The translations under genes were made by a program, and so were the position numbers. This document shows, one piece after another, positions 1 to 64,000 of a DNA stretch of 64,000 nt (positions are counted from its first letter, which is position 1; every line of letters begins with the position of its first letter). A model generated the notes under the pieces. It searched no databases. It was not told the DNA's origin and saw only the letters and a list, made by a program, of their open reading frames with translations. Origin of the DNA: Lanius collurio (Eukaryota; Chordata; Aves; Passeriformes; Laniidae); assembly GCA_020086605.1 (NCBI GenBank), contig JACBWW010000046.1, positions 5,480,159-5,544,158 of the forward strand. Reading direction: 5' to 3'.

Positions 1-8103
<8,103 letters not shown>

Positions 8104-9415
8104 CTTTACCAAGTCCTGAGTCAGTGTCTGGCTGTGCTGTCCCCTTCCTGTACACTTGTACAGAGAAATGAACTCTGATCCTTGAACCATTCATATGAGG
8201 TTTATTAAAAGGAGAAATTGTTGTTACTGTAATCTTTGGCTACTTTCCAGTGATTTTTTTTTTATTTTAAATTTATCCATTTAATGGACATTGTAGACCA
8301 TATAAATGTCTGGTTTTGTGAATTTCTCTTTTAAACAAGATGTCTGCTGATATTATACTAACTTTTGCTTTCAGGAACTTGCATACACTTTTTGATTCCA
8401 GGAATAGGTATCTACCTATTAGTGTTGCAGTTTTTAGGAATGTACTTCTATCATTATCATGGTCACTATGTCTAGGGAAATAACTTGGTTCAGAAGGATT
8501 TGAAAATACTAATTTATTCTCTGGCACTTCTACTATTGAGTAAAATTATTCCTGCTTTTTTTTTCAGTCACTAGCCTCAAATTCCTTTACGGAAGGGAGA
8601 AAAAAAATATTTTATTTTCTTAGTGCTGCTAGTAATTTTTATGAATTCATTTACAGGAAGAGACCACATTGGGTGTGGAAATCTCACTCTTATTACATTA
8701 AACTAAAAACCCCACAGCAAAATGACCAATGACTGTCACTTTTGCCATCAGTGAAGAAATAATAATACTCTACAAACATGATTAAATTAGATGCATAGTT
8801 CTCTCCCCAGAACATTTGTTCTACAGGTTGTATGAAATAAGATCACTATTCAGCAAGATTTGGCCAGGAAAAAATTAATCCACACCTCGGTTGAAGACAT
8901 ACAGTGCAGATAACTAAGTTAATTAAACTACTGTGTAGGAGAACCATATATGGCACCATCGATGTCTCCTGTGGCATTGAGGTCATAAGTATTTTTGTGC
9001 CTTAGGGGACATTGTTACAAAATTATGGAATGTAAACCAGAGGGGTGGGTGGGGAAAGTCCTTTGTGTACAGCTTGTTTATAGAGTGCTTACCCGAGTTT
9101 GTCAGCGGTGCTGCTTCCCTTAATATTCCTTTCCAAGATGTGGAGGTGCTGGGGGCAGCCCCAGCTCCAAGGGGCAGCCAAGGTGACACCCTTTAGGGCT
9201 GCTCTGGACAGAGTTTGTCCCTTTGTTGGTCATGAGCAGAGCAAACAGCTCAGCAAATGTTTGATTCCGAAGGAAAGGCTTTGGATTGGATACAAGCTCT
9301 GCAGATTGCTTGGAGAAGGAGTTCTCTTTGAGCTATGAGTAGTCTTGATACAGTACCTTGGGTCAATCTGAGGTAGGAACAGATATTTTACTTTTTAAAG
9401 ACTATAACGGGGCAA

Positions 9416-9421
9416 AATAAA
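9416..9421 (+). terminator. Polyadenylation signal AATAAA (proximal)
   Basis: Canonical hexamer about 1.3 kb after the PABIR2 stop, followed by a T-rich region. Confidence 0.5.
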
Positions 9422-9919
9422 TCTGTTTGTAATCTACTGTGTTATGCTATTTATTATTTATAACTCTGTAAAAAGTCTGTGGTGATGAATTATAGTATTT
9501 TTTTATGATTGAATAAGTTTTTTATGTTCAGTAATTGCTGGCTGGTTTGTATTTAATACGCAACATTGTCTGCCAGAATCATAAGCTTCCATTTTTGAAT
9601 GTTTGTAACATAAATGCTTTTGTTACCTAAAAGTACAACTTGTGATCTTTCTGAAAGAAAATAGCACTGAATTTAAAGTAAGATTATGTGCTTTAGATGT
9701 GAGCACAATCTCTGGTGATACTGTCTGGCTAAAAGGGGAGGGGGAGAACCATAGTTTTTTCCGTTCCGAAGAAGCCGTTGGGTATCCAGAAGATGTGTAC
9801 ATACCAGATTATTTTTAAAAGCGTTTCCATTAAATTGTAAGAAGTACCAGAATGGGCCAACAGTGGCACTATTACTTGTAATATCATTTCCACCTGTGGA
9901 GCATTAGTTCCCAACTTCA

Positions 9920-9925
9920 AATAAA
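9920..9925 (+). terminator. Polyadenylation signal AATAAA (distal)
   Basis: Canonical hexamer followed by the TG/T-rich stretch TGTGCATATTGT, typical of a cleavage site downstream region. Confidence 0.5.
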
Positions 9926-9945
9926 TGTGCATATTGTAAAATATT

Positions 9946-12900
9946 GTCCACTCGTGCCATTCTTAAATGAGCTCTACAGTATTGAGTGTTAATTTTGTTT
10001 GTATATGCACAGTGCTATTTCTTGAATTTTTGATGTCTTAAGTTGCTTAATTATTTTTTTATTCGTGCCTGTATCTTCTCTGCCTTCTTGGTGCTTAAAG
10101 AAGGCTGCTTTTCCATTTGCAAAATATGGATAAACAGTCTGTGATAAAATACAACCCCGTTACCTGTGCCCCCAGTTCCCTTCTACTGTGCTTTTACTGG
10201 TACTGTGATTTAGAAATCTGAATGAGGGGTGGCAGGAGGGGGAAACCTATTGCATGCTTTCTTAAACCTGAGAAGAGCATAGTTATTGCTTAATTTTGGC
10301 TGATTTATCTGTACAATTGATGTATTCCAGATTTGTTTGTTAGTGGAGAGTCTTATCTGAGTGCTGGCCTCTGTAAACTTTCAAATGTAAGCTGCATAAA
10401 GCGAGTGCACAAATAGTCACTCTTGTTACAGCAGTTTTTTGTAGTGTTCTGGCTATTCCCTACTCCTGGAATGTCTTGTAAAAGACATTGCTCTTTGATA
10501 AAATATATATGTAATGCACACACTTGCTGTGTCTGTTGTTTCAGAACGAATGGATGACACTGTAGTACGCCCAAGGTAGGCCCAGGTTCTCTTTCACACT
10601 CATACACACAACTGGTTCATTTTGAAGTAAAGTTTTCTAAAATGCTGATTATTATACTTGCACTTAACTGCATTTGAGTTGCCACAGCTTAGAGGGTTGA
10701 TTGATATTGTAGCATACTCCGACTAAAAGTTGCATGTCTGGATTTGTTACCTACTTTGAGGGAATTAGCTACCAGCTGGGAAAGAAGGCCAGCTGGTGCT
10801 GGTAGTCAGCTTTAATGTGTAACTACTGACATTTAACAGCTGGTTTTCATGACTTCATCAGACTTATTTCTGCTGAATTGCCATGATAAGAGTCTGAGAA
10901 TTCCTGTCTTTCCCCCACTTCCTTCTTTTTTTAAGGGATTATTAGTGCATATCTGTTGCTGAGAATCACAGTGATGAGTCACCTTTAATGTTGTAATAGT
11001 TGAGAACTAAGTTAAAATACCTGTGTAATTCAAGCTGCATTTTAGATGGACTATTTTTAATATGTTAATTAGCACAGCATTACAGCAATGGTCTTTGTAC
11101 AGCTCATTGACCAGGACTGCCTTTAGATTGTATCCAGAGCCCACTGAATCCTCATTTCACGGGCTTAAAAATGCTGGAAGGATTTTACCAATGGTTTAGA
11201 AAAATGTGTGTGTCAGCTGTGGAACTCTGTATGTTTTGATAATATCAAGTATTCTGCATCAGGAAATGGATCCCAGTGTGCATGTTTCTTTCTCCTTCAT
11301 TGAATTTCAAATTGAGGGATCCTGGGCCCAAAAGCCTGTATTTAAGGGGCTATTTTTCTGACTGTATGTGATTAAATACTTTCTCCTACAATGAAAGTAA
11401 TTAAACTGTCAGTGCGTGAGGATGTAAATCTGAGTTCTGCATACTTTTCTGGAAAACTCAAAGGGCACAAGGAACTCTATACTGCCTAAAAACACTAAAG
11501 CAGGATTTTTTTTCTATTTTTATTTTTGTAAGTCATGATAAAAATAGAGAACTCATTTTAACAACTCAAAATGCTAAAAACATTTTAAATGCAAGGCTTT
11601 AGATTGGCATGTTTCTCCAGTCAGGTCCACGGTGAATGCTGTATGCAGAGGTGAACCTAAGCAGGCTCAGGCAGATTTGGAACTCAGGTTCCAAACTGTC
11701 AGTTTCCAGACTGTCCCAGGGAAATTATTTTTTGCAAATATTCACGTTCTTATCTGTAGACCCTGCTAATACATCGTGTGACAACAAAGATGAGAACTTG
11801 TTTTTCCTGGAAGGAATTTCATCTGCATATAATTTCCTGATAACTTCATAATAAAAAAGCTTTGCATTAACACAAGTTCAAGAATTCCATGAAGTCATAG
11901 GCCTGTTGCATTTGCTTTTTTGGGGTAAAGGCCAAGGAGTATTTTTGGAGCTATACAAACTGCCCCTTGTATTCCAAGGCTATTATATGAATGGCAGCTG
12001 TCCATAGTAAATGGAAAAGGACTTTGCCTATCATTCAGTATTTCAGTCTCTCTTGAGGCCTGTTAAATAATCCTTAGCAAATTCAGCGTAAGATGGTCAC
12101 CAGAGGTACCAGAAGACCCAGTGAGAAGGCAGTCATGACTTGCTCCTCTGACTACAAATAAATGAGTTTTAGACTTGAGTTAATCTTACCCAGCTAAAGG
12201 AAAAATGCATTTTTCAGACAACTGAGACTTTTCATGGAGGTCTGCCCTATTCAGACTTAGAGGAAAAGGGTCATTGTGGGCAATTCTAGGGCTCCACTCC
12301 AAAAAGAGGGACCTGTGCTTGCCCATCAGACTTGGAGTTACACTGTCTCAGTTCCAGCTGGTTTTGGGGAGGGCAGGGATTTGGTATTTGGGTTTCCTTA
12401 ATGGCTGGTTATCTAACTCTCAAAGGTCCCAACAAGGACCTTTGTTATCAAGCTAAAATCAGAAGTAGATGTTGTTTTAGGGCAAGTCTGGTTTTCTGAG
12501 GGAGTAATTACGCTGCAGTAGTGCTTTAAGGGTGATGGCTGGGGTTTGCTTTCTGCAGTAGGGCTGCTGTTCCCATAAATGCAAAGGCATAGAAGCCACT
12601 GTAAAGTGTCCCTTTACCTCAAGGCTATCCCTTTATCCCTTTAGAGTGGACTGGGCGCTTGGCGGAAGTCTCTTGTTTCAATCCAAACCCTTTTTGCATT
12701 CAGGCTGCTTCTTATTACTTGCTCTTAGATCTTAAAGCCTTTTGGTTTGAGTCTTGCCTCTGATTAGCATGCCAAGGCCAGTGTTTTCTTTGTAAACCTG
12801 ATAAAGTTTGGAGATGAGGAGGAGGTGGGTTCTTGCTATTAACAAAGAATTCATGTTAGCTTGGATGATCACAAAAGATTGTGGGGGTTTAAAAGAAATG

Positions 12901-15900
12901 AGACCTAAAAACACAGAATAAAGAAATGCCTATTTTTAGTGAACCAATTTGGCTGGTTTGATACCAGGCTCTTTCTCTAAACACAGGCAATAGTCTTTTG
13001 AGCATATTTTTAGTAGCAGCAACAAAACCCAATGTGCTTCCACCTCCAAAGTCTTCGTACTGTAAAGTAAGAATTTATTACTGAAAGGCCGTAAGTTTTG
13101 TTCATCTCTAACCAGCCAGGCCAGGTCTCTCTCAGCCTCTCAATAAGTTTGCAGTAACAGTCCCTGTGATTCAACAGGCCACTTAGTGACACCAGGCTGT
13201 CAAGCAGTTACTATCTGTCTACAAAGCATCTTACACTGTACAAGAATTCTAACACTGTTGTTCTTCCTTAGCTTATTTTTGAGGGCCATAAAATTTCATT
13301 ACCTTTTTTACAAACACAATTATTATTTACTCTTAATTACTATAGGTTGCCTATCTTACTAAATAGCTGTGGTAAAATTCCAGGTGGACTCTTGCCTGTC
13401 TCTCATCTTGGGGCATAACAGACTTTGAGATTTTTGATTATTTTTCAGATAAGGCAGTGTTTTCTGGAAGAATTATCCATTGTGTTTTGATTCTGCAAGG
13501 CGTTTGGATATAGTTTATGCATAAGTAAGTCCTATTTAACAACATGAGTTAAATGAATCTTGAAGACAATGACATAAGACTGTTTTTTCAGAAGATGAGT
13601 AGTTTAATCCCTCTATTACCCAACGAAACCTTCTTCATTCTGCCACCATTTTTGAACTTCCATCAAAGTGAGTAAGTTGGCAGAATCTCCTGACTATTAT
13701 TTGTGTTTGGATAGTTTATAACACAGATTACAAAAACCCTATTGTGCTAGAACAAAAATATTTTCCTTCACCCAAATAATTTACAATTTAAATTTATCAT
13801 GAGAACTGTAATCATTTATCAATGCAATATGTACTCAACAATTTTTTCATTATGCAAAAATTAGTGTTTGTGATAGGGAGGTAGAAAGCAAGTCATATTA
13901 AAAACTGTTGGCCCAAGTGAAATAAAGAATGTAATGGAAGTTAACTAGTCCAGAATCCAAATATAAATTTTGGATCTAGCCTCTGACAAAGCTCTCCAAG
14001 CCCCTAAAATTTTGGGAAAATTCAGCTACTGCCGTGAACTTAACAGCTCTTTCTCAACCCTAGTTAATGTCAACACTTCTCTATTTATGACCAGAACCTG
14101 CAAGAATTTGGAAGAAAAATAAATGTGAAAAGGGGGAGCTAGAACGAAAATGCCTCTGTGCCTATGATGTATGAGTACTAGTTTAAAAATGTTTAAAAGT
14201 ACACTGAGTTGGGACAAATGTGCTTTGAATAAGAGTTGAGGATGTGCTATGTTGAGTATGTGTAACATCTTGTTTGTGTGCAAGAACAGACTGTGAAAAC
14301 AACAGCTTTGTGTGGGACAAGCAACATCAAAGGCCCTGAAAGAACTAGTGCTGTAATAGGTAACATTTGCCTTTTGAGGGCTCTTTCTTCTGCTGGTCAC
14401 TTCTTATTTGTTTCTTTCACCTCTTCCCTGCCCCCCCCCCATAGTAAAACCCAACAGCTGAGCACTGTAAGGAGCATGGGTAGAGTGAGCTGGATGGGCA
14501 ACAAGGAGGGATATGGAGGACCAGCTGAATTTGTATGGGATTGCCCAGCTTCCCTCCTGTCCCCTTCACACGGAGTTTGCATAAGCCTTAAAGGCTGTGG
14601 TTGTGTTTGTTGGACAACCAAAGCAAGGCTGAAAGCTCAGCTGGATGTCTTTAGCTGAAAAGTTAGTGCACAGGATTGTCAGCTTCTGTCAGACATGTCC
14701 TAGAGGTGGGCAAAACTCTTCATGGGAGCAGAGCAGGAATGAGAGGGGAAGGGGAATTAAGAGTCTAGGAGTGGGACAAAGATGCCCCAGGAGTTCTAGG
14801 CACTGTGGGAGAGCACAAGGGAGCTGGTGGGACAGGGGACTGTAGACAAAGCACTGTAACTGAGCAGGGGGAGGAATGTCACCCAGCAGGAAGGAGATGG
14901 CATGGCAGCAGGCTGCTGCACACATTTGGTGTGGAGAAAGCGATGGTTTTCCTGCAGAGTGTCAGGGTTTTCCTTACTGTCAACAGAAGGTTCACACTGA
15001 GTGAGAAAGCCTGCACCTCTCTGGGTGTTTTTTGGGGAGTGGCAGAACGTTTTCAGCCTTGCTCTACATTAGCAACAAAGAACATAGAGCATGAAGGACT
15101 TGGAGCAAGCACCAGTGCCAGCAAACAGCACATCCCTGACTGTGCTGGGAGCTTTTGACCAGCTGGGGAAAGTTTGTGGGGATCTGGATGGCCACGGGAT
15201 GGCGTCTCGTGGCTTGCAAAGCACAAGACAGTGTTTCATGAGCTGTGGTAATAGTGCCTGAAGTGCTCTGAACTGCACTCACCCTGCAGCTCCTGTTTCT
15301 AGAAGCTTCTAATGTTTTCTTGCTTTTCACTCACAACATACCCTCTTCCTTCAGAGACAACACTAACTTGCCAGAGTAAGAGTTTGGACTTCTTCTTCAT
15401 GCTTCACCTTATAGCTGATTTTAAAAAGATTCTCTGTGGCTGTAAGGATAACACAATCCCATGCTAGAGGGGACTTGGATCAAATTTACCAACAACCTGG
15501 AATGAATGAGTAGGCCCGGCTCACAGCAAGAGAGCTTTCCTAGGAGTACATTGCACATTGGCTGTTTTCCCAGCCCTGTGGAGCCTTTCAGGAGCCTGCT
15601 GTGGCACATTTCGGTTGGGTTTAGGGGATTGCAGTGTACAGGCTGGGTTTTTTTCCCAAGTGCTGATGCTGCAAATGTTCCCATCAGACTGCACTCAGGA
15701 AGCATCTTCCTCTTCTTTCTCCGAGTGGGCACACACAGACCTGGATTTTGGAGAATATACAGCAGTTTCATCTCTATAACCTGCAGCACACAGGAAATGT
15801 CTGCCTGCAGGGAGAGCATCCAGCCATGGAGCTTTGCTCTGCTGCCCTGTCTAGATGAGTGCTCAGGTAAGGCTGGCCAGAATGGGTTTGCTGCTGCTTT

Positions 15901-16600
15901 TGAGAGAGATTTGGTTATTTACTGAAAACCACGGTGTAAAATGAGGCAGCACCAGTGCTGGGCTGTGTGTGAAAGCTGCCTGCAGGGTCATGGTGTGGGC
16001 TGGGCTGGTCCAACTGCTGCCCTCCAGCTCTGTGTCTTTATCCAGTCTGGAAAGGAGCTGGGGGGAGGTGGGGGAGCCTCATGATCTTCGCAAAGGGCTT
16101 TGAGATCCCTCCACAGCAAGTGCTGTGCTGGGGCTGAATACTGTCAACAATGCTGCTGCTGGGAATTCTGATTTGGCCCCTGGATCAGTGACTGGCCTTG
16201 TTGTGCCTGTGCTGCACAAAGTTTTGACTGGAGCTGGGAGCGGTTTTTCTGCTCTTTCATAGTTTGCCTTCTCCTTCGCACGTCTCCAGCAGGAAGTGCA
16301 GATTCAGCAGGCATTGTATGCCTCAGCAGCCTGCCAGCTGCCTTGCTGAAGTTAATTCACAATTCCAGTCCCTCCTGATAAGTTTGCAAACAATGTGCTG
16401 TGATTTCTGAGCTAGATAGCAGCTGAGCCGAACTCCTCCACTTCCAGCCTGTCAGTTGGACAAAGCTCTGCACTTACTTTGTAAAGCTCATGGGTCAAAC
16501 GTGGCCTCAATATTTTATGCTCCTGTGATGTTTCATAAAGTTCTTATTTGTTTAGGAGCAGCTTTGAGTGTCATCATTATTATTGAAACCCTCAAATGAG
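9946..16600. other. Intergenic, no gene seen
   Basis: AT-rich sequence with only short ORFs and no exon-like blocks or RNA genes that I can recognise. A short palindrome near 10470-10490 (AATGTCTT, loop, AAGACATT) is too small to name. Confidence 0.5.
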
Positions 16601-16716
16601 TGTGTGGAGACACAGAGGGCATGTGGTTAGTGTTGGTTGAATATGAGTCAGAAATTGAACCCAGGACTTCTGACAGGCAGTTTAGTTCTTTGATCATTGG
16701 ATAATTGTGTTGCCCC
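16601..16716 (+). repeat. Old SINE-like remnant (MIR/CORE-SINE type)
   Basis: The order GGAGACACAGAGGGC, then GAACCCAGGACTTCTGAC, then a TCTTTGATCATTGG-like block and TTGCC follows the layout of MIR-family SINE remnants in vertebrates. Recognised by pattern, heavily diverged, and without a clear target duplication. Confidence 0.4.
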
Positions 16717-19463
16717 CTCTATAACACACTGGAATAGCCTGGGAATTTCACTGGGATTAACTCCAGTGAAAACAAGAGCAACATTTTTTTCTTCAGCTAA
16801 CTTAATGTAGCAGCCACTGGAAATGTGCTCTGAGGAGCTGGCCCAGAGGAAGTGACTCTGCACTAGTGGCTCATCAGCCCTGGCAGGAAACAGCAGGTCA
16901 AAGTTAGAAGGAACTTACTTAAAAGCTTGTGAGTGAGTAGTGCAGCAAGCATTGCAAGAAAGCAGAGCTCAGCAGTCAGCAGGGGAGCTTGGGGTTCTCA
17001 GTCTCCATCCTTATTCCACTTCCTCTCTTCTTGTTCACATCTGTTTAACCAGGGAGATGCCAAGGTGATGATCTATCAGATGAGAATTTGTAGGTGAGAC
17101 TGTGCCCTCTCCTGATCTGAGCACAGCTTCCTCTGGAAAATGGGGCTGGTGCAGAAAACACACTGTATAATCTTATTCCATATGTTTTTATGAAATTAAA
17201 TTAAATCCTCATGACTCTGTATCTCAGCTTGACAGATACTGGGGTTTTTTCAGACATGTGTAAGGTCAGTAGTCACAAGTGTAGCAGCATAGAACTGCTG
17301 GGTTTGACCATTCTATACAAAAATTGGTAAATACAGTGGCAGAAACAGGAATATATATTGCTTCTGCCAGATGACAGCAGAGTATTTTTCTGACATAGGC
17401 TTTGGGAAGCTCTCCTTGGTGCACTTTCCAAAGGGCACAAGGTCACATCACAAGCAGACTTACATTTTGGAGTGAATTTGTGCCATGAGTTGGGTCAGGG
17501 TTTTTTTATGCCTCCTTTAGTATTGGGATTGAAAATTCAAGTTGGAGAAATGTGAAAGCAATTGGGCCTAATCCATTCCTGTCGTTACTCTTTTTGTTTT
17601 CGCTGGAGTTACTCCAAGGCTGAATTCAGCATATGATGAACAACTTGTTCTCCAAAGTTGTAACTTCGGGGAGAAGGTTTTAGAGATGATCACACAGTTT
17701 TGGGGCTCCTTCTCAAACAGCTGAAGCTCCCACAAGAGGGACAATATTTGGTGAGTTCAGGTTATTGAATTTAGTACAAGATTCTAGTAATAAGCCCTCT
17801 AGTCATAATAAGACATTATTATCCCTTAGAAGAATTACTTGAATAAAACCCAACTGCTTGCTTAGATTAGATTAGATGGAAAAATCCTGTTGATCCTGCT
17901 GCACAGATACCAACCTTCAGCAAACACAAATAGTTCTGAGCCTGGTAATCCTTGTCCTGCTCCCTTGCCTCTCACATTTTCTGGGACCAGCCTCTTCAGG
18001 GTTGCTGCTTGTGAAATGTTCACTGCTCTTCATACACTGAACATCTCAGCTGCAGCACAGGGAAGTCTCCAAAGAGGTTACAAGCCCTAATTCTAACCTA
18101 ATTCATTGGTTAGATGGAAAAAGGAGGGTGCTATGGAGAAGCTGAGTGTTAACCAGCTGAGGACTAGGTGCTGTTTATTAGAGTTTTGGGGGCTTTTTGC
18201 TTGCCTTTTTTTTTTTTTTCCCAAGATCAAGGATATTGCTGTTAAGAGCTAAGATGAAACTCCTTACAAATTTGCAAGATGAACCAGTCCTCCCCGCTGG
18301 TTAATTTCTCCTGTGTTCCTGTGAGCTGTTGGAGGGGTCATGGCAGAGGCAAGATCCCCATGGTAAAATTAAGATTTTTGTTCTTGGAGAAATAACCATT
18401 ACTGTGTCTGTGGCTCACTCTGTTTCATTTACGTTCTAAACAACTTAATCACAAAGGGCTCCATGAGGAGTGCAGCTCTTCCAAAGAAAAGGCCTGGATG
18501 ACTTTCTCCAGTTTAAGAGAGTCTTGTGAAAGTTGTGCTTCCTGCCTTTGCCCAGAGAAGAGGATTATAACAGATGCTTCTGCAGGCTTCACTGCGTGTG
18601 ATTTGGAAGGTGGAGGATACACCAATCTTGCTGTGCTTGGGAGGCCAGGGCAGCTTTCTGCTGAACAACACAAGTCCTGGCTGACTAATAGAAAATCCCA
18701 GAGCCCAGCTGACACAGAGATCCCCTTCTTGCAGGAGCTCTGGTGTTTTGGGGCACATCTCCTCAACAGCTTTGCTCAGGCAGTTTCCAGAGCCACAGCC
18801 ATGGTATGTCCTTGGTCTTGCTGAGCACTTCCCTGTTACCCTTTGGTTTTCACCTTCTTCCTCCTGTACTTCTGACCCAGGGGGATGCCAGCTGCTCACT
18901 CTGCTGCTTCTCCTTCTAGACTCTCTATTTTCAGTGATCCAAGCTGCAGTTTGTACCCCCACAGCCCTGACTAACAGGGATGGAACAGAACATGCTAAGA
19001 ACTACAGCACTACAGGAAGGGGCATTTGTAGTGCTTATTATGTTTAATTAGGACTAGAGGAAGTGCTTCCTTAATGCCTCAGCTGATGTACAGAGTGAAA
19101 TATTTTCTTCAGCACTTAGATACTTAGGAATTGGCAAGGAAGAATCCCTCACTTTTAAAACCAAAATAAAACAACTTCCTCTGTTATTGTCTTGACCTAT
19201 TTTTCTTCACAGCAGAAAATGCATCACTAATAAGTGAGTTAGGGTAATGGTCAATGGGATGCTATTTTGCTTAGATCTGAGGAGATTTTAGGGAGAAGGC
19301 AGAAAATTTGATGTATTCCGCACAGTAACTGACCCCAAGGTCAGTGGAGCAAACACCAGGTAGCCAAGAAAAGCAGAAAGAATGGTTAAAATATTACAAA
19401 CCACAATACAGAGGGATTATCATACTAGACTTTGGTTAAAGTTCACATGGCAAAGAAGATCTT
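16717..19463. other. Intergenic, no gene seen
   Basis: No coding exon is supported. Overlapping ORFs on both strands at 18.45-18.96 kb have no recognisable domain. A T16-like run lies near 18210. Confidence 0.45.
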
Positions 19464-20696
19464 TGTTGTGGTTTGACACAACTAAGCATCAAGCATCTAA
19501 AATATCAGTTATTTTATAAGGAAAACAAAGTAAGAAAATATTGAGGAAAACTAGATAGCTGTGAGTCAAAAACAGGTTCAAACTTAAATGGTTGCAGTAC
19601 AAGGAGAAAGTTTTTTTACTAACAGAATTAAAAGTTAAAAGATATAACAAGAAATTAAAACACACCCCCCCTCTTCTTCCCAGCACTTTACTCTTTCTTT
19701 TTAATTAGCACAAAAGATAACACAACATAGGATTCTAGTCAGTGTTACAGTTCTCAAAAAGTCTCTCTCTTATGCTTAAGGAAAAAGGGTTTCTTCTTCT
19801 TGCTTCACATGGTTTCTCAAACTGCCCCCAACAACAGACCCGCCTGGAAAGAAACAATCTGCTGTGGTGTAATACATCTCTTCTATGAAAAAATACCAGT
19901 TTTTTCACACTGCCACACACATGAGCCATCACATGGGGTTATCAATCTTTTTAAGGATGGGTTATTTTGGCCTGAACACAAAGGCTTTTTCTGCTACAAA
20001 TCCTTAAAAGCCTCTCACTGCTTCTATATCCTGGCATAGGCACTCTCTCTTCACAAACCTCACGGGCCACACGTAAGTCTTCCATCCCCCCGTGTACTTC
20101 AAATGGATTAAAGAGACAAAACAGTTTGAGATATTACAGTTTCTTACCACCGCATGCCAGAAGGATTTTTAAGCTCCGCGCGAGGAACGCGGCACCGCCC
20201 CTTTTCTCCGTCGCCATTTCAGCTCCGTCTCACATGGCACACTCTGACTCTGAAACCTCCATGTTAAAGAGTGTTCTTGTTCAGGCTTTATGGTGAAGAA
20301 AGCCTCGCTCTTTTTGTGCTGCTGGCTGCAGAAAGGAGGCTCCTGCTGTCTCCCGCCGGCTCCATGTGGAGAACAGGGGGGGACCCACCGGTCCCAAGAA
20401 GCCACTCTGGAAAGATTCCAGCTGTCTAGAAGTCCATGGCTGAGTTTAGCTGCCTGGACTCTGGGATGGTTCCTTCCCCAGTGACCCAGGGTCCGTGCTG
20501 CGGCATCAGGAAGAGGAGAAGGGGGCCAGGGCTTCAGGCCGGCCCGGCGGGGCCCGGAGGCTCCGAGGCCGCCCCACCTCCCTCAGGCGAGCTGGAACAA
20601 GAGGAACTTCCGCCTTTCCATGTGGTTTAAATGTAAATTGTGAGAAGCGTTATTGGTCTAAAAATCTGTCTATCAACTCAGATTCAACCCACTACA
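19464..20696 (+). mobile_element. Putative long LTR, avian ERV-L-like
   Basis: The segment begins TGTTGTGGTTTGACAC and ends CAACCCACTACA, so it has TG...CA ends. Its AT-rich first part includes ATTAAAACAC followed by a C-run and CTTCTTCCCAG, as I recall for avian ERV-L LTRs; a CpG-rich part follows at 20.17-20.60 kb. The flanks (ATCTT and GCCTC) do not match, so the ends or the integration may be disturbed. No internal retroviral genes are next to it. Orientation is tentative. Confidence 0.42.
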
Positions 20697-23393
20697 GCCT
20701 CCTAAGAACTGCAGCTCCTACTGTTTGTCCACCATGCTGCTCCAAGACATAACCACTTCCCCAACTTTACTTGGTCATCAAGAGGGCTGTAATTTAGACC
20801 AAGGCTTTAACACTAAACAAAGCACGTTTTTGCCCAACTTAAGTACAAGGCTGGATGGAGTGGATTTTTACTTCCATGGCTGTAGTTCTGCAGGGCACCC
20901 AAACACCATATAAATGTCTGGACCTTTACAATACAATAGGGATTTGACAGAGTTCAAAGTTGGGATGTGGTCAGACTCCTTGTGTGCAAACCTCACCTTC
21001 TCTGAGAGTCAAACATCAAGTAAGACTGTAGGCTTGTGCCTCCTGCCCTGCTGAACTCTTATTTTGTCTCCTGTTTGAGCCTTTGCTTCACTTCCCTTTA
21101 AGCACTTGGCTCTAGGAGTTGGTGCATCTCATCTTTCACTTTGAAACTCCCTGTTCCTACTAGCTATTGAATCACGTGGGAATTGCAGATCCTAACAGTT
21201 TGGAAGCTAGAAGATATAAAAAAAATAAAGCCTTAAAAAACTGTATTGTCTTAATTCCCGGAGGAGGTGGATTGTAACTCATGTCCTTGAATATTCTGGT
21301 TAGGTGCTCAGCCCATTTCCTTTGTAAGATAAAATTTTATTTATTTTGCTGTATGAAATATTTGCCCAAGGACTTTCTTCTATCCCCAAGTTAGTAGTAA
21401 CGCTTGTGGAGAAAGACTGACTGCTTCTTAAAAGACTATCAAGTCTGGGTAGAAGACAGACAAGCAGCCTGGTGTGGGGAATTGGTAGGGGTATTTTGGA
21501 TGAATTATTACATGACCTCACACTAATAATTTCAGGAATGAACTTTTTTGAAGCAGGGAATTTTGGGCTCTGGATTCAGCTGTGAGAGCTGAATATAGCT
21601 TTCCAGATGGGCATCTACACTTCTTGAAGAAAACCCCACTTCAGTCTTGGCCATGAAGGCACTGGATTTCTTCCTTGATGCTCTCCCGGAGCACCATAAA
21701 TACTGTGTCCCAGAGAGGCTGTGACTTATTCAGGGACTGTTGGTCAGACCTGCCTGCAGAGGCCACTGGACCTGAAAGCATCGAGGAGCACATCAGGACC
21801 AGGCCCTGGCAAGTACTGCAGATTTTATCCTTTTTTTCCCTTGAATTTTGCTGTAGTGCATAGCCATACCTCAGGACTTCCAAGGGCTGCTTCCTAATCT
21901 CCCCAGCAGGATTACTGCCGCTGGAAAACATGAGGGCTTGGACTAGCTATCAACTTTATCAGGACAGCTTCTTTCCGGCCAAGCCAGTTAGAGCGTTGCT
22001 AAGCGGGAATCTTGGGTTGAAGCTGCTCTTCTCATATTTCACAGATGGCCTCAATGAATGATTTACTAGGAGAGTAAAAGATTAGCCAGATTCCTTTAAC
22101 TGTATCTCAAGTCATATAAAGCACTTGGTTTTATTGGAGCCTGGGCAATTCCTAATTCTTTAGCCTTGTTAGACTGTTTTACAGTGACTAATTGCCCTGT
22201 ACTCCCTCCCTGGGAATCAGGTGTCTCCTGGGGAGGGATCCACATGCCTCTCACAAGCCTCACCCAATGCCCTGGAACAGCCGTGCCAGTGAAGGCTACT
22301 CCACGTGGGCAGGTACCCAACAGCCTCGAGACGTGATGTCTCCAGCTGAATTTTACTGGAGAGGCTCGTGCCCTTCTGGGAGAGAAATGGCAAAGGAAAT
22401 ACTTAATATTTGCAGTGAGATGTTCCCATAAAATTACCAAAAGCTTTACAGAATCTTCCTGTGGAGAAAACCAGCACTGCAGAGTTCAAGTGAACAGTGG
22501 TTTGGGAAGGGCAAAACCTCTTGCTTTAAGATTTTAACTTGTCTCCAAGGCTTGGATGAGCTCTTCTGGGGGAAGGTAGATTACCCCATGTTTGCCTGTT
22601 ACCGAGTTTCTCACATTTGTCTCTTTTACACTAGGCAACCAGAACTCTGTCTCTCTGTGGCAATTTCTACAGAGTCTGGCTGTTTTAAAAGACTGCTGAT
22701 TTAAACATCCAAATTGAAAAAGCAAGGTTTAAAGTGGACATACTTTTTCCTTTAGAGTGAGACTTGTTAAAGATCTTTGTTAAATTATTTACAAGGGGTC
22801 TCACAAGATGAACAGATCTTTGCATGTAATCATTTGTATGACTTCCATTGTGCTTTTCTCCCCTGCCACTAAATCAAAACACAATCATGAGATCACTAAA
22901 GGGCTTGCAGGGAGGGTTGGCCCGTTGCTATTGATATATGAAGTGTACATGCCAGAAAGTCTAAAGCAGTATTGGCATGTGCTGATCTCCTGTGAACAGT
23001 CTTTGATTTACAGCCGCCAGAGATGAGAGCTCTGGGGCTCGCTAAGGGATCCAACCCCTAGCAGAAATGCTTAAAATACTCGGAATTTAGCCAACAGGCT
23101 AAGAAAAGGGGGTTGTATCTTCCTTTCTCTCTGCTGTGATCTCCTCACATACAACACCTAAAGTTATACAAGACAAAGGGATGAGAAGAATGTCTTTGTC
23201 ACCAAGACATTCCAAAGTTTTTGAAGTTCCTTGGTCTGCCCCAGAAGTACAAGGATAATAAAACTTGCTACTTTTCTGATTTTTGCATCACCATTTGGAC
23301 AGAAAAATTGGGGCTGAACCTACATCCTGATAGTTCCTCTTAGTTGAATCTGTGGTATAAAGGAACCCCCTCGATTAAGGCTCCCCCGCCACA
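20697..23393. other. Intergenic, nothing identified
   Basis: Only short ORFs without recognisable domains. No splice-flanked coding block stands out. Confidence 0.45.
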
Positions 23394-23399
23394 GTTTTT
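23394..23399. repeat. Target-site duplication GTTTTT (left)
   Basis: Matches 25917-25922 exactly on the other side of the element. Six bases fits alpha- or betaretrovirus-type integrase. Confidence 0.7.
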
Positions 23400-23698
23400 T
23401 GTGGAGGTGCCTTCCCCTGAAATCCTGGGGGAGGGACCCTGCAGGGTACGGGTCTGTCCCTGTCCCTGTCCCCATGTCATGTGTGCCCCATACCTGTTCC
23501 TGATTGGGTTGGTGTATGTGCCTGGGGCCCAGGGAAAAGAGAGCAGGGTCCCATGACTGGGAGTTGGCCTGGGAACTCCAGCCATGCGGCTGGAGGAATA
23601 AAATAATCCCTGAACATCTACAAAAACATTGCTTCGTCTTTCCTTTCAAGTCCATCGCTGTCTTATATATTGTTGTAAGGATTCCTTGCACTACAACA
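23400..23698 (+). repeat. 5' LTR of copy 1
   Basis: 299 bases starting TGTGGAGG and ending CTACAACA. It holds AATAAA in GGAGGAATAAAATAATCCC and a TTATATATTG stretch near the end. By eye it differs from its own 3' LTR at about 20 positions, more than expected for the low CpG decay inside the element. Confidence 0.9.
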
Positions 23699-23799
23699 AA
23701 CGGTGGCGAATTGCTGGCAGACGATCCCTGGAGAAGGTAATTCGTGAGTAACTCTCAATATGTCTTCTTGCTTTCATTTTGCTGTCCCATCTCTGAACG
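23699..23799 (+). other. Leader with possible primer-binding site and splice donor
   Basis: AACGG then TGGCGAATTGCTGGCAGA follows the LTR and is where a primer-binding site should start with TGG; I cannot match it to a specific tRNA. GTGAGT at 23744-23749 is a good splice donor and is conserved in the other copy. Confidence 0.45.
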
Positions 23800-24115
23800 A
23801 TGGAGGACTCTTGGAAAGACTCATGGCTGTCCGAACCACGGAGACATTTACCTTAAACTAAAAAAGGTTCTGGAACAGCAATATGTAGATTTTAGCTTAA
23901 TGCAAGCTCAGAAAGAATTAAGACACTTTTTGGCATGGCTGTTTAAAAACTTCTTCTATGTTTCTTGGGATTTGATTCTTACCAAGGACTTTTGGAAGAA
24001 TGTTTGGACACAGTTAATTTCTGAATCAAAAAATATGCCGATGCAGGACTATTTCCGTGAGTATTACCTTATTTCAGAGACTGTTGAGCAATATCGGCTG
24101 TGTCCCGCTGAGGTT
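23800..24115 (+). pseudogene. Matrix-like Gag remnant (copy 1), frameshifted
   Basis: An ATG at 23800 opens a frame with SWLSEPRR that ends at a stop within about 20 codons. The homologous continuation YLKLKKVLEQQ lies in another frame, so a small indel separates them. The motif WLFKNFFYV and a following WxxxWTQLI are shared with copy 2. Spacing of Tyr, Leu, Phe and Trp resembles the betaretroviral matrix (Gag p10) fold. In a virus this domain targets Gag to the membrane. Assignment to matrix is by pattern and position after the leader. Confidence 0.6.
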
Positions 24116-24938
24116 TTAGCAGCGAACATGTGGTCGAGCAGTGCGCGCGTTGCAGCGGCTCCTCCGCCACCCCGGAGACCGCGCGGCCCCGGCCGTGGGC
24201 GCCGGGTGCATTGCGGGCGGCGGCGAGGGAGCTCCCGCGTGTGGGAGAGCCAGTGAGGCCCGGCACAGCGGCAGCAGAGCCGGCAGGGAGACCGGAGGTG
24301 GTGGGAATGGAGCCAGGAGCAACGCGGCGGCGTGGGCCTGGCGGTGTTCGTCCTGAGGCAGCGGCGAGGGCAGTGGCGGCCAAGGTGCGTCCCAGCAATG
24401 GCCACCCCGCGCCGCGTGGCGAGCGACAGTCCAAGCCCCGCACCGAGAAAGGCAGTGGCGATTGTGGCAGTCGCTATGGCGACCGTGGTGAGCCACGCTG
24501 AGCAGAGCCAGAGGGGCCTGGGGGCAAGAAGGAAACCGCGCTAGCCGACGGGCACACAGCCGATGGCAGCAGCAGCAGCGGCAGCCCCGGCGTTATGAAG
24601 CCGCGCACACGCAAACGCCTCACAGGGCACAGCTGCGCAGCCGCGCAAACGCCCAGAAAGCGTGGAGCTGCAGTCTCGTGGAAGTCCAGAGGAGAAGCGA
24701 GCACAGCACCAAACGGCGGTGCAGAGGTGGCCGAAGGCGGAGCAGCCGGCAGGGTCAGCGTGCACCAGCACGGCCCGACCAGACCCGCATGGCCCCACAC
24801 GCGATCCCGAGGAGTCAAGACCCCGTGACAAGAACGCGCTGGCAGCCCCAGCCCCGGCGGTCCTGGCTGTGGCAACTCCAACGCGAGAGCGAGCGAAACC
24901 AAAAGTGAAAGCAAGAACAAAGGAACTCGGAAAATGAA
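24116..24938 (+). other. CpG-rich basic/Ala-Gly-Ser region of the element (copy 1)
   Basis: Very GC-rich, CpG-dense sequence linking the matrix remnant to the cold-shock domain. Translations are Arg-, Ala- and Ser-rich with stops and shifts among frames. The same region is in copy 2 (36.0-36.65 kb), so it belongs to the family. Part of it may come from the low-complexity N-terminus of the captured Y-box gene; the rest has no recognisable origin. Confidence 0.6.
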
Positions 24939-25394
24939 AATATTATTGCAGCTAGGGTTTTTGGAACTGTAAAATGGTATAATGTAAAGAAAAATTATGA
25001 TTTCTTATTGAAAAGTGATACTGGAGAAAGTATTTTTGTCCATAAATCTGCTGTTGTGAAAAATAACCCCAAAAGTAATGTTCCAAGCTTAGAAGAAGGA
25101 GAAAGAGTAGAATTTTAAATTGTGCAAGGAAAGAAGGGCTCACAGGCTGCATGTGTTACAGGCACTGGGGCTGTCCCTGTCAAAGGCAGTAGATATGCTA
25201 GACAATATCCCCATAATCCCTATCCTTTCCCCTATGTCACCTTCTCCTTTTATCCCATGCCCCTTTATCTCCCATATATGCCCAGCCCAAATCTGCCTTT
25301 CTGGTACCCCTCACAAAACCAGTCTTTTTCATATGCCATTAATCCCTTTGCAATGCTGATGGGGGGGATGAAAAGGAGAGAGGAAAGAAATTAA
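24939..25394 (+). pseudogene. Captured Y-box cold-shock domain plus Pro/Tyr/Phe tail (copy 1)
   Basis: Codons 24939-25199 encode an 87-residue Y-box-type cold-shock domain. FGTVKWYNV aligns with the GTVKWFNV strand of YBX proteins, the RNP1 site reads KKNYDFL instead of NGYGFI, the RNP2 site reads SIFVHKSAV, and KNNPKSN, EEGERVEF and GSQAACVTG with VPVKGSRYA follow in YBX order. One in-frame TAA lies at 25116. After the domain comes PHNPYPFPY and other Pro/Tyr/Phe-rich sequence, ending FAMLMGGMKRREERN and a stop at 25394. Host YBX proteins bind mRNA and control its packaging and translation. There are no introns, so capture went through RNA. Confidence 0.88.
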
Positions 25395-25618
25395 CCGTCA
25401 TTTTCTAAGATTCCAACAGGTACAGAAAGGAAGAAACCCTCTCCTGACTCAGTTTCCATCTGAAGCATGCTCAAGTCCTGTCTCCCTTCTGATGCTCCAA
25501 AGAAAATCTGTTTGGACATCTGGGGACTCAAGATGGTGGCTTCCTTTCCTTTGAAAATGTTTTGTTGTTTATCCAACTGTATTTTCCAATGTTCTTTATT
25601 TTAAAAGAAAGGGTGAAT
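25395..25618 (+). other. Non-coding tail of the element with polypurine tract (copy 1)
   Basis: About 220 bases between the tail stop and the 3' LTR. It ends AAAAGAAAGGGTGAAT just before TGTGG, the expected place and content of a polypurine tract. The matching segment is kept in copy 2. Confidence 0.6.
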
Positions 25619-25916
25619 TGTGGAGGTAACTTCCCCTGAAATCCCCGGGGGGAGGGACCCTGCAGGGTACGGGTCTGTCCCTGTCCCTGTCCCCATGTCA
25701 CGTGTGCCCCATACCTGTTCCTGATTGGGTTGGTGTGTGTGCCTGGGGCTTGGGGAAAAGAGAGAGGGTCCTGTGACTGGGAGTCGGCCTGGGAACTCCA
25801 GCCATGCAGCTGGAGGAATAAAATAATCCCTGAACATTTACAAAAACATCGCTCCACCTTTCCTTTCAAGTCCATCGCTGTCTTATATATTGTTGTAAGG
25901 ATTCCCCACTACAACA
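25619..25916 (+). repeat. 3' LTR of copy 1
   Basis: 298 bases, TGTGGAGG to CTACAACA. In the central U3 segment (GGCTTGGGG, GGTCCTGTGAC, GTCGGCC) it matches the 3' LTR of copy 2 rather than its own 5' LTR. Confidence 0.9.
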
Positions 25917-25922
25917 GTTTTT
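25917..25922. repeat. Target-site duplication GTTTTT (right)
   Basis: Exact partner of 23394-23399. Confidence 0.7.
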
Positions 25923-26109
25923 CAGGGCTAAAATTTTGGTGCAAGTTATAGCAGGATGAGAGAAGAGTTATAAAAAGTACAAAATTCTATCTCCTTCTCA
26001 GTGAAGGTAGAAATAAAACATTTGCAGGACAGAACATTATCTACCACCAGTTGTGTCTCATATAAATGAGTTGTGCATTGGCATTTTTTGCAGAATTTTT
26101 CAAGCCTAT

Positions 26110-27056
26110 CAGTCTGTTGGGGTTTTGGGAGTTCCCTTTTCTGTTTCTTTTTCCCTCTTGAGGAATTTTTTCCCTATATATGATGCTGGGGCAACAAATT
26201 GCTGGGTACTTGGGAAGGACAAAGGACCTAGCCACTGAGAGTGTGGTCCACTCTCTTTCACCTGGGTGTGTGGGCTTTGGGAGCTCTCAGTGTTCCAACA
26301 GAGAGGCTGCTGCCATCTTGTCAGCACTGCAGGTTTTCTACTTTCGGCTGCCTTCTTTCCACCAAAGAAACCCCGGGATTTCAAAACTCGCCTTTCCCTG
26401 CCCCGCCAGGAGCCGGGCTGCAGCCACCCTGCCTCCGCCATTGCTTTGCTACTCTGTAGACTCGCACATCCTGCCTGCGGAAACCTTTGCGAGTTTCCCG
26501 CTGCAGCTCCAGAGTTGATCCATCTCATCTACCACCCGGGATTTGTGCTCGTCCCTGCTGTTCCAGCCTGCTGTTCCCGAGGGTCTGGCTGGACACCGGA
26601 ATCGGCTGCCCAGGGAGGTCTGTGAAGCCTTTCTTCCATCCCTTTCCCGGATCTCAGGCGGCCATTGCCGTGTGCTCCCCGAGCCCGCTCCGGAGCGCCC
26701 CCTGCAGCCGCGGGGGAACCATCGCACCTGCCCTGCTCACCGGGAGCCGCCAGCGCCCCTGCCGGCTGTGAGTGGAACTGCACCAAAGGGGAAAGGGCCT
26801 GACAGCTGAGAGAGGCTGCACTGGGTTTGTGCTTCTGTTTGCTGTCACTGCCACAGTTATTGCTGTTTGTTTGCTGTGTTATACAGATATATATATATTA
26901 GTAAAGAACTGTTGTTCCTATTCCACATATCTTTGCCTGAAAGCCCCTTAATTTCAAAATTATAATAATTCGGAGGGAAGGAGGTTGCATTTTTAATTTC
27001 AAGGGAGGCTCCTGCCTTCCTTGGCAGACACCTGTCTTTCAAACCAAGACACAGTC
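26110..27056 (+). mobile_element. Solo LTR, passerine ERV type, with 5-bp duplication
   Basis: The LTR is 26115-27051 (937 bases), begins TGTTGGGG and ends CCAAGACA. CAGTC flanks it on both sides (26110-26114 and 27052-27056). A TATATATATATTAG stretch near 26890 and the end segment with GGCTCCTGCCTTCC look like an LTR family common in songbirds, which I recognise by appearance. Five-base duplications fit ERV-L or gammaretrovirus-like elements, so it is unrelated to its neighbour. A solo LTR is the product of recombination between two LTRs. Confidence 0.85.
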
Positions 27057-29370
27057 AGAAAAGCAGACCTTCATTTTGAGACGAGTATGTCCTCCCCATG
27101 ATCCAACTGGCCTGTAGGAGCAGAATATTTACACCAAACATAATTTTAAAAGCAAATGGCATCCTTTGATGTTTAAAAATAAAAAAGAACAGTCTGTGTT
27201 TCTGAGGGCAACACCAAATCTCAGGGGATTACTCACCATGGCAATTTTTTTGAGGATGTTAAGTCACTCACACAGATTTTATCCACAGGCTGCCAGGCCA
27301 GGGGGATCCCTGGGGTTGTTTGAATGTGATCTCCCACTAGTGATCATCGAAGGTCATCGAGCCCTGCAAATTCTCATCAAAGACTGACTCCATTTCTCAT
27401 TGCCAAGCAGGCGGGGCCATTGATCATGGTTTGAAAAGGCACTGTCAAAAGATGGAGAAATTAACAGGAACACTTGAAAGTTGTGAGAAAACACTGTGAA
27501 AATAGTGAATTTCCTTGATTTTTGAATCTCTCTTGTTATTTTCAGATGTAAAATCATTGTGCCAGATGTACTAAATGAACACCTGACGTTGTCCTCAGAA
27601 AGGCACCGGGCCGTGATTCCAGCCTTTTGCTGTGCATCCCACCATGTTTGCATGTCTGGAAGCCTCTGTCAGCAATGGTGGGACAGCTGTATACACTGCA
27701 ATACGCTGCTAATTCCTCTTGCAATGCTGTCTTGCTTTTATTCTGTTCCTCCTGTTATTCTTCTCCTTCTGTCACTGCCAACGCAGCAGTGGATCTGCTC
27801 CTACAGAAGGGGCTGTTCTCCATGTGCCTGCCCTTGTCCGTGCACAGGTTTAAAATACCCCTTTCTGAAGGCAAACAGGAATGGGAAAAAGCAATAAGCT
27901 AAAAATTGAAATAATAATGTATTTATAAGATTACTTAAAATGTCTGTTTCTCACCATTTTGTGAGGATCCTGTCTGACAGAGGCATGAGTGCAATTGCTT
28001 GGGAGCAGAGAGGCAGGGATAAGAAAGGAAACAGCTGTGATCCCTTTTTGGAGTATTTGCTCTTATTCATTCCCTTAGATGTATCCCAATGTAAAAAACC
28101 TTTCAGATCTCTTTACAAAGGGATTGCTAAGTGGGACTGAGAAAAAGGTATTCTGTAATGTAATAATTTCTGTCTTTTCTCTTCATTTTTCTGCTTGGTT
28201 ATAGAGAGGAAATGTGGCTGGTTGTTAATTTGAAATCATTTGTAGTGGTGATGGCATAATGGATATGAAAGTTCACAGGACTCTGACAATTGCCAATGTA
28301 TTGAGGCTTTCAGATGAAAAAAAATGAAATCTGCCTGTAAAGGATTCCTATTTGTCATGGAAAGACCCCACAATACCACAGGACAGCTGCTTGCCTGGGA
28401 TCTGTACCTCATATCTAAGGAACCAGAACAGACGTGCTCTATTGTACAAAAAGTACAACCCCACAGAGACAGGTAAATCATTTTTTATAAGGGAAAACAT
28501 CATCTAGAATTAACGTTTTCTGTAAAAGATGGTTTTCAGGGTTTGCTTGCTATACAATGCAATTAAAAATACGGCTTAAAATACATAAGTTATGGTCTTT
28601 TATATTCTAATGCCCTAGTAACCTCCTCTGGAGTTGGATTTGGTGCCACTGCAAGTGTGGCTGGAGAGCTGGTGGGGTCTAGTTTGCGAGGAGCTCTCCT
28701 GTAGTTGAGCACACAGGTGAAACAGGTGGCAAAAGTTTCCTGGGAGATGTTGAGTCTGGAGTTTTTCCTCTCCTCAAGCCACTCTGCACTTTACCTTGTT
28801 CCCCATATCAAATAATGTGGTGAGGTTTCATTTGAAAATGAGAATGAAAAAAAACCAGTCCAGGGCCGAAGCTTTACCAAGCAGCTGGAAATTGGGAAAG
28901 GCTAAGCTGTGATGTAACACAAATGTCATGCAAAAGGTGAACTTCTAAAAAATCTCCATCTGGTTGTTTTGGGGTGCTTTTATTTTTCACGGGCTATCTT
29001 TGCAAGGGTTCCTTGGTCTTCGGTGTGACCAGGTTGCTTGGGAGGCTGCCACAAATTGTCCCTCAACAAAATAAGGGTATTGCCATGAAGTTCAGGGAGG
29101 AGGAATAATCCCCTCCAAGTTCCCCATGAGGTTCCTTGTTGGTATATTTTTAGCAATGCCTCCTTTTAGTTCACTCTGTGTCAGGAAATTTTGTACTGAG
29201 CTTTCCAGTGTGCCATGCTGTGCCAGCAGCATCACAAGGGCAAAGCATGTCTGTCTGGAAGAGTTTATCTAATATCAATTCCCTTAACTTTGGCAGATCC
29301 AAGATTTCCTCCAATCCTTTTTTCTTCTCTCCACTTTTTGGTTATTGCTTCAAATAACCAAACCAAGGAA
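27057..29370. other. Intergenic, nothing identified
   Basis: AT-rich sequence without exon-like blocks, RNA genes or repeats that I can name. Confidence 0.45.
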
Positions 29371-29624
29371 GACAGCTGTGGAGGTGCGTCCCTGTCCCTG
29401 CTCCCATGTCACGTGTGCCCCATACCTGTTCCTGACTGGGTGGTTTGGGTGCCTGGGGGCTGGGGGGGAGGAGGGTCCCAGAGTCTGCTTGGGAACTCCA
29501 GCCATGTGGCTGGAGAAATAAAATCATCTCTGAACCTCTACAAAAATACCGCTTCATCTGTCCTTCCAAATCCATTGCTGTCTTATATATTGTTGTAAGG
29601 ATTGCCTGCACTACAACAGACAGC
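29371..29624 (+). mobile_element. Short solo LTR of the Y-box retrovirus family
   Basis: The LTR is 29377-29618 (242 bases), TGTGGAGG to CTACAACA, flanked by GACAGC on both sides (29371-29376 and 29619-29624). It lacks part of U3 near its start. GGGTGGTTTGG and GGAGAAATAAAATCATCTCTG are closer to the 5' LTR of copy 2 than to the others. A third independent insertion of this LTR group within 15 kb. Confidence 0.9.
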
Positions 29625-32600
29625 AAACCTTGTAGAATAGGGGTGACAAAATTATGAAAATAAAATGTCAAGACTAACCCAATTGCAGGCTCAGTGTGCA
29701 CAGACATAGGAAAGTGAAGGAATACAGAAGGAAGCTTTCAAAACTTTGTTTCTTTGCCAGAGCTCAATCTGCAGACACAAATTTAGCTGTGCTAGAAATG
29801 CATGTAAATGTGTTCCTCTGTTAAGCAATGTATTCTCTGCAAAGCAGCTCTGAAGCAGCTGTTACCTACAGGCTTTCCACAGATTGAGGTCTCTGGGTCA
29901 GGAACACTTGTCTTCCACCAGCACAGCCCTCCGCACTGCTCCACACATCCATGATCTGTCTTTGGGCAAGGTGATTTCCAGGTTTTAAAGTGCTGTAGCT
30001 CAGCTGATGACAGACTGAGGGCAGATCGAGTGTTTGTTGCTCTGCCAGAGGGAGACGACATGTCGAAAGACTCAGCACTGTCCCTTGTCACACCTTTGCT
30101 GAAAACAGCACTGACTTTGCTGTGAGGAGCAGTGCCTGGCTGCTGCATGCTCACTGCAAGTCACATAAGATGCTGTTCCCATGCATTCAAACACAGACAC
30201 CTCAGTTTCTTTAAGCTGGTCTTCCTTTTGCAGTGCCTTCAGGCTTGCAGAGCACCCATGGCCAGATGAGACACCGGGCCTGAAGGAGAGCAACCTTAAC
30301 TTTATTGCTGCTAAAGACAGAGATTATATTTAATGTAAAAGTTACTGCTTTGGGCAACCTTCATCTCACCAATGCACAATTCCAGAATGCTTTAAATTAA
30401 GTCTGGAGGCTAAAAGTGTATTAGTCGTTGCCGATACATCTTGGAGGAAGCTGGGCTCTCTAAAGTTATTATTAGCATTAGGCATCTGGTTTATGTTTAT
30501 AATGATTTATTCAGCAATAGGAGACAGGTAAGGAATCATAGTGGAAGACAAGCTAGAAAAGATTGGGTTTTTCAAAGCTCTGAAGCCATTGCTAAATCAA
30601 AGTTGTCTGACTTCAAAAGGAACATATAACTTGATTAGATTCTTTCAACAATGTACAATGCTCACAAAGTTGGCAGCTATTATTAGAGGCAGAGTTGGTA
30701 GCAAAGTCTGCTCGAGAGGTTCATGTCCCTTCTAAGTACAAGATCCTGTTCTTATGTCATGACTCTGGCTTTTGTGTTTTTTAAGAAAAAAATCATCTGA
30801 GTACTAATGGCCTGTGAGAGCCAGGGAAGAATACATTATTTTTTTCAGTGTTATAATAATTCAGGAAATCCTTTCTTTGGAAAGACCTAATGCTTACATT
30901 CTTTAAAAGGGGGACGTAAAATCCAATGTGGGAAGATAGGCTTTGTGCTAAAGAGAGTGTGTTGCCATTGCCACAATGGTCTGGCCAGTTTTTTCAGTTT
31001 TATGAGACTCTGAGGAAGTCTAGTTTGTGTCTGTGCAGTACAGCTTTGCAAGGGCTTAGCTAAGATTAGACAAGAGTCTCTGCTCGTGTCTCCTCGTGTC
31101 TGGTCCTCATGGTCCTGTGCCAGTGGTGGAATTGGTCTTTTGTGGCAGGGACCAGCTCTTGTGCAGCAGGACTTGGGGAGGGAAAAGGGGAAGCCCATTC
31201 ACTGCAGTGCTGACATTCTGGAGCAGGGATGGGGACTGTGCCTGGAAGCAGGAGCCAGTGGGACAGGGCAGGTTGGGAAGGATAGGCTGAGACGTTATGG
31301 TTCCATGCCTGTTTGATCCCCCCTCCCAACCTGATGGGTATTCCCTTCCTCTCCTGCAAGGAAAGACACTCACAAGCAGTAATCCTTATTCCCTCCAGGT
31401 GTGGATCAGGCCAGGAACACAACGCTGGCTGCAGCTGCCCCAGGTTATGGAGCTCCCTCCTCAAGGGCAGGAGGGCAGCCCAGGCCCTCCTGGGATGTAA
31501 GTGAAAGCTGCATCTGGAGATCCTCAACTCTTCACTGAACACACAGTTGTCCACCTCACCCACTTTTTGGATAAAAGATGCTGGTCTGTCTTGCAGCTGG
31601 TGCACTCAACAGGTTCCATCTCCACAGTGGCAATCCCAAGCTGCTGGACAGGGACTTCTCGACTTTCTTTCTGTGACACAGAATGGATAAATCCTTGTCA
31701 TTGCTCTGTTCTCTGCCTTGTTCCAGACTAACCTGCCTTCCTGCTGAGGAGCCACGGTGAAGGGACACAGGGGGCTGGCCATCCAGAGGTGCCAGCCAGA
31801 GCAGGCTGGAGATTTCCAGTGCCTTCTGTTTTCCTGCAGGGTGAAAAACAGGTCTGGGCAACTATAACTGTGTGCAAGCGCTGGATTTACTTACCTATTT
31901 TTTTTACATTCTCCAAAACACCTCTTGACCCAAGAGATGACCCACCTTGGGTTTGCCACACTGCAGAGGAAAAATTCAATAAGATGTTGTGGATTTGGGG
32001 GGAAAACACAGCTCATGGAGAACTTACCAGGGCTCTGCTATAAACTCATCATGCACGTGCCACCAGGTTCAGCCAGTCCTGAGCAGAGTCATCTGTCAGA
32101 CCTGCAGCCATCCCACAATGAAAATAAGCCATGTTTTGTATGGTTGCCCTTCACCTGAGGCGAACCCTACATGTACTGCCTGTCCCATTGCTCTTTGTCC
32201 TGGCCAAGGCACCATGTCGCAGATGTCACAGCAAACCCTGAATGCCTCTGAGTGACATCCACACTGTGATACACCCAATGTGAGAATTAAACTGACACTC
32301 AGTGTGGGGAGTTCGTGGACCTGCTGGAAGAAAGCCAACATCCCACTCCTGCTCAAGTGAAAAACATGTCCCAGCACTGGATCCACCCAGCTCGGCTCGA
32401 GCAGGACTGCTTGGCCAGACGACAGGCCTGGCTCTCTCTCCAAAGTGGACGAGTGCCAAAGGGGATTTTAAATTTCCAGATGCTTATAAAATAAAAATAA
32501 AGCCTCTGCTGTAAACTAGCTTTGAATGGATGACTCCCCTTCAGCCAAATAGCTGGCTGATAGGGGTGAGCTGACTGGGCAATAAAATCTTTCACTGCAA

Positions 32601-32887
32601 TCTGGTGCATGGTGAGCACTGGCCAGCCCTATGTCGAGGCTGACAGCTGGACGGGACTCCCTGTGGAGCCCTCCAGCCCTCCCCACGGAGCCTGCCCTTC
32701 CCACAGAACCAGCCCTCCCCGCCAGGCAGGCAGACATGCTCCCGGACCCCTCTGGCTCCAGATAAAAATCTTTATGCACTCTTCATTTCTGTTTTTTTCT
32801 TTTGAGGGAGGGGAAAATTCTTTGTGAGAAGAAAGTTGGCAATAGTAGAATGGGAATGAAAAGATTTTGGGGGAGTGTTGTCCTGAA
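29625..32887. other. Intergenic, nothing identified
   Basis: Longest ORF is a 179-codon minus-strand frame at 31066-31605 with no recognisable domain and overlapping open frames, so I do not call it a gene. Confidence 0.4.
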
Positions 32888-33014
32888 CATTCAAAAGGCA
32901 CGTGGATGTGTAACTTGGGAACGTGGCTTAGAAGTGAACACAGTGCTGCTGGTTTAATGGTTGGACTGATGATCTTAGAGGGCTTTTCCACCCTAAACCA
33001 TTCTGTGATTCTAT
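32888..33014 (+). mobile_element. CR1 LINE 3' end fragment
   Basis: CATTCAAAAGGCACGTGGATG, then GGTTGGACTGATGATCTTAG, then GGCTTTTCCACCCT and the terminal ATTCTGTGATTCTAT form the standard CR1 3' tail with its octamer repeats. Strongly 5'-truncated, as is usual for CR1, the main avian LINE. Confidence 0.85.
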
Positions 33015-34948
33015 CCTGGGGGGCAGGACCGGTGACAGGGTGACATTGCAGGACCCTGCGCACCTTGCTTGGGATCAGGACCCAGATGTTTCTAAGCTAG
33101 CCCTGGGTGAATCCCTCTGCAAACAACCTAAACCTGGCAGCTGCCAATTAGCATAACAAGACTGGTGAATTAATTTCCAGTGTCCCTGGGTAGCCACCCA
33201 GCTGTGCTCCGGGGCCCTGGGAGCTGGAGCAATTCCTCCACAGCCCCCATAACCCAATTTTACCTGCACACTAGAGATCTGCATGGAGATGATCTCATTT
33301 CCCCAGCACAGCTGGGGGGTGTTTTGTGAACCCAGCCTGGGACCAGCTATGACTATTGAAATGTAAGCGAGATGGCTCCCACATCCGTGTCAATGCCAGT
33401 CAGGAGGGGCCATGGCAGGGAGGGGACACACAGGGCTCTGCAGTCCATCACCTGCCCACTTACCCACTGCTGCCCTTCAACGAGGGTTTCAGAGACATCT
33501 TATCGTTTGTGGGTGGAAGCAAGGGTTGAAGGCAGCACACATGGGATGCAAGGTCCCTGCAATCCCCTCCTGTGTGAAGGTGATGCCACATGTGCATCAG
33601 TTCTGCCTTGCAGCACCTTCAGCAGCTCCTTCCCCAGGCATTGTGTGACCAACACAGAGAGGGGGGGACGTGTCTAATCCTTGTTCCTTTTCAAATGTCA
33701 CTCGATTCCTGTGGCATCTCACGAAAGACTGAATGGGAAGCAAACATAAAGGGGAAATAATCCTTATGCTGGGAATGCCTTTGAACAGCCCTGGCCTGCC
33801 TCCACAGGCACCGGCTGGCATGGGGGATGCCACGTGGTTCTTGTGTGTCTGAAGTTTTGAAGGTAGGAGACAGGATCCTGACTACAATATTTGCATATGA
33901 ATTAGAATTTCAAATGCCAGAACATATATCTGTGTTGCTGTATGTTATTAATTTCTTCCTGACTTGATGCACCTGGTCATTGGGAAAGAACCACAACAAA
34001 TTTGATTTTTTACCCTGCTCTTGTTTGGCTTTTCAATTACATGTCCTTTGATACTTGCACTCTGGCCTCAACAGATTAATTTGTGATTCTCCTGTGATAT
34101 GCATGCTGTAGCAGCAGATAGTAGCACATTATCGTTTAACACATGAATGCTGTCAGAGACTTTAATCAAACTCAAAATTGTTGCCTTTGTGCCCTGCACT
34201 AACTCGTTCTGACTGCACAAAGTGAGTCCAGCTCCCCAACACAAAGAGCAATCGCAGCCTGGCTCTTTGTCTACTCTCTCTGCATAATTTTCTGAACCCT
34301 GTCCTGTTCCACCTGCTCACTGATGTTAAGCTTATTTATGGATAATTTATATGCAGCCCATTCCATAAATACTCAAAATGCATGGATTTTTTTTTGGAGG
34401 TGCTGTGGAAACAAGCCTCTTACCACGCATGTTCCCCTCCGGTCTGCAAGTCTCAAAGCCCAAATGCTTCACTAGCACTTTTTGAGCCTTCCCTGAAACA
34501 CCAATGTGTTCTGGTCCTTACACCAGGAATTCAAACACTCTTTTGGGTGATGGACGATAAGTTGCAAATGTTGTTTTGTTTCAGTTCATTTTGTTTTTCT
34601 ATTTTTTTTACCAAAACCACTGTCAGGATGGCTGGGCAGGATGCTCCCTGCTCCAGCTTGCTCCAAAGCCAGCGCAGTATTTCTGCGGTGCTCGCAGCCC
34701 TGACCCCGGGGCTCCCGGAGGAAGTGTGGGGTTCCTGGAAAGCATTGTTCACACATTTGTTTGTTCTGAGGCCTTCCAGCAGCCGCTGGGAAGAAGCAGA
34801 ATAAAGGGCAGCCTACGGGAGCAGCTCCTGCAGAGGGAACCTGGCAAACAGGACTGTGTGCCCTGGCTGAGCCTTTCTGGGCACAAGCATGCACGAGCAC
34901 CCCTGCCTGCACACAGCCAGCACCTCCTGCTGCTGGTCCATGCCTGAG
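33015..34948. other. Intergenic, nothing identified
   Basis: No exon, RNA gene or recognisable repeat. ORFs here are short and overlap on both strands. Confidence 0.45.
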
Positions 34949-34954
34949 CCCACG
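34949..34954. repeat. Target-site duplication CCCACG (left, copy 2)
   Basis: Pairs with CCCACA at 37560-37565; one mismatch that could be CpG decay. Confidence 0.6.
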
Positions 34955-35251
34955 TGTTGTAATGGGGAATCCTTACAACAAGTATAAGACAGCGATGAAC
35001 TTGGAAGAAAAGATGAAGTGATATTTCTTTAGATGTTCAGGGATGTTTTATTCCTCCAGCCACATGGCTGGAGTTCCCAGGCCGACTCCCAGTCACAGGA
35101 CCCTCTCTCTTTTCCCCAAGCCCCAGGCACACACACCAACCCAATCAGGAACAGGTATGGGGCACATGTGACATGGGGACAGGGACAGGGACAGACCCCG
35201 TACCCTGCAGGGTCCCTCCCCCCGGGGATTTCAGGGGAAGGCACCTCCACA
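34955..35251 (-). repeat. 3' LTR of copy 2
   Basis: 297 bases. Over about 70 bases of central U3 it is identical to the 3' LTR of copy 1. The R/U5 part differs more (AATAAAACATCCC and AAGAAATATCAC). Confidence 0.9.
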
Positions 35252-35476
35252 ATTCACCCTTTCTTTTAAAATAAAGAACATTGGAAAATACAGTTGGATA
35301 AACAACAAAACATTTTCAAAGGAAAGGAAGCCACTATCTTGAGTCCCAAAATGTCCAAAGAGATTTTCTTTGGAGCAATCAGAAGGGAGACAGGACTTGA
35401 GCATGCTTCAGATGGAAACTGAGTCAGGAGAGGGTTTCTTCCTTTCTGTACCTGTTGGAATCTTAGAAAATGACGG
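35252..35476 (-). other. Non-coding tail with polypurine tract (copy 2)
   Basis: Homologous to 25395-25618. On the minus strand AAAAGAAAGGGTGAAT precedes the LTR. Confidence 0.6.
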
Positions 35477-37147
35477 TTAATTTCTTCCCTCTCTCCTTTT
35501 CATCCCCCCCATCAGCATTGCAAAGGGATTAATGGCATATGAAAAAGACTGGTTTTGTGAGGGGAGCCAGAAAGGGAAGTTTGGACTGGGCATATATGGG
35601 AGATAAAGGGGCATGGGATAAAAGGGGAAAGTGGGATAGGGGAAAGGATAGGGATTATGGGGATATTGTCCAGCATATCTACTGCCTTTGACAGGGACAC
35701 CCCTAGGGCCTGTAACACATGCAGCCTGTGAGCCCTTCCTTCCTTGCACAATTTTAAATCCTACTCTTTCTCCTTCTTCTAAGCTTGGAACATTACTTTT
35801 GGGGTTATTTTTCACAATAGCAGATTTATGGATAAAAATACTTTCTCCAGTATCATTTTTCAATTAGAAACTCTAATTTTTCTTTACATTATACCATTTT
35901 ACAGTTCCAAAAACCCTAGCTGCAATAACCTTTTCATTTTTCCGAGTTCCTTTGTTCTTGCTTTCACTTTTGGTTTCGCTCGCTCTCACGTTGGAGTTGC
36001 CACAGCCGGGACTGCCGGGGCCGGGGCCGCCAGCCCTGCCAGCGTGTTCTTGACGCGGGATTTAGACTCCTCGGGATCACGTGTGGCGCCGTGGAGGGCT
36101 GGTTGGGCCGTGCTGGTGCACGCTGACCCTGCCAGCTGCTCCGCCTTCGGCCACCTCTGCACCGCCGTTTGGTGCTGTGCTCGCTTCTCCTCTGGAGCTC
36201 CGCGTGACTGCAGCTCCACGCTTTCTGGGCGTTTGCGCGGCTGCGCAGCTGTGCCCTGTGAGGCGTTTGCGTGTGCGCGGCTTCATAACGCCGGGGCTGC
36301 CGCTGCTGCTGCTGCTGTCGGCTGTGTGCCCGTCGGCTAGCACGGTTCCCTTCTTGCTGCCACACCGCTCCAGCTGGGTTCGGCGTGGCTCACTGCGGTC
36401 GCCATAGTGACTGCTGCTATTGCCGCTGCCTTTCTCACTGCGGGGCTCGGGCTCAGGCTCGGACCATCGTGCACCACACAGTGCGGGGCAGCCACCGCTG
36501 TGACACGCCTCTGCCGCTGCTGCCATCGCTGCCGTCCGCGCTGCTCGCGCCTCTGCTCTTGCTCCTCGTGCCTCTGCTCTCACGGCTCTCTTTTTGCGTT
36601 TTTCAGCAGCTCTTTCTACTAGCTCTCCTTCTTTATTCACTGTAAGAATACCTCGGAGACCCCTAGGAATGCGCTCTCACATCCAGCGTCTTCGTTGTCG
36701 CTCTCTCACCCGCTGTCGCTCAAGAGTGCACTCCGATACAGGGATGGGGTCTGCTCTACGGCTTGTGCTTTTAGGGGGGCTGGGCCCCTCCACCGCAGGC
36801 ACCTCAGCCACAGGCACCTCTGTGTTACTGGGACCGAGTATATGCTTTATGAGAGCATCTTCAATTGCAAAAGAAGCTAGGATCAATTCTGCTACCATTC
36901 CACTTTTTGACTGAATCATTATCAACTCATCGATTTCTTTCCAAAAATTGTCCCCTCTAGTCACGGGAAAACCAACATCAAAAATTAAGCCTTGAGTGAC
37001 ATAAAAGAAATTTTTGAAAAGCCAGTTAAAGAAGTGTTCTAAATGTCCTGGGTCCAGTTTTGCATTTTGTTTCACTAGAATTTCTTTCACTTTTAAGTAC
37101 ATTTTTCTCTGTGGCTCAGATAGCCACAGCTCCTCTGATTTCTCCAT
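35477..37147 (-). pseudogene. Gag matrix-Y-box fusion ORF (copy 2), five stops
   Basis: From ATG at 37147 to the stop at 35477 there are 557 codons in a single frame without a shift. In-frame stops are TGA 36679-36677, TGA 36079-36077, TAA 36064-36062, TAG 35875-35873 and TAA 35866-35864. Order: matrix-like domain (about residues 1-115, with LWLSEPQRKMYLK and WLFKNFFYV), a Pro/acidic stretch, an Arg/Ala/Glu-rich region (EKRKKRAVRAEARGARAEA) and Ser/Gly-rich part, a Gly/Pro linker, the cold-shock domain (35932-35672, 87 codons, KVIAARVFGTVKWYNV and SIFIHKSAI), and a tail ending GGMKRREGRN. The ATG was chosen because copy 1 keeps the same ATGGAG position. Function is inferred: Gag-like targeting joined to an RNA-binding domain. 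Not a working gene now. Confidence 0.85.
35672..35932 (-). other. Y-box cold-shock domain of copy 2
   Basis: It begins KVIAARVFGTVKWYNV, where KVIA precedes the first strand exactly as in YBX1-3, and ends VPVKGSRYA. Two stops destroy the RNP1 region, which is open in copy 1; conversely the codon that is a stop in copy 1 is open here (GFKIVQ). The two copies therefore decayed separately. Confidence 0.88.
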
Positions 37148-37275
37148 CTGGTCAGAAAGTACAGCCAAAAACAAGACAATAAGAAAGTTCAGTTACTCAC
37201 AATTCACATCAGTGTTCTCTGGACCTTTAGAAATCGTTTTCAAGGATCAAATGTCCATGTATCTCTACCATTTTT

Positions 37276-37559
37276 TGGAATGGGGAATCCTTACAGCATA
37301 TATAAGACAGCGATGGACTTGGAAGGAAAGATGAAGCGATAGTTTATAGATGTTCAGAGATGATTTATTTCTCCAGCCGCATGGCTGGAGTTCCCAGGCA
37401 GACCCCAGTCATTGGACCCTGCTCTCTTCCCCGGGCCCTGGGCACAGCCAAACCACCCAATCAGGAACAGGCATGGGGCACACGTGACATGGGGACAGGG
37501 ACAGACCTGTACCCTGCAGGGTCACTCCCCCCAGGACCCCAGGGAGAGGCACCTCCACA
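37276..37559 (-). repeat. 5' LTR of copy 2
   Basis: 284 bases. The outer edge TGTGGAGG is intact; the inner edge is altered (ATTCCA instead of CTACAACA). GAGCAGGGTCCAATGAC and GCGGCTGG group it with the 5' LTR of copy 1, and GGGTGGTTTGG with the solo LTR at 29377. Confidence 0.85.
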
Positions 37560-37565
37560 CCCACA
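37560..37565. repeat. Target-site duplication CCCACA (right, copy 2)
   Basis: Five of six bases match 34949-34954. Confidence 0.6.
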
Positions 37566-38227
37566 TCTGGGTGCATGGAGGTGTCCACTGGTCCCAAAGG
37601 CTCTTCTGCAAGGAGAACAGGCAGAGCTTCGCTATCAAAGGTTCTCAGGTATGATCCCAGTGCAGCATTCAGAGGAGGACTGTTTCTCTCCCAAACTGTC
37701 TCTCCAGGTCCATCACACCTTGAAATGTGAATGTAATGTCAGGACCAGCCAGGCTGATGCTGGTTGTGTTTCAGGAAAGCCTCTGCCCCAGCTCCTCCCT
37801 TGGATTTATTCTTCACTCTGCCCCTGGTCCCCCAGGCATCCCTGTGACCACCCCTGGGACTTCAACACAGTCCTGCACCAGCTCTGCCAATGCTGCACCT
37901 CCTGGGATGCTCACTCCAGGCAGGCAGAGCCAAAAGAAAAAAAATCCAGCCTGTCTGCTGGGCAAAAGGTCCTGGAGGAGGAAAAATAAAGAGAGAAAAA
38001 GCCATAACATTCAAGAACTGTACATATCACTGTATACTTAAATAATGACAAGGTCCCTAAGAGTTGTGTTTGCAGAAATGTTTCAGAAAAGGCATAAATT
38101 TTTCATTAAATAAAATAATAGCAAGCACAACAGTGTCACAGATAGCGTCTGTATCTGATATGGTGGTATGGTGACCTCCAGCCTGACAAAGCTGCCAGGC
38201 TCTCAAAGAGCACAGTGATACCCACTG

Positions 38228-38322
38228 GGAGATGGGGAAACTGAGGCATGAGTATGTACCTCAGCTTTTCCCACCAAACTGGCAGCAGGACAGAACTGCC
38301 CCTGGAGTCTGGCCTGGCACAC
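38228..38322 (+). repeat. Possible MIR-like SINE remnant
   Basis: GAGATGGGGAAACTGAGGCATGAG followed after a gap by TGGCAGCAGGACAGAACTGC and CTGGAGTCTGG follows the MIR core order. Strongly diverged; pattern recognition only. Confidence 0.33.
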
Positions 38323-41300
38323 CATTGTGCCCTCTCCTTCCCCATCTTCATCCCCATCCCAGCCCACTCAATCTCATGTCATATCATGTTCTCTCATCTC
38401 CTCCCACCCTATCTAATCCATCCTATGGCTCTCCTTGTCCTGGTAAGATTTCACAGCTCACCATACTGGGGATATTCAGGGACATCCTGCTCCCACTCCA
38501 GGTGCTGCCCCAGTGCCAAGGAAAGGACAGCTTTTGTGTGCTGGGGAGGTCTGCAAGGAAAGCTTGGATTTGACCTACTGCCACCCAGCTCCTGTTAAGT
38601 GGGCATCAAAAACTTCTGTTTTCCAACGCAAAATGTTTCTTCACAGTCTTTTTGGTTTTTTGTGTAGGGCATGAATGGGAGTATGGGAGAACTGGAACTG
38701 ACTCTTATTTCCAGTAGTTGCTGGCCTGATGTGGACAAATGACTCCTTAAGTATTGCAAAGACTATTAAAACTATTGCTGATAAAAGGCAAGAAGCTGGG
38801 AAAACAGACTAGACTGGACTATTTTTAGAAGTAGTGGCATCTGGACAGCATGATAAATGCTTTGTACAAATTTAGTACAGCTGATGTTTGAACAAGAAGT
38901 TTGCTGGTGAAGCTGAAATCCCCCAGCACAGGGACTGAGACAAGCACAAACCAGCAGCTCCAATGCCAGCTAGGACCACCCATGGTCAGGTGCCATTCAG
39001 GGCCACCTACAGCAGGTACATGAGGCTTCTACTGAGCAGCCAGCACTTAGGGAGAACAAGGATTTGCTGTGATGCCGTGTCCTGGGCACATGTGTCACAC
39101 CATGGTGCCACCACAGTGGTGTCTGTGCCAGTGGCCAGCTGCTCTGCTTCAGGTGGAGTTGGAGCAGGAGGCTGGGCAAAGTTTGTGTCTAAAAAAACAA
39201 ACACTGTCAGCATTGAAAACAGACAAACTATTTAAAAACTACATGCTGGTGACTCCTGACCCCAGACAATTTTGCCTGCCTGTATTTCTGCAGCAGCTGG
39301 GCTTGGGAGAGGGAGGAACCCTGCAAGTGCAGTGCGGTGCTCCCCAGTAAGGGGACATATTCATCTTACATCCAGAGGGCCATTTAAATTGCTGATAGAA
39401 ACCAGACATTGCCTAGCATGTATTTTCTCTCAACCCATGCAAAGAATGAATCTCTCTCATCTTGTCACTGATAGATCCCTCTTGGTTTTATCTAGCAATG
39501 ATTTGGATTTGGAATTGGGGTCCAACTGACTCCAGGTGTGACTGAGGGGACATTAGCCTTGACTGGTGAGGTTTGAAGAACAAGTGGCACAGCTCCCTGC
39601 TGCAGACTTGTCCTGCACAGGATGAGGAATGTGGGAGGATCCAGCCAGGCATGGCCAAGAGGTGGGCAGCTCCAGGAACTGCAACTCCCCAGTTTGCAGA
39701 ACAATAGGATGGCTAATGCAGTTATCCCCTGCAGCGTGTGGGACCAGACACTATGGGTGCTGCACAAGGCCCAGGACCCTTTGCTGCCCACCCTAAACCC
39801 ACATGCCAGCCTGGAGTGGGGATTTTGTGCAATCTCGCAGCAAAGTCCTTCAATAAACCTGTGTAGTCAGTGCTGATGCCAGGGGAATGTCAGATTTGTT
39901 ACCATGATCTGTTCATGAGTGCTGGGCCCTGGACTGATGTGGTCTCATCCTCACCAGCTCCATCACCTCCCTTCATCCCACCCCGCCTGACCTACCTCCT
40001 TCATTATCCCTGTAGGACACTGCTCTTACTCTGCAGATTGGATCCCCTGCCCTCCCTTCCTCTTTGAACACAGCAGCCCCTGCACTGCTACTCCCAGTAT
40101 GGTTGTATATACAGAGACTGGTTCCAGTCCTGGCAGGGAGAAACAGGTCTGCCCCCAGATCCCAGCAAGGGCACAGGGTGCCACTGAGCTGTGGCTGAGA
40201 GGAAGCCCAGTCCTCCAGTTACAGCAAAGGTAGCAGAGACACTCCTGATGGCTGTCATGATGGAAGTAATGAAAAAGTGCCCATGTTAAACCCTGGCCAT
40301 CTGTCTCTCTTTTGCTAACCCACTTCTCTGGTCGGAGCTGGCATCTCAACACTTGGCTGGCTATGGACCTTTTCCAAAGGTTATTGGAGGGAGTGTAAAC
40401 CATCTTGCCATAGCTGAGGGCTCCCAGAGCAATCTCTTCATGGAGAAAAGCTCTGGGTGAGTCATAGACACAGCACTTGGGCACAGATGGGGCAGTTGTG
40501 TGTGGTTGGGAGCCCCTCAGAGCCAGCACACCCAGGTTTGCAGCCCAGCAGCAGCAGAAGAGGCAGGCATAGGGAGAGGGAACCAGGAACCAGGGAGGGG
40601 ATCTGGGCATAAAACATCCTTTGTGCAGCCCAGACACACAGTGGCCACAGGGCCCCTGAGAAACCTGGCCCTCTTGTCCAGAGACAGAGCAAAGCTGTCA
40701 CTTCCCTTCCCCACACGGCATTTGCTGCAATTGTTCATTGTTTGTATTTGGACATCCACTGGGTACTGGTGAAAGCACTGAAAGCCCAGACTCACAGAGT
40801 TTGATATATTTCAACACCAATGATTATTCATCCAGTAATTTCAGATTGGAGTGTGGTTTCCATTATTTGCTACTCTTCAGCCTCCTGTTTAAAATGTTTC
40901 CTGTCCAGGCACAGGAAGAGCTGCCCTGTGCCCAACCAGACATGCACGCACATGCAGCAGAGCTCACTGGCACAAAGCACTTCCCAAACATCTTGGTGAG
41001 CACACAGCATGGCCAAACAACACAGCTCATCTCAGCAACCCTAATCTTTCCCCAAAGGAGACTCTGTTTGCTATGTTGATGACTTATGTCTCCATAACCA
41101 ATCATTAAAACAGAGTATTTATTCCCTATCTTCTTCTTTTTCCTCTGGAGAATACAGTCATGTCCCAGAGTCAGCAGTCCAGTAATTCCTGTCCCTGGAC
41201 ACTGTGACCCCATGAGCAGGAGAGACATTGTCCCAAGAAAATATCTCTAGACGATGGGGAAAGCTCCTGAAGAGAGCAAAGGATACTGGGCTGGCTGGGA

Positions 41301-44300
41301 AGCAAACACAGAGCTGGTTTGGAGTTGGGGCTGCTCTGCTGAGCAAGAGGTCAAAGCATTTCTCAGAACTTTCCTGCCTACAGGTGAGGGAAGAGCCTGA
41401 AAAGAGTCGATGCAGATCGATGGTACGTTGTTTTTAGATCTTGTTTTCTCCTATATACCCTTTGCAATGCCTCAACTGCCACAAGGCAGGTGTGACACAA
41501 GCTGAGAGCATGGAGAGATGCATCTGAGAGCAGCCAAACCTCCATGTCATTCACAGTCCTCCAGCACCCCTGCGCACATCCTGCTCTGCACATCTGGATG
41601 GTTCCACAGGTCTGGTGCAAGAGACTTGCAGCTCGGGAGTTTAACAGAGCCTGAGCAGAGAAAGAAGGGCAGCAAATGCCTGTCCTGTGCTGTGAGTTAT
41701 CAACCCAGACTTCAGCAGAGAATGCCATGAAGAGCCCTTTGCAGAAAACGCTGTTGGATCTGCCGGCTGCCCTGATTTCAGGCCCTTAAGGCTGCCCAGC
41801 ATGCAGGGAAAGCTGTGCCACCCTCCTACCTCAGGCCACTCACAACAGTCAGTGCCTGAGAGAACATTTGGGCTCTGAGCAGAGGGAACACCATTCCAGC
41901 TGAAATGTTGCACTAAAAAGAGTCCCATGTCAGGGTGGAAGCACACTGTGGTTGGCTGGGGTTTCATATCCCTGAGAAAGCCTGAGCTGAGGCAGGGACC
42001 CTTCACTCCCATTATTTTGTGCCTTCCCCCTCTCCCTCCAGAGACACTCTGGGGACTAACTAGCAAATAAATGGCTTTCCACAGGACAACAATGGCTCCT
42101 GTGATCAATCTCCATGAGATGTGGTTTGGTAGCTTCGCAAGAATCAAGTCAGCTGTCAGTATGGCCCGGAATAAATGAGAGGCTGCAACAAGGCTGTGAG
42201 GATGGAGAGATGCCAGGGCCAAGGAACACAGCCCAGGTCACTGCAGAGATGCAATTGCCTGGGAGGGAGTAGGGGGTGGGTGACCCTGGGGAGCTGCAGT
42301 GCTGCCCTGCTTTGTGGATGCTGGAGGGGGAAGAAAATAAACACAAGTTTAGAAAAGAGCTGATGAGAGGCGCATCTCAGAGCATTTAATTTTAGGAGAG
42401 TCAGGCTACCAAGGATGTGGGGTGTTTGTTCATTTGACTCAGTTGGTCTGGGTTTTCATGAAGTGCCTCCTAGAGCCACAAAAGCCAAACTCTAGATTAA
42501 CCCAAGTTTGCTGGCACAGTCACATTATAGCTCTCAGGATTGCTACTCCACTCTGCACTAGATCTCATCCATACGGTTTCTCCACACAGAACTCCCTGGT
42601 TTCCACTGTCCAAAGGGAGAAGAAAGATGAAGGTGGATGCTGGGTAACACAACCTGGACACCCTCTGCCTCTGTACCAAATAAATAACCCACACTTGAGA
42701 CCCCACCTGCCCCTCTGGTACCTGGTGTTGGACCAGCCCCATCTGTCTGTCCCTCCTGACACCCCAAACAGCATTCCTGCAAAGCCCTCATTACTGAGGC
42801 TTATGCAATGAAACATGAAGGAGGTGGATTAAGATTACACTGGCAATTCAGGTGGTTTTCACCTTTCCAGCATCTGTCTTGGATGTCTCACCCAGTGCAA
42901 AGGGGGGTGTTCTGTGCACCACCGAATGCTGGGCACTTACCCAGCAGTGTGGTTGCCATTTCAGTATCTGGTGGGTCAGAGACTACTGGGATCCTAGTGA
43001 TGGTGCCTTGCTGTCACAAAATATTATTGCTGATGGAAAAAGAAGTTGGTTGCTCACTCAAGAAAAATAAATCCTTGACCCTTTACAAGACCTGTGAAGT
43101 AGTGGCGCCATTGACTCCTTGTGAAAGTGTGTGGGTGGGAAAATAGTCTGTGCTGACTTTTCTGCTGGCTCTGTGAGCTGTGTCAGATGTACACCCGCTC
43201 AACAGATGCCTGATAATGCTCAGCTACTCCTCTGCTCACAGCCTGCAAACCCCTACAGAAACACTAACTTGCAAGCCTGGAATTAGAGTCTCCCACTCAT
43301 TATTTGAGAAGGATGCGCCTTTCACAGCCAAGTGGCCTCTATTTGCTTGAGGGGAAACATGTGCTTATCTCTTATTTATGTGATTTATTTCTTCAGATTA
43401 ATGCATCAAATTGGCTTGCTCCCAAGCTCTCAGTAAAGCCTTGGTTTTTGTGGGATTGTCCTGAATCACACAAAGTTTCGCTGCCTGTTTTACGAAACTG
43501 AGAGGAGGATTTTTATCTCAGTCATAAAGCAGAAATTGAGGGTTTTTCAAGTGTAAGGAAGTCAGCATTGTTTTGATCTGCAGGCAAATGATAGCCTTCT
43601 CTGAGTTCAAGGAGGGCTATTAAATCAGCCCTACAGAGATGGAGCAAACAAAACCAGACAGAGCAAAGGATACGGGGAACATTCCTATTCCCGTAGGCAC
43701 AAAAGCAGGGGAGGCAGGTTAATGATTAGCTCATCTAGGGTGTTTACTTTTGCATGCCACTGGAGTAAACAGAGACATGTCATCCCTCCAGCCTGATCTT
43801 GTTTATAAATATACAATACCATTTACAGCTGAGCTGGCTGGACTCCCCTGGGTCCCAGCTGGAGAAGCCGGAGGGGTCTCAGCTCCCAGTCCTGTATGGG
43901 ACAAGCCTTACTTTTAGGGTTCTGCTGCTGCAAATCCACTTTCCAGCTCTGTGTTTGTATCTCTGTGCTGGGAAGGCACCAGCTCACCTGCCAGTGCAGT
44001 CCCTTGGAGATGCCCTTTTGGAGATGATCCAGCAATGTCTTTCTCACCTGATTCCTGTGGATCCTTGGAGCTATCCCTTTGCATTCCTGGGTTCAGAGCT
44101 GCAGCAGGTCACAGAGCCCCTGTTGGTGCTTTACAACATACAGAGACCAACATGCTCATCTTCCCGTTAGCCAACCCACCACGATGGCAGAGTGAGGATT
44201 TGCAGTCATCAGTGTTATTGACTGCAGTTCATAGTAATTCTTCAAAGAAATCACATTTCACCTAAAACATAAAGTTGTTACAAACGCTATAAAGTGTCTG

Positions 44301-47300
44301 TGGCTGCTACTATTCAGTGAGCAGCAGTGCAGGAAGCAGAACAGCAAATACCGGCTGATTAATTCACTGCAGCTGATCACTTAGTGCAAAGTTTTTGTCC
44401 TGGATTCATTGATCACCAGAAAAAAAACTAATGATCTCCCATTTTTTTAAGTTCCTGCCCTAGCTCTTGGTGCTGACCTATCAGCACTAAAGGTACAGTG
44501 TGCTGAGAGTTTGGAATGTGCATCCACGAGGACACATAACGCAGGGTTTGTCTGCACGCAGATTTGCACCAGCTAAAAGACACTGATGTAACTTCCTGTA
44601 CAGACAGGACTGTGGTGGTTTAAAGCAGACTTCTTTGTGACTTACTTAAAACCCACTTCCAAACAATTAAAATTGGACATATTCTGTCTTAAGACTAAGA
44701 CATAGTGGTGGTCACATAGGTTTTTCCCACCTTAAGTGTTGCATCTGTAGTTTAATCAGTGCAATTCCATGTGTGTCCTTATATCCATATCACATGTAAA
44801 AGTATGCACTGAATCTACATTATATTCCTATGAATAATGACTGATACTTATTACTATTTTGTCAAGTAATTCTGTGTTACATTTCTGCCAGAAATTGCAT
44901 AGAAAGCAAGACATTCTCTTTCTGTAAATTGTCATCTGTAGTTATCAGGGACTATTCACCCTCATTTTTATTACTAAAACCATAATCCCATAATGATGGA
45001 AAAGAAAATTTAATAAACTGGTGAATAAATTTGGAATAAATTGGTTTACATGGGAATACATGTTTACAGAAGGTTTTTGTTCACAGCATGCACAGACCTG
45101 ACAGATGCATCCCCCATTTGCATCCGTCCCCCCAACGGGAACTTGCAGAGCCCTTAATCAAATTAAAAATAGACAAATGAGCACCAGTGGATTATATGTT
45201 TCTAAGGGAGAGGCAGTTCTGGGTTGCTCGATGTCTCTGACCTATAGAAAGCAAGTAATGCCCCAGCTGGCATGGATGCTTGCATGGATGTTGGTATGGG
45301 TGCTGTCTCTTGTCATTGCACTGCCAGCATTTCAGGCTGTCAAGATCAGCACAGGATAAATACTGGAAAAATGTAATCAGCAATTATTACGCAATGAACA
45401 TGATAATGCCAAACTTCTAACAGAACCTTATTTGCAACAAATTCTTCAACCAGCTCTAATCGAGGTCATTTCAATCTGAAAGCACTTTCTATTGAAATCC
45501 ACAACAATATTCAGGCCCAGCATTCAATGTTCATTGCCCAACAGTGAGAAAGCCATGATTGCTCTTGTGGGTCTGGATGCCCTGGGGTGGTGAGGCTGGG
45601 CCCCAAGAGGATGCACCCACCAGAGCCCTGTCACCCGCCAAGGAAGCCAGCACAGCCTGCACATCTTAGTCTCTTTATCAGGAATGTCAGACCCAAGCAT
45701 GACTCACACATTTCCAAAACTGCCATTCCCTTCTGGTGGCATTTGCTTGGTCCCTTTCCTCTGTGGTGGCTTCAGGCGGACGCGCTCTTTGCTCCACAGC
45801 TTGAGCCCAGGAGGTCCTTTGGTCCTAAAGGTCCTGTGACTTCATGGACCTCATGCATGGTGGCACCTGTTCCCACAGCCCAGGAACCAGCCCCTGGGGT
45901 TTGGAGCTGGGCATCAGTGCGGGGACAAGCCAGAACTGTCTCTGCTCTGCTGGAGTTTGGCTGGTCTCTGGGAAATTTGGCTGGGGCTCAAGCTTTTGTA
46001 ACAGAGGTTTATCCATGCTGCTGCCTAAGCTGAAGAGAATAGCTGGGTTTCCAGAGGGACAGCCTGCAGCAAGTGCAGGGAAGCTGCTGACAAAGAGTCA
46101 TGAGCAGAGAGGCGGATGCTCTGAAATGCTTTGCTCGGTACATGGAGGACTGTGCAAGATGGTTTTGTAGTTAAAGCTCAGGCCGAGACCTCCAGAGACT
46201 TGAGCTCAGAGCCTCCAAGCAGAGCTCTGCATCCTTGTGCTCGCATTTCCCATCCACACAATGGAACAATGACCCTCCCTCAGCGCCTGGACACCAGCAG
46301 GACAGTCCCCACAGCAGCTGCAACATAGACACACTACTCTGCCATGAAAGACAGATGAAGATGCAAAAAATTCTGGCTATACATTCCTAAAAATATGCTG
46401 AAGCTTTGCTAGACAAGACCTGGGGGTTCTCCCTGCAGTAGCACCAGAAGTAACTGTGAAAACTGCCTGGCGCGATTTAATGCCTTTTCTGGAGTGACTA
46501 ACACCTCTGTTATTCCCATCTGACCTCTGCAGATATCCTGCCATGCAATTGTGTTTAAACGCTGTGGTGAGAAAGATAACCAGCCCTAAAATTAAACCGT
46601 CCAGCACGTTTTCAATATTAGCACAGGCGAGGAGTGAATTCCTCCTGGGTGGAATTCAATTTTTTGGTAAAACCAGCCCTTGGTACCTCACCACCAGCAG
46701 TGATGTGCTGCGAATTATTTATTTTTTTTTATTTTGTGATCCCCTGGGCTGGGTAGAGCCTATTCAGTGCAGGAACCTGCCCTGCTGACAGTGCCCTTCA
46801 CAAGGTGCTGAAGGAGGTCCCAGATGGGTAATTGCATTGCTCATGCAGCTGGAGATTTATTTGATGAGGACAAGCAGGCTTTGGACACTAAATGTGTGAG
46901 CAGATACTCCCATGTGAATAACCTGGTTTTAACCAGAGTCTCATGGCATCTTTGCCTCTGGGAGAAAAGTGCAAGAAAGGCAGCACTGAGCTGCAGCATG
47001 GATATCACAGGCTCCTTTGACTGCAACAGGATGGCTGCTCTATTTTCTTTCAAATATAGTTTTCCGCCAAAAATAACCCTCCAGGATTTGTCACGGTGTC
47101 TTTTTCACAGTGAACTCCAAAAGCAAGTCGAGCTTGGAGGTGCTGAAAGCCCCTTTGCAGGACCTGGCAGGCAGCCTAGCACTTCGGGGCACTGCTCTCA
47201 CCCACTGTCCTGCCCTCGGGCCCCAGCCAGGGCTTTGCTCACTCCAGCAGCGTGAGGAGAGGGACTCAGTTTCATCTGACAGAGAAATATGAATTAAAAT

Positions 47301-47663
47301 GTGACCTGATGAGGCCGCAAAGTCACTGCAGAACTTCGGCTATGCAGAGGCATGAAGACTGTCCTCGCAGGCTGCGTCCTGACCGCAGGACCTGTTATCT
47401 CGGCATGCCTCACCGGAAAAAGCGTCTCGGGGGCTGCTGATGGAGAGCCAGGGCAATGAAGGCTGCCTGCGACACCCGACCTTTCCCCATCGGTCCCTCC
47501 GGGGAGCCCTGAGGCTCTGAGATGGGACAGCGGGGTCCCGCCGCAAGGCAGAGCAGCCGTGGGGCCCACACCGCACCAGCGCACACCAGCGCAGCCCTGG
47601 TCTCCCCGGCTTCCCGGTGGCATGTCTGCACTCTTGTGCTCCCTCTGCTGGTCCGCAGCCCTG
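38323..47663. other. Intergenic, no convincing gene
   Basis: Moderately GC-rich sequence with many overlapping ORFs on both strands (for example minus 40026-40637 and 41641-42222). None shows a domain, codon bias or paired splice sites that I can support. Confidence 0.4.
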
Positions 47664-48035
47664 CGCCGCTCCCGCACCGCTCCGCACCGCTCCCGCACCG
47701 CTCCCGCACCTCTCCCGCACCGCTCCCGCACCGCTCCGCACCGCTCCGCTCCGCACCGCACCGCTCCCACACCGCTCCTCACCGCACCTCTCCCGCACCG
47801 CTCCCACACCGCACCGCACCGCACCGCACCGCTCCCACACCGCTCCGCACCGCACCTCTCCCGCACCGCTCCCGCACCGCTCCCGCACCGCTCCGCACCG
47901 CACCTCTCCCGCACCGCACCGCTCCCGCACCTCTCCCGCACCGCTCCGCACCGCTCCCGCACCGCTCCCACACCGCTCCGCACCGCTCCGCACCGCACCT
48001 CTCCCGCACCGCACCGCTCCCGCACCTCTCCCGCG
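47664..48035. repeat. GC-rich minisatellite
   Basis: About 370 bases of irregular tandem units: CCGCTCCGCA (10), CCGCTCCCGCA (11), CCTCTCCCGCA (11), CCGCTCCCACA (11) and extra CCGCA blocks (5). No unit contains a stop in most frames, so both strands show very long ORFs here (387 codons + and 431 codons -) that are by-products of the repeat. Confidence 0.9.
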
Positions 48036-51000
48036 CAGATTCGGCTGTGCTCGGCACTCCGAGCCCCTGTGTTTCCTCCTCTGCTCCCCAGGACCAGGAG
48101 CACCCTATGTGTGTCTCCGAGCCAGGCTGCAGCGAAGAAGAGGTCCCGTGCCAGCCGGGCAGACAGTGCTGCTGGTTCTGCTCCAAGTAGGCCATGCCAG
48201 GATCCAGACGGGATCCGCACATCCAAAATAAAAACTTCAAAACATGCTCTGGGGAGTGGCACTAGAAGACACGGCTGTGAAGAAGACGGCAAAGACTGGA
48301 CTGCAGCTGCAGCGATCACAGTAATAAAGTCACACGGGCACAGAGAGGACACTGGAATTATCAGCCCAGTTCTGTACAAACACACTGGGAAGCTTTTTGC
48401 ACCAACACCTCCACAGCTTGCACTTTTGGTGTCACTGCTGTCAGAGATGATGTACCCCACTCCAACATTGCAGATACAGCTGGTCACCAACCTGCCATCA
48501 GCAGAGATGGAGGACACCAGCATGGAGCAAAGGCTGCAGTTTGGCACATTGACCGCCAGACACCGGCTTCCTGAAGGGGACAAGAACACACCAAATCAGG
48601 CCAGGACATCGTGCTGCAAGGTCTGGTTTGCAGGCTGTGCTCCAGGACTGCATGGGGTTCTCCTGTGTTTTCTGTCTCAGCAGTACTTGCCAGCTTTATT
48701 AGAAAGCTTGTTGTTGTTTTAAGGCTGCTTTCTAAGCGGTTATTGCCAACAAGGGATGGAGGTGGGGGAGCTGCTCTCTGCACGGAGCAAATGGCAGCTG
48801 CCAAGACACCTTCTCCAAGGCCCCATAAAAACTCATATGGCTCAAGCTGCCTCATCTCAGCCAGACAGCTCAGAGAGTGACCCAACACGGGAGGCTGCTG
48901 CACAGCCAGCCCTCCTAGCTCAAAGTGCCGTGTCCCCATGCCGGTCCATGCAGTGATGTCCAGCTCCCCCACTCGCTGCCATGGTGTGGTCATATTACTG
49001 ATGTTCTTGGGACTCAGACAGGAGTTACTGCTAAGCAAAGGAGGAAATACCTGCCCCAAGCAAGTTAAAACTCACTGTGCCCCAGGAGCAGCCCAGCATG
49101 AAAGGAAGCTCCAAACCAAGGGGGAAGGAAGAGGATGTAAACTGAACAACAAGAATGCTATTAGCCTACTCACACAGCCTTCTCCTCCTGCCCAGCACTG
49201 CCACTGCACCCTGGAAGCCACAGTGACCCATTGTGCATCACTGACTGTGGAGGCTGTGCTGTGCACATGCTTCACTCTGGCCTTTGCCACCACCACCCCA
49301 AAATCCAGGCAACTTGATGCGGTGTCCAAGTGCAGCTTTCTCTGCGGGCAACAGGCAGCCAAGGAGCTCCAAACTAGTGCATGCTGCTGTTCAGGGGGTG
49401 CAGACTCGGCATTTCAGAGCTGCTTTCCAGAGCAAACAATAAATCTTTAAGTGTGGGGTTCTCTGAAAGTCAGTGAATTCAATGGCTGAGCCTGCAACAA
49501 AGGCTCTTCCTGAGCGCGGTGGCTCCCTGCCCACCGCCCTCCCAGAGGGACGGCAGAGGCGGCAGAGAGGAGGTGAGTGCTGGCTCCAGTTTGTTAACTG
49601 TGACTGCTGGAGAAAACAAAACTTGTTTCAGTAGGTCTCAGTGCCTTTCACTGATGCAGCTGGTCCCCAGGGGTGACCAGCACCATGAGCTGCTTCTTTT
49701 CTCCAGCCCCAAGGCACCCATCTGGCCACAGGGAACTCTATTGAAGCCCTTCAGGGGGGAGCTTCTGGTGCTTCTGCCAACATCAGCTGCAAGTGCTAGG
49801 TGATGCCCCACAGACACTTCGTCTTGTGCAGAGCTCACGGTTTCTGTACATCACAAGGCTACTCCCATCTAACCACCTCTTCACACCCCAAGTCCCTCTA
49901 GGGTGTCCTGCTCTGCGTTGGGACCACTGGAAAGGAGCAGCCACCCATCAATGCAGGCAGCCACCGTGACCCTGAGCAGTGCTGGTAAAAGGAACCAGCT
50001 GCTTCTGCATTTTGCAGGTTGGTCCTTGCCTGAGAGGAGGTAAAACTCCACATCTGACTGACTGCTGCAGAGCCATAGAGGACCAGACAGGCACAACTGG
50101 TGTTCTACAGCATCGGCCATTCTCCAGGTGAAGCATCATCATTGACCCTTTCACTTTGTATAGATCTTTAGGCAAAGTAATTTTCTTAGAGAAATCCCTT
50201 GTTTTTCAAAACTGATCCAAAACTGATCTGCTTACTGGGTTTTTCTGCATTTTTCTGGGTGCAAACAAACAGTTAAACACATGTAGCTCTCTCCTATGTT
50301 AATTTTCCATGGTATCATGGACAGCTGATATTCTTTCAGTGCATGAAACCACAAAGGCAAAGTAAATGAAAGAATAGAAGAAGCAGGGCTAAGATGGTGA
50401 AACCTTCCCAACCAGAGGCTGCTAAAATGAAAGAGTAAAATTTTTCCTGTGGTTGAGAATAGCACTGTTATCTCTCAGGGAGGCAGCAAACATTCCTCTC
50501 CAAGGAATAGGTGAGTTGGTAACACCAAGTGAGGCAGTCTGACACAAATGTTCTTGAGGAGAAACTGTGCAATATATTGCCATATTCTGAGAGACACACA
50601 TAAGCTCCAGTACTGTTGTTAATTCTGAAGCAAAATTATTTTTCCAAATCTTCCTCAAACTAGACATGGAAATATTTAGCTTCCTCTGCACTCCTCCAGG
50701 CTCGAGACTGAACTAAGTGTTTTTGAAGCAGATGGGAGGCAGAGGGAGATGGAAAACGTGACTGGTTTCAGTGAAACTTGTGGATTTCCCAATTCACGGT
50801 ATCATTTACTGACATAATGAAATTAATTTGGGCTTCTCTGTCTCTTTACAGCTAGGTATTTTCATTAAGAGGATGAAATTTCTCTTTCCTGCAAACAAAA
50901 TTGGATTTCTTTCCTTCAAGGAGTACAGAAATGTAGATTTTTTTCCCAGACGCAAGATTCAAAAATAATAATTTTTTTATTAGAATGTTTTCTTAGATGT

Positions 51001-52170
51001 AGTCACTGCAAAATACTAAACTAAAAGGCAGCAGCTTCAATAGCCTGTCTCATCACCAACTCTCCCAAATCACAAATCAGTCTGCAAAACAAAAGGGAGG
51101 TCACCTTCCTTTCCTCCTCGGCTTCCCCCTGTGGGTTATACAGCCCTTCTCTGCTGGGTTTCTGTGGCTCCTGCCCCCTTCATGTGCTCCCATGAAGCTG
51201 GCACACCCAGGACAATGGAATGCACATGTCTGCCTGGGTGATGGGCTTCCTGGGAAGGGCTGAGTAAATCCTGGAAGCCAATGACTGCCATGCAGTCATG
51301 GGTCTCCCACTGCTCTCCCAGGCTGTAGTCAGGGAGCAGCAACAGGAGATGCCCCACAAGACACTGTCCATGCCACCTCCATTAAGAGACACTAATTATT
51401 TCTTGCAGTTTTCAGCACCCACTGAAATAAATAATGTTGGGAAAACACAACTGCACACACTTTTCAAGCTGTGCAGCTTTCAGGGTGCAAAGTGCTTGGA
51501 TGTAGATGTGCGTTTCTGCAGGGAGCTCTGCTCTGTCCCCTCACACCTGGTTGGGCTCCCCCCACCAGCACCATTCAAAACCAGACCCATTTTCAGCAGG
51601 ACAGGCTTTAGGGCTGGCATGGGGTCTGATGCTGCACCCCATCCCTTGGGCAGCCTGGTGGTACTGCCCATTCACTGCTTGCACACCCTTCCCCTGTTCC
51701 CCAGGGGAGCTTTATCACACCCACTAGACTTGACACTTCATGAAGGAGAAAAATTAGTGAACGATGAGCAGAGAGAAGTACTAATTTAGAAAAGGTACTA
51801 ATTAGACATATTCTGGGTGGTCTCATTTTGGTGTTCTGCTTTTTGGGCTAGACTGGTTTTACTTTCCCTTCCCTTTCTCATACTTTTTCTCCTCTCTCAC
51901 CTTTCCCAGCACCTGCAGCCATCCCTGCAGGGGATTTCGGTGGCATCAGGTCCTGGGGTCTGGAGGTCACAAGGCACTGCTAGCTGCCCCTTGATTGGGT
52001 GCAGGGCAGGACTTTCCTTCATTTCCCCAGGCTGTTGCATCTTTCCCCAGCACACAGTGCTCAGGATACCTGCAGTGTCACACAAGCCAGGGTAGGTCAC
52101 AGGTACAGACACAGAGGAAGCCCCAAGGATGACTACAGCTTTCTAGTGATAGTGTCCAGTGATAATGTGA

Positions 52171-52208
52171 AACATATACACACACACATGTACATATATA
52201 TACGTATA
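52171..52208. repeat. Short CA/TA microsatellite
   Basis: ATATACACACACACATG followed by TACATATATATACGTATA; alternating purine-pyrimidine run. Confidence 0.7.
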
Positions 52209-55200
52209 AATACTACTTCTTTCTCTACAAATAATGTTACAGTTTGCATTTTTATTGGCAAGCATAAATCTCTTAATAGATTTCACTGGAGCTGGGCCAG
52301 ATGTGGCAGCTAAGTGCCTGGTATTCTGTCCCAAAAGACACAATTGTACGTAAATTTGCAAAGCAGTGTGTGGTGCAGTGACTCTCCACATAGGTTTTGG
52401 CCTCCTGCTCACACAAGATCTCTTAGCACCCAGGACAATATGAGAAATACATTTTGAAGCCTGATTTGAAGTTGCTTCTGCACTTTGCATTGCTGAATTA
52501 ATTCCTGGAGCAAACCTGCAGTTTTACACAGAAAGTCAGATCCTGCATGGCTTTAGATTCCAGATTCGTCCCCGCAGCCTCTCTGCTAGTCGGAGGCACC
52601 ATGAGATATAAAGCACATAAAAGAAGGGAAGATGTGGACAAAGTGTCTCCCAGTGAGCTCTGCCAGCACTGATGGTAGGGTATGAGCAACAATTCTTCAT
52701 CCTTCTCCTCAGAGGGAAAACCACTCTGTTGTACAGCAGGTGCAACTCAAGGTAATTGAGTAATTAAAAAAACCTGAGCAATTTAGGGTAAAAAGCTTGT
52801 GTAAAGGTATATTGTGCCTACGCCATATAGAAACTTAATTAATGTATATCCCCAGGAGCAATGCTTGTCTTCCTGTTAAAACTCTGCTAATAGGATGACT
52901 GGAGCACAGCCAACCTGCACACCCAGTGCCATGATTTCCTTCCCCCACAGAACACAGCACAAGAAGCTGGGATCAGCACAAAATGGCTATCCCAGATTGA
53001 AAATACCTTATTAGAAAGCAACAATTCTCTTCAGAAAAATATCAGTCTCGAGGACTGTCATCAACAAAACCCAAGATTTTCAAAAGCAATCAAAATCTCT
53101 ATGGGAGCTGGGTCCCTCCAAAGCCCCTGACTTTCCCTGGGCAAGGGTCCAAGAGTCACCAAAGCAAGTGGTCTTGGGCTGGAGAGCCACAGTGCTGCAT
53201 GATACTTCCCAAAGCCTTTCCATTCCTTCCCAGGGCAGGAGACAAGGGAAAGGCCAGCCATCAGAGAGGTTGGGACTGGTGTGCTGGGCTCTCTCCAGCA
53301 GCTGAACCCTTGTTCCTGTCCTGCATGAGCCCTCTCTCTCTGAGATGCACGGCTTTGCCGCTTGGGTTTTGTTTGGACCATTCTAGGAGCTAGCCTGTTG
53401 AAATTAATATATCTTCCAGGTAAAAAGCCAGGAGCCAGACTGTCCTTCCTAGAAAGAGGACCAAGGGCATCTAAAGACAACCACTAACCTACATTTCACA
53501 GACTCCTTGCATGTCTAATGGGGTTCCTTCTGGGGCTATTACCTTGAATTGTACAGAATGGCTCTTGGACAGTGTAATTTAAGACTATGTGTCATGTGGC
53601 AGAGGTCCATGGAATGGTCATGGAGCACAATACATAAAATATTCAGCTAGAAATATCAGTTTTCCTACAGTATCAGCAAGGACTTTTGCAACTGCCTGAT
53701 GTTGGGACTGGTTTGTATTGCAAATGTCCTTGTCTAATCTACAGCTCTGTATTAAATAATACATTATCGTATCACGACATTTTGCTTTGCCAAGAGAGCA
53801 CAATAGTTATATGTACATGCCCACAGCACTGCATTTCTGACAGAATACTGTATCAATGACAAATTGCAGGTTTGGTAACACAAGTCAGAAAAAGTTTCAA
53901 ATGCGCTGACTTTGGGGAAGTCAGAAGAGCTTGTTTAGACACAGAACAATTTCAGGAACAGACAAAATAATTTTGTGCCAATAAATATTGATTTTCAAAA
54001 TTGTTAACACTTTTGCATGCAGAAGCTGGAGAGCTGCTGCAATAGATAAATTCTCAATGCTATTTCAAACCAAAATGCAAAAAGTGCTTTCAAGAGGTGA
54101 GCAGCTGTTCACTCATGAGTTGAGACATCTTCTGCTGGTGGCATTTGCTCAAGGATGAAGTCAGCAGACATTGCCACAGCCAACAGGCTGGTGGTCACCT
54201 CCCAAAGGCAACACTTCTGCTTCTCACTGCCAGAGAGAAAAAAGTGGGAAGTGCTTCAGCCCTTTCTGCAGTGACCTTGATGTGCAACTTCCCTCCCACC
54301 CCTTTGAGCTCTGCTTTTTGTATCCTGCCCTGTCCCATATCAGACTCCATGGGAAAACCTGTGCAGTGATTTTGGGATGTAATCCTGCAGCAGCCTCTTC
54401 TACCCTACTCTCCTTTCCGTGCTTGCTGTAGTTGATGCATCCATGAGAAGAGCTCACAAAAGGGCCAGAAATATACAGGGAAATGGGTCTGAGCTGACCT
54501 TGGGCTCGGGGTGAACAGCCAGGTCACAGCAGCTGTGCCAAGGGGCTTGCCTGGGACAGGCTGGAGTATCTCACTCTTCCCCGCCCTGAATTTAGTTAGA
54601 ATGTTTTACAGGCAGTTTTCTATCGAGATATTGGCCATGCTATCAACCCGCCCCCTCCCCTGCACATAATCAAAATATTTTGATAACCAAAAAATGTCAG
54701 GCAATACAGCAAATTTTGCAGTAAATAAATACAGCAAATAACTGCAAAGGAAAGGAGGGGAGGAGTGGGGAACTGGTGCCTCTGCTGAAGGTTTCCATCT
54801 CCAAACAACAAAAAGATCCTTTAAAATTAGTGTTGCAACAAAACCCAGCTATTTTCTACCAAAACAACCCCTCTCTAGAGAAAAAAAGGAGGCTGATGGT
54901 GGGGAATGTCATGCTGCTGGTTCACACTTCGAGAGCAGAGCACAGCCCCTGGCACAGCCGTGTGTGGACCCAGCAAGGCCTGGCTGCTCCTCCCGACAGT
55001 CAAGGAGCGATTCCATGAACGGCCTGGCAAGCAGGCCCTCAGCAAGGTACTCGACACACACCAGATGCGTGAGACAAATTGCAATGACAAGGTTGTGCTG
55101 GCAGCTGGATGGTGGGCAGTGAAATCCCTGTCCAGACAGCGCTGTGTTCTGGCCCTCTTTGAGCAAAGGGAAGGCAAGAGATGATGCCAAAATCCCATTG

Positions 55201-57110
55201 GCATGGCCACCACACCCATTTTCAACACTGCAGAGAGTGGCTGAGGCGGCTGCAAGCACTGAGGGTGCCCAGGAAGCCAAGGCTGGGACTGTCACATGAC
55301 ACACAGAGCTGGGGGAATTGCAGAACATCAGGGCTGGTGCACAAGGGCAGATGAAGGAGACATGGAAAGAAACCAAGCACTAACCCACTGTTCAGTCTGG
55401 TCACAAGGGACTGAAAGGTTGGAGGAAGGGTTAGTGCAGATGTCAGAGCTCAAGATGGGCAGTTTACTTTGCTGGAGGGGTAATGCAATAAATAAAAGAC
55501 CCTGGTCCACATTCTGCATGCCAGGATCCCTGTTCTGCTCACTGGGAAACACAAAGTGCTGTTGCCACGTGTACCCATACCTGGTCCTTTCCACTGTCCC
55601 AGGCACCCCATGCTATCCACCTGTACTCCCTGTGCCCCACACAGCCTCTGCAGACACAGGGACCGCCTTTCCCATGCTAAGCCCAAGTGTTAAGGTGCAG
55701 TTAGGGGCTGGCCAGACACTCACCCAGAAGCAGCAGTGTTTATTAGCTCAGTAGCGATGAAAAGTTTCCAGGCTGGGCAGGATGCTCTGGCAGTGAGGCA
55801 GGCAGAGAGCAGGGGCTACACAAGGCTCTTTCTGCAACAGGAAAGCAAGAGCAGTGTGGGCAGCACAGCTCTCAGACTCCAGGGGCTGCTTTTGAAGAGG
55901 TGTTTCTCTTCAGCTGTTTGTCCCCTCCAATGTCACTTGTCCCACCAACAGCCCTCCTCAAAGAGCACATAACCTCCAAGCTTTTTTTGTTTATTCTCCT
56001 TCCACTCACATACAGAGAGCAGAAGCATTTCAGAAGGCTACATTTCAGATATGTGGTGCGGGATGTTTATTTTTTTTAACTAGTTCCATGGTGGCCACCT
56101 CTGCAAGGGCATCACATTCTGAGTGTCTGACAAGCCACAGCCTGGCTGGGTGTCTCTATCCCAAGGCAAGGGAAAGCCAGTGGGCCTCAGAGTATCTCCA
56201 CATTTCCTAGAGTGTGATGGTGATACCCTGAGAGCCAGGGTATGGTGACAAACAGGATCCAGATAGGGCCCCCACAGGTGTGTCTGTGGGAGGGCAAGCA
56301 GTAAACAGCTCTGCTGGGGTTATTTGGGATTTTTGCTTTCAGCCTCTGTGATCCGTGGGGCGCATCTCTGCTTGGAGGCAGCAACTGCACAGCATCCATC
56401 TGCAAAAATATCCCAGCAAACAGAATCCCTCGCCCTCCCCCCGGTCTCTGTGAGCAGCATTCATTCCTTGCTCTCGCTGTAGATCTGGCATGCCGAGTCC
56501 TTTCTCCCCAAGAGTATTCTCCCTTTACAAAGCAAGATCATAAAGTAGTGACATAATCCAAGCTTGGCAAACACTTTTGCTGATGTTAAGCCAGTGCCTT
56601 TCATGGTTCTCACTGCAGCTTTTGAGGCTATGATACACATGGCGCAACCCTCTGATTAAATGTGCAGGAGCCTCCCAAGATACCATTTCATCCGAAATGC
56701 TGACATTTATATTTGACTTCCAATAAGAGTGGGGCACTTTTTTTTAATATTTTTAATTAATTCTCACAAGGGTGGGAGTCAGACACAGCTACACAATGAA
56801 GTTCTCCATAGAATAAGTATGATTCAACCAGATGACTCCTGGACAGACTTCCTAACCCATCTACCTTGCAGCAAAGCCTCGAAGCCAAGTTAATTAGAGG
56901 CCACCCACAAGTAGATGTGATTCTGTGTAGGTGAATCTCTTTGCCCATTCATTCCCTACCACACATCTGCTGAAATCTCAACATACATGCTAAGGGTGAG
57001 TGGGATGGCTCTGGTGCTAAATAAATGACTCAATTCGTTTCGTTTTGGCAACAAGACTCAGCCAGCCAGTGAGGCCGAGTAGTAAACAATAGTAATGTGG
57101 GGAAAAAGTT

Positions 57111-57128
57111 AAAAAAAAAAAAAAAAAA
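57111..57128. repeat. A18 homopolymer
   Basis: Eighteen consecutive A. No retrocopy or SINE body is evident upstream, so it is recorded only as a simple repeat. Confidence 0.85.
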
Positions 57129-58295
57129 GGCAAGCAGCATATAAGATGCCTCAATGAAGAGGTGTGATTGTTGGCAAAACATGTCCCATTTGAGTTTATG
57201 GGATGTACAGAGTCTTTTTATTAGGGATTCTTTTTGCTATTAGCGAAACAAAAAAGGACCAATTGTTTCTGCCATCTGAGAAAACTCTTGGTGGAACAGG
57301 CAGAAATCCAGGAATAATTAAGAAAATAATAGTGCACACCCAACAAGAAAAACATTATTTGTTTAAAGATGAACTCCCTCTAGAATACTTGGTAGTGATT
57401 GCATTTCTTTCAAAAGAGGGGGGAAAACCCTTCTAAATGAAAAGCAGCAGCCATCAACTCATTTCTAAGATCTCAAGAGGAAAAAGCATGGGGCTGTAAT
57501 CCCCCTCAGTGGTGAGGTTTTTCCGTTTTCATTGCTCTTATCAGCCTTTGCAAGTTGCAAAATAAAAGTGTTTTGCCCCTACATGTTTCCATCAGAGGAT
57601 CAGAAGCACTTCACAAAGCAGAATTAATTGAGCTTCACTGCTCACCTGTGAGAACAGAGCAATTATTTACCAACAGGATTTGTAAGGTTTTTTTGCTGTT
57701 TGGGGTGGGGTAGAAATAAAAACTGTCGGAAGATTACAAACCCACCAAGCCAACAAGAGATTTGGCAGGTTTAGCCATTTCCAGTGATGAATGTGACAAA
57801 CTTGCGAGTTTCTGACCACCAGATCTGGGTTTTCCTTTTGGAAGGGAACATTTTGCCTCAGCATCACTTTTCTCAGGCCTCAGCTTGCCAGGCTCCCCAT
57901 CGGTACAAATCACCGTCCTCCTCAGTTCTGACTCTTTACATTTAAAAGCCTCCGGAAAACCATGTCTCCAAACAACCCATCCTCCCTTCGAGCGTGTCGT
58001 GGTGCCATCCCACACCCAGGATGTGCACTGTGGGTTCCTAAATCCTGCTCCCATTGCTCCTGTGTGATTCCGGGCAGGCTATAAAGCTCTGCCGGCTGAA
58101 CATGGGAACACGGGGGAGTATCTCCAGAGTCTGTAGGTCGGAGAAACGCAGCCTGAAAAACAGTGTTTGTGGAGAACTTAATATCACAGTAATTGGGAAA
58201 AAAGAAAACGATTTGAAGTATCAGTGCATGGACAGAGCCATACACTGAGTAACGACATCAGGGCTGGAAAAGCATCATCCCTTTTCCAGCTGGGC

Positions 58296-58302
58296 TATAA
58301 GG
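58296..58302 (+). promoter_or_regulatory. TATA-like element at the edge of the CpG island
   Basis: GGGCTATAAGGGGCGATAAA sits just before the CG-rich block. TATAAGG would place a + strand start near 58325-58332. Candidate only; the direction of the gene is not established. Confidence 0.3.
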
Positions 58303-58429
58303 GGCGATAAACCGCCGAAGGAAGAGGCAGCGGAACGAGCCGGTTTGCACGAAAGGCAAAGCTGAGCATCCCCACCGCTCCCGTTCAGCTTTCGTGTTTT
58401 ACGTCCATCTGTTTACTTTCTCCCTAATT

Positions 58430-59400
58430 GAGTTTCTTCCCTGCACGCGGCTTTCGGCGGCTGCGGGGGCGCGGCGGTCCCGGCTCGCAGCCCCGGGCCG
58501 GGTTCAGGCGAATCCCCGGCGCTCTAAGTACCCGGTACCCGCTGCGGGCGGGCCCAGCGCACCGCGCACCGCCCGGGCCGTGCCCAGCGGCCGCGCAGCG
58601 CTCGCCGGGCGGTCCCGGAGCATCGCCCGCCCCGNNNNNNNNNNNNNNNNNNNNNNNNNNNNNNNNNNNNNNNNNNNNNNNNNNNNNNNNNNNNNNNNNN
58701 NNNNNNNNNNNNNNNNNNNNNNNNNNNNNNNNNNNNNNNNNNNNNNNNNNNNNNNNNNNNNNNNNNNNNNNNNNNNNNNNNNNNNNNNNNNNNNNNNNNN
58801 NNNNNNNNNNNNNNNNNNNNNNNNNNNNNNNNNNNNNNNNNNNNNNNNNNNNNNNNNNNNNNNNNNNNNNNNNNNNNNNNNNNNNNNNNNNNNNNNNNNN
58901 NNNNNNNNNNNNNNNNNNNNNNNNNNNNNNNNNNNNNNNNNNNNNNNNNNNNNNNNNNNNNNNNNNNNNNNNNNNNNNNNNNNNNNNNNNNNNNNNNNNN
59001 NNNNNNNNNNNNNNNNNNNNNNNNNNNGGCTCGGCGGGACCCCCTTCCGCCGCTGACCCGTGGGCGGGGTCGCGCCGCTCCCCGCGGGGCACGGGCGGAC
59101 ACGGGCCCGGCCGACACTTTGCGGAGGGGGTAAAGAAGTTAAAAAACCTCATCCAAAACCGCCCCCAAAACTATTAAAAAAACTTCCGTGGCGGGGGGGT
59201 GGGGAGCGTGGCGGCACCGACTGTGCCCCGCCGAGGGAGCCGCCCCGCACAAAGGCGGCCCCGGGGCTCGGGGGCCGTGGCGCGGCGGGCGGTGACAGCG
59301 GGGCAGAGCCGGGGGCGGCGGGCGGGGCCCCCGGGCCTTGGTGCGGGAGTGGAGCGCGGGGCCGGTTCCCACGTGGATGCGGGGCGCCCCCACGACCCCC
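58430..59400. promoter_or_regulatory. CpG island, probable promoter and first exon of an unidentified gene
   Basis: Dense CpG and high GC on both sides of the gap, falling sharply to AT-rich sequence after 59410. Such islands usually mark promoters in birds. I find no recognisable coding sequence in the visible parts, so the first coding exon, if any, may be in the gap or the transcript may start with a non-coding exon. Confidence 0.65.
58635..59027. other. Assembly gap (393 N)
   Basis: Run of N inside the CpG island. ORFs spanning it are artefacts. Confidence 1.
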
Positions 59401-62400
59401 CGGCTGCCTTTTCGTAATGGCTTTTTTTTGTTTTGTTTTGTTTGTTCACGATTAATAATTTTTTAATCTTTTTCTTTTGAGCTGTGCCCGCACCCTGCAG
59501 GTGGGGCTCGGAGTTGATTGATTTTTTTTTTTCCCGTTTCTCTCTTTATTTAAAGCAAACGCGGGGACCCGCGGGCTGCCGTCCCAGCGCGGAGTCTGCG
59601 CGCCCCCGCACGTAGAAAATCGTTCTATACATAAAAAAAAAAATACTAGTGTAACCAAAGAATAATTCGCTGAAATAATTTTAAATATTAAGAAAACCTC
59701 AAGAATTGGCAGCCTGCTTTTGCTTTTTTTTCCCTTTTTCCCCTTGCTGGTTGCTCGCTTTGTACAGGAAATTTGAATATTCTGGCAAGGGCCAGCTTCC
59801 CAGGGCAACCTCGCAGCGCTCTGGGAACTGCAGTGATGGAGCAGCATGCACGGCGCTGGGACTTTTCCCTTTGTAATTGATCCTACATACAATATTTTTC
59901 CCGTATGTGCGTCAGGTATATAAAGACAATTTTTTTGTGTTCGGAGAGGGAGTTTTCCGAGGTTAAGACATTAATTACTCCCCCCAAAAACCAGAAATTC
60001 TGCTTGTGTGTTGCATGTGCATTAAGTGTAGGTGAGGGATCATCTGCCAAGTTTCATCCTCTTCTGTTCTAAAGAAGTCCAAAGAACTCACCAGCAACTG
60101 CAAAAGTCTGTATTATGTAAACCCACTTTGGTGGGAAATATAGTAAAACTGAGATGCTAATGCAGTAAACATTTATGAAATATAAGAGGGAAGCTTTAAG
60201 TAATGCTTCAGACAAACTGACCTAAATCTAAAAAGGGAAAAAAAAATCAGTGTGCTTGTTATATTTTGAATTATTGTTTATCTGACCAAAAAAACAAATA
60301 GGTTTTTTTGTTTGTTTTTTTCCCTGTTCTTAAGGAATAAACTTCATAGGAATTGGGCTTACAGATCTGATCCTTGTTGTTTAGACCTGGATGAGATGAC
60401 AATGCTAAAACTTGAAAGTAACAAGAAGCATCATACTTTTCTTCTCCTCAGCAGTGTTGAGAAAAAACTGTGGATCCTGGAATTTTACTGTGGATTTTTC
60501 TGGTTTTCTGGAGTGCTGTAAGTTGAGGTCTTGTCCTGCAGGCCTTTGCAGGCGCCAGTAGCTCCCCGTTGCACTAACACCCTCACCGTGGTAAACACAG
60601 CTGATCCTGCTGGTAACAATGTAGGGCTCGAGTTTCACATCGAGTGAAGTTAACGAATTCATTTTTTGCATTATTTGAATCTGCCCTTGGTAGCTGCAGT
60701 TTAGCTTCGGGTGCTCAGCCCCACCTCAGAGCGTGTCGATGGTGTGTGGTTTAGCATGGGGAAGGTGCGCTGTGCTGGAAGGAAAATACTGGGGTTTGTA
60801 CGAACTGTGTACTGCTTCCCTGACCCTTTTATGGGCAAACTCGTGAGAAAAAAAATTATTTTTGATGAAGCATGTGGGAAATGTCCTGCTCTTACATGGC
60901 TTTGACAAGAACAGGGGCAAAATATATTTTCTGCATTTAGTTTGTGTCTCCAGGAGTGAGTCCTGGCTGGGCAGAACAGCAGTTTTGGGTGATGGGGAGA
61001 TGCGCTGTAGGTGCCGCGCAAATGAAAGTAACTTGGCTGCGTGCAGTTCCCACGTCCGACTGCTTGGGCTCCTTCACAGCCGCTTCTCCTGCAGCCCTTG
61101 CTCGCCTTCAGCAGCCCTGCGAGGCAGTTCCTGCCAGGAATGGCAGAGCTGGAGCCATGTAGTGGCTGTCGATCAAGCACCGAGTCTGATCCCACCTGTT
61201 GGCCACATTTGTAAATATTGGGACATGACTTTTGTTTAAACCCCATTGATCAAAAAGAGGCAGCAACGAAAGTGTTGGGATTTTTCAGAGCAAAGCAGAT
61301 AAGAAGTGTTCTGGTGGTTCACACCCTTATTTTCATTTTGTCACTGTAATTTTGCCTCGCTAATGAGTGTCTGGGACTTTCAGCTGTAATGAGATGATTT
61401 ACTTTAGTCTTTTTGTAAAATAATAAATACCTCTTTTTTTCCAGTTGTTTCAAATTAGAACAATGACTTCAGGATTTGTTTGTGCATGTCTCCTGGAAAA
61501 CTGTTTGATAGCAGAGCAGGAGTTTTTGTTCCTATTTTTTTTCTATATATAGGAAATGCTTACTATTTACTTGTCTTTGAGCTCACCTAGCTCTGAAATG
61601 TGTGGGTCAGTAAAGGCTCTGTATGCAAATCTGTTCTGTCATGGGCTCCTGTATTTATTTCCTTTCCCATGGCACTCCTTCTCACATTTTTATCCTTCTC
61701 TTTTTTTTTCTGGTTAGTGTCAGTGAGGAGGGATGAGGTTGTATTTTAAAGGAATCCAGTATTTCTGGGGGAATTTGTTTTGATTTTGTGTATGTGTTTG
61801 GGATTGGAGCCGGGGTGGGGGGGTGCTTAATTGCCCAATATACTTTGGCAAGCAGGAGTTGCATTGTTTTGTGAATTGCATTAGTGGTTTTCTCCATGTT
61901 CTAATTCCCCAGTTATTTGGGGGATGTAATTAAACCTCTGTAGGTGGCTGGCTTACATAGATGACAGGTAGAAGTTTCTATTTCTAGAAAGAACTGGTGA
62001 ACACACCATGGACATGGAGCTCTTGGCAGCTGAAGGGCTGTTGCAGTGCTTTCGCGTTGAGGCGGAGCTTTCGGGGCAATTCTTCTCATGTTTGGGGCTA
62101 CCAGTAAACAGGACACCCCTGTTCCTGGTTGTAGTGGGGTGCTGCTTGGAAGTTGAAAGTGCTCCTGGGATGCTGCCTCTACCTGACAGCGAGAGGGGGC
62201 ACTTGTGGTGCCACCACAAAAGCATCAACCCCCAAACAGCCTCTCTGCATCTTACCTGCCTGTCCTAGGCCTGGTTTGCCACCTAAACCAGAATATTTGA
62301 GATGTTTCCTTTGCTTCTGGTCTGCCAGGACCAGTAGAGTTGTTCTTGCTGCTGCTTTTTTAACCGTTTCAGGGAGGAAGGTGGACTTGCTGCTGGCCAT

Positions 62401-64000
62401 GGTTGTGTGCAATGGCTTTCCCACCTGCCCAGAGCTGCCCCTGGTTTTTCTGGCTCATCCCTCCTTTCTCTACAGCTGGGTTATGGTTTGGGGTTACCAG
62501 TGTGCCGTGGGTGCCACTGCCCAGAGTCACACTGAGCCAATGGTGCCAGTAGCTCCAGGAATGGGGAGAAGAGAGAGAGAGGAGGGATGTAGTTACTCTG
62601 CTTCATAGTCTGCCCTATCTGGAGCTGAAATTTTGATTTTTTTTCTTTAATTTTAAAAATACTTGCACCTGTCTCTGTGTGCCTTGGGAGGGAATCTGCC
62701 CAACAGCCATGGTCCCCTCTCCTGGAGTTGTCCCCTTCTGCCAGCACCTCTCAAACCCTTTCTGTTGATTTGTAGCTCCCACCGAAGCAGCAATTGCCTG
62801 ATTGTGTCTAGGGAGTCCGTGCAGGAGCTGATGTGCCTGTGTTCAGAGGTGAGTTGGGAAGGTAAGCTCATGTCCCACCTGCTGCAAAATACCTGCAGCA
62901 TCTGCATCCCTCTGGGTAGATGCATGTCCCTTCTTGGGTACTACAGGTAGTACGTTGGAAACGTTCAGGTGAACTCAAAGCTGAACAACCCTTTTCAGCT
63001 GCCGATTTCTGATCTAATGTTGAGTTTCCAAAGCACAAATTAAGTTTGAAAGAAGCTGAAGTGTGAGATGGCATGGTTCAAACATGAAACTTTATATTGC
63101 ATGAAATATTGATGCTGTATTGAAGCTCATTTGTATATTTTCTCAGATACACATTTCACTGCCTATCCCAAATTTCCAGTTGCCCAATACTCAGTGTGGA
63201 TGTTGATTTTATCCTCTGTGCTAGAGGCTGGTGGAGGTGTATTGAACCCTTGCTTTAAAAAGTCCTCCTTACTGAAGAGAGCTCTTGCCCTTATTGTCGA
63301 AGTAGGCAAGAGTCTTGTTTATATAAATATAAAAATATTAATTAAAATTTAAACTTCAAACTCCATCATAATGGATTCTAAACTGAATGTGCTTGCTGTT
63401 GCTTTTTTCCTTTGGAATCACTTGAAGAGATGAAAAAAATAAGATTGCACAGGTACAGTCAAGTAAAACATTGTTACAGAAGTAATTAATGGTAAGATTA
63501 TATGGGAGGTTGTTTTGATTTAGCTCATACAGGTTTAACACTGGGTATGGTTTGGCTTTGCAGCAAGTAGCAGTTGCTCATTTGGGAGTTGGCCCTGGTG
63601 CTGTCAGTGTTGAGGATACAGAAGTGGTGAAAATATACTGCTTTTTTGTTGCAAACACTTCATATAAAATTTGAAATCACTTGGTATGGGTCACAAGAGC
63701 TTTTGAAATTCCTATTTTTAAGTTTGCTAAAGAGGCAGGGACTCAGCAGCGCATTGGGCACGAGAATTTGAAGCCAAGGTGTCATTTCTGACATTGTTCA
63801 GGTTTTTGTGATGCTGCTTTTTAAGAAAATGAATTGAAGGAAATTGTCACATAACTGGTGGAGGGGAAGGTTGAAAGAAAACACAAAAAAATACCAATCA
63901 GTCTGCACAGCTCCTGTGCAGCCTGGCAGGCTGGTGTGTAAGTGCCACTGGCAGCTGCCTTCTGCAGGACTGCAGCCCCTCCCTGTCCTGTTCAGTACTT
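59401..64000. other. AT-rich flank of the CpG island, likely intron or upstream region
   Basis: Many T- and A-runs and no recognisable exon apart from one weak candidate at 62776-62848. TATATAAAG at 59917-59925 preceded by GCGTCAGG could be a second start site, without other support. Confidence 0.4.
62776..62848 (+). other. Weak candidate exon
   Basis: TTTGTAG at its left and CAGAG|GTGAGT at its right bound 73 bases with one open frame (SHRSSNCLIVSRESVQELM). I recognise no protein. It could equally be chance splice-like sequence. Confidence 0.15.

What the first reader, a model, noticed from the sequence alone, without database searches (positions are those of the whole stretch)
24939..25394. 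A retroviral element that carries a host Y-box cold-shock domain
Seen: between retroviral LTRs with a target duplication lies an intron-less 87-residue domain with FGTVKWYNV, SIFVHKSAV, EEGERVEF, GSQAACVTG and VPVKGSRYA in the order of YBX1/2/3. Known: YBX cold-shock domains bind mRNA and help package it in cytoplasm and germ cells. Inference: the element captured a YBX-like mRNA and could have used the domain to bind its own or host RNA. I know of no described avian retroelement family of this design.
Basis: partly seen in the sequence, partly recalled or inferred. Interest (0 to 1): 0.92.

Follow-up and report, generated by a model that had tools for sequence, protein, structure and literature searches.

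The report
LTR retroelement carrying a Y-box domain
A short retrovirus-like element, repeated many times in this genome and with relatives in a crow and a jay, has taken a host RNA-binding domain and kept it in working-looking form, possibly to handle its own RNA.

Summary
The window holds two 2.5-2.6 kb LTR elements, each with a 6-bp target duplication and a Y-box cold-shock domain (CSD; copy A 47 bits in Pfam, cut-off 27; best solved match YBX1, 8.9e-17). Both domains carry stops. The genome holds many more: 150 of 150 scored matches (1207 first-look candidates). Of 37 elements with paired LTRs, 9 have one open frame of 480 codons or more; loci were partly chosen for long frames. The frame joins a leader, a GC-rich linker, the CSD and an aromatic tail. 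The CSD shows purifying selection (median dN/dS 0.27 among copies, 0.26 between subfamilies), below a simulated ranking-bias null at equal dS. Corvus moneduloides and Aphelocoma coerulescens proteins share the layout; one database protein seems to keep YBX1-like sequence past the CSD. I read it as a non-autonomous, ERVK-like family that captured a YBX1-like mRNA. Mechanism, inferred: the protein binds the element's own RNA and brings it to a helper, which I did not find. Ten literature searches listed no description. A 2.25-kb ERVK insertion linked to hooded-crow plumage fits in size; untested.

The parts
23394..23399 (.). target-site duplication GTTTTT, left of copy A
23400..23698 (+). 5' LTR of copy A
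   Evidence: 92.4% to the 3' LTR; TG...CA ends
23741..24256 (+). frame holding the A-type leader of copy A; the start seen in relatives is not in this frame
   Evidence: no Pfam family at E up to 1
24257..24938 (+). GC-rich linker region
   Evidence: aligned to copy B from 24361; no Pfam family at its cut-off
24957..25115 (+). cold-shock domain, first part; stop codon at 25116-25118
   Evidence: Pfam 47 bits; YBX1 8.9e-17
25119..25394 (+). end of the cold-shock domain and aromatic tail, to its stop
25619..25916 (+). 3' LTR of copy A, with AATAAA
25917..25922 (.). target-site duplication GTTTTT, right of copy A
37275..37559 (-). 5' LTR of copy B (duplication TGTGGG/CGTGGG outside)
36680..37189 (-). 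frame holding the B-type leader of copy B
   Evidence: no Pfam family at E up to 1
35480..35914 (-). cold-shock domain and tail of copy B, two stops inside the domain
   Evidence: tblastn; Pfam 38.2 bits for 35480-35863
34955..35251 (-). 3' LTR of copy B
29388..29621 (+). lone LTR fragment of the same family
   Evidence: 82% to the copy A LTRs

Best explanation
Shown: this is a multi-copy LTR retroelement family with 6-bp target duplications. In its longest frames a short leader, a GC-rich linker, a Y-box cold-shock domain and an aromatic tail are joined, and the domain evolved under purifying selection. Well supported but not proven: the domain came from a YBX1-like mRNA, and the family is non-autonomous. 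Inferred: the protein works as a ribonucleoprotein and packaging adaptor. The cold-shock domain takes the RNA-binding role of a nucleocapsid and holds the element's own transcript, while leader or tail brings it to a helper retrovirus that supplies capsid, reverse transcriptase and integrase. Preference for the RNA that encoded it would explain why many copies stayed open.
For: Many copies: 150 of 150 scored of 1207 candidates. 39 of 46 CSD rows have paired LTRs, K2P 0.021-0.159. 6-bp duplication with at most 1 mismatch in 21 of 23 testable. 9 of 37 elements open for 480 codons or more, and younger (median K 0.059 against 0.107; p 0.009). CSD dN/dS 0.27 among 43 copies and 0.26 between subfamilies at dS 0.94, against 1.15 and 1.49 in the other frames. 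Ranking-bias null at the observed dS (0.18): 0.44-0.57, and 10-21 of 43 copies with a stop against 3 observed. Lys, Trp, Phe, Phe, His kept in 54-55 of 55. Same layout in corvid proteins. Two homologous leaders, 40% identical, sit on the same CSD module. Betaretroviral precedent: MMTV Gag assembles with YB-1, and YB-1 knockdown is reported to lower particle production (PMC4486188, abstract and passages).
Against: No helper was identified: two Gag N-termini beside p24 domains show no similarity to the leaders. The leader has no Pfam or PDB match below E 0.001 (best 0.0099 Vezatin, 0.02 AlbF), and its model is poor (pLDDT 55.5). Of two motifs I recall as YB-1 preferences, CAUC is not clearly enriched (median z 0.39) and CACC is depleted (z -1.85; 36 copies). 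Nothing measured RNA binding or expression. Copies were ranked by CSD similarity and partly chosen for long frames, both of which lower dN/dS and stops. The null models the ranking only, as a star tree from one start sequence, and at lower divergence (dS 0.11) it gives 0.26-0.39, which overlaps the observed value.
Confidence: 0.5

Rival explanations
1. The protein acts on the host, not on its own RNA: a YBX mimic in germ cells that masks, stabilises or releases host mRNAs, or displaces YBX proteins from silencing complexes, giving the element a better germline environment.
For: The domain keeps the YBX nucleic-acid residues and shows purifying selection. YBX proteins bind mRNA broadly (recalled).
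Against: A trans effect gives a single copy little reason to stay open unless copy number is low (argument, not a test). No expression data.
Confidence: 0.22
2. Passenger: the CSD came along with a capture and has no role; open frames are left over from a few recent source elements, and the low dN/dS is sampling bias.
For: Hit ranking alone lowers dN/dS to 0.44-0.57 at the observed dS and to 0.26-0.39 at dS 0.11; loci were also partly chosen for long frames. Both window copies carry stops.
Against: Observed 0.27 at dS 0.18 with stops in 3 of 43; 0.26 at dS 0.94 between subfamilies; linker and tail are looser at 0.64; the layout is kept in corvids.
Confidence: 0.15
3. Host-domesticated: the host keeps the CSD copies, for example as a defence against the helper retrovirus.
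For: Open frames; database gene models in corvids.
Against: Copies are scattered, with LTR pairs and target duplications and a range of LTR divergence, as for a mobile family.
Confidence: 0.07
4. Assembly artefact, or YBX1 processed pseudogenes lying by chance between unrelated LTRs.
For: None found.
Against: LTR pairs flank the CSD in 39 of 46 rows on many contigs; 6-bp duplications in 21 of 23 testable; corvid relatives.
Confidence: 0.01

Closest known systems
CrocERV29 with KIT-ligand and CrocERV31 with nectin3 (PMC4299795; passages only)
   Same: ERV lineages that took in a host mRNA; purifying selection is reported for the KIT-ligand frames.
   Different: There the cargo lies between pol and env (KIT-ligand) or replaces env (nectin3); here an RNA-binding domain is fused behind a short leader, and no capsid or polymerase domain was found in the pieces tested.
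MMTV Gag with host YB-1 (PMC4486188; abstract and passages)
   Same: A betaretroviral assembly pathway that uses the Y-box protein together with viral RNA.
   Different: MMTV uses the host protein; here a Y-box domain is encoded by the element itself.
VL30, ETn and plant TR-GAG type non-autonomous LTR elements (VL30: search listing PMC4859993 only; the rest recalled)
   Same: Short LTR elements without polymerase that need a helper.
   Different: None that I recall carries a host cold-shock domain.
corCorLTRK1b, 2.25-kb ERVK insertion near NDP in hooded crows (PMC7341801; abstract and passages)
   Same: ERVK class, full length 2.25 kb, LTR 296 bp; elements here are 2.06-2.60 kb with LTRs mostly near 240-300 bp.
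   Different: Its internal sequence was not at hand, so identity is an untested lead.
YBX1, YBX2 and YBX3 of vertebrates
   Same: Cold-shock domain, 73-78% identical to human YBX1 in the ten closest genome matches.
   Different: In the corvid relatives the basic and acidic repeats behind the domain are absent and an aromatic tail stands there.

Membership tests
ERVK-like (class II) LTR element | 6-bp target-site duplication | tested here: met
   21 of 23 testable elements with at most 1 mismatch of 6, taking the best pair of candidate ends; 37 examined, 14 not testable
ERVK-like (class II) LTR element | TG...CA LTRs with a poly(A) signal | tested here: met
   seen directly in copy A and in the 3' LTR of copy B
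ERVK-like (class II) LTR element | primer-binding site | tested here: inconclusive
   TGGTGGAG follows the 5' LTR in many rows; one copy nearly matches a tRNA-Ala end that I recalled
ERVK-like (class II) LTR element | gag-pro-pol genes | tested here: not met
   no such Pfam family in the nine window pieces scanned or the eight leaders; elements of 2.06-2.60 kb. The linker of fetched copies was not scanned. Hence called ERVK-like and non-autonomous
Y-box cold-shock domain (PF00313) | profile score over the cut-off | tested here: met
   47 and 38.2 bits, cut-off 27
Y-box cold-shock domain (PF00313) | aromatic and basic nucleic-acid face | tested here: met
   54-55 of 55 copies; which residues form the face is recalled
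YBX gene family | basic and acidic C-terminal repeats | tested here: not met
   absent in the six corvid proteins aligned; a partial resemblance in P0014
retroviral host-gene capture | domain uninterrupted by introns, between LTRs | tested here: met
   continuous matches over residues 3-62 or 4-62 of the query in the best rows; LTR pairs. That YBX genes have introns there is recalled
retroviral host-gene capture | intact multi-exon donor gene in the host | not tested
   the four searches for the host YBX1 gene did not complete
helper-dependent retroelement | helper shares leader or LTR | tested here: inconclusive
   two Gag N-termini compared, no similarity, of 150 p24 matches scored in the genome; leader searches unanswered

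The most novel reading that the evidence does not exclude
A satellite retroelement whose only protein is a self-encoded packaging adaptor: a captured YBX1 cold-shock domain stands in for the nucleocapsid, and swappable leaders dock the RNA onto changing helper retroviruses. Lineages of it persisted in corvids and in this host, and the plumage-linked NDP insertion of hooded crows is one of its copies.
Probability: 0.25. Interest if true: 0.92.

Novelty: new variant of a known kind. Interest (0 to 1): 0.78.

Why it matters
Retroviruses are known to use host YB-1, and ERVs are known to capture host genes. Here an abundant element family seems to have made the Y-box domain its own and kept it under selection. 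It gives a natural experiment on what a retroelement needs to be packaged. If the size match with the NDP insertion of crows proves right, it also touches a trait in incipient speciation.

Tried and rejected
Assembly artefact or only two copies: rejected. Donor YBX2 because of the VPVKGSRYA motif: set aside, because P0014 aligns best to YBX1-type proteins and in one alignment past the domain; without the bird YBX genes this is not final. The 1747- and 1893-codon frames as a CSD-Gag-Pol fusion: rejected, those loci hold long withheld stretches. Leader as retroviral matrix: not shown. CAUC or CACC enrichment: not found. A related locus in IMG/VR: none in one scan. Fold search of the leader model never ran. 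Gene conversion between copies A and B: considered because the LTRs of B differ by K2P 0.145; not needed, since A-B divergence (9%) is close to half the sum of their LTR divergences (0.064 and 0.145).

Full report
What is in the window. Two LTR elements lie 9 kb apart in opposite orientation. Copy A runs from 23400 to 25916, copy B from 37559 down to 34955. Their LTRs are about 300 bp long, and both elements are flanked by a 6-bp duplication: GTTTTT twice for A, TGTGGG/CGTGGG for B. A lone LTR fragment lies at 29388-29621. A part of copy B scores 38.2 bits. Copy A has one stop inside the domain and copy B two. Downstream of 24361 the two copies are 91% identical; upstream their leaders differ.

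It is a large family. A search of the window's own assembly (1.097 Gb, 2132 contigs, species not named) with 69 residues of the domain gave 1207 first-look candidates; 150 were scored and all 150 matched at E below 1e-28; 14 of the 150 rows list a stop inside (my count from the table). The LTR gave 3364 candidates, of which 40 were scored and 40 matched. A human YBX1 query gave 1112 candidates; 150 were scored and all matched; the ten best are continuous domains 73-78% identical to YBX1, which I read as an older layer. The tool states that such counts are lower bounds.

Anatomy. I fetched 34 loci round domain hits, besides those cut out by the searches; the 14 were chosen mostly for long frames, so shares of open copies are not unbiased. 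In 39 of 46 domain rows an LTR pair flanks the domain; three of the seven misses hold withheld stretches. One of the 39 repeats window copy A and one was mis-paired; dropping these two leaves 37 elements of 2060-2603 bp. LTR divergence (K2P) runs from 0.021 to 0.159, median 0.091 (39 rows); absolute dates depend on the rate and are not claimed. Of 23 elements with testable ends, 21 have a 6-bp duplication with at most one mismatch. Nine of 37 have one frame of 480 codons or more, stop to stop, and they are younger (median K 0.059 against 0.107, p 0.009). In pieces the frame reads: a leader, a GC-rich linker, the domain, and a tail rich in Pro, Tyr and Phe. No capsid, protease, reverse transcriptase or integrase family was found in the nine window pieces scanned; the linker of fetched copies was not scanned. 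The 1747- and 1893-codon frames lie in loci with long withheld stretches.

Selection. Pairwise dN/dS (Nei-Gojobori) has medians 0.27 for the domain (43 copies), 0.36 for the leader (26), 0.64 for the linker (25) and 0.64 for the tail (29). A few of these copies are counterparts on near-identical contig pairs such as C45 and C46. Between the YBX1-like set (10 copies) and the young set (6) the domain has dS 0.94 and dN 0.25, ratio 0.26, while the two other frames give 1.15 and 1.49. The copies were ranked by domain similarity, which lowers the ratio. A neutral simulation with such a ranking (top 43 of 1207, star tree, one start sequence) gives 0.44-0.57 at the observed dS of 0.18, with a stop in 10-21 of 43 copies, against 0.27 and 3 of 43 observed. 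At lower divergence (dS 0.11) the same null gives 0.26-0.39, with 5-9 of 43 copies bearing stops. It does not model my choice of loci with long frames. So selection is the better reading, above all from the subfamily comparison, but an LTR-drawn sample is still needed. Lys, Trp, Phe, Phe and His of the nucleic-acid face (identity recalled) are present in 54-55 of 55 copies.

Relatives and donor. Three protein searches (the last listed 120 of 290) found a leader-linker-domain layout in uncharacterised proteins of Corvus moneduloides (P0002, P0010 with 24 member sequences, P0011, P0013) and of Aphelocoma coerulescens (P0012). The aromatic tail is whole in P0001, P0002, P0010 and P0012, and cut or missing in P0011 and P0013; P0001 begins within the leader. 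There are two leader types, 40% identical over 87 residues. Among 55 domain copies here, 34 have type A, 17 type B, 3 none and 1 is ambiguous; of the ten YBX1-like ones none has type A and 7 have type B. The corvid proteins show both types. P0014, from an unnamed 1408-base contig, scores best to YBX1-type proteins; with one of them the alignment runs past the domain (57% over 169 columns), with the lungfish YBX1 it does not. It also has a tail like the family's. In a small midpoint-rooted domain tree P0014 sits next to the YBX proteins (support 99), and this genome's younger copies form a group (support 100) apart from the older ones. The simplest reading, at moderate confidence, is one capture of a YBX1-like mRNA, with lineages later shared by corvids and this host; by descent or by transfer cannot be told.

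How it may work. No polymerase was found, so the element probably needs a helper (inference). Its protein has an RNA-binding fold where a Gag would have its nucleocapsid. MMTV, a betaretrovirus, assembles with YB-1 and viral RNA, and YB-1 knockdown is said to lower particle production (PMC4486188, abstract and passages; the primary paper it cites was not read). I therefore favour an adaptor that binds the element's RNA and docks on helper Gag, with the leader as the exchangeable docking part. Against this: the leader has no match below E 0.001 in Pfam or the PDB (best Vezatin 0.0099 and AlbF 0.02), its model has a mean pLDDT of 55.5, two Gag N-termini of this genome do not resemble it, and CAUC is not clearly enriched in the element while CACC is depleted.

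Novelty. Ten literature searches listed no paper that, by title and start of abstract, describes a cold-shock domain in an endogenous retrovirus. Several lists were cut (for example 20 of 58 and 15 of 74), and the library holds open-licence papers only. Two passerine ERVK papers searched by term do not mention it. Host-gene capture by ERVs is known (PMC4299795, passages). A lead: the 2.25-kb ERVK insertion corCorLTRK1b, LTR 296 bp, 20 kb upstream of NDP in hooded crows (PMC7341801, abstract and passages) matches this family in size and class; its sequence was not at hand.

Noticed in passing
window 7730-7873: H/ACA snoRNA snoU109 (Rfam RF01233, 117 bits), presumably in an intron of a host gene.
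   Followed up: no
contigs C45 and C46 of the assembly; L005 against window 23429-26616: Two contigs of about 6.44 Mb run in opposite orientation and are about 97% identical here: divergent haplotypes or a large duplication. The C45 counterpart of copy A has a longer open frame round the domain.
   Followed up: partly
window 47297-48719: GC-rich tandem repeat of 11/5-bp units (47666-48034) inside long open frames on both strands, 420 and 433 codons.
   Followed up: no
window 58635-59027: Run of 393 N, an assembly gap or withheld stretch.
   Followed up: no
whole assembly: 150 of 150 scored Gag_p24 matches (261 candidates) are over the cut-off, many in open frames of 500-800 codons: candidate helpers. 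Two of their Gag N-termini were compared with the leaders.
   Followed up: partly
P0003 (Phyllostomus discolor): A bat Y-box-like protein with divergent flanks, possibly a YBX retrocopy.
   Followed up: no
L015, both CSD rows: A second cold-shock copy lies about 1.6 kb from the first and showed no LTR pair of its own, suggesting nested or tandem insertion.
   Followed up: no
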